Assembly (NCBI GenBank): GCA_004347965.1
Contig: QNVF01000013.1
Location: 1-32,026, forward strand
Reading direction: 5' to 3'
Length of the DNA: 32,026 bases
Source of the DNA: Candidatus Nezhaarchaeota archaeon WYZ-LMO8
Lineage (GTDB): Archaea; Thermoproteota; Methanomethylicia; Nezhaarchaeales; WYZ-LMO8
Of the stretch, positions 1 through 32,026 are shown piece by piece. The first letter of the stretch is position 1, and every line of letters begins with the position of its first letter. Under the pieces are notes generated by a model that did no database searches, was not told the origin of the DNA, and saw nothing but the letters and a program-made list of their open reading frames with translations. The translations under genes and the position numbers were made by a program.

Positions 1-1872
1 GGTAACAGGGACTTTTCATGGCAGGGACTTCTAGTAGGTCCAATCAATGGTACCGTGTACAAGGTCCTAGACGCTATCTACTATAAGCCTCTAGACGCTC
101 AAGAACTCAAGCCCATATATGTTGCAGCTGGAAGAAATAAAGCTCTTTACTCGTACATTGATGAGCAAGGTAAGGCCTACGATGTTAGAATCTCGATTAG
201 GACCCTGAAGGATCGGGGGAGACTCGAAGTATTTGCTTCTAGGCCATCGGTATTCGCTCCGATATTCGCTTTCTACGACATGAGGACTAATTATGAGTCG
301 TCCTTCCAGATAGTTAGAGAAGGTAATGCTGTGAAGGTAGAGCCAGAGACAATACCCCTAAGGCTAATTATAAGGGGCTTTTCAACACTTAATAGCTTGA
401 ATCAAGAATTCTACTGGGTATACAAGTTAGGTGATGGTTTTCGAACGGTTAGTGAAGGGAAGGTTTACTTTGTAAGGCATGTTCGTCGAGTTAAAGTCCC
501 GATAGCCCTTACTTCAGAAGAAGGACTGTTAAGTGTGGAGATACCGTTAAGGAAGCTAAGTTTCAAGAGGATCGACTATAGAGTTAGGGATAGGTTAAGG
601 AGGTTGCGTGGAGAGCTTAAGAAGAAAGTACGCTATGAGGTAACACCCCAAGTGATCGATGCGCTTGTACTTAGAATTGACAGGTTAATGGCCTTCGGTA
701 TACCAATAGACTCGATACTAGCTCCGGAAGCTGGCGCTATGTGGTTTAAGAGCGTCTGGACTAGAGACCTGCTTGAAGGGTTGCGGTGGAACTTATTAAC
801 CTACACACGCATTTTGGGCGTATCGAGCTGGCTTATTAAATTGGTTGAGAAGCTAATATCCATAGCTTACGAAAATCGCGGTTTAAGGGTCTTCTTAAAT
901 GGAGGTGATCACGTTAGCGATGCTTTTCCTCAGCTAATAAGCCTAGTTGCAAAGCTCTACACGTTAACCCACGATAAAGCTCTAATTAAGAAGACATTGA
1001 AGCTCACTTCGACTGCTTGCAAGCTTCTAAGAAGTGGAGAAAGCTTCTCTGCTTGCAAGCTTTACGACGGTTTACTACTGTGCAAGGCTAATACCTCGTG
1101 GACCGATGTGATTTACGAGATTGATGGAGAAAAATGGCCTCTCAGGATACCATTAGACTGGACAAATAAGACTTCACCAGGAAGCACATTCGCACTCGTT
1201 GAGGTTAACGCCCTCTTCATAGAGAGCCTAAATAGTCTCCTAAAGGTTGTAGAAGGAACGGGGCTTAAAGTTGACAGTGAGATTTATGAAGTTAAATTCG
1301 AGCTACTTGATGGTTACAAGAAGTGGTTCTACGTAGAAGATGGTCTCCCGCCATCAACCATAGAACCGCTAAGTAATTTAAGGGATTGGACTCCGAGCTC
1401 AACTGGCTTAGTAGCGCTCGCAGTGCTTAAAAACATAGTCTACGATAAAAATAGTATCTCGAATACTTGGAAGCACGTGAAGGCCATGATCGTAAAGAGG
1501 AAGTTGGTAAAGTTGGGAGATGGCTGGGAAGACTTTGGCGTCATCACTAGAAAAGTTGAGGAGAGACCTTACCTAGGAGATTTGGAGTATCATGGATCAG
1601 TTGTGTGGCCTCGTGACACACCTTACTTAGTGGAGGTAATGAAGGAGCTGGGCATGGATCCTTACGGCATATTGATTAACAACTTGGATCACATGATCTC
1701 TGAGGGGGCCATAGGATATGTCAATGAGCTGTTTAGCTTACCCGCAGGCTTAAATCCACATCCTTCAGGAGAACTTTCACATAACCCAGTGCCTGTCAAG
1801 AATTATGCACAGTACTGGAGTCACTGGTGCGATCCATACATAGAATACTTTCTCAAAGGTGATGGCTCATGA
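1..1872 (+). CDS. Glycogen debranching enzyme (amylo-alpha-1,6-glucosidase family), 5' end cut by the window
   Basis: Likely removes alpha-1,6 branch glucose from glycogen in the cytoplasm. The frame is open from base 1: before the GTG at 55 it reads GNRDFSWQGLLVGPINGT, which resembles the start of the GDE N-terminal domain (the usual RRYHGLLVA-type motif). The gene therefore begins outside the window and the GTG at 55 is internal. The C-terminal (alpha/alpha)6 glucosidase domain is recognised by SVWTRDLLEGLRWN (about residues 233-246 counted from 55), GWEDFGV and YHGSVVWPRDTPYL. The stop overlaps the next start in an ATGA, so it leads an operon with a winged-helix protein and two glycosyltransferase-like genes. 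Family call firm; exact substrate inferred from the neighbours. Confidence 0.85.
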   Translation, partial: GNRDFSWQGLLVGPINGTVYKVLDAIYYKPLDAQELKPIYVAAGRNKALYSYIDEQGKAYDVRISIRTLKDRGRLEVFASRPSVFAPIFAFYDMRTNYESSFQIVREGNAVKVEPETIPLRLIIRGFSTLNSLNQEFYWVYKLGDGFRTVSEGKVYFVRHVRRVKVPIALTSEEGLLSVEIPLRKLSFKRIDYRVRDRLRRLRGELKKKVRYEVTPQVIDALVLRIDRLMAFGIPIDSILAPEAGAMWFKSVWTRDLLEGLRWNLLTYTRILGVSSWLIKLVEKLISIAYENRGLRVFLNGGDHVSDAFPQLISLVAKLYTLTHDKALIKKTLKLTSTACKLLRSGESFSACKLYDGLLLCKANTSWTDVIYEIDGEKWPLRIPLDWTNKTSPGSTFALVEVNALFIESLNSLLKVVEGTGLKVDSEIYEVKFELLDGYKKWFYVEDGLPPSTIEPLSNLRDWTPSSTGLVALAVLKNIVYDKNSISNTWKHVKAMIVKRKLVKLGDGWEDFGVITRKVEERPYLGDLEYHGSVVWPRDTPYLVEVMKELGMDPYGILINNLDHMISEGAIGYVNELFSLPAGLNPHPSGELSHNPVPVKNYAQYWSHWCDPYIEYFLKGDGS

Positions 1873-2111
1873 AGGAAGAGATAACGCAAATGCTACATAA
1901 AATCTTGTCTACGATGCATCTTCTATCTGCCATCGACGCTGAGAACGCCGTCAATGCCGATGACATAGCTAAGCATGTACAATCAATTGACAAGAGCCAG
2001 ATAGAGGATGTGCTGAGATGTTGTAAGGAACTGGGTTATGTAGGTGAAAGAAGTGGACGTTTTTACCTTACCTTCAAAGGAATCCTCTCTGCTCTCTCAA
2101 TAAGTAGCTGA
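1869..2111 (+). CDS. Small winged-helix-like protein in the glycogen operon
   Basis: An 80-residue protein whose start overlaps the debranching enzyme stop (ATGA), so the two are translationally coupled. The pattern, an N-terminal helix, NADDIAKHV, IEDVLRCCKELGYV and then GRFYLTFKGIL, is that of a winged-helix fold: a recognition-helix region followed by a short hairpin wing. No other domain is present, and no ligand-binding part can be seen. It may be a small transcription factor of the glucan operon or a protein-interaction module. I do not recognise a named family; fold assignment is by pattern only. Confidence 0.6.
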   Translation: MKEEITQMLHKILSTMHLLSAIDAENAVNADDIAKHVQSIDKSQIEDVLRCCKELGYVGERSGRFYLTFKGILSALSISS

Positions 2112-2117
2112 CGAACT

Positions 2118-2726
2118 ATGGTACATTTGATACTCGTATTTACATGGCACATCAATGGAGTAGTAGGATCGCAAGTACAAGAAGATGCCGAAGAGATCGC
2201 AAAACGAGGCTACGAGGTTATAGTGCTGTATCCATGGCACCATGACATCGGTTCTAAAAGGCGTAACGTGCTCTACCAGCCGGTTGCCATATCAATAAAG
2301 GATAACACGAACATAGTCACCAGCGTAATATCAGCTCTAGGAGATTTCGCTAGAGTGCTATCGAGATTAATTCATGAGCTCTACGATCCTAATCAAGTGA
2401 AGCTGATAATATCTTATGAGTGGTCTGGAGCCCTCTTAGGTTTCTTTGCTAAAGAGTACTTGAAAAGACCCATGATAACCTCGGTTAACAGCGTTGAGAG
2501 CATGAGAACGGGTGAGAAGAGTCTTCTAAGCCTTAGCGTACGTGGCCTTGAAATGCGCTTTTTACACGCCTCAGACTTAATTGTTGCTAGAACTGAGGAA
2601 GCTATAGTAAGAATATTAAACGAGTACAGGATACCAAGCGATAGAGTGAGACTCTCATCAAGTCCAGCACGCATGGCCTTCATAGTTGAGGAGGTCTTGA
2701 GGACCTTTGAAAGTGCTAATGTTTAG
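2118..2726 (+). CDS. Lone N-terminal domain of a GT-B glycosyltransferase
   Basis: A 202-residue protein resembling only the N-terminal Rossmann half of a GT4 (GT-B) glycosyltransferase: an LILVFTWHI first strand, EEIAKRGYEVIVLYP for helix and second strand, YEWSGALLGFFAKEYL where GT4 enzymes carry the H-D-W acceptor-side motif, and ASDLIVARTEE near the end. The nucleotide-sugar-binding C-terminal half with its E-x7-E motif is absent. It ends 20 bases inside the next gene, a complete GT4 enzyme, so it is probably co-translated. It may be a regulatory or acceptor-binding partner, or a decayed duplicate. The frame is intact with no sign of breakage. Confidence 0.65.
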   Translation: MVHLILVFTWHINGVVGSQVQEDAEEIAKRGYEVIVLYPWHHDIGSKRRNVLYQPVAISIKDNTNIVTSVISALGDFARVLSRLIHELYDPNQVKLIISYEWSGALLGFFAKEYLKRPMITSVNSVESMRTGEKSLLSLSVRGLEMRFLHASDLIVARTEEAIVRILNEYRIPSDRVRLSSSPARMAFIVEEVLRTFESANV

Positions 2727-3903
2727 CTGGGAATATCCACCCAGGATCATAGGTGGACTAGCTCGCCACGTGTACTGGCTATCGAAGGCATTGGCTCGTA
2801 GAGGCGTAGAGGTAACGGTGATAACCCTAGATTATCCGGAGACTCCAAGAGTTGAGCATGAAAGGAACTTGAAGATCGTTAGAGTCTCAAGCTACGGATA
2901 TCAGTCAAGCGATTTCGCATCGTGGGTCCATCAATTCAACTTAAATATGATAGAAGCAGCACTTGAAGAAGATGCCTCAATAATTCACGTTCACGATTGG
3001 CTCACAGCAATTGCTGGGATCACGCTCAAGCATTTGCTGAGAAGGCCACTTATAGCCACCTTCCATTCAACAGAGCGTGGGAGGAGGCAGGGCTCAATAG
3101 TAGAAGCAATGCAGAGCCACATACATGCAATTGAGTGGTGGTTAGCTTACGAGAGTTGGAGGATCATAGTATGCAGCAATTACATGAAGTACGAGCTAAG
3201 AAATTCTTTAGGCGTTCCTGAAGACAAGATTGCAGTCATACCCAACGGGATTCACTTGGTAGAGGTACTGCATGCCGTAGACGTTCATCAAGTTAGAAGG
3301 AGATACGCGGAGGATTGGGAGAAGTTAGTTCTCTTCGTTGGAAGAATGGTGTACGAAAAAGGAGTCCACGTACTGGTTGATGCAGCTCTATCCCTGCTAT
3401 CAAGGAGTCAGGATGTGAAGTTCGTCATCGTGGGGGAGGGGCCCATGCGCAAAGAGCTTATGGACAAAGCTTACAGAAGCGGATTTGGACACAAATTCTA
3501 CTTCACCGGCTTTATTGAAGACCTTGAGCTTTACGAGCTTTACAGGTCGTGCGACGTAGCTGTCTTTCCAAGTCTCTACGAGCCCTTCGGCATAGTGGCT
3601 TTAGAAGCATTGATGGCTGGAAAGCCGGTGATAGTTTCCGATGTGGGGGGCCTCTCAGAAATAGTGATTAATGGAGTTAATGGATTGAAGGTACCTCCAG
3701 GTGATGTACACGCATTAAGCTCTGCAATCGAGTACCTAATCGGGAACCCTGAGGTCATGAGGGCTATGGGAGAGAATGGTGCGAAGATTGCTAGAGAAGT
3801 GTACTCTTGGGATACCATAGCAGAAAAAACGCTGAACTTGTACCTTCAAGTCTTGCAAGAGTACGAGAATAACCCTTGGAAACCTAAGAAGAGCGTAAAG
3901 TGA
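2707..3903 (+). CDS. GT4 glycosyltransferase, glycogen synthase-like
   Basis: Probable retaining glucosyltransferase that extends alpha-1,4-glucan from a nucleotide sugar. The N-terminal GT5/GT4 motif WEYPPRIIGGLARH (residues 8-21) is the acceptor-side loop; HVHDWLTA (94-101) follows; VGRMVYEKG (211-219) supplies the conserved Arg213 and Lys218; YEPFGIVALE (291-300) holds the E292-x7-E300 pair of retaining GT-B enzymes. The start is a TTG that begins the first beta strand (KVLMFSW), with GAGG about 13-17 bases upstream; the ATG at 2719 would cut that strand. It overlaps the half-GT gene by 20 bases. At 398 residues it is a complete GT4. The debranching enzyme upstream supports a glucan role over other GT4 roles. 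Confidence 0.8.
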   Translation: MKVLMFSWEYPPRIIGGLARHVYWLSKALARRGVEVTVITLDYPETPRVEHERNLKIVRVSSYGYQSSDFASWVHQFNLNMIEAALEEDASIIHVHDWLTAIAGITLKHLLRRPLIATFHSTERGRRQGSIVEAMQSHIHAIEWWLAYESWRIIVCSNYMKYELRNSLGVPEDKIAVIPNGIHLVEVLHAVDVHQVRRRYAEDWEKLVLFVGRMVYEKGVHVLVDAALSLLSRSQDVKFVIVGEGPMRKELMDKAYRSGFGHKFYFTGFIEDLELYELYRSCDVAVFPSLYEPFGIVALEALMAGKPVIVSDVGGLSEIVINGVNGLKVPPGDVHALSSAIEYLIGNPEVMRAMGENGAKIAREVYSWDTIAEKTLNLYLQVLQEYENNPWKPKKSVK

Positions 3904-3952
3904 TATAGCAACTATGCAACCTTCAAGAATGTATCGGTCTTTAGGGCTATCA

Positions 3953-5200
3953 CTAGCATTTTCTCACAATTTCTTCATACACTTTAAGCGTCCTCAAGGT
4001 AGCGTGATCCCACGTAAAGTTTTCTAATACCCTCTTCCTACCGTTGACACCCATCCACCTCCCCCTATCCTGGCTTGATAGTACTGCATCTATCCCCCAA
4101 GCAATGTCTTTAGGATCCTGTGGATTTACATGAATACCACACTGGTTAGCCCCTGATGGTATCACTACCTCTCGAAGACCACTACATCCTCGAGCACCTA
4201 CAACGACAGGCCTCTCCATGGACATGGCCTCTAGAGCCACTATTCCAAACGGCTCATAGAGGCTTGGGAAGACAGCTACATCACATGCGGCATAATAAGC
4301 GACCTTCTCTTCGTCGCTCAAGAACTTATTGATTAATGTTATGTGGCCCATTACATTAAGTTTACTAGCTAATTGAACCAAGTAGTCATATAGATCTCCT
4401 TGGCCTATCACGAGCAATCTCGCACCAGGATAATCTCTGAGCACGTAGGGCATGGCCTCTACCAGCTTGTCGACACCTTTCACCCTAACGAGCCTACCTA
4501 TGAAAAGTATCAACGGCCCATTTCTTACGGCGTGCTTAGCTCTAACCTTCTCGACGACCTCTCTTGAGATCTTTGTGGACGAGAACTTTTCGGGGTCAAC
4601 GCCATTCCACACGACATGAACCTTGCTCATTGGAAAGCCTTGGGGCGCAAGGTCATGATCTCTCATTGCGTAAGAGACCGTGATTATTGAGTCGGCTTTC
4701 TCGGCGCACGCAAGCTCTAAGGCTGAGACTGTAGGAGAACCTCCTCCAAAGTTCCTTCCTCTTTCGGTGGAGTGAACGTGAAATACTAGGGGCAAGCTCC
4801 TTACCTCATCTTTAACTATGAGCCCCGCCATTGCTGAAAGCCAGTCATGAACTGATACGACGTCAAATGGTACTCCACCCCACTCAATCTCCCTCAATAT
4901 TTCAAATGCGGACGCGACATTGTAGGTAAACACGTCGTTAAGATATCTAAATCCCAGACCCCAAGATCTTAACTCGTCGTTCACCATGATCCTTAGAACC
5001 GAAGTAGCATCAACAAACTTTAATCTGTGAATGCGAACTCCTTTATCCAAAGAGGTTGTTGGAAGACCTCCAGGGTTCATAGAGAAAACGTGGACTTCAT
5101 GGCCTAACTTGGCGAGGCGGATTGTCAATTCTCTAGAGTAAACTCCCAAACCTCCGTACACGTTAGGTGGGTATTCTGTTGTAACGAACGCTATTCTCAA
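3953..5200 (-). CDS. Second GT4 glycosyltransferase, glycogen synthase-like
   Basis: A full-length GT-B enzyme of 415 residues, convergent with the GT4 gene at 2707-3903. It shows TEYPPNVYGGLGVY (8-21), VHDWLSAMAG (117-126), HVHSTERGR (141-149), IGRLVRVKG with Arg236 and Lys241, and YEPFGIVALE (315-324) with the E316-x7-E324 pair. The ATG at 5200 fits the first strand MRIAFVTTEYPP. It shares the same signature set as its neighbour but is clearly diverged from it, so this is an old pair rather than a recent duplication. The two may divide priming and elongation, or act on glucan versus another alpha-glucoside; the sequence does not decide. Confidence 0.8.
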   Translation of the reverse strand: MRIAFVTTEYPPNVYGGLGVYSRELTIRLAKLGHEVHVFSMNPGGLPTTSLDKGVRIHRLKFVDATSVLRIMVNDELRSWGLGFRYLNDVFTYNVASAFEILREIEWGGVPFDVVSVHDWLSAMAGLIVKDEVRSLPLVFHVHSTERGRNFGGGSPTVSALELACAEKADSIITVSYAMRDHDLAPQGFPMSKVHVVWNGVDPEKFSSTKISREVVEKVRAKHAVRNGPLILFIGRLVRVKGVDKLVEAMPYVLRDYPGARLLVIGQGDLYDYLVQLASKLNVMGHITLINKFLSDEEKVAYYAACDVAVFPSLYEPFGIVALEAMSMERPVVVGARGCSGLREVVIPSGANQCGIHVNPQDPKDIAWGIDAVLSSQDRGRWMGVNGRKRVLENFTWDHATLRTLKVYEEIVRKC

Positions 5201-5542
5201 TTAATTCGCCTCCTTCTTTAAACAAGGGATCAATTGCTTTTATCATTAACTAGCACATTAAGTTGTCAGCCGTTTTGAATAATGAACTTTACTTTTTCCC
5301 TCGCAACTCAGCTATGATGAAGTTATTTAGACAAGAAACCAAGATTTCTCAATAAGTAGTGACCGATTAACTATATCAACTTTACATGACATCAAACCAT
5401 CAAGGAGCATTGAAGTCGACTAGGAGTTTGGCAACTTCTAAAAACTTTCTATCAATCACTGAGCTGAAAATAAAGAACTTATAGGTCAAACTTGCACCAT
5501 ATCTCATAGCTCACAGACAGTGATGCATGAGTTGAAGGAATT
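5201..5542. other. AT-rich intergenic region
   Basis: No convincing gene or RNA seen. It holds one copy of a 22-base imperfect direct repeat (5246-5267) and presumably the start signals of the minus-strand GT4 gene and the HEPN gene. Confidence 0.6.
5246..5267 (+). repeat. Left copy of imperfect direct repeat around the HEPN-MNT pair
   Basis: Begins TTAACTAGCACATT and ends GTTGTC. It matches bases 6347-6368 at 19 of 22 positions. The two copies lie 1.1 kb apart, one on each side of the HEPN-MNT genes. Confidence 0.55.
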
Positions 5543-5920
5543 ATGAGCCTAGAAGAGGCACAAATCCTTAGAGAGAGAGCTAAAGCATTCTTGAAAAACG
5601 CTGAGAGCCTTTTCAAAGAAGGTGTATATGACCTTGCAGCATTTAATGTTGAGCAATATTGCCAGCTAATGCTTAAGTATAAGCTGTTAGTTAAGACCGG
5701 GACGTATCCAAGAACTCACTCAATAATAAGGCTTGTGAGGGAGCTATCTAAGATAGATGAAAAGGCAGGTCAACTTCTTCGAGACATGATAATGGTTACT
5801 AAGATAGAGGATGCTTATATAGGCTCAAGGTACCTACCACGCAGGTACGAAAAAGAAGAGGTTGAGGCCATGCTTAAATACGCTAAAGAGGTTTTCGAGG
5901 TCGTGACGAATGAGCTTTGA
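5543..5920 (+). CDS. HEPN domain protein (putative toxin half of a HEPN-MNT pair)
   Basis: A 125-residue all-helical protein of the HEPN type (PF05168-like): AFLKNAESLFKEGVYDLAAF then NVEQYCQLMLKYKLL, THSIIRLVREL, and a C-terminal YIGSRYLPRRYEKEEVEAML helix. Classical HepT toxins are RNases with an R-x4-6-H motif in the C-terminal helix; here that region has SRYLPRRY with no His, so nuclease activity cannot be assumed. The start ATG follows a weak GAAGGA. It overlaps the MNT gene by 11 bases, the usual arrangement of HEPN-MNT modules. Family firm, biochemical role uncertain. Confidence 0.8.
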   Translation: MSLEEAQILRERAKAFLKNAESLFKEGVYDLAAFNVEQYCQLMLKYKLLVKTGTYPRTHSIIRLVRELSKIDEKAGQLLRDMIMVTKIEDAYIGSRYLPRRYEKEEVEAMLKYAKEVFEVVTNEL

Positions 5921-6236
5921 TTTGTACATTGAGCGTGGGCTTAGGGACTTAGAGGCCATGAAGAACTACGTGGCAATCGCTAAGAAGGTCAAGGACATAG
6001 TATTAAGTTATGCTCCCGACGCTAGAGTATACGTGTTTGGCTCTGTAGTGGAAGGAAGGTATACAGCAAGTAGCGACATAGACATACTGATAGTGGCCAG
6101 CTTAGAGGACGAAGAGATTTATAGGATGAAGTCGAGAATTTACGAGGAACTTGATGCACCACTACAACTGCATGTAGTACATCCAACTAAGCTATGCTGG
6201 TACACCAAATTTGTAAGCAAGCTCGTAGAGGTCTAG
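5910..6236 (+). CDS. MNT-type minimal nucleotidyltransferase (putative antitoxin)
   Basis: A 108-residue protein with the pol-beta-superfamily signature VFGSVVEGRYTASSDIDILIV: the Gly-Ser pair on the helical turn, then the Asp-x-Asp metal ligands in SDIDI. In known HEPN-MNT systems the MNT partner AMPylates the HEPN toxin to silence it; that role is inferred from the family. The ATG lies inside the end of the HEPN gene, so the two are coupled. The third acidic residue is probably on the strand around LQLHVVHP, but I cannot place it with certainty. Confidence 0.82.
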   Translation: MSFDLYIERGLRDLEAMKNYVAIAKKVKDIVLSYAPDARVYVFGSVVEGRYTASSDIDILIVASLEDEEIYRMKSRIYEELDAPLQLHVVHPTKLCWYTKFVSKLVEV

Positions 6237-6243
6237 AGTCTAA

Positions 6244-6268
6244 GGTGACTAGGACGCTACGGGTCACC
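6244..6268 (+). repeat. Inverted repeat just after the HEPN-MNT stop
   Basis: GGTGAC at 6244-6249 can pair with GTCACC at 6263-6268 over a 13-base loop, eight bases past the stop of the MNT gene. It could be an RNA 3'-end hairpin or a binding site; no T-run follows directly, so it is not a bacterial-type terminator. Confidence 0.35.
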
Positions 6269-6346
6269 GTGGATGTTAGGGTGTAAAGTTTTAACTTGAG
6301 ATCTTATCTCTTAATAACTTTACTGAACATTAGCAAGATCATGAAG

Positions 6347-6368
6347 TTAACTAGTACATTGTGTTGTC
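6347..6368 (+). repeat. Right copy of imperfect direct repeat around the HEPN-MNT pair
   Basis: Begins TTAACTAGTACATT and ends GTTGTC. Three mismatches in 22 bases with 5246-5267; same orientation. Confidence 0.55.
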
Positions 6369-6603
6369 TAACTCGTACTTACAATCACGATTAAACGTTC
6401 TCCAAAACCTCAATAGGATCTAACTCCTCCAAGACTTAGAAGAGAGATGAGAAGGTATCGCTTGCATGTAGTGGATTGTCGATGCCATTAATTGAGTATT
6501 TTATAAAAACATGCATGCCATCTTGATTGCGATTTAAATGATAGAAGATAAGTATAGAAAAACTTTTATTACATGTCACGAGTTGACGAACTTGTGAAGG
6601 ACC

Positions 6604-7392
6604 ATGTATGTCCACCTTCTCTTCGAGAAATTTGATGGGATCATCAAGATAAGCTTAAATAGACCAGAGCTTCTCAACGCCATAAACATAAAACTTCTCA
6701 GCGAACTGCATGACGTCATAGAGAAAGTGAAGAGTGATCCTGAAGTTAAAGTTGTAGTACTAACAGGTGTTGGAAAGGCCTTCTCGTCAGGCATCGAACT
6801 TAAAGTCGCACTAGGAGAGATAGTCAAAGCACCACAACTTGAGTTGCTTGATCGTGTAAAGAAGTTTCATGAAATGATGTACTCCCTCTACACTATTGAC
6901 AAGATAACCATAGCCGCTATTAACGGTCTGGCAATAGGCTTGGGACTAAGCTTAACGTTAGCTTGCGACTTGCGTATAGCATCAGAGAAAGCCATACTAG
7001 CTACAGGATACATAAGGTTAGGTCTTCATCCAGATGGAGGTCTCACATACTTCGTGACTAAGTTAACAAATCCAGCAAAGGCCCTCGAACTCTTCCTGAC
7101 ATCAGACTTCATAGATGCTAAGGAGGCTGAGAGGATAGGTCTAGTTAACAGAGTCGTGCCCCATGAAAAGCTCGACGAAGAGGTTATGAGCTTAGCTAGG
7201 AAGATAGCACAAGGGCCATCGACCACAATAAGGCTTCTAAAGAGTACTATTCACGAGTGCATAAACGCGGATTTGAAGACTATACTTGAGAGAGAGGCTC
7301 TTGCCATAGTGTTGAGCTCTAAAACAGAAGACGCGGAGGAAGGAGTAAGAGCCCTCATCGAGAAGAGACAACCTCAGTTCAAAGGTAGATAA
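6604..7392 (+). CDS. Enoyl-CoA hydratase/isomerase family protein (crotonase fold)
   Basis: Acts on an acyl-CoA thioester in the cytoplasm. Crotonase landmarks are present: LNRPELLNAIN (18-28), the oxyanion-hole segment FSSGIELK (60-67), INGLAIGLGLSLTLACDLR (106-124) and RLGLHPDGGLTYF (138-150). The hydratase glutamate that normally sits in GQPEI is Tyr136 here, while Asp144 in PDGG occupies the second acid position. A single Asp in a PDGG-type motif is seen in isomerase-like members such as PaaG, so a double-bond or ring isomerase is more likely than a true hydratase. The ATG is preceded by GAAGGA. The gene stands alone; no beta-oxidation neighbours are visible. Confidence 0.8.
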   Translation: MYVHLLFEKFDGIIKISLNRPELLNAINIKLLSELHDVIEKVKSDPEVKVVVLTGVGKAFSSGIELKVALGEIVKAPQLELLDRVKKFHEMMYSLYTIDKITIAAINGLAIGLGLSLTLACDLRIASEKAILATGYIRLGLHPDGGLTYFVTKLTNPAKALELFLTSDFIDAKEAERIGLVNRVVPHEKLDEEVMSLARKIAQGPSTTIRLLKSTIHECINADLKTILEREALAIVLSSKTEDAEEGVRALIEKRQPQFKGR

Positions 7393-7650
7393 TACCATGA
7401 GGTTGAGAGACAGTAAGGGCAGTATTTGACTACGTCAACATATGTGACAGAGAAGATCTGGTAAAACACCATTTAACTATCATAGCCCAGATGTGAAAAT
7501 CCCCTCATAGTTGAAGTCATGATAGCTTTAAACGAGGACTAAACATCCCTCCTTAAGAAAGCCTAAAAGAGGGTTACATAGCTGAAGTAAACATATCCTA
7601 TTGGAAGAAGTAATCCATCATTCAATAGCACATGAAGCTTTGAAAATTAA

Positions 7651-7725
7651 CGGGCCCGGGGGGACTTGAACCCCCGACCTCCGGCTCCGAAGGCCGTTGC
7701 TCTATCCTGGCTGAGCTACGGGCCC
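7651..7725 (-). tRNA. tRNA-Arg (anticodon TCG)
   Basis: The minus strand folds into a full cloverleaf: acceptor GGGCCCG with CGGGCCC (7 bp), D stem GCTC/GAGC, anticodon stem ACGGC/GCCGG (only the outer A-G pair mismatched), loop CTTCGGA giving anticodon TCG, and T arm GGGGG-TTCAAGT-CCCCC. The discriminator is G and no CCA is encoded. There is no intron. It shares its acceptor stem with the tRNA-Arg(GCG) at the window end. Confidence 0.95.
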
Positions 7726-8069
7726 ATTTTCTGAATGTGCAGAGGCGATAAAAATGTTAAGTTGATTTATGCTTAATTATTGACTCACCCTCGTTGAAGC
7801 TTACACGAATTTTTAGGAAACCCCATCTTCACACATCATCTATAAAACATGTTTACCTGCAGTCTCACTAACTATAGTTCATTTTGCCCTAAAATTTTAG
7901 TTATAGGGATGAATGCTGAGAAAAGCTTTAGTTTCTACAAGGTCATAGTTTTGTTAATAAGTAAATGCAAAAATGTGAATTTATTGACTTTAAATGGATA
8001 AAATAATTTCCATAGTATATGCCTTTAAAGAAAAATTTTTAACATATTGTAGAGATTAGTAGAAGACTG
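7726..8069. other. AT-rich intergenic region before the AOR gene
   Basis: No gene seen. It holds the tRNA TATA box on one strand. On the other, GAAAAATTTTTAAC at 8030-8043 lies about 30 bases before the GTG of AOR and is probably its BRE/TATA box, suggesting a nearly leaderless transcript. Confidence 0.5.
7747..7757 (-). promoter_or_regulatory. TATA box of tRNA-Arg(TCG)
   Basis: On the minus strand this reads ACATTTTTATC and is centred about 26 bases before the first base of the tRNA, the normal archaeal TATA distance. Confidence 0.5.
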
Positions 8070-9923
8070 GTGTTTAAGTTGGAGCTAAGAGTTTTAAGGG
8101 TTAACTTAAGCAAAGGAATGCTTCGTGATGAGGTTTTACCAAAAGGGTTTGTGGAGAACTTTATTGGCGGTAAAGGCTTTGCTTGGCTTCTCGCTAAGGA
8201 GTTAAAGCCTAATGTTGATCCTCTAAGTCCAGAGAACAAGATAATATTTGCTTCAGGTCCTCTTACCGGATCGGGGGCTCCAGGTTTCTCAGGTAGACAC
8301 GTTGTTATAACGAAGTCCCCGCTAACTAACATTTTTCTTGATACTTATGCTGGCGGTTTCTGGGGAGCTAGACTAAGATTTGCTGGTTATGACGCTATAG
8401 TAATAGAGGGTAAGTCAGAAAAGCCTGTCTACTTATGGATTCACGATGGAGTAGCTGAAATTAAAGATGCTCAAGATATATGGGGTAAAACCGTAAGTGA
8501 AACAGATAGGCTTGTGAAAAAAGATGTGGGAGAAAAAGACACTAGCGTGGCATCTATAGGGATTGCAGGCGAAAACATGGTGAGGTTTGCGTGCATCGCA
8601 AATGATGGTGGCAGAGAAGCTGGTAGAGGTGGTGCTGGAGCAGTAATGGGCTCAAAGCTTCTTAAAGCGATAGCTGTTACTGGCAAGCCAAGCGATAAGG
8701 TATCGAGGGTTACGATAGCAAATAGAGAGAAGTTCGAGGAAGCATGTAATGAGCTACGTGATTTGCTAGCGAAGAACCCTCTTACAAGCATTCTGCTTCC
8801 GAGTCTTGGAACACCCGGTTTTGTCAACGTTGCTAATGCACTTGGTGGTTGGAGAGTTAGAAACGCTAGGGAAGGTGTATTTGAAAGAGCTGAGGAGATT
8901 AGTGGAGAAACTATGAAGGGAAAGATCTTTGTACGTAGCACCGCATGTTATGGTTGTCCAATAGGGTGCCGAAAAATTTCTCAAGTTAAAGAGGGACCAT
9001 ATGCTTGTACGGTTGAAGGACCTGAATTTGAGTCTATATGCTTGTTAGGAGCTAACTGTGGAATTGGCGACCTAGAACCTTTAGCGTATGCTGCGTATCT
9101 ATGTGATGAACTAGGAATGGATACCATATCAACAGGTGCAGTAATAGGCTTTGCCATGGAACTCTATGAGAGAGGAATTATTTCTAAAACTGAAACCGAA
9201 GGTTTAGAACTTAAGTTTGGAAATTACGGAGCTCTAATAGAAATGATTAGAAGAATAGCAGGGAAAAGGGGGTTTGGTTCTATACTAGCCGAGGGGGTTA
9301 AGAGAGCATCTCAGAAGATAGGTCGGGGCTCTGAGTACTATGCTGATCACATCAAGGGTCTTGAATTACCAGCTTGGGAGCCTAGGGCTTTCTGGGGTCA
9401 TGCTTTATCAATGTGTTTAAGCGATAGAGGAGCATGCCATACACACTCACCTGTACTAGACTTAGACATGTCAGGCAAGCTTGACAGATTCTCTATCGAA
9501 GGTAAGCCAGAAGCCGTTAAGCAAGGTGAAGAGTTTACTGCTGCCAAGGACACACTCATTCATTGCCTATTCGTATCTCAATTCGCACAGCTATCGGCGT
9601 CTTTCTGTGCAATGCTGGTCTCATCTGCTGTCGGAATAGAATTTAGCGAAAAAAGCTTCCTGCTTGTGGGAGAACGATTAATAAATTTAACCAGGATGTT
9701 CAACGTGCGTGAAGGAGTCACGAGAAGGGATGATTATCTTCCAAAGAGGTTAATGGAACAGGTACATACTATAGGGCCTACGAGCGGGAAGGTCTTAAGT
9801 GAGGAACTTCTCGACAAAATGTTGGATAGATATTACGAACTAAGAGGTTGGGATGTTAAGACCGGAGTGCCATTAAAAGATAAGCTTAGGGCTTTAGGAT
9901 TGCTGGAGTCTGATAATCTCTAA
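8070..9923 (+). CDS. aor: Aldehyde:ferredoxin oxidoreductase (tungsten bis-pterin family)
   Basis: Oxidises aldehydes to carboxylic acids and passes electrons to ferredoxin. The 617-residue length matches the AOR family. Visible landmarks are ENFIGGKGFAWLLAKEL (29-45), ASGPLTGSGAPGFSGRH (61-77), AGGFWGARLRFAGYD, and the [4Fe-4S] ligands CYGCPIGC (Cys292, 295, 299) with the distant fourth Cys at about 499 in TLIHCLF. LCDELGMDTISTG carries the D-x-x-G-x-D pterin-side motif. The GTG start is about 30 bases from a TATA-like box with no clear ribosome site. In peptide-fermenting archaea AOR removes aldehydes made from 2-oxoacids, which fits the aminotransferase, Lrp and permease genes that follow. 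Confidence 0.93.
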   Translation: MFKLELRVLRVNLSKGMLRDEVLPKGFVENFIGGKGFAWLLAKELKPNVDPLSPENKIIFASGPLTGSGAPGFSGRHVVITKSPLTNIFLDTYAGGFWGARLRFAGYDAIVIEGKSEKPVYLWIHDGVAEIKDAQDIWGKTVSETDRLVKKDVGEKDTSVASIGIAGENMVRFACIANDGGREAGRGGAGAVMGSKLLKAIAVTGKPSDKVSRVTIANREKFEEACNELRDLLAKNPLTSILLPSLGTPGFVNVANALGGWRVRNAREGVFERAEEISGETMKGKIFVRSTACYGCPIGCRKISQVKEGPYACTVEGPEFESICLLGANCGIGDLEPLAYAAYLCDELGMDTISTGAVIGFAMELYERGIISKTETEGLELKFGNYGALIEMIRRIAGKRGFGSILAEGVKRASQKIGRGSEYYADHIKGLELPAWEPRAFWGHALSMCLSDRGACHTHSPVLDLDMSGKLDRFSIEGKPEAVKQGEEFTAAKDTLIHCLFVSQFAQLSASFCAMLVSSAVGIEFSEKSFLLVGERLINLTRMFNVREGVTRRDDYLPKRLMEQVHTIGPTSGKVLSEELLDKMLDRYYELRGWDVKTGVPLKDKLRALGLLESDNL

Positions 9924-10250
9924 CGTTAGTAGCCAAAATCACTCAATTTTCTTTGAACATAAACAATTATTTTATAAGGATCTTGAGTCGATCTCTTAGT
10001 GTTATTTAGTCTTACCTCTTTTTGAAGGTGTTAAGGAAACTGCTTGTCGTAAGACATGACTATGAACGTCTACATTAGAGAGGATTTTTTCTACTTGCTG
10101 GGATACGTACAAATCATAAATCAAGGTTGGAGTCATTTTAGAGCATAAATGTCCTATAACATTACAGTATTTATTAGTTAGAAAGAAAAGAGAATTTAGG
10201 TTAGTTAATCATATAATGTCGAGTTAAGATGCGTGTTATAGATGCTTCAT
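9924..10250. other. Intergenic region between convergent AOR and aminotransferase genes
   Basis: AT-rich sequence between two converging genes. I see no gene, RNA or clear repeat in it. Confidence 0.5.
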
Positions 10251-11666
10251 CTAGATTCTTTTCTCAAGCTCTTTAACTAAGTCTCTGAAAATCTCATAAA
10301 CCTTATCCAACAAGTCTTTCGTTATCACAAGTGGCGGCATGAATCTAAAGACTTGCCCCCATCTACCACACATCAATGCAAGTACTCCTTTATCTCTCAT
10401 ACGTTGTGCTAACCACACCATATTCTCAAGAGACATAGGCTCTTTCGTTCTTTTATCTTTGACAATCTCTACTCCTATCATTAGCCCTAAGCCCCTGACT
10501 TCGCCAACGATTTTAGTCTCATCTTCAAGCTCCTTTAACATCTTCATGAAGTAACTTCCTAGCTTAGATGCTCTTTCATCTAACTTATACCTCTTCATTA
10601 ACTCTATGTTCTTTAAGGCTACAGCACATCCTAAGGCATTTCCAGCGAAGGTTACTGGTTGGGAGGCTTTCGGAAGCTTATCCATTATTTTTTTCAATCC
10701 AACGACTGCAGCTACAGGAAAATCTCCTCCTAAAGCTTTTCCTAGGTTTAGAAGGTCAGGCGTCACATCCCAATGTTCAACAGCGAACCACTTACCAGTT
10801 CTGCAGAAGCCGCTCTGAACCTCATCATCTATGAATACTACATCATTTTCTCTGCAAACTTTCCAAACCCACCTAACAAAGTCCCTTGGCGGTACCACAT
10901 AACCTCCTTCACCTTGAACTGGCTCCATTATCACGGCTGCTGGTTTATCTACAAGACCTGTACCTGGCTTTGTTATAAGATCTTCAACGTATCTAGCACA
11001 TTGCAGATCGCAATCCGGATATCCCTTTTGCTTAAAAGCGCATCTATAGCAGTAAGCATATGGAGCAAAGTGTATTCCCGGTACGAGTATTGGAAGCCCT
11101 CTTTTATATGCTGGGTTGGTCGTTAAGGCTAATACACCTGCTGTTATGCCATGATATCCTCCTTGGAAGGCTATTATCTCTGTTCTTCCCGTACACCACC
11201 TGGCAAACTTAAGACACATTTCAGCTGCGTCGCTACCACTCATTGCAAAAGCAACTCTGACGTTACCTTTCATCTCTCCAGGAGCAATCCTTGAAAGCTC
11301 TTCTATTAGCTCAACTCTTCTTGGACTTGGCATATCAGCTGTATGCATAAGCTTTTCTGCTTGACTTTTTATCACTTCAACTATCTCTGGATGGCTGTGA
11401 CCAACTGCATTCACAGCTATAGCTGCAGTCATGTCGATGAATATATTGCCATCGGGATCCATTATTGTCGCTCCACGTGCCTCTTGCCATACGAAAGGTA
11501 TTATGTATGGTGCTAAGAGCGTGACAGTCTCAAGTTCATAAACCTTCTTAAGGATTTCGCTAGCTTTAGGTCCCGGAACTGTTTCAGTTATTATCTTAGG
11601 AGCCTCAGGATACGATAATTTACGAATTTCCTCTTCGTAGGGGAATTCCATAAATTTTTCCCTCAT
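10251..11666 (-). CDS. Class III PLP aminotransferase or amino-acid racemase
   Basis: Fold-type I PLP enzyme of 471 residues, related to 4-aminobutyrate/ornithine aminotransferases and to the broad amino-acid racemases of archaea. Seen: MSGSDAAEMCLKFAR (142-156), the PLP-ring stack GGYHGIT (169-175), FIDDEVQSGFCRTGK (278-292) with the cofactor Asp, and NLGKALGG (307-314) with Schiff-base Lys310. Four cysteines, C206-x2-C209-x9-C219-x3-C223, could bind a metal. The ATG at 11666 lies about 27 bases from a TATA box (leaderless). Met6 (11651) with GAGGG before it is an alternative start. Next to AOR, an amino-acid permease and Lrp, it likely feeds amino-acid breakdown; substrate not readable. Confidence 0.85.
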   Translation of the reverse strand: MREKFMEFPYEEEIRKLSYPEAPKIITETVPGPKASEILKKVYELETVTLLAPYIIPFVWQEARGATIMDPDGNIFIDMTAAIAVNAVGHSHPEIVEVIKSQAEKLMHTADMPSPRRVELIEELSRIAPGEMKGNVRVAFAMSGSDAAEMCLKFARWCTGRTEIIAFQGGYHGITAGVLALTTNPAYKRGLPILVPGIHFAPYAYCYRCAFKQKGYPDCDLQCARYVEDLITKPGTGLVDKPAAVIMEPVQGEGGYVVPPRDFVRWVWKVCRENDVVFIDDEVQSGFCRTGKWFAVEHWDVTPDLLNLGKALGGDFPVAAVVGLKKIMDKLPKASQPVTFAGNALGCAVALKNIELMKRYKLDERASKLGSYFMKMLKELEDETKIVGEVRGLGLMIGVEIVKDKRTKEPMSLENMVWLAQRMRDKGVLALMCGRWGQVFRFMPPLVITKDLLDKVYEIFRDLVKELEKRI

Positions 11667-11688
11667 TCCCTTTACTGCTGTGAAAATT

Positions 11689-11696
11689 TTTATAAA
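11689..11696 (-). promoter_or_regulatory. TATA box of the aminotransferase gene
   Basis: Minus-strand TTTATAAA, centred 26-27 bases before the ATG at 11666. The surrounding GAAAATTTTTATAAAG (11682-11697) is nearly symmetric and is echoed at 11714-11727. Confidence 0.55.
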
Positions 11697-11831
11697 GCTT
11701 TCTCCTTGTGTAGGGAAAATTTTTTTCTATGAAAATAGTGTTGTAACTTTGCAAAGAGATAGATTTAAGGGAAAGATTTTGTCTCAGAACCAATTGTGCT
11801 CTATTACAAGAGCTTACCTCCGGTGTTGTAG

Positions 11832-12341
11832 ATGAGCTCGGTTAAGGTTGATGACATGGATCTTAAGATATTAGAGTCCTTAAGGAGGAATGGTAGAGTC
11901 TCGTATAGGGAAGTAGCAGAGAAGTTGGGTGTAGGTGTTGCAACTGTTTATAAGAGGGTTAAGAGACTTGAAAAACTTGGCATAATAAGAGGATATACAG
12001 CAATAATAGATGAGTCTAAGCTAGGCAAAAATATTGTTGGTTACATAGGTCTTGAAGTAAGACCGGTGGATACGAATAAGGTATTAGAGGAACTACTAAA
12101 GATGGATGAGGTTGTTGAGATCGCAACCGTTACTGGGACTTTTGATGTGCTTATTAAGGTGAAAGTTAAAAGTCTAGATGAGCTGTGGAACTTCATTTAC
12201 GTCAAGACACCCAAGATTAAAGAAATACTTAAGACGACGACGATGATAGCCATAAACGTCGTAAAAGACGAGTTAGGTTGCTCAGGGTTTAATGCGATCG
12301 ACAACAAGCATGGTATAGGTTTTCGCGACACCAGTCATTGA
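11832..12341 (+). CDS. Lrp/AsnC family transcription regulator
   Basis: A DNA-binding regulator responding to amino acids. The N-terminal HTH reads DDMDLKILESLRRNGRVSYR then EVAEKLGVGVATVYKRVKRL (about 7-46). The C-terminal RAM ligand domain contains NIVGYIGLEV and VVEIATVTGTFDVLIKV. It is divergent from the aminotransferase across 165 bases, a layout typical of a local regulator. Its last 60 bases overlap, tail to tail, a gene for a stand-alone RAM domain on the other strand, so the final roughly 20 residues are encoded antisense to that gene. Likely targets are the aminotransferase, permease and AOR genes, by position only. Confidence 0.9.
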   Translation: MSSVKVDDMDLKILESLRRNGRVSYREVAEKLGVGVATVYKRVKRLEKLGIIRGYTAIIDESKLGKNIVGYIGLEVRPVDTNKVLEELLKMDEVVEIATVTGTFDVLIKVKVKSLDELWNFIYVKTPKIKEILKTTTMIAINVVKDELGCSGFNAIDNKHGIGFRDTSH

Positions 12342-12548
12342 ACCTATAGCTCCTAGAATCTCGCTGAACTCTCTTATGGACCTAGCTTGAAGCTTTATGA
12401 GAAGGTCGTACTCCCCTGTTATGCCGTAAACCTCCTTAACCGAGCCAATCTTGATTATATTTTTGACTACCTGTGGATAGTGCTCTCTTGGATGAATGCT
12501 TATGCAAACGTAAGCTAGGACTTCTCGAGGAACTTTAATTCGACTCAT
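12282..12548 (-). CDS. Stand-alone RAM (AsnC ligand-binding) domain protein
   Basis: About 88 residues matching only the effector-binding half of Lrp/AsnC proteins: AYVCISIHPRE (strand), VVKNIIKIGSVKEVYGITGE, then YDLLIKLQARSIREFSEIL and a TYTMLVV end strand. There is no DNA-binding part. Such proteins can co-assemble with full Lrp proteins and tune them. It lies 34 bases after the APC permease on the same strand, so it is probably in that operon, and converges on the full Lrp gene with a 60-base overlap. I chose the ATG at 12548; a GTG two codons earlier (12554) is possible. Confidence 0.85.
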   Translation of the reverse strand: MSRIKVPREVLAYVCISIHPREHYPQVVKNIIKIGSVKEVYGITGEYDLLIKLQARSIREFSEILGAIGSMTGVAKTYTMLVVDRIKP

Positions 12549-12582
12549 AATCACAAAAGTATAGAATTTAGGTAAAGAATTT

Positions 12583-13953
12583 TTAGCTTAAACTTTCCTT
12601 TCGTGCTCTTAGATAGTATATTAATAGGGCGACTAGGAATAATGCCACGGAGTACACTCCTCCATATATGAGAATGTTGATATTTCCGTAGGGTGGCGCT
12701 ACTGTGTATACTAGAATGAATAGTGTTGATATGACCCCTATGACAGCTAGTATGGGAACTTTAGAAGGCCCTCCCATTTTGAACGGTCTTGGATCTTGAG
12801 GTCTCTTTATTCTTAATGCTATGACGTTTATGAACATGAACAAGTAGATTATTAGGAATACGAAGCAACAGGACAACGCTAAGCTGAATGGAGCTTCCAA
12901 TCCTAAGAAAGTTACTGCTGATCCTATAACAAGGAGCATGAGAACATAGAGTATTATTAGTGAGCCCCATGGGGTCCTGAATCTTGGATGAAGCCAGCCA
13001 AATATCTTGGGTAAATACCCCTCTCTTGACATGCCATATAGTACTCTCGTAGCCCCTGCCATAACCGAATTTATTGTGGTCCCAGTAGCAAATAGGCTTA
13101 TAATAGCGAACCATACCCCCCCGATGGGTCCAAGCAAGTATTCTGCAGCACCCACATGATAAGGCTCACTAAGGAGAACTTCTCGTGGAACTGACGCAGC
13201 CCACGATAACCCCAAGAACTGTTCAACTGCAAAGAGCGTTATCATTGACGTTATCATGGCCAAAGGTATGGTCTTACTCGGATTTTTAACTTCCTCCGCT
13301 AGTGGCGCAGCAACTTCTACTCCTATAAAGAGCCATACTGCTGCAAGCATAAGTACAGCAATGCTTGGGAGGCCTGCAGGAGTTCCAGGGTAAAGTTCTG
13401 ATGCAGGTGGGAAGAGGAACGTCTCAGTTAGATAACTCCAGTCAGGTTTACCTAGCGTAAGACCTACTACGGCCATCGCTACATACGAGCAAACCATGAT
13501 TATTAGTAAAGCCAGCTGCGTATAGCCAGCTACAACTATTCCAAGCATGTTAGTTATCATGAATATTGTTAACACTAAGATGGCCCAACCCCACCATGGT
13601 ACTTGAGGAAAGAAATGCTCTAGTATTATACCTGCAAGAGTGGACTCTGCGGGAAAACCGAAGATGTCCTTAAATCCATACCATAGCCCAACACTTATCC
13701 CAGCAGCTCTTCCAAGAGCCTTAGTAGTGTAAAGCTCTAAGCTGCTTGCCCTTGGATAAGTTGTTGCCAGCTCGCTAAAGGCTAAGCACACTAATATGAT
13801 GAATAGTAAGGCTAGTATATGAGTTACCGTAAAGCCAGCGCCAAGGTCGCCAAAACCTAAGCTTAGAGTCATTAATGTCGTTGAACATGTGACTAATCCT
13901 AGACACATTGCCCACGTTGTCCAAAAGCCTAGGGCTCTTTTAAGCTCAGCCAC
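12583..13953 (-). CDS. APC superfamily amino-acid permease
   Basis: Integral membrane amino-acid transporter of 456 residues with about 12 hydrophobic segments, starting near LGFWTTWAMCLGLVTCSTTL. It has the family's helix-1 and helix-6 regions (AVLMLAAVWLFIGVEVAAPL, followed by AEEVKNPSKTIP) and FATGTTINSVMAGATRVLYG then MSREGYLPKIFGWLHPRF, typical of APC permeases. The GTG start has GAGAGGG six to seven bases upstream. It probably forms an operon with the RAM protein. Substrate is unknown, but the surrounding amino-acid enzymes suggest it brings in the amino acid that they degrade. Confidence 0.9.
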   Translation of the reverse strand: MAELKRALGFWTTWAMCLGLVTCSTTLMTLSLGFGDLGAGFTVTHILALLFIILVCLAFSELATTYPRASSLELYTTKALGRAAGISVGLWYGFKDIFGFPAESTLAGIILEHFFPQVPWWGWAILVLTIFMITNMLGIVVAGYTQLALLIIMVCSYVAMAVVGLTLGKPDWSYLTETFLFPPASELYPGTPAGLPSIAVLMLAAVWLFIGVEVAAPLAEEVKNPSKTIPLAMITSMITLFAVEQFLGLSWAASVPREVLLSEPYHVGAAEYLLGPIGGVWFAIISLFATGTTINSVMAGATRVLYGMSREGYLPKIFGWLHPRFRTPWGSLIILYVLMLLVIGSAVTFLGLEAPFSLALSCCFVFLIIYLFMFINVIALRIKRPQDPRPFKMGGPSKVPILAVIGVISTLFILVYTVAPPYGNINILIYGGVYSVALFLVALLIYYLRARKESLS

Positions 13954-14112
13954 GATATTCCCTCTCTAAGCGAGTTTTTACTGAATAATTTTACCTTTGA
14001 AAAATTATTTATAACTTTCTCCTAAAAATTTAGTGATAATTTATCCTACTGACAAGTAGTTGAGAAAAAATTTTTATGCTATATTAATGAGGCTAATATC
14101 GTGGTGGTTTAG

Positions 14113-15117
14113 ATGCACGAAACCTTAATACTAACTGATGAAGAGGTTAGAAAGCTTCTATCAATGCCAGAGGTACTTAATGTTGTTGAAGAAGCTTTTA
14201 GAGAAAAGGCACTTAATAGAGTGCAGATGCCCCCTAAGATTTATCTTTTCTATAAGAAGTATGATGGTGACCTGAGGGTAATGCCATCATATCTTGAAGA
14301 GCTTGATATATCAGCTGTTAAGATCGTGAATGTTCATCCCCAAAATAGGCAAAGGTTTGAATTACCAACGGTCATGGCTATTGTCGTTCTTGTAGATCCC
14401 AAGACGGGTTTTCCATTGTCAATAATGGGTGGCAGCTGGCTTACAGCTATGAGGACTGGTGCTGCTGGTGGTATAGCTGCTAAGTATCTTGCTCGCGAAG
14501 ACTCTGAGGTCATATGTTTTATTGGTGCAGGAACACAAGCTAAGACTCAGCTAATGGCTTTGAGTAATGTCTTAAGAAACATCAAGAGAATTCAAGTTTA
14601 TGACTTAGTAAAAGAAGCTTCTAAAAGCTTTGTTGAATACGCCTTAACAGTATTAAAAGATATCAAGGTGAAAGTTTGTGAATCTCCACGAGATGCCGTA
14701 AGTAGTGCAGACGTAATTGTAACGGCTACTCCATCGAGACAACCAATTGTGATGTCTGAGTGGGTTAGTAATGGAGCTCACTTTAATTGTATAGGTGCTG
14801 ATGCCCCGGGTAAGCAAGAGATTGACCCAAAAATCCTGTTGAGGTCAAAGATAGTAGTTGATGACATGGAACAAGCTCTTCATAGTGGTGAGGTTAATGT
14901 TCCTATAGCTAAGGGTATGCTTAAAAAAGAGCAGATTTATGGAGAGTTAGGGGAGATCGTTGCCGGCATTAAGAGAGGTAGAGAATCGAGAGATGAAATA
15001 ACGGTTTTTGTGTCTACAGGATTATCAATACAAGATGCTGTCGCCGCTAAATTAGCTTATGACAAAGCCTTGTCAAGAGGCTTCGGAGTTAGGTTAAAAA
15101 TTGTCATTGCTTCTTAG
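14113..15117 (+). CDS. Ornithine cyclodeaminase / mu-crystallin family (alanine dehydrogenase-like)
   Basis: NAD(P)-dependent enzyme of 334 residues. Visible motifs are SAVKIVNVHPQN with Lys70, SWLTAMRTGAAGG (108-120), and the Rossmann motif FIGAGTQAKTQ (136-146). VIVTATPSRQPIV and IGADAPGKQEIDPKILL follow, as in this family. The ATG is preceded by GGTGG. Family members include ornithine cyclodeaminase, archaeal alanine dehydrogenase and imine reductases. Beside a permease, an aminotransferase/racemase and Lrp, an amino-acid-deaminating role is likely; the exact substrate cannot be read. Divergent from the permease over 159 bases. Confidence 0.87.
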   Translation: MHETLILTDEEVRKLLSMPEVLNVVEEAFREKALNRVQMPPKIYLFYKKYDGDLRVMPSYLEELDISAVKIVNVHPQNRQRFELPTVMAIVVLVDPKTGFPLSIMGGSWLTAMRTGAAGGIAAKYLAREDSEVICFIGAGTQAKTQLMALSNVLRNIKRIQVYDLVKEASKSFVEYALTVLKDIKVKVCESPRDAVSSADVIVTATPSRQPIVMSEWVSNGAHFNCIGADAPGKQEIDPKILLRSKIVVDDMEQALHSGEVNVPIAKGMLKKEQIYGELGEIVAGIKRGRESRDEITVFVSTGLSIQDAVAAKLAYDKALSRGFGVRLKIVIAS

Positions 15118-15166
15118 TAACTTTCACGTCACATTCCACCCGCTGTCATGATTTATGAGGTGATGT

Positions 15167-15871
15167 CTACAAAATTCTTGCATCGTAAGCCCTTACGAGT
15201 CCTCTCACTAAATCTCTGAGAGCCTCCTCTTGGTCCTTTGCCCTTACAACTCCTGATGCCACTAAGACTCCTTGAGTTCCAAGCTTTATTGCAGCCTCCA
15301 CATCGTCGCTACTTGTTATTCCAGCTCCACATATCACCACAACACTTGGGTTCACGCTCTTAATAAGTCTTATAGTGTTAGTTATCACTTCGGGCTTAGT
15401 TTTCGAAACCGCTTTTCCAGTCCCTATAAGCTCCGGTGGCTCTATCGCTATGAAGTCAGGTCTAAGGGCTGAAAGTGAGGCAGCAACTTCTGGGGTATTT
15501 GCACACGCTACCACCTCAAGACCTATGCTGGCAGCCCTCTTAATTACTTCATCTACCTCATCAATTCGAAGCCTCTTCTCTGAATGATTAATCAAAGTCC
15601 CTACAGCTCCAGCTTCCTTAACAGCTTCCATTGATATGCTCCCGGTGTAAGCACCAGGAGGATAGGGATCAACGTGTTGAGCTAGAACTGGGATAGAGAC
15701 CATAGAGACAATTTTAGCTATGTCTACAGCTTGGGGGGCCACAGCTATATTCACCCCAAATTCATTAGCTATTCTCTCGCTCTTCTTCGCAAGTTCTAAA
15801 GCTCTCTGACCAGTTGCTTCGAGATACGTCTTGAAGTTTACGATAATTAATGGTGTTTTAAGCTTCTTCAT
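15167..15871 (-). CDS. tpiA: Triosephosphate isomerase, archaeal short type
   Basis: Interconverts dihydroxyacetone phosphate and glyceraldehyde 3-phosphate. Catalytic residues are visible, numbered from the ATG at 15871: Asn12 and Lys14 in IVNFKTY, His96 in INHSEKR, and Glu144 in IEPPELIGTG; GVLVASGVV is the phosphate-binding end. About 234 residues is the archaeal length. The frame could begin at a GTG at 15895, but a TATA-like box at 15896-15906 lies about 30 bases before the ATG and would overlap that GTG's start region, so a leaderless ATG start is preferred. It converges with the cyclodeaminase-family gene. Confidence 0.95.
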   Translation of the reverse strand: MKKLKTPLIIVNFKTYLEATGQRALELAKKSERIANEFGVNIAVAPQAVDIAKIVSMVSIPVLAQHVDPYPPGAYTGSISMEAVKEAGAVGTLINHSEKRLRIDEVDEVIKRAASIGLEVVACANTPEVAASLSALRPDFIAIEPPELIGTGKAVSKTKPEVITNTIRLIKSVNPSVVVICGAGITSSDDVEAAIKLGTQGVLVASGVVRAKDQEEALRDLVRGLVRAYDARIL

Positions 15872-15895
15872 ACCAATATCATGACTCAAGTGCAC

Positions 15896-15906
15896 TTAAA
15901 AATATT
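15896..15906 (-). promoter_or_regulatory. TATA box of the triosephosphate isomerase gene
   Basis: Minus-strand AATATTTTTAA, roughly 25-35 bases before the ATG at 15871; decides in favour of that start. Confidence 0.5.
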
Positions 15907-16030
15907 GTTATTTGTAATTTCCTTTGAAGTGGGGGTGTTTATGGGCTCTATATACTTCTTAGAGCAGAGAGTCTAAACGCATTTCGATTTATGAACTTTC
16001 ACGGACTTTCAAGTGTTGATAAAGGTTAAA

Positions 16031-16405
16031 TTAAGCTTGCATCTTCCTAACTCTTTCAAATATCTCAAGCCAGGTCAATACGCAACGCCCAATTTCGTAA
16101 AGCCTATCAAGATCACTTTCAAACTTAGCCATATTGGTGAGCTCCATTATTTTCTGGCTTGCCGTTGATGTAAGCTCACTTATAGCTTGAATTTGAGTAA
16201 TCTTGGTTATGTCCTCTCCCTCTTTCACGAAAATAACTCTCTTCTCACATCCAGGGCAAAATATCTCTCCACTCTTCAGTTTAAAGAGAGGAGAGTTGCA
16301 TATCGGACAGACATCAGCTAGCATGGTAGCACCGCTTCTTAGCAGATCAACCATTCGCTTCATCCTAATAGCTTCATCCTTCTCTCTACTCACGAAAATT
16401 CTCAC
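16031..16405 (-). CDS. Zinc-ribbon protein of the Sjogren/scleroderma autoantigen p27 type
   Basis: A 124-residue protein with the signature of PF06677: MVDLLRSGATMLADVCPICN followed by SPLFKLKSGEIFCPGCEKRV. Zinc ligands are Cys33, Cys36, Cys50 and Cys53. The rest is helical (TSTASQKIMELTNMAKFESD onward). It is widespread in archaea and its role is unknown. The GTG start lies eight bases past the UPF0147 stop, with AGAGGAT between, so the two genes form an operon; GTG at 16393 is a possible later start. Confidence 0.88.
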   Translation of the reverse strand: MRIFVSREKDEAIRMKRMVDLLRSGATMLADVCPICNSPLFKLKSGEIFCPGCEKRVIFVKEGEDITKITQIQAISELTSTASQKIMELTNMAKFESDLDRLYEIGRCVLTWLEIFERVRKMQA

Positions 16406-16413
16406 CGATCCTC

Positions 16414-16683
16414 TTAATCCTTAATCTGTTCTAAGATGCTTACTGCTTGCCATATAGCTGTTCTAGCGAAGAGAGGCATGTTAGGATCCTGACTACATTC
16501 ATCAAGTATGCTTATAGCGTTTGAAGCTCTAACACCAGGAGTATATTTCTTAGTCTTCAATATCTTTATTGATTCGCTACAAGCTCTTCTAATGTTCCTA
16601 GGAACTCCAAGATCATCGGCAATCCTCTGTAAAACCATAATTGCCTGCTGGATTTTTTGCTCAGCATCGCTCTCACCAGACAT
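16414..16683 (-). CDS. UPF0147 family protein
   Basis: An 89-residue all-helical archaeal protein. The match is to the conserved pattern IADDLGVPRNIRRACSESI, TPGVRASNAISILDECSQDP and NMPLFARTAIWQAVSILE. Function is unknown. The ATG follows GAGGGTG about seven bases upstream, a good ribosome site. It is the first gene of a two-gene operon with the p27-type zinc-ribbon protein. Confidence 0.9.
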   Translation of the reverse strand: MSGESDAEQKIQQAIMVLQRIADDLGVPRNIRRACSESIKILKTKKYTPGVRASNAISILDECSQDPNMPLFARTAIWQAVSILEQIKD

Positions 16684-16815
16684 AAATCAACACCCTCATA
16701 AAGTTAAGGAGGGTTGTCAGAACAAAACCTAGTAAGAAAGGCTTAAACCCCTTCTTAAAAATCTTTCATATAAAGCTCTAAGTCAAAAACAAGTGTTGTC
16801 AGCAGGGGTTCTAGA

Positions 16816-18234
16816 TTGAATGATATATCAGTGATTATTAGAGGTATATATACAACAGCTCTCGTTAAGCTGCTGCTTGACCATGGCTTCAAGATAGCTA
16901 AGCCATCAGCTACCATAGCTGAGAGATTTAAACTTAAAGATGTATCTAATGAGTGGGATGCGAGGATTAGGGATTATAGACCTTTAAAGGGCTCTATAGT
17001 AATTGACGGTCCAAAGGCCCACGAAGTTGTTGTTGTCTTAATGGGGAAGCTGCCAGATGCCATCTTGAATTATAGGAAGGTAGGCTACGAGATATACAAA
17101 GGGATTGTAGAGAAGGTTGACGAGAGAGGAAGCTACGTTAATTACGGGAATGGAGTAGGCCTATTACCAGAAAAGTTAAGTGAAGGTCAAGAGGTAATAG
17201 TTTCACCAATTAAGGATGAACCTCGTAGAGATAACCATGTTAGTCTGACTAGGAGAGTAAGGATAGTTGGCTACTATGCTGACTTAGTTAAAGATGGTTG
17301 GATTTCAACACCCAAGGATGTGCCTACAAGCATGGCGAGCAGGTTGATGAACTTGGGTCATTTAATGAAGCCTCCTGGCTGGGGTGTGCAGTGGAAGAGG
17401 GAAGCATCAGAAGCCAGTACAAGCGATCTACTTGAGGAGCTGCAGAGGTTAAGGGAAAAAGCCATTGAGGTGGTACAACAATCATTAGAAGTTAAGGCAC
17501 CCGCTCTAATCTACGAACCGTCTACAAGTTACATTGTAATATTGCCTTACGATAGTAAGAAGTACTTAGACGGTATGAGAGGGCTCGTAGTACCGACCAT
17601 GCCCAAACACCACTTAATAAAGAGTTGGGGGAGGAGGTATGCATACGCCGTTGATGTTATTGAGAAATTAATGGCAGTTCTCAGCGAAGACATAGGTCAT
17701 ATAGCCTCAAATATCATCGTGAAGGGGGCAGTTAAAAGAGGTGCTAAGATTGCTATAGAACATGTAAAGCCTGACGGTAAGATCTATAAGCTATCTCCTG
17801 GCATTGTAGAAGACTTCGATGAAGATACTATGACGATAACGTTGAAGAGGAGGTTCAAGGGCGGTGGGGTTTATAACGGTCTTGGTGTCCCGAAAGAGCA
17901 AGGAGACTACGGATTGTCAACGTATAGAATAGGTGTCCCTCTTTCGAAGACTGCATACTACAGCGAGAAGGGAGCTTTAAAGGGGATTTACGTAAACATA
18001 TCAACGCCAGTGGAGATTGCTCCAAGAAAGGTGAGGTACGTAGATCTCGAAGTTGATGTGATCGCCAAGCCTAACGGTGAAGTTCGAGTTTTAGACGTCG
18101 ACAAAGCAAGAGAGCTAATGCATAAAGGCATAATAACCAGCAGGCTCTACCACGCTATAATGGAGATAGCTGATAAAGTAAAGAAAACCCTTTCTGAAAG
18201 AGGGGATGTGGATCTAGACCTTAAGCTTTTCTAA
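16816..18234 (+). CDS. FAU-1-like RNA-binding protein / putative ribonuclease (DUF402)
   Basis: A 472-residue archaeal protein of the AU-1/FAU-1 family, which is described as binding AU-rich RNA and as RNase E/G-like. The N-terminal part contains an S1-like stretch, YKGIVEKVDERGSYVNYGNG then VGLLPEKLSEGQEVIV (about 95-130). The C-terminal DUF402 domain is seen in GIYVNISTPVEIAPRKVRY followed by DLEVDVIAKPNGEVRVLD (about 390-435). Length matches the family. The start is TTG at 16816, preceded by AGGGG; no better ATG lies nearby. Its 3' end overlaps the convergent Hsp20-like gene by 14 bases. Cellular target in this organism is not readable. Confidence 0.85.
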   Translation: MNDISVIIRGIYTTALVKLLLDHGFKIAKPSATIAERFKLKDVSNEWDARIRDYRPLKGSIVIDGPKAHEVVVVLMGKLPDAILNYRKVGYEIYKGIVEKVDERGSYVNYGNGVGLLPEKLSEGQEVIVSPIKDEPRRDNHVSLTRRVRIVGYYADLVKDGWISTPKDVPTSMASRLMNLGHLMKPPGWGVQWKREASEASTSDLLEELQRLREKAIEVVQQSLEVKAPALIYEPSTSYIVILPYDSKKYLDGMRGLVVPTMPKHHLIKSWGRRYAYAVDVIEKLMAVLSEDIGHIASNIIVKGAVKRGAKIAIEHVKPDGKIYKLSPGIVEDFDEDTMTITLKRRFKGGGVYNGLGVPKEQGDYGLSTYRIGVPLSKTAYYSEKGALKGIYVNISTPVEIAPRKVRYVDLEVDVIAKPNGEVRVLDVDKARELMHKGIITSRLYHAIMEIADKVKKTLSERGDVDLDLKLF

Positions 18235-18640
18235 CCCTAACTATCAAGAATCCTTGCTTAAACGATACTCTAAGAGATGTTGGATCAAGGGGTTCCGGGA
18301 ACCTTATAACCTTTCTATATCGACTAAATTCTGTACTTCTTTGTATAGTTCCCCAACGCTCAAATTTAACTTTCTCCTTAATCTCAGCTTCAACCTTTAA
18401 TGCGTCCTCTCCTTCAACGTAGACGTTGATCTTCCCCTTATCGACTAGAGGTAGGTCTACTACAACTTCATACTCGTCTCCAAGATCCCTTATGCTAGAT
18501 AGTGGTGTAAGACAGCATTCTCTAGCATCCCACATCGGCTCATCGAATTCTTCGATTAGTGACGTTAATCTATCAACTTCCTCTCTAAGCTCCTCTATGA
18601 GGTCGGAAATTGACTGGAAGAGCATCCTTCTCCTGAACAC
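18221..18640 (-). CDS. Hsp20/alpha-crystallin-like protein
   Basis: A 139-residue small heat-shock-type protein. The N-terminal region has a coiled-coil-like stretch (ISDLIEELREEVDRLTSLIE). The alpha-crystallin domain runs from about PLSSIRDLGDEYEVVVDLPL to the end, with FKQGFLIVRVRK as the conserved G-x-L strand. It stops right after that strand: the C-terminal tail with the I-x-I motif used for oligomer assembly is missing. The GTG start is fixed by a near-perfect GGAGGTGAT five bases upstream, which also contains the stop of the PAC2 gene. Probably an operon with PAC2. Confidence 0.85.
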   Translation of the reverse strand: MFRRRMLFQSISDLIEELREEVDRLTSLIEEFDEPMWDARECCLTPLSSIRDLGDEYEVVVDLPLVDKGKINVYVEGEDALKVEAEIKEKVKFERWGTIQRSTEFSRYRKVIRFPEPLDPTSLRVSFKQGFLIVRVRKA

Positions 18641-18645
18641 GGTAC

Positions 18646-18654
18646 ATCACCTCC
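18646..18654 (-). promoter_or_regulatory. Strong ribosome-binding site of the Hsp20-like gene
   Basis: Minus strand GGAGGTGAT, the full anti-16S complement, five bases before the GTG at 18640. Its first base is the last base of the PAC2 TAG stop. Confidence 0.75.
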
Positions 18655-19400
18655 TACGTGTACATCAATGGAACCTCATACTCGTGAGTCTTCTTCATTT
18701 GCTTTAAGGCTTCAGCTGTACGCTTCATAAGCTCACGCGTCCTCACTCTTATCATCTCGGCTTCGTCTAATAGAGGCTTTACATCTATTTCTAACCCAAG
18801 AATTTTATTCAATGCTAATAAGGCCTGAGCAGCCGCACCAGGATCTGGGTATTCGAGGAAGCACTGAGCTAAGAGCATGATGGATGGAAGACCTCTTCTA
18901 ATCCCCTCTCGCATCATTATGGCTGCAGGTCCTACAACAAACCCCTCTTCGAAGCTCTTTACATTGGCTTTTGTAAGTACATCACTAAGTTCTGTAGCTC
19001 CAGCTATACCATAGACTTCTGGAACCTCTATGTCTAGCCTATTCGGTATAGCGATGCCGGTTATTGTAATTATCCCCTTAACACCCTCCTTAATAGCCCA
19101 ATCAATAACACTCCTACCCAGTGGATATACGAGGGATGGATGTACAGGAACCTCGCTACTTAGAACCATTAAACCTTCCCTACCAAAGAACCTTACGGGA
19201 TCATAAACTCTTGATTGATGAACTACGATTACTGGTGGAAGAAGTTCGCTCTCCACGTGGGCTATGGCCTCTAAACCTAGTGCTTTAACTATGTGAGCAG
19301 CAGAGATAGCACCCACGAGACCAGCATCTGGAAGTCCAACTATCAACCAACTGTCCTTGAACCCTCTACCTACAATCTTCACATCCAAGCTAAACACCAA
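18654..19400 (-). CDS. PAC2 family protein (proteasome assembly chaperone-like)
   Basis: A 248-residue protein of the PAC2/PbaB superfamily. Seen: WLIVGLPDAGLVGAISAAHI (18-37), ELLPPVIVVHQSRVYDPVRF (52-71), GIITITGIAIP, and a helical C-terminal part. Archaeal relatives help assemble the proteasome alpha ring. The last three residues are Met-Tyr-Thr, which fits the hydrophobic-Tyr-any (HbYX) tail used to dock on alpha rings. The start is TTG at 19400 or GTG at 19397. It is followed at once by the Hsp20-like gene, so both may serve protein quality control; this pairing is inference. Confidence 0.83.
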   Translation of the reverse strand: MVFSLDVKIVGRGFKDSWLIVGLPDAGLVGAISAAHIVKALGLEAIAHVESELLPPVIVVHQSRVYDPVRFFGREGLMVLSSEVPVHPSLVYPLGRSVIDWAIKEGVKGIITITGIAIPNRLDIEVPEVYGIAGATELSDVLTKANVKSFEEGFVVGPAAIMMREGIRRGLPSIMLLAQCFLEYPDPGAAAQALLALNKILGLEIDVKPLLDEAEMIRVRTRELMKRTAEALKQMKKTHEYEVPLMYT

Positions 19401-19487
19401 GAATAGAATTCCCGCTTACGAGATAAAACTAGCGTGTCATAGAAAACTTAACATTTAAGAGTATGCTCTAAAATTCACAAAAAACAA

Positions 19488-19589
19488 GGCCCGGTCGTAT
19501 AGAGGCCTGCCTGCGTGGGAGCCGTACAACCCGGTCAAGTATCCCGGCCTTTCGAGCCGGAGACCCGGGTTCAAATCCCGGCCGGGCCA
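19488..19589 (+). tRNA. tRNA-Glu (anticodon TTC) with a D-loop intron
   Basis: Cloverleaf read from the sequence: acceptor GGCCCGG (19488-19494) with CCGGGCC (19582-19588), D stem GTAT (19497-19500) with GTAT (19539-19542), anticodon stem CCGGC/GCCGG around CTTTCGA with anticodon TTC at 19551-19553, and T arm CCGGG-TTCAAAT-CCCGG. Discriminator A; no CCA encoded. The gene is 102 bases, 27 longer than expected. The excess lies in the D loop and removing 19503-19529 leaves the usual loop AGCCCGGTCAA. A TATA-like TTTAAGAGTA is at about 19455-19464. Confidence 0.92.
19503..19529 (+). other. Predicted 27-base tRNA intron in the D loop (between positions 15 and 16)
   Basis: A bulge-helix-bulge folds around it. 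Exon GTAT (19497-19500) pairs with intron GTAC (19524-19527), giving the 4-bp central helix; the two 3-base bulges are AG|A (19501-19503) and AA|C (19528-19530). The inner helix GGC/GCC (19504-19506 with 19521-19523) continues into a hairpin. The cuts fall at the normal second/third bulge position on both sides. Confidence 0.8.
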
Positions 19590-19761
19590 TCACTTCTTGT
19601 CTTCTCCACCTAAACCTTAATGACCTCACTTATTCACCTTTCACTGCTTGAATTCTCTCAGGAACTTTAAATCAAGGTATATGGAGTAAAAACATACTTT
19701 TTATGCTAGCTCATGGGCTCGTTCTGCAGAGAATAGATTCTTTAAGGCGCAAAGCATCGAT

Positions 19762-20751
19762 CTAAAGCTTAAGTTGATGAAACTTTTTGGCACCTTCTTC
19801 TTTACAATATTCTCTCAATATTGGATGACATAAGTAGCACTTGGGCTTACGGCTTGTGCATATCGAAGATCCGAAGAGATACGTTAACGTTTGAATCCAA
19901 CCTCCAAATCCTGGAAAGAGACTTTTGATGACTTCTCTTAAGCATGGCCCATACTTATTGATGCATTCGTCACAGTAGTAAGCTAGACATAAAGTCTTCG
20001 CCGGTAATCTAACATTGTAATCTATCCATCCAAGCCTTTTAGATACTCTCTGTAAATGGACATCACATGGAACAATGTACGGAGACTTAGTCGTAAAGAG
20101 TAGGACAGCATCAGCAATCTTTGGTCCTACCCCCCAACATAGCATTAATGCTCTTCTAATGTTTTCTAGCTCGTTTTTTTGTAGACGTAACTTCACGTAG
20201 CTCCTTAGCACCTTAACTAAATCCGTCAGTTGATAACTGGTTCCAATAATCTTAATCTCTCCAGGTCTAAGGTTAGCTATGACCTCTAAGTTACAATGCC
20301 ACTTTTCCCAAAGCTTCTTAACCCACCTCCTCACGAAAACCTCATAGCTTGTTCTTTTCGAGAGTATAACAGCTATGAGTATACAGTTGAAATCGTGAGG
20401 AGCTATTGAAAGCCTAACTCCAGGAAAGAGCTCTGATAAGGCTTTGACCTCTTCTCTGATCGCACCACTTAGCTTAGATATTCGGGATGATGGCTTCTCA
20501 TCCCACAATCCAGACTCGCAAAGAATAACCTCATGCACCTCATCACTAGCACCACGCTTTACGTATGCTTCGAGTACCTCGTCCTCCTGTTTGAGTGACA
20601 ACGACTCAGCATAGAGACCTACGCGCTTAATCCAATATGTACCTTCTCTGCTGTAGAGCGATGAGACGAAGGAGGGCTTAAGCGTTAACTCAAGGTTGTA
20701 ATCTCTTACATCACCAACTTTAAACAGCAACTTCATAACCAACTGCCACAC
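19762..20751 (-). CDS. HhH-GPD DNA glycosylase with iron-sulfur cluster motif
   Basis: Base-excision repair glycosylase of the OGG/endonuclease III/AlkA superfamily, 329 residues. The helix-hairpin-helix is CWGVGPKIADAVLLF (205-219) with Lys211 at the lyase position, and VPCDVHLQRVSKRLGW follows with catalytic Asp230. Near the C-terminus Cys298-x6-Cys305-x2-Cys308-x7-Cys316 resembles the endonuclease III [4Fe-4S] loop, whose last gap is normally five. A second cysteine group (Cys255, 260, 263, 270) is unusual. An N-terminal region of about 100 residues recalls the OGG N-domain. Substrate is undetermined. GTG at 20751 is used for numbering; ATG at 20736 is an alternative start. Confidence 0.82.
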   Translation of the reverse strand: MWQLVMKLLFKVGDVRDYNLELTLKPSFVSSLYSREGTYWIKRVGLYAESLSLKQEDEVLEAYVKRGASDEVHEVILCESGLWDEKPSSRISKLSGAIREEVKALSELFPGVRLSIAPHDFNCILIAVILSKRTSYEVFVRRWVKKLWEKWHCNLEVIANLRPGEIKIIGTSYQLTDLVKVLRSYVKLRLQKNELENIRRALMLCWGVGPKIADAVLLFTTKSPYIVPCDVHLQRVSKRLGWIDYNVRLPAKTLCLAYYCDECINKYGPCLREVIKSLFPGFGGWIQTLTYLFGSSICTSRKPKCYLCHPILREYCKEEGAKKFHQLKL

Positions 20752-20999
20752 TCTACATAACTAATCTGACGGTAATCTTTTAATGCGCTTAAAGCCATGG
20801 TCCCACGATTATTAAGAGTCAGCAAGTAGCTCGTAGAGTTGAAGGAAGTAACTTATGCGCACGTGAAGATCACGACAAGGTCATTGAACAATCTCCTAGA
20901 ATAGATCAAGCACTATCCATCGACTATTGTAGTTAGAGGATCCAATAGGGGCAAGAGCTTGCATAAACTTCATAAGAACTAGGAAAAGATTAGGAGGTG

Positions 21000-21977
21000 C
21001 TAAATGAGCCACTCTCCATCTTTAATTACCATTTTGCCGTCAACGTAGACTGTTGGTTTAGTTATTATGCCGTCAATATGTATACCAGCTTTAATCCTCC
21101 CGCCTATTGTGCTATTATCGCCAAAGGCTATGTGCACGGTCCTATACACCTTCTCATCCATTAATATGTTGCCAACGATCCTAGCACCTGGATTCGTGCC
21201 TATGCCAAATTCAGCTACGTTAAATGCCTCCTTCATCCCTACAGAACTTAGTAGTTGCTTAAGCTTCTGAGCTTCATCTCTCCCTTCGAACTCAACGGCG
21301 AATCCGTCCTTAATTAGGACCTTAACTGGGGCCTTAAGAGCCCCCACTCCCGCTATCGCACCATCAAATATCACGATACCATTAGCCGTGCCTTCGACAG
21401 GAGCCACGAAGACCTCGCCAGCTGGCAGATTACCAAATGAACCTCTCTCAGTCAGTATCCCAGTATCAGCGATGAACTCTCTGCCTTCCACCAAAAACTT
21501 TACATCCGTGCCTAGAGGCGACGTTACCCTAATCTCTTTAGAATCCCTCAATACTTTCAGTAGTCTATCACAATTTGACTTGACCACGTTGTAGTCAACA
21601 CTCATTCCCTCAATGAATATATCCATCGTTATCATTGGCATGGTGGCTCCTCTAGCACCTGCTTCCGTAGCCTTCTTCCTCGCTTGTGTGTGAGTCAAGC
21701 TATACTTTGTGGGCGCTGCAAATACGTCAGCCTTAGTCCACATAGCTGCTATAGGTTCAGGAGGTTCTTCGCCATGTCTTGTACGAGGTCTCATAACGAC
21801 TAGTATGGTTTCAGCACCGACTTCCCAACCACTTTCAGCAATTACTCTACCTATAATTTCACTATTAGTATCAGTAATGACCAAGAATTTTTCGCCGGCC
21901 TTGACTCCTAAACAAGTTTGGACAACCATATAAGCTGCTTTCTTTAACTTCTCTTTCAACTCCTCTGAAGCCTGCAA
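21000..21977 (-). CDS. M29 aminopeptidase / NicX-like metalloenzyme
   Basis: A 325-residue protein of the superfamily that includes thermophilic M29 aminopeptidases and the ring-opening 2,5-dihydroxypyridine dioxygenase NicX. Seen: AAYMVVQTCLGVKAGEKFLV at the N-terminus, SLTHTQARKKATEAGAR, FGNLPAGEVFVAPVEGTANG, VAEFGIGTNPGARIVGN, and VHIAFGDNSTIGG, which hold the Glu and His metal ligands of the family. The TTG start is supported by GAGGTGA upstream. It is divergent from DUF917 over 122 bases. As a peptidase it would trim N-terminal residues; as a NicX relative it would open an N-ring. Context slightly favours a role in the adjacent catabolic genes. Confidence 0.78.
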   Translation of the reverse strand: MQASEELKEKLKKAAYMVVQTCLGVKAGEKFLVITDTNSEIIGRVIAESGWEVGAETILVVMRPRTRHGEEPPEPIAAMWTKADVFAAPTKYSLTHTQARKKATEAGARGATMPMITMDIFIEGMSVDYNVVKSNCDRLLKVLRDSKEIRVTSPLGTDVKFLVEGREFIADTGILTERGSFGNLPAGEVFVAPVEGTANGIVIFDGAIAGVGALKAPVKVLIKDGFAVEFEGRDEAQKLKQLLSSVGMKEAFNVAEFGIGTNPGARIVGNILMDEKVYRTVHIAFGDNSTIGGRIKAGIHIDGIITKPTVYVDGKMVIKDGEWLI

Positions 21978-22099
21978 GGTCTCACCTCTAAATCCTAGTA
22001 TTTACGTTAAATAGATTTTAATAAATAGATTTGTAACCCACTGGCTAACGATAAAACTTAAAATTATTTAAAAGCAAAAACATTAGTGGAGGAACCTTC

Positions 22100-23203
22100 A
22101 TGAGGACCTTATCTATAAATGATTTAAAGGACATAGTCGTAGGAGCTACATTCTTAGGTAGTGGTGGTGGCGGCTCGCCGGAGAATGGTCTTAAACTTGT
22201 CGAAGCAATAGCCAACGTGACTAAAGAAATAAAGCTTGCTTCTCCTGATGAAGTTGCAGATAATGATTATGTGGCAATGATAGCAGGTATGGGTGCCCCT
22301 AAAGCGCTTAAAGAGAAGGGCTTCGGTCCCGAGGCTCTTCATGCCTTTCATGGTTTAGAAAAGCTTTACTCTATGATAGGCGTAGAGTTCAAGTATATAA
22401 TGCCAGGGGAAACTGGAGGCTTTAATTCTATAACGCCAATATATGTGGCTGCCGTAAGGAATCTTATTGTAGTTGATGCTGATGGAACTGGTGGTAGGGC
22501 TGTCCCGGAGCTAGGGACTACACTCTATAACCTTTACGGCTTGCCTGTATCACCATTTGTCGTAGCCGACAAAGTAGGAAACATAGTTGTAGGCTGGCTT
22601 GCAAACCCCCTAGATGGTCATACAGCTGAAGAAATAGCGAGACACGTAACTGTCGCTTTCGGTATGCTGTCTGGCTTAGGGACCTGGGTTGTCACTGGTT
22701 GGCAAATAAAGAACTTCTTAGAACCTCATGTTTTAACAAGGTCTCTAGATATTGGCAGAGCCTTAAGAGAAGCAAAGGAGAAGGGCAAGGATCCGGTGAA
22801 GACTGTTATCGATGTAGTTAAGGGCTATGAGCTCTTCAGAGGGAGGGTTGAAAAAGTGGAGCTAAGGACTGTCGCAGGTTTTGACTTTGGCAGAGTAGTA
22901 CTCAATGGTGTGGAGGGCTATGCAGGAAAGAAGTTCTACGTGGACTTCAAAAATGAAAACATGATTGCATGGAAGAAGCTCGGAGAACCTGCCGCGATGG
23001 TTCCAGACATGATATGTTGGCTTACGCTTCAAGGAGAAGCATTAACGAACGCGGACATTAAGGAGGGTATGGAACTAGCGGTCATAGGTATACCAGCTTC
23101 AGATAGATGGAGGAGACATCCGAAAGCGTTTGATGTGTGGAGGCACATATTAGATAAGATGGAGTACAAAGGAGACTACATCTGCATCGAGAAGCTTCTG
23201 TAA
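22100..23203 (+). CDS. DUF917 family protein (S-methyl-thiohydantoin desulfurase/hydantoinase-associated)
   Basis: A 367-residue protein matching DUF917 by the N-terminal motif GATFLGSGGGGSPENGL (16-32), IMPGETGGFNSITPIYVAA, VDADGTGGRAVPEL, and the C-terminal AVIGIPASDRWRRHP. The family sits beside hydantoinase/oxoprolinase genes in many genomes and includes a thiohydantoin-desulfurising member; that is family knowledge, not shown here. The ATG has GGAGG eight bases before it. The gene begins a plus-strand series leading to a nitroreductase and an NCS1 permease, which suggests breakdown of a cyclic amide or related N-ring compound. Confidence 0.83.
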   Translation: MRTLSINDLKDIVVGATFLGSGGGGSPENGLKLVEAIANVTKEIKLASPDEVADNDYVAMIAGMGAPKALKEKGFGPEALHAFHGLEKLYSMIGVEFKYIMPGETGGFNSITPIYVAAVRNLIVVDADGTGGRAVPELGTTLYNLYGLPVSPFVVADKVGNIVVGWLANPLDGHTAEEIARHVTVAFGMLSGLGTWVVTGWQIKNFLEPHVLTRSLDIGRALREAKEKGKDPVKTVIDVVKGYELFRGRVEKVELRTVAGFDFGRVVLNGVEGYAGKKFYVDFKNENMIAWKKLGEPAAMVPDMICWLTLQGEALTNADIKEGMELAVIGIPASDRWRRHPKAFDVWRHILDKMEYKGDYICIEKLL

Positions 23204-23266
23204 TTCAAAACTTAACTTTTTCTTTGAACACTTTCTTTAAGCATCCAATCATTTGAGGGGCATGAA

Positions 23267-23809
23267 TTGAAAGATATTGAATTAAGCAGCATCGCTGATG
23301 TGTTGGCTAATGTGATTAAAACGAGACGAACGATAAGAAGGTTTAAGAAGGATGTGAAAGTGCCCAAGGAGGTCATTGAAAGGATACTAGACATCGCTCG
23401 ATGGTCTCCCAGTGGTAGTAATGCTCAGGAGTGGAGGTTCATAGCGATAATGGATGAAAGGCTTCTCAGAGCTATGAAAATGTTCTCGCCAGGATGGCTT
23501 GGTGAGGCTCCTGCAGCCATAGTCGCATGTGCTGATAAAGATTGGTCCTACAGAGTTGCAGGTGTCCTAGGCAGAGATAAAATGTACTTAATCGATGTAG
23601 GTATAGTCGTGCAAACGATAGCCCTCTTAGCTCATGCCATGGGTTTAGGAACAAACATAATAATGTCGTTCTCTCAAGAAGCGATATCGGAGCTCCTCAA
23701 TGTACCGCATAATTGGGAAATCGTGGTCATAATAGCTATTGGTTACCCTGATGAAGAGCCGAAACCTCCACCTCGTATGTCGCTAAGTGAGTTAGTTATA
23801 TGGAGGTAA
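23267..23809 (+). CDS. Nitroreductase family flavoprotein
   Basis: A 180-residue FMN-dependent oxidoreductase. Family motifs are IKTRRTIRRFKKDVKVPKEV near the N-terminus (phosphate-binding Arg residues), ARWSPSGSNAQEWRFIAIMD, GVLGRDKMYLIDVGIVVQTI, and GLGTNIIMSFSQE. The TTG start follows GAGGGG by six bases. It lies 63 bases after DUF917 and its GGAGGT end feeds the next gene, so it is in the same transcript. Members reduce nitro groups, quinones, flavins or other ring compounds with NAD(P)H; substrate unknown here. Confidence 0.85.
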   Translation: MKDIELSSIADVLANVIKTRRTIRRFKKDVKVPKEVIERILDIARWSPSGSNAQEWRFIAIMDERLLRAMKMFSPGWLGEAPAAIVACADKDWSYRVAGVLGRDKMYLIDVGIVVQTIALLAHAMGLGTNIIMSFSQEAISELLNVPHNWEIVVIIAIGYPDEEPKPPPRMSLSELVIWR

Positions 23810-23815
23810 GAGGTT

Positions 23816-24118
23816 ATGAAGGTGGACGAGGAAAGAAAGATGCGTATCTACGACTTCATAGCATACTTGATTTCAAGTGCAAGAGGTCTACTTGTAGAGC
23901 CACAGGTGTACGGGCCATTTAGATGTCTAGATGCAGTGTCAAGGTTCATACATTTGCTTAGTGACTTAGGAATTAAAGATCCCTACCTCGATGAATTAAA
24001 AGACGAAGTAGACAAAGGTAAGTACTTACTGCTAATTGATGAAAGTAAGTTTAAAGACTTCATAATACATTTAAATGTGAAGTTAGCTCGAAAAATAAAG
24101 GAGGACTTAAACCTATAG
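23816..24118 (+). CDS. Small conserved helical protein (DUF6092-like)
   Basis: A 100-residue, mostly helical protein. The pattern DFIAYLISSARGLLVEPQVY followed by GPFRCLDAVSRFIHLLSDLG resembles the small family I know as DUF6092; this is from memory of the motif and not certain. No catalytic motif or membrane segment is seen. The ATG is six bases past the nitroreductase stop, with GGAGGT overlapping that stop, so it is co-translated. Function unknown; it likely serves the same catabolic operon. Confidence 0.6.
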   Translation: MKVDEERKMRIYDFIAYLISSARGLLVEPQVYGPFRCLDAVSRFIHLLSDLGIKDPYLDELKDEVDKGKYLLLIDESKFKDFIIHLNVKLARKIKEDLNL

Positions 24119-24210
24119 CCCCTCCTTATTATCATAGCCCTGTTTTACACTTCACAAATTGAATGAACTTGACAGACTAGCTTTTCTTACGTAATTATCG
24201 ATTCTAAAAC

Positions 24211-24217
24211 TTAAATA
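24211..24217 (+). promoter_or_regulatory. TATA-like box before the NCS1 permease gene
   Basis: TTAAATA here would start transcription near 24240. That lies after the TTG at 24227 and just at the GGGGAG (24242-24247) that precedes the TTG at 24254, so it decides for the later start. Confidence 0.45.
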
Positions 24218-24253
24218 GTCTTTATCTTGGAAAAATTAGAAGGGGAGTTTGTT

Positions 24254-25624
24254 TTGTCAACTAGATCAAGTAAGGAAGTTCAAGACGTCTATGGAGACTA
24301 TGCAACTCTAACGGTCCCTTCTGAGAAGCTTAGGAGCACGTTAAACGTTTTCATGGTGTACATGGGGGTCCTAGCTGTTGTAGCAGCAATATTTGCAGGG
24401 TCAGGCTTAGCCGCGATGTACGACTCTATGACAGCATTGATCGTAGCGTTAATTGGAAATGCTATGCTAGCAGTATTTGGGGCTCTCATAGCTTACATAG
24501 GCGGCACCACAAAGGCTAACACATACATGCTATTGAGGTATCCGCTAGGTAGGGTAGGAGCTATGATAGGTAGCCTGGTTGTATCAGCTCTACCACTTAT
24601 CATGTGGTTTGCTGTTGAGACTTGGTTATTCGGGATAACTGTTAACGTCATATACCCCGGTCACCCACTGACCTCCATAGCAGCTGCATCAGTATGGGGT
24701 GGTGTGTTAATGATGCTTACAGCGTACTACGGTTTTGAGGCAATAGCGCTACTAAGCTACATAACAGTTCCCTTCTGGTACGCGTTGATAGTGATAGGCT
24801 TCTTTGCAGCAATAGATGTTAGCGGGGGACTAGGAGCTTTGTGGACTGTAAAGCCAGTAACAATAGCTCCTCTAGGAGTAGGCATAACCTACGTCTTCGG
24901 TCTCTATGCTTCAGGTTGCGTTATATCATCTGATGTTTCCAGGTATGGTACCAAGCGATGGTCTGGCAGCCTTGCATGGTCTCTCCATGTATTCGTATTT
25001 ATGACTATCTTGCTTTTTGTCGGTGCTGCCATGACACTGTTAACGGGTTCACCTAACGTAATAGTAGCTATAGCTCAGCTGGGTCTAGGTGTGGGTGCAT
25101 TGCTTCTTGCAATACTAGGTCAGTGGACGACTAATGACAACAACTTGTGGAGTGCATCGTTAGCCTGGGTGAACATCGTAGGAAGGCTTACAAAGAGAGT
25201 TTGGGTCATAATAGTAGGTATCATAGGCACAGCGATAGCTGCTATATGGGGAGGAGTTTGGGGCATGAGCTTAGACCCCTTCATAGCCTTTGGAATCTTC
25301 CTAGGATACTTCATACCACCAGTAGGGGCTGTAATGATAGCTGACTACTACATATTTAGTAGGTATGTGGCTAAACGTACTTACAACTTCGGTCCAGGTA
25401 CTAAGTACTCCTTAGTTAACGTGCCCGGGATAATAGGTATGGTTGCTGGAGGGCTAGCAGGTTGGGCCGCAACAACTTATGGTCTACCACTACCAACAGG
25501 TATAGGTGTAGCTGATGCAATAATAGTTGCTTTTCTGCTATACTTAGTATTGGCCGTGGGGCTCTACAAAGCAGGCATTAAGATCGAGGTGGGTGAGTGG
25601 GTTGAAAGAGCTACAGGTTTCTAA
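24254..25624 (+). CDS. NCS1 family permease (cytosine/purine/allantoin/hydantoin type)
   Basis: Integral membrane transporter of about 456 residues with some 12 hydrophobic segments. NCS1 features include the N-terminal YGDYATLTVPSEKLRS, FAGSGLAAMYDSMTALIVAL, YPLGRVGAMIGSL, VISSDVSRYGTKRWSG, and LGQWTTNDNNLWSASLAW, a typical family signature. The frame continues back to TTG 24227, but GGGGAG seven bases before the TTG at 24254 and the TATA position favour 24254. Known members import cytosine, purines, allantoin or hydantoins by Na+ or H+ symport. It follows DUF917 and nitroreductase, and a small membrane protein follows in the same operon. Confidence 0.88.
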   Translation: MSTRSSKEVQDVYGDYATLTVPSEKLRSTLNVFMVYMGVLAVVAAIFAGSGLAAMYDSMTALIVALIGNAMLAVFGALIAYIGGTTKANTYMLLRYPLGRVGAMIGSLVVSALPLIMWFAVETWLFGITVNVIYPGHPLTSIAAASVWGGVLMMLTAYYGFEAIALLSYITVPFWYALIVIGFFAAIDVSGGLGALWTVKPVTIAPLGVGITYVFGLYASGCVISSDVSRYGTKRWSGSLAWSLHVFVFMTILLFVGAAMTLLTGSPNVIVAIAQLGLGVGALLLAILGQWTTNDNNLWSASLAWVNIVGRLTKRVWVIIVGIIGTAIAAIWGGVWGMSLDPFIAFGIFLGYFIPPVGAVMIADYYIFSRYVAKRTYNFGPGTKYSLVNVPGIIGMVAGGLAGWAATTYGLPLPTGIGVADAIIVAFLLYLVLAVGLYKAGIKIEVGEWVERATGF

Positions 25625-25636
25625 GGAGGTGAAGTA

Positions 25637-26050
25637 ATGATGAGCATTGATCCTCAAAGAATTAAGAGGTTCGCTGAGGTATCCATGGTGATAATGCTCT
25701 TGCTGGGAGCCGTAACACTTGGCTTAGCACCATTTACAGGCAGTTACAGAGGTTTCTATCTCTCAGTTTTCCTCGGTGGGGTGATAGTATTTACATCAAT
25801 AATCTACTTGTTACTGATGGTCATGAGGAAGGCTGAGGATGTAAAGGGGATTGCAACACCGGCTATACAATGCTTATGGATATCAACGTCTATGAGCTTA
25901 GGCTACGTAGTAACGGCTCTAGCTCCTTACTTTAGCATAAGCTTTACGATAGCTGTGACGCTGTTCGTGATAGGATGGTTGATGCTGATATACGGATTAT
26001 ACGCCCTACTAAAGATAAGTAAAGAAACTAAAGTACCATTAGCCGTTTAA
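25637..26050 (+). CDS. Small four-helix membrane protein in the NCS1 operon
   Basis: A 137-residue protein with four strongly hydrophobic segments: VSMVIMLLLGAVTLGL, GFYLSVFLGGVIVFTSIIYL, LWISTSMSLGYVVTALA, and FTIAVTLFVIGWLMLIYGLY. The tail is short and charged. Its AAGGAGGTGAAG ribosome site begins at the permease stop, so both are translated from one message. No family recognised. It could be an accessory subunit or stabiliser of the permease. Confidence 0.7.
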   Translation: MMSIDPQRIKRFAEVSMVIMLLLGAVTLGLAPFTGSYRGFYLSVFLGGVIVFTSIIYLLLMVMRKAEDVKGIATPAIQCLWISTSMSLGYVVTALAPYFSISFTIAVTLFVIGWLMLIYGLYALLKISKETKVPLAV

Positions 26051-26673
26051 ACAAGAAAATCTTTATAACTTCCATACTTTTTTCCCCACATTACTATAAT
26101 GTGTTCTTGTAATGGCATGAGAAGGTTCTGTAAGCTATCCTTACTCTTAATAATTTCATTGCATGTGTTTGGCATTATCTAATCTTATTAACTGGCCCGG
26201 CGAAATGTCATGCCGAACAAATAACGTACTTTAAACGAGAACGTCGATTACGAATAGTGTTCCTATGCTTTTATCGTATTGGGCTACTTAAACTCCTAGA
26301 TGCCATTAGCGTGATGTATCAACCCTTCACTTTATAAAGCGTGGGCTACTATCACAGTAAATAAAAGATTTCTCAAGTGTAGGGCTTACGAAAGCTGCAT
26401 CAATAACACCTAATCCAATAACCCATACCCTTATACTACCTATACTGACTAGGCAAAATGCTCATTTTCTAAACTTGGTATGTAGTTTAGGACATGTTTT
26501 CTTTAATCCATGTTCTCACGTAGTAGAAATTTAGCTAGTTGTGAAGAGTATGACTTTAGAAACTAACATCGAAAAGCTAAGCGAAAAATAGGTGTAGAAG
26601 TTGAATAGCCAAAGATCTTTTTGGCGATGCATTCTCCTAATCTTTATATGTGGATGTAGAATAATTTTTCAAC
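26051..26673. other. Long intergenic region before the iron-sulfur protein
   Basis: About 620 AT-rich bases with no convincing gene, tRNA or repeat. The only clear element is the TATA box at 26643-26649 near its end. Confidence 0.55.
26643..26649 (+). promoter_or_regulatory. TATA box of the winged-helix iron-sulfur gene
   Basis: TTTATAT, 25-31 bases before the ATG at 26674. There is no ribosome site between, so the transcript is likely leaderless. Confidence 0.6.
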
Positions 26674-27708
26674 ATGTACTACGAAGAGTTAATGCAAAGA
26701 TTGGGTTTTCCGAGTTCTGCACTTTTAAGGAGGATTCTAGAGCATCTGATGACCGAGGATGAGGCAAGGATTGCAGCAGCTTTGCCGGGAAGCGTTGAAG
26801 AGATTGCAAATAATCTTTCCATGGAAAAAACAAGGGTCAAAGAAATTCTTGAAGATCTTTTTAGGAAGGGAGTAGCTATACCGAAGGACTTCAAAGATAG
26901 AGAGTATTATAGGCTCGTAAGGGACATAGTTCAGCTTCATGATGCGACCCTAGCATCAAAGCACATGAAGGATCCCGAGTATGCAAGACTTTGGAAGGAA
27001 TTTGGCGAAAAGGAGGTCCACAAAGTAGTTGGTAAAGTTAGAGCGTTGATTGGAGTCAAAACATGGAGAGTTGTCCCAGCTTACAACGCTATAAAGGATT
27101 TGCCCGACGTTCTTCCTTGCGAGAACATGGTTGAGATGATGAAAGCACAAAAGAAGATAGCTGTCGTTCCATGCTCATGTAGAAACGTCACACGTTTTGC
27201 AGCTAGTGGCTGTCAATATACTAAAGAGCTCGTTGAAGATGAAAAAACGTGGAAGTGTATTCAAGTTGGTAGAGGAGCTGAATATGTCATAGAGAGAGGC
27301 TCTGGAATAGAGATAAGCATTGATGAAGCTGTAGAGCTCGTAGAGAAGATAGAGGAAGATGGTTTAGTGCACACATGGGCTAACACCGCAAAAATAGTAG
27401 ACAAGAGCGTTACTGTGAATTGCAACTGCTGTCAGGACTGTTGTGAGTTTTTCTTGGCATCAAAGCATTCAGGCGTACCAATGTTGATGATCCTCGAGAA
27501 AAGCCGTTATGTGGCTTACGTAGATAAAGAAGCTTGTGTAGCTTGTGGATTATGCGTAAATAGATGTCACTTTAATGCCATAACATTAAATGACTATGCT
27601 AAAGTTGATGAAGAGAAGTGCTTTGGTTGTGGTGTTTGTGTAGTAGGCTGTAAGCAGGGAGCTATAAGGCTGAAGGCTGTGAGGGAAAAGGAGCACATAC
27701 CACCGTAA
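26674..27708 (+). CDS. Winged-helix / multi-cluster 4Fe-4S ferredoxin-like protein
   Basis: A 344-residue protein of three parts. Residues about 25-75 look like a winged helix (SVEEIANNLSMEKTRVKEIL, then EDLFRKGVAIP). A middle region has cysteines at 167, 169, 180 and 195 (PCSCR...C...C) and a dense CNCCQDCC group at 250-257. The C-terminal part is a two-cluster ferredoxin: Cys288, 291, 294, 298 (CVACGLCVNRC) and Cys316, 319, 322, 326 (CFGCGVCVVGC). Related proteins are common in anaerobes, of unclear function; electron transfer or redox sensing is likely. The leaderless ATG fits the TATA box upstream. No partner gene abuts it. Confidence 0.82.
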   Translation: MYYEELMQRLGFPSSALLRRILEHLMTEDEARIAAALPGSVEEIANNLSMEKTRVKEILEDLFRKGVAIPKDFKDREYYRLVRDIVQLHDATLASKHMKDPEYARLWKEFGEKEVHKVVGKVRALIGVKTWRVVPAYNAIKDLPDVLPCENMVEMMKAQKKIAVVPCSCRNVTRFAASGCQYTKELVEDEKTWKCIQVGRGAEYVIERGSGIEISIDEAVELVEKIEEDGLVHTWANTAKIVDKSVTVNCNCCQDCCEFFLASKHSGVPMLMILEKSRYVAYVDKEACVACGLCVNRCHFNAITLNDYAKVDEEKCFGCGVCVVGCKQGAIRLKAVREKEHIPP

Positions 27709-27930
27709 CCTAACAGACATGAGCAGAGCGAGTCTCTAGCAGAAGTCTGAAGTCTTAGAACAACAAGTCTCGCGATGTTACTACAATAGTACATTCGTGG
27801 TTAGCTGAGCAGTTCAACGATCATCTCAAATGCTTATTTGACCACATAGCTTTTAAGACGTGGCGACCCCTCTTCAAGAAGAGCCTATGTACATCATCTT
27901 CTTTTAAATAACAGAAAGCTTAGTAATATT

Positions 27931-28275
27931 TTGGGGATGGTGGACATGAATCAATTTAAAGGTTGTAAGGAACCTATTGAAGCACTAGAAGTTGCGAATA
28001 AGATAAGTCCTCAGCTCAAAGATGCTGTAAGCTCTCTCTACTCAACTATATGGAGAGATGGAGCACTACCATTAAAGTTCAAGCACTTAATAGCATTAGC
28101 TCTCAGCATATGTTATGGAGTTGAGGAGAACCAAGCACATAAAATCATGACAAGAGCACTTGAAGCGGGAGCCACGAAGGAAGAGATTGTAGAGACAATT
28201 CTCGTAACAATGTGGTTCTCTGGCATTCCAGCTCTCGTCGCTTCTAGAAGTCTCTTGGAGAGACTTAAAAGCTAA
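27931..28275 (+). CDS. Carboxymuconolactone decarboxylase / AhpD-like protein
   Basis: A 114-residue helical protein matching the CMD/AhpD family in LPLKFKHLIALALSICYGVE, NQAHKIMTRALEAGATKEEI and VETILVTMWFSGIPAL. The catalytic C-x-x-C of AhpD peroxidase-type members is reduced to a single Cys in ICYGVEENQAH, with the His kept, so thiol-peroxidase chemistry is doubtful. Possible starts are TTG 27931, ATG 27937 and ATG 27946; none has a decisive ribosome site. It stands just before the F420-dependent reductase gene. Confidence 0.8.
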   Translation: MGMVDMNQFKGCKEPIEALEVANKISPQLKDAVSSLYSTIWRDGALPLKFKHLIALALSICYGVEENQAHKIMTRALEAGATKEEIVETILVTMWFSGIPALVASRSLLERLKS

Positions 28276-28330
28276 AACATTTAACTGCAGGTACTAACAT
28301 TAAACTGCACCACACAAGGGGTTGGTCGAG

Positions 28331-29011
28331 GTGAAAATTGCTCTACTAGGTGGAACAGGAGACATGGGTGAGGGATTAGCATTAAGATGGGTTAAAAACC
28401 ATGAAATACTAGTAGGATCTAGGGAAGCATCAAAAGGTATGAGAGTAGCCGCGGAATACTTAACAAAGGCCAAGGGATTCTATGGAGATTCTATGAAAGG
28501 TACCATAAGGGGGATGGCAAACCCCGACGCTGCTGCCGAGGCGGACGTCATAGTTCTTACAATACCATACGAATATGCAGCCTCAACAATTATTAGCATA
28601 AAAGACAGGCTTCAATCAAGCCAAATAATAGTTTCTCCTGTTGTACCAATGGTTAAGGTTAACAGAGGAATGATGTACATGCCGATGGTAGAGGACGGCA
28701 AGATAATGTCATACGCCGAAGCACTAGCAAGAGAGTTAAAAGATGTTCCAGTCATAGCAGCTTTTCACGCCATATCTGCTAAGAAGCTTGCGAACCCCTC
28801 CTTAGTTCTAAACTACGATGTCCCCATAGCTGGTGACGATGAAAAGGCAGTTGAAGTGGTAGCAAACCTTACACGCGAAATTCATAACTTACGACCAATT
28901 TACGTAGGTCCACTAAAGCTAGCACTAATGATAGAGTCGTTAACGCCGCTAATCATAAATGTAGCTATATTCAGCAAGATAAAGGACGCATCAATAGCGT
29001 TCGTTGAATAA
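28331..29011 (+). CDS. npdG: F420H2:NADP oxidoreductase (NpdG/Fno)
   Basis: Transfers hydride between coenzyme F420 and NADP in the cytoplasm. The N-terminal dinucleotide motif is KIALLGGTGDMGEGLA followed by ILVGSREASKG, whose Ser-Arg fits NADP 2'-phosphate binding. ADVIVLTIPYEYAASTI, VSPVVPMVKVNRG and VPVIAAFHAISAKKL are typical of the family. I chose the GTG at 28331 because the first beta strand then starts at residue 2 and AGGGG lies ten bases upstream; a TTG at 28322 is the alternative. Its presence indicates that the organism makes F420. Confidence 0.88.
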   Translation: MKIALLGGTGDMGEGLALRWVKNHEILVGSREASKGMRVAAEYLTKAKGFYGDSMKGTIRGMANPDAAAEADVIVLTIPYEYAASTIISIKDRLQSSQIIVSPVVPMVKVNRGMMYMPMVEDGKIMSYAEALARELKDVPVIAAFHAISAKKLANPSLVLNYDVPIAGDDEKAVEVVANLTREIHNLRPIYVGPLKLALMIESLTPLIINVAIFSKIKDASIAFVE

Positions 29012-29039
29012 GTCTCTTACTTAACATATCTTAATGTGA

Positions 29040-30998
29040 ATGAGGATGTCAAGTAGCATACCCTTCAAATTGTTCGAAGAAGAGTGCTTAAAGCTACTTA
29101 AGACCTCGCTTGAAGAATCGAGAATAGAATCAACCGAGAACGTTTTAGTAAGAAGCCTAGAAATCCCTCCCGCAAGAGAGATGGGAGAGCTAGCTCTTCC
29201 CTGCTTTGAGCTTGCTAAGTTATTGAGGAGGAACCCTAAGGAGCTGGCTGAAGAGCTGGCCGCAAAGATGTCATTGATGGAAAGAAAGTACGTTAGCGAC
29301 ATTAAGCCTGCAGGTCTTGGCTACATAAACTTTTACGTTAACCACTTCGAGCTTGCTCAAGAGCTATTCACGGCAGTTACGAACTTTGGATCACAGTACG
29401 GATTGATAAAGGTTGAGAGACCTCTCAAGATAATAGTAGAACATACTAGTGGTAACCCAATACACCCTCTGACTATAGGCACAGGGAGGAATGCAGTTAT
29501 AGGTGATAGCTTAGCATCCCTACTGAGATCTCGAGGCCACGACGTCAAAGCACACTTCTACGTTAATGATGTAGGCCTTCAAGTAATGATTGCTGCTTAT
29601 GGATATTCAAAGGTGATGGACAAGATCAAAGGCGAGAAGTTCGATCACTCGATAGGAATCATTTATCCAATGACGAACTCGATAGTAGAGATAATTGAGC
29701 TCAGGAAGAGACTTGAAAGAGCGTCAGATGATGAGACAAAGCGTGAAATATTGAAGGAGATCGATGAGTGGGTTGGGATAGCTTATGAGCTTAGAAATAA
29801 AGATCCTGAGCTTTTCGACTACCTCTTAAGTAAGATAAGTGAGGATGAAGATCCCAAGTCTATGATATCTAAGTTGAATAAAGACTATGAAGAGGGGGCT
29901 AGGGAAGCTGTTGAAATCGTAAGAGGGCTATGCAAGGCTGTCATAGAGGGCTTCAAGCAAACTCTATCAAGGATGTGGATAAAGTTTGATTCATGGGATT
30001 GGGAGAGTGAAATAGCTGTCTGGAGCAAAGCAACTGAGGAAGTGATAGGGAAGATAGGGGACATAGCTCCTTGGGCTCTTGAGAGGTCTGAAGGAGCTTT
30101 AGTGTTAAACGTTAATGGAGTAGCTTCGGCATTGAACCTCAAGGAGAAGTGGGGCTTGGCAGATAAAGAGTTACCAAAACTAACCTTGAGGAGAGCTGAT
30201 GGAACATCTCTCTACACTACTAGAGATATAGTTTATGCCTTTTGGAAGCTTAAAAAAGCCGATAAGGTCATAAATGTGATAGGAGCGGAACAAAGTTTAG
30301 CTCAACTACAATTAAAGATTGTATTAGCTCTTCTCGGAGTAAAGGATGTTGAGACTAGATACATTCATTATGCATACGAGCTCGTCAAGCTTCCAGGAGC
30401 TAAAATGTCAAGCAGGCGAGGTAGATACATCCCCTTAGATGACCTCCTAAACGAGTCCGTCAATAGGGTTAGGATCGAAGTAGAGAAAAGAGGCTCAGCA
30501 TTAAGCGAAGAAGAGAAGAAGGAGATAGCTGAAGTAATCGGCGTAGGCGCAGTTAAGTACGCTCTCCTGAATGTTACAGCTTCTAAGCCAATAACCTTCG
30601 ATTTTGACCAGGTAGTCAACTTTGAGAGAAACAGCTTCCCCTTCATAAACTACACGTACGTAAGAGCACTCGGCATCTTGAGGAAGAGCAGCTTCACGCC
30701 AACACCTAACGTCGATACATCCAAGCTAACTCACGAGTACGAGAGAGAACTAGTGATACAGATGGCTAAGTACCCCAAGATATTCATAGAAGCAGCTGAC
30801 GAGCTTAAACCAGAGCTACTTACCAATTACCTAAACCAGCTTAGTGAGCTTTTCAATTCGTACTACGAGAAGGTAAACGTAATAAAAGAAAAGGATGAGG
30901 AAACCCGCAAGGCTAGGTTGATGCTAGTTTACTCGATCAAGACTGTTATCGAGAGCTGTACTAAAGCACTCAACTTTAAACTAGCTCAACGAATGTAG
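29040..30998 (+). CDS. argS: Arginyl-tRNA synthetase
   Basis: Charges tRNA-Arg; class I synthetase of 652 residues. Seen: an N-terminal additional domain of about 110 residues, IVEHTSGNPIHPLTIGTGRN (132-151) at the place of the HIGH motif, HFYVNDVGLQVMIAAYGYSK, LTLRRADGTSLYTTRDIVYA, KLPGAKMSSRRGRYIPL with the KMSxS-like loop, and a C-terminal anticodon-binding domain from about FPFINYTYVRA. The HIGH tetrad reads TIGT (145-148): both His positions are Thr. The ATG is 28 bases after NpdG. A tRNA-Arg gene lies about 1 kb downstream. Confidence 0.93.
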   Translation: MRMSSSIPFKLFEEECLKLLKTSLEESRIESTENVLVRSLEIPPAREMGELALPCFELAKLLRRNPKELAEELAAKMSLMERKYVSDIKPAGLGYINFYVNHFELAQELFTAVTNFGSQYGLIKVERPLKIIVEHTSGNPIHPLTIGTGRNAVIGDSLASLLRSRGHDVKAHFYVNDVGLQVMIAAYGYSKVMDKIKGEKFDHSIGIIYPMTNSIVEIIELRKRLERASDDETKREILKEIDEWVGIAYELRNKDPELFDYLLSKISEDEDPKSMISKLNKDYEEGAREAVEIVRGLCKAVIEGFKQTLSRMWIKFDSWDWESEIAVWSKATEEVIGKIGDIAPWALERSEGALVLNVNGVASALNLKEKWGLADKELPKLTLRRADGTSLYTTRDIVYAFWKLKKADKVINVIGAEQSLAQLQLKIVLALLGVKDVETRYIHYAYELVKLPGAKMSSRRGRYIPLDDLLNESVNRVRIEVEKRGSALSEEEKKEIAEVIGVGAVKYALLNVTASKPITFDFDQVVNFERNSFPFINYTYVRALGILRKSSFTPTPNVDTSKLTHEYERELVIQMAKYPKIFIEAADELKPELLTNYLNQLSELFNSYYEKVNVIKEKDEETRKARLMLVYSIKTVIESCTKALNFKLAQRM

Positions 30999-31109
30999 CC
31001 GGGTTGTCAAGTAGACCATCAAGGACATCTTCATGTAATCGTAGACCTGCATTCATTACCTCAATTCTAAATCTTCTAACGGCTTTACTCGTCATCCCCT
31101 TAATCATGT

Positions 31110-31310
31110 TCATTGACGTTCCGTTGCAGGAACTTCGTACCAAGTACCCTCCTCAGATAGTATTAAGACGTTACCGCACTTCAAGCACTTATAGTACTTA
31201 TTAACGCCCTTCTCACCCTTCTGATCCCCTAGAAACTCCAATTTGTCATGAGGGCACTTCATCTCTATACTTTTAGAGCTTTCCATCGATCTAATATTGC
31301 TTTTAAGCAT
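31110..31310 (-). CDS. Small zinc-ribbon-like protein
   Basis: A 66-residue protein, convergent with argS. It has MKCPHDKLEFLGDQKG at residues 17-32, then YYKCLKCGNVLILSEEG with Cys42-x2-Cys45. The first knuckle has only one Cys (Cys19) with His21 and Asp22 nearby as possible ligands. Met9 (31286) and Met17 (31262) are possible starts besides the ATG at 31310. Function unknown; regular strand pattern and metal site suggest a real gene. Confidence 0.7.
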   Translation of the reverse strand: MLKSNIRSMESSKSIEMKCPHDKLEFLGDQKGEKGVNKYYKCLKCGNVLILSEEGTWYEVPATERQ

Positions 31311-31949
31311 TACTTAAGTCTTGCGATAGCAATTATCTTAGTCTCTCCTTCTTAGTGTCTCTTCTTATGAAAAAGCATTAAAATCGTAGTTGTGATATCT
31401 ATTCTAAACCACACGTTGATAGTAGCACTTTGTGGTTTGACATTAATAGTTTGAAGAATTGAATTTTTATGGAGAATCACATATTAAAGCTAAACCTTAA
31501 GGTTAAAGCGTAAGTAGTATCATCAAGTGCTTGATTAGCTCGAATTACAATATAGCGATAAGGAATTAGGAAGCATCATATTCTAACCTTAGCAGCTCTC
31601 GTTACCGGATTAATACCTGGTGCTGCAAAGAAAAATCGAATTCTCAAAAGGTGGTCTCAGCTAAAGAGAGGATATAGCACCATGAACTTATGGCTATAGA
31701 CTTAATGGTGAAGGCTTTCTTGGTATGCCTCATATACATCGTTGTCTCTCATAGCCTCATGTGTGCCTAAAAAATGCTAGGATGGTGAAGGGAAAAGCGA
31801 TTAGGAGGGCTATGAATACTACCATGAAGACTATTGAATCAAGAATTCCAATGTCGAGCTTTGCATGACTTTATTAAATTGCATCTTGCATTTTTCTGAG
31901 CTCTAGGTGTAGGAGCGTGTGGCAGCAAGAAAATGATCTAAGTTTTAAG
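31311..31949. other. Intergenic region before tRNA-Arg(GCG)
   Basis: About 640 bases without a convincing gene. Two short open stretches were seen: a plus-strand one around 31562-31700 and a hydrophobic minus-strand one at 31757-31870. Neither has a supported start. Confidence 0.5.
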
Positions 31950-32026
31950 CGGGCCCGCGGGGACTTGAACCCCGGACCTCCAGCTTTCTGCATGAACCGC
32001 AGGCTGGCGTCCTATCCAAGCTAGAC
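31950..32026 (-). tRNA. tRNA-Arg (anticodon GCG) with mini-intron, 5' end cut by the window
   Basis: The minus strand shows D stem GTCT/GGAC (position 10 falls on the last base of the window), anticodon stem CCAGC/GCTGG, T arm CGGGG-TTCAAGT-CCCCG, and acceptor 3' strand CGGGCCC with discriminator G. Positions 1-9 are outside the window. The anticodon loop is 18 bases, and removing 31986-31996 leaves CTGCGGA with anticodon GCG. The acceptor 3' strand is the same as in tRNA-Arg(TCG) at 7651. No CCA is encoded. Confidence 0.9.
31986..31996 (-). other. Predicted 11-base tRNA intron at position 37/38
   Basis: On the minus strand exon CTGC (32-35) pairs with intron GCAG, giving the 4-bp central helix. 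Bulge AA|A lies between that helix and the anticodon stem, and the 5' cut GG|T lies in the terminal loop GGTTCAT. The intron is TTCATGCAGAA. The anticodon stem is the outer helix. Confidence 0.82.

Follow-up and report, generated by a model that had tools for sequence, protein, structure and literature searches.

The window considered here is the whole of contig C5 of Candidatus Nezhaarchaeota archaeon WYZ-LMO8, a stretch of 32,026 bases in a genome of 1.35 Mb whose assembly is fragmented into 78 contigs and 93% complete. On its forward strand, a gene for tRNA-Glu(TTC) can be read at positions 19488 to 19589, with a D loop enlarged by 27 bases. The acceptor stem pairs GGCCCGG (19488-19494) with CCGGGCC (19582-19588), the anticodon TTC lies at 19551-19553, and the two strands of the D stem, both GTAT, occupy 19497-19500 (tRNA positions 10-13) and 19539-19542 (positions 22-25). 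From the sequence and from ARAGORN run on the spliced form, the 5′ exon is placed at 19488-19502 (positions 1-15) and the 3′ exon at 19530-19589 (positions 16-73, with no encoded CCA), the 27 nt between them, 19503-19529, being a predicted intron at tRNA position 15/16. A TATA-box-like element, TTTAAGAG (19454-19461), conserved in all five species of the host's family, precedes the gene by about 30 bases. At its far end (31950-32026) the window holds a tRNA cut by the contig end, with an apparent GCG (Arg) anticodon and an insert in the anticodon loop; as contig C3 ends in the same tRNA sequence (L033), the two contigs probably join there.

Gene finding, copy number and relatives

In its unspliced form the gene yields no tRNA in ARAGORN. 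Following removal of 19503-19529, the program reports Glu(ttc) of 75 nt with the D loop AGCCCGGTCAA, which bears out the sequence-only reading in its claims that the gene is 27 bases too long, with the excess wholly in the D loop, and that cutting at the proposed sites gives a standard loop of 11 bases. The analogous cut likewise yields a tRNA in eight relatives. The Rfam tRNA match covers 19524-19581 only (35.9 bits), the intron GTAC being taken as a false D-stem strand.

An intact second tRNA-Glu(TTC), named beforehand as an observation that would speak against the intron, was sought in the host genome (93% complete) and none was found, the nearest gene being a Glu(CTC) on contig C1; the same search in four relatives, among them one with an assembly of two contigs, disclosed no additional TTC gene. 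These results bear on the possibility that the locus is a pseudogene and that the cell relies on an intact tRNA-Glu(UUC) encoded elsewhere. A second copy could have been missed in an incomplete and fragmented assembly, but none was found in the relatives either, every pair in the exon stems is perfect or G-U, and the exons are nearly invariant across three genera while the flanks are not. A pseudogene is consequently considered extremely improbable.

The insert is identified as an intron by comparative evidence, namely inserts at the same joint in four relatives of the family and intronless genes in sister families that equal the predicted product. Specifically, the family genomes carry 21 (G001), 24 (G002), 29 (G004) and 27 nt (G005) at the 15/16 joint, and the spliced D loop predicted in each family copy, AG[C/T]C[A/C]GG[T/C]CAA, recurs in the glutamate genes of the sister-family genomes G006 and G007, where no intron is present. 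Upstream neighbour genes are shared among the family genomes, with 65-93% protein identity, and the non-coding flanks are largely unalignable (invariant columns make up about 3% of the downstream flank and 4% of the 25 bases preceding the gene). Together with the finding of a single TTC copy, this comparison supports the intron, its position and its boundaries as first proposed from the letters alone. Genome G003 was rejected as a sixth family copy, as only the 3′ half of the gene is present there.

Immediately before that 3′ half of tRNA-Glu(TTC) (G003:C178, near 528-568; L068) lies a serine-recombinase-like ORF, and a 3′ half of tRNA-Gly(GCC) is found in the host genome (C35:8650-8860; L072). 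Both resemble sites at which integrated elements attach. Other tRNA genes of the host genome (L035, L037 and L074, on contigs C3, C1 and C45) seem to carry non-canonical introns ahead of the anticodon as well, namely Arg(CCT), Arg(TCT) and a Trp-like gene with two inserts, the second with an ATGATGA box C-like motif.

The candidate splicing motif and its covariation

The central helix of the candidate splicing motif pairs the D-stem GTAT (19497-19500), as its exon strand, with GTAC of the intron (19524-19527) in all four positions, and the inner helix pairs GGC (19504-19506) with GCC (19521-19523) in all three, both helices thus being present as the sequence-only reading had described them. 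That reading had also proposed two 3-base bulges (an arrow marks the predicted cut). The 5′ site AG↓A (19501-19503) is a true 3-nt bulge, with the cut predicted after 19502, its second base. At the 3′ site AA↓C (19528-19530), with the cut predicted after 19529, a contiguous closing outer helix is missing and the site is loop-like; the outer helix of a full bulge-helix-bulge (hBHBh′) was sought past AA↓C in the sequence and no contiguous pairing was found. In other words, the motif is a relaxed bulge-helix-loop rather than a strict bulge-helix-bulge, since an outer helix is absent outside the 3′ splice site. Relaxed forms of this kind are substrates accepted by some archaeal endonucleases (PMC12397907). 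For the host copy alone, a shuffled intron equals the observed geometry in 0.12% of trials.

Free-energy folding at 37 °C folds even the spliced tRNA wrongly, owing to its GC-rich arms. Since the splicing motif ties up positions 10-13 of the exon in pairs with the intron, it is plausible that the precursor would be unable to fold as a tRNA until cut; the same 5′ strand could equally pair with the normal 3′ strand of the D stem, which weakens this proposal.

The geometry was tabulated for 23 copies of the 15/16 joint, that is, the host copy and 22 others whose geometry is equal or nearly equal to it. All 23 have AG↓N at the 5′ site, three or four of four pairs in the centre and two or three of three in the inner helix, and shuffled introns match the real geometry in 0.03-1.4% of trials per copy. 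The two strands change together: opposite an exon GTAT the intron has GTAC, GTAT or GTGC, or in three-pair form GTAA or GTAG, and opposite an exon GTGT it has GCAC or ACAC, while the inner helix changes on both strands (GGC/GCC, GCT/AGC, GTC/GAC, CTT/AAG, AGC/GCT). In a 9-sequence alignment, the covariation score of centre and inner helix is 0.212, as compared with 0.100 for shuffled partners, and pairing reaches 97.7% in the true register as against 47% or less for slid structures. Counting against splicing, besides the missing outer helix, the centre of G001 and G005 pairs in three of four positions only.

Also weighing against a plain splicing reading is the apex of the intron, CCTGCGTGG (19510-19518), which does not vary among the five resolved species of the host's family, over three genera (relatives' loci L038, L040, L042 and L052), even though the non-coding flanks are saturated. 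Such conservation exceeds what the splicing geometry alone needs, and might be expected of a retained element, that is, of a mature tRNA keeping the insert in an enlarged, structured D arm, where GTAT 10-13 and GTAT 22-25 could form a D stem around it. Retention, however, leaves unexplained the covariation between positions 10-13 and their complement in the intron; moreover, the insert varies from 16 to 51 nt in length, the sister families are entirely without it, and other, clearly separate introns of these genomes are partly conserved too. This alternative is therefore regarded as very unlikely.

Comparison with six other introns of the same genomes also led to the rejection of the apex as a unique functional signal: intron loops vary in the Val, Asn, Ser and Arg genes and are conserved in Pro and in part of Tyr. 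The invariance of the apex is unusual, not unique. The string CCTGCGTGGG is present in tRNA-Leu genes of the same genomes as well, and an origin of the apex from tRNA-Leu is not claimed, as there is no structural correspondence and a shuffled 10-mer matches a tRNA gene in 1.25% of trials. Separately, the intron of tRNA-Pro(GGG) is nearly identical over three genera, with almost exon-level conservation (L031 with L165, L166, L170 and L172).

A further alternative accepts the intron and places the true cut sites one or two bases away from 15/16. The exon and intron borders are indeed alike (GTATAG ... GTACAA in the host; GTATAG ... GTAGAG in G001 and G005), so that an 11-base D loop results from shifted registers as well, and a similar redundancy of the borders has been reported for the tRNA-Glu of Sulfolobus tokodaii (PMC4307357). 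In the host, on the other hand, only 15/16 yields G15 and the AG-starting loop of the intronless relatives, and it agrees with the rule that the cut follows the second bulge base; in G001 and G005 the register shifted by two bases would lead to an identical product. Displaced cut sites are accordingly held to be most unlikely. On the whole of this evidence, the locus is very probably a functional tRNA-Glu(UUC) gene, interrupted at the non-canonical position 15/16 by an archaeal tRNA intron of the protein-spliced type.

Splicing enzymes and proposed mechanism

The host genome has two EndA genes, alpha (185 aa) and beta (178 aa), and a gene for RtcB. EndA alpha aligns with the EndA of Aeropyrum pernix (E = 1e-49), the catalytic Tyr, His and Lys are present, and it has the Crenarchaea-specific loop, in which K40 and K42 align with the loop residues K44 and R46 described for A. 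pernix EndA (PMC12397907); EndA beta is without the catalytic His. From these genes, the host endonuclease is predicted to be of the (alpha-beta)2 type, and enzymes of this type tolerate relaxed motifs and sites in the D arm (PMC12397907, PMC4307357). The endonuclease type and the comparative genomics thus support the route of removal and the Thermoproteota setting that had been proposed at the outset.

In the proposed mechanism, the 5′ strand of the D stem in the precursor (GUAU, positions 10-13) would pair with GUAC of the intron, so that the centre of the splicing motif would imitate the D stem. This pairing would put A-G↓A in a 3-nt bulge below GGC/GCC, and A-A↓C beside the centre on the opposite strand. 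The (alpha-beta)2 endonuclease would then cut at 19502/19503 and 19529/19530, and RtcB would join the exons into a tRNA of 75 nt with the standard D loop AGCCCGGUCAA. The 5′ strand, once freed, would pair with its normal partner (19539-19542) to form the true D stem. Cutting, ligation and their order are inferred.

D-arm introns of archaeal tRNA-Glu that are cut by EndA are already known, and the host intron is real and of a known kind. In particular, the D-arm introns of tRNA-Glu(UUC) and tRNA-Glu(CUC) of S. tokodaii are cut in vitro by the EndA of that organism (PMC4307357). The host intron shares with them the tRNA, the arm, a non-canonical position, a BHB-like motif and the EndA route, which is proven experimentally in S. 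tokodaii; it differs in that the S. tokodaii introns lie at gene positions of about 22-25, close to CAAG in the 3′ portion of the D arm, whereas the host joint is 15/16 and the motif uses the 5′ strand of the D stem. Non-canonical archaeal tRNA introns have been catalogued (PMC4090602, PMC8450103), including more than 100 in Thaumarchaeota (PMC8450103). Like these, the host intron lies at a position other than 37/38, its removal restores a standard tRNA, and it is short, removable by EndA as predicted and of BHB-like geometry, such introns being mostly found in lineages with (alpha-beta)2 EndA. The positions given in the portion of review text available (20/21, 22/23, 25/26, 29/30 and others, closing with "etc.") do not name 15/16, which may have been listed before. 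The 4-bp centre, the cut after the second base of the bulge and the use of EndA and RtcB are common to the canonical 37/38 intron, whose full bulge-helix-bulge has the anticodon stem as outer helix; the host motif, in contrast, takes its centre from a D-stem strand and has no comparable outer helix. Finally, Caldiarchaeum subterraneum, a thermophilic relative within the Thermoproteota, also has D-arm introns (PMC3293823), among others in tRNA-Thr at 24/25, but their gain has been tied to a mobile element, of which there is no sign at the host locus.

Recurrence of the 15/16 joint

In a structure-blind pattern scan of the genomes of the phylum and of GTDB r220, the inserts sort into two classes. 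Class A, at 15/16, comprises L087 (the G004 record), L089 (G001), L088, L090, L091, L097 and L098; class B, whose cut falls two bases later, comprises L093, L094 and L095, and L096 was not assigned to a class. Two hits, L086 and L092, were rejected as introns, the GTATAG lying in the leader. The class B introns of tRNA-Glu(TTC), for example GTATAGCC↓A...AA↓C, have a bulge-helix geometry of their own and occur in other Thermoproteota (the three loci above, G008:C31 and G144:C2). A covariance model built from the class A precursor gave further class A introns in tRNA-Glu of families f48 (both isoacceptors), f45, f25, f69 and f74, and in tRNA-Asp(GTC) of f44. As the model contains the motif, its matches lean toward it, a bias from which the pattern-found copies are free. 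Over all families, intron length at 15/16 is 16-51 nt. In addition, four tRNA-Glu(TTC) genes of other families (L154, L155, L156 and L157) have an insert earlier in the gene, at about positions 9-10 (GCTCCGGTAGAAG...), possibly a third D-arm intron site.

Archaeal amoA in the tested genomes of f48 and f44 identifies these genomes as those of ammonia oxidisers. The f44 introns of tRNA-Asp(GTC) at 15/16 (L137, L139, L142 and L144) suggest that the intron passed between tRNA-Glu and tRNA-Asp, or else that the two tRNAs share a hot spot.

All told, about 30 copies stand at the exact 15/16 joint, across two archaeal classes, a recurrence not found described in the portions of the literature examined. 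It could reflect one old intron or a hot spot; as G006 and G007 are without the intron and G008 has a class B intron instead, losses or repeated gains must have happened. A tentative and somewhat doubtful proposal is that the 15/16 intron of tRNA-Glu is no scattered recent gain: it would be one old intron, or a position-specific hot spot, common to Nezhaarchaeota-type archaea and Nitrososphaeria (including the ammonia oxidisers), once moved into tRNA-Asp and persisting because the D-stem strand supplies half of the splicing motif, with the conserved apex acquired in the host's family.

The recurrence bears on the question whether non-canonical tRNA introns are always recent. Moreover, the copies at this one joint, with no outer helix and a centre of three or four pairs, form a natural series for testing the minimum of the bulge-helix-bulge motif that EndA requires, and as ammonia-oxidising archaea include cultured members, a test of splicing is feasible there. 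As standard finders either miss the gene (ARAGORN) or clip it (Rfam), genomes of the host lineage would appear to be without an essential tRNA.
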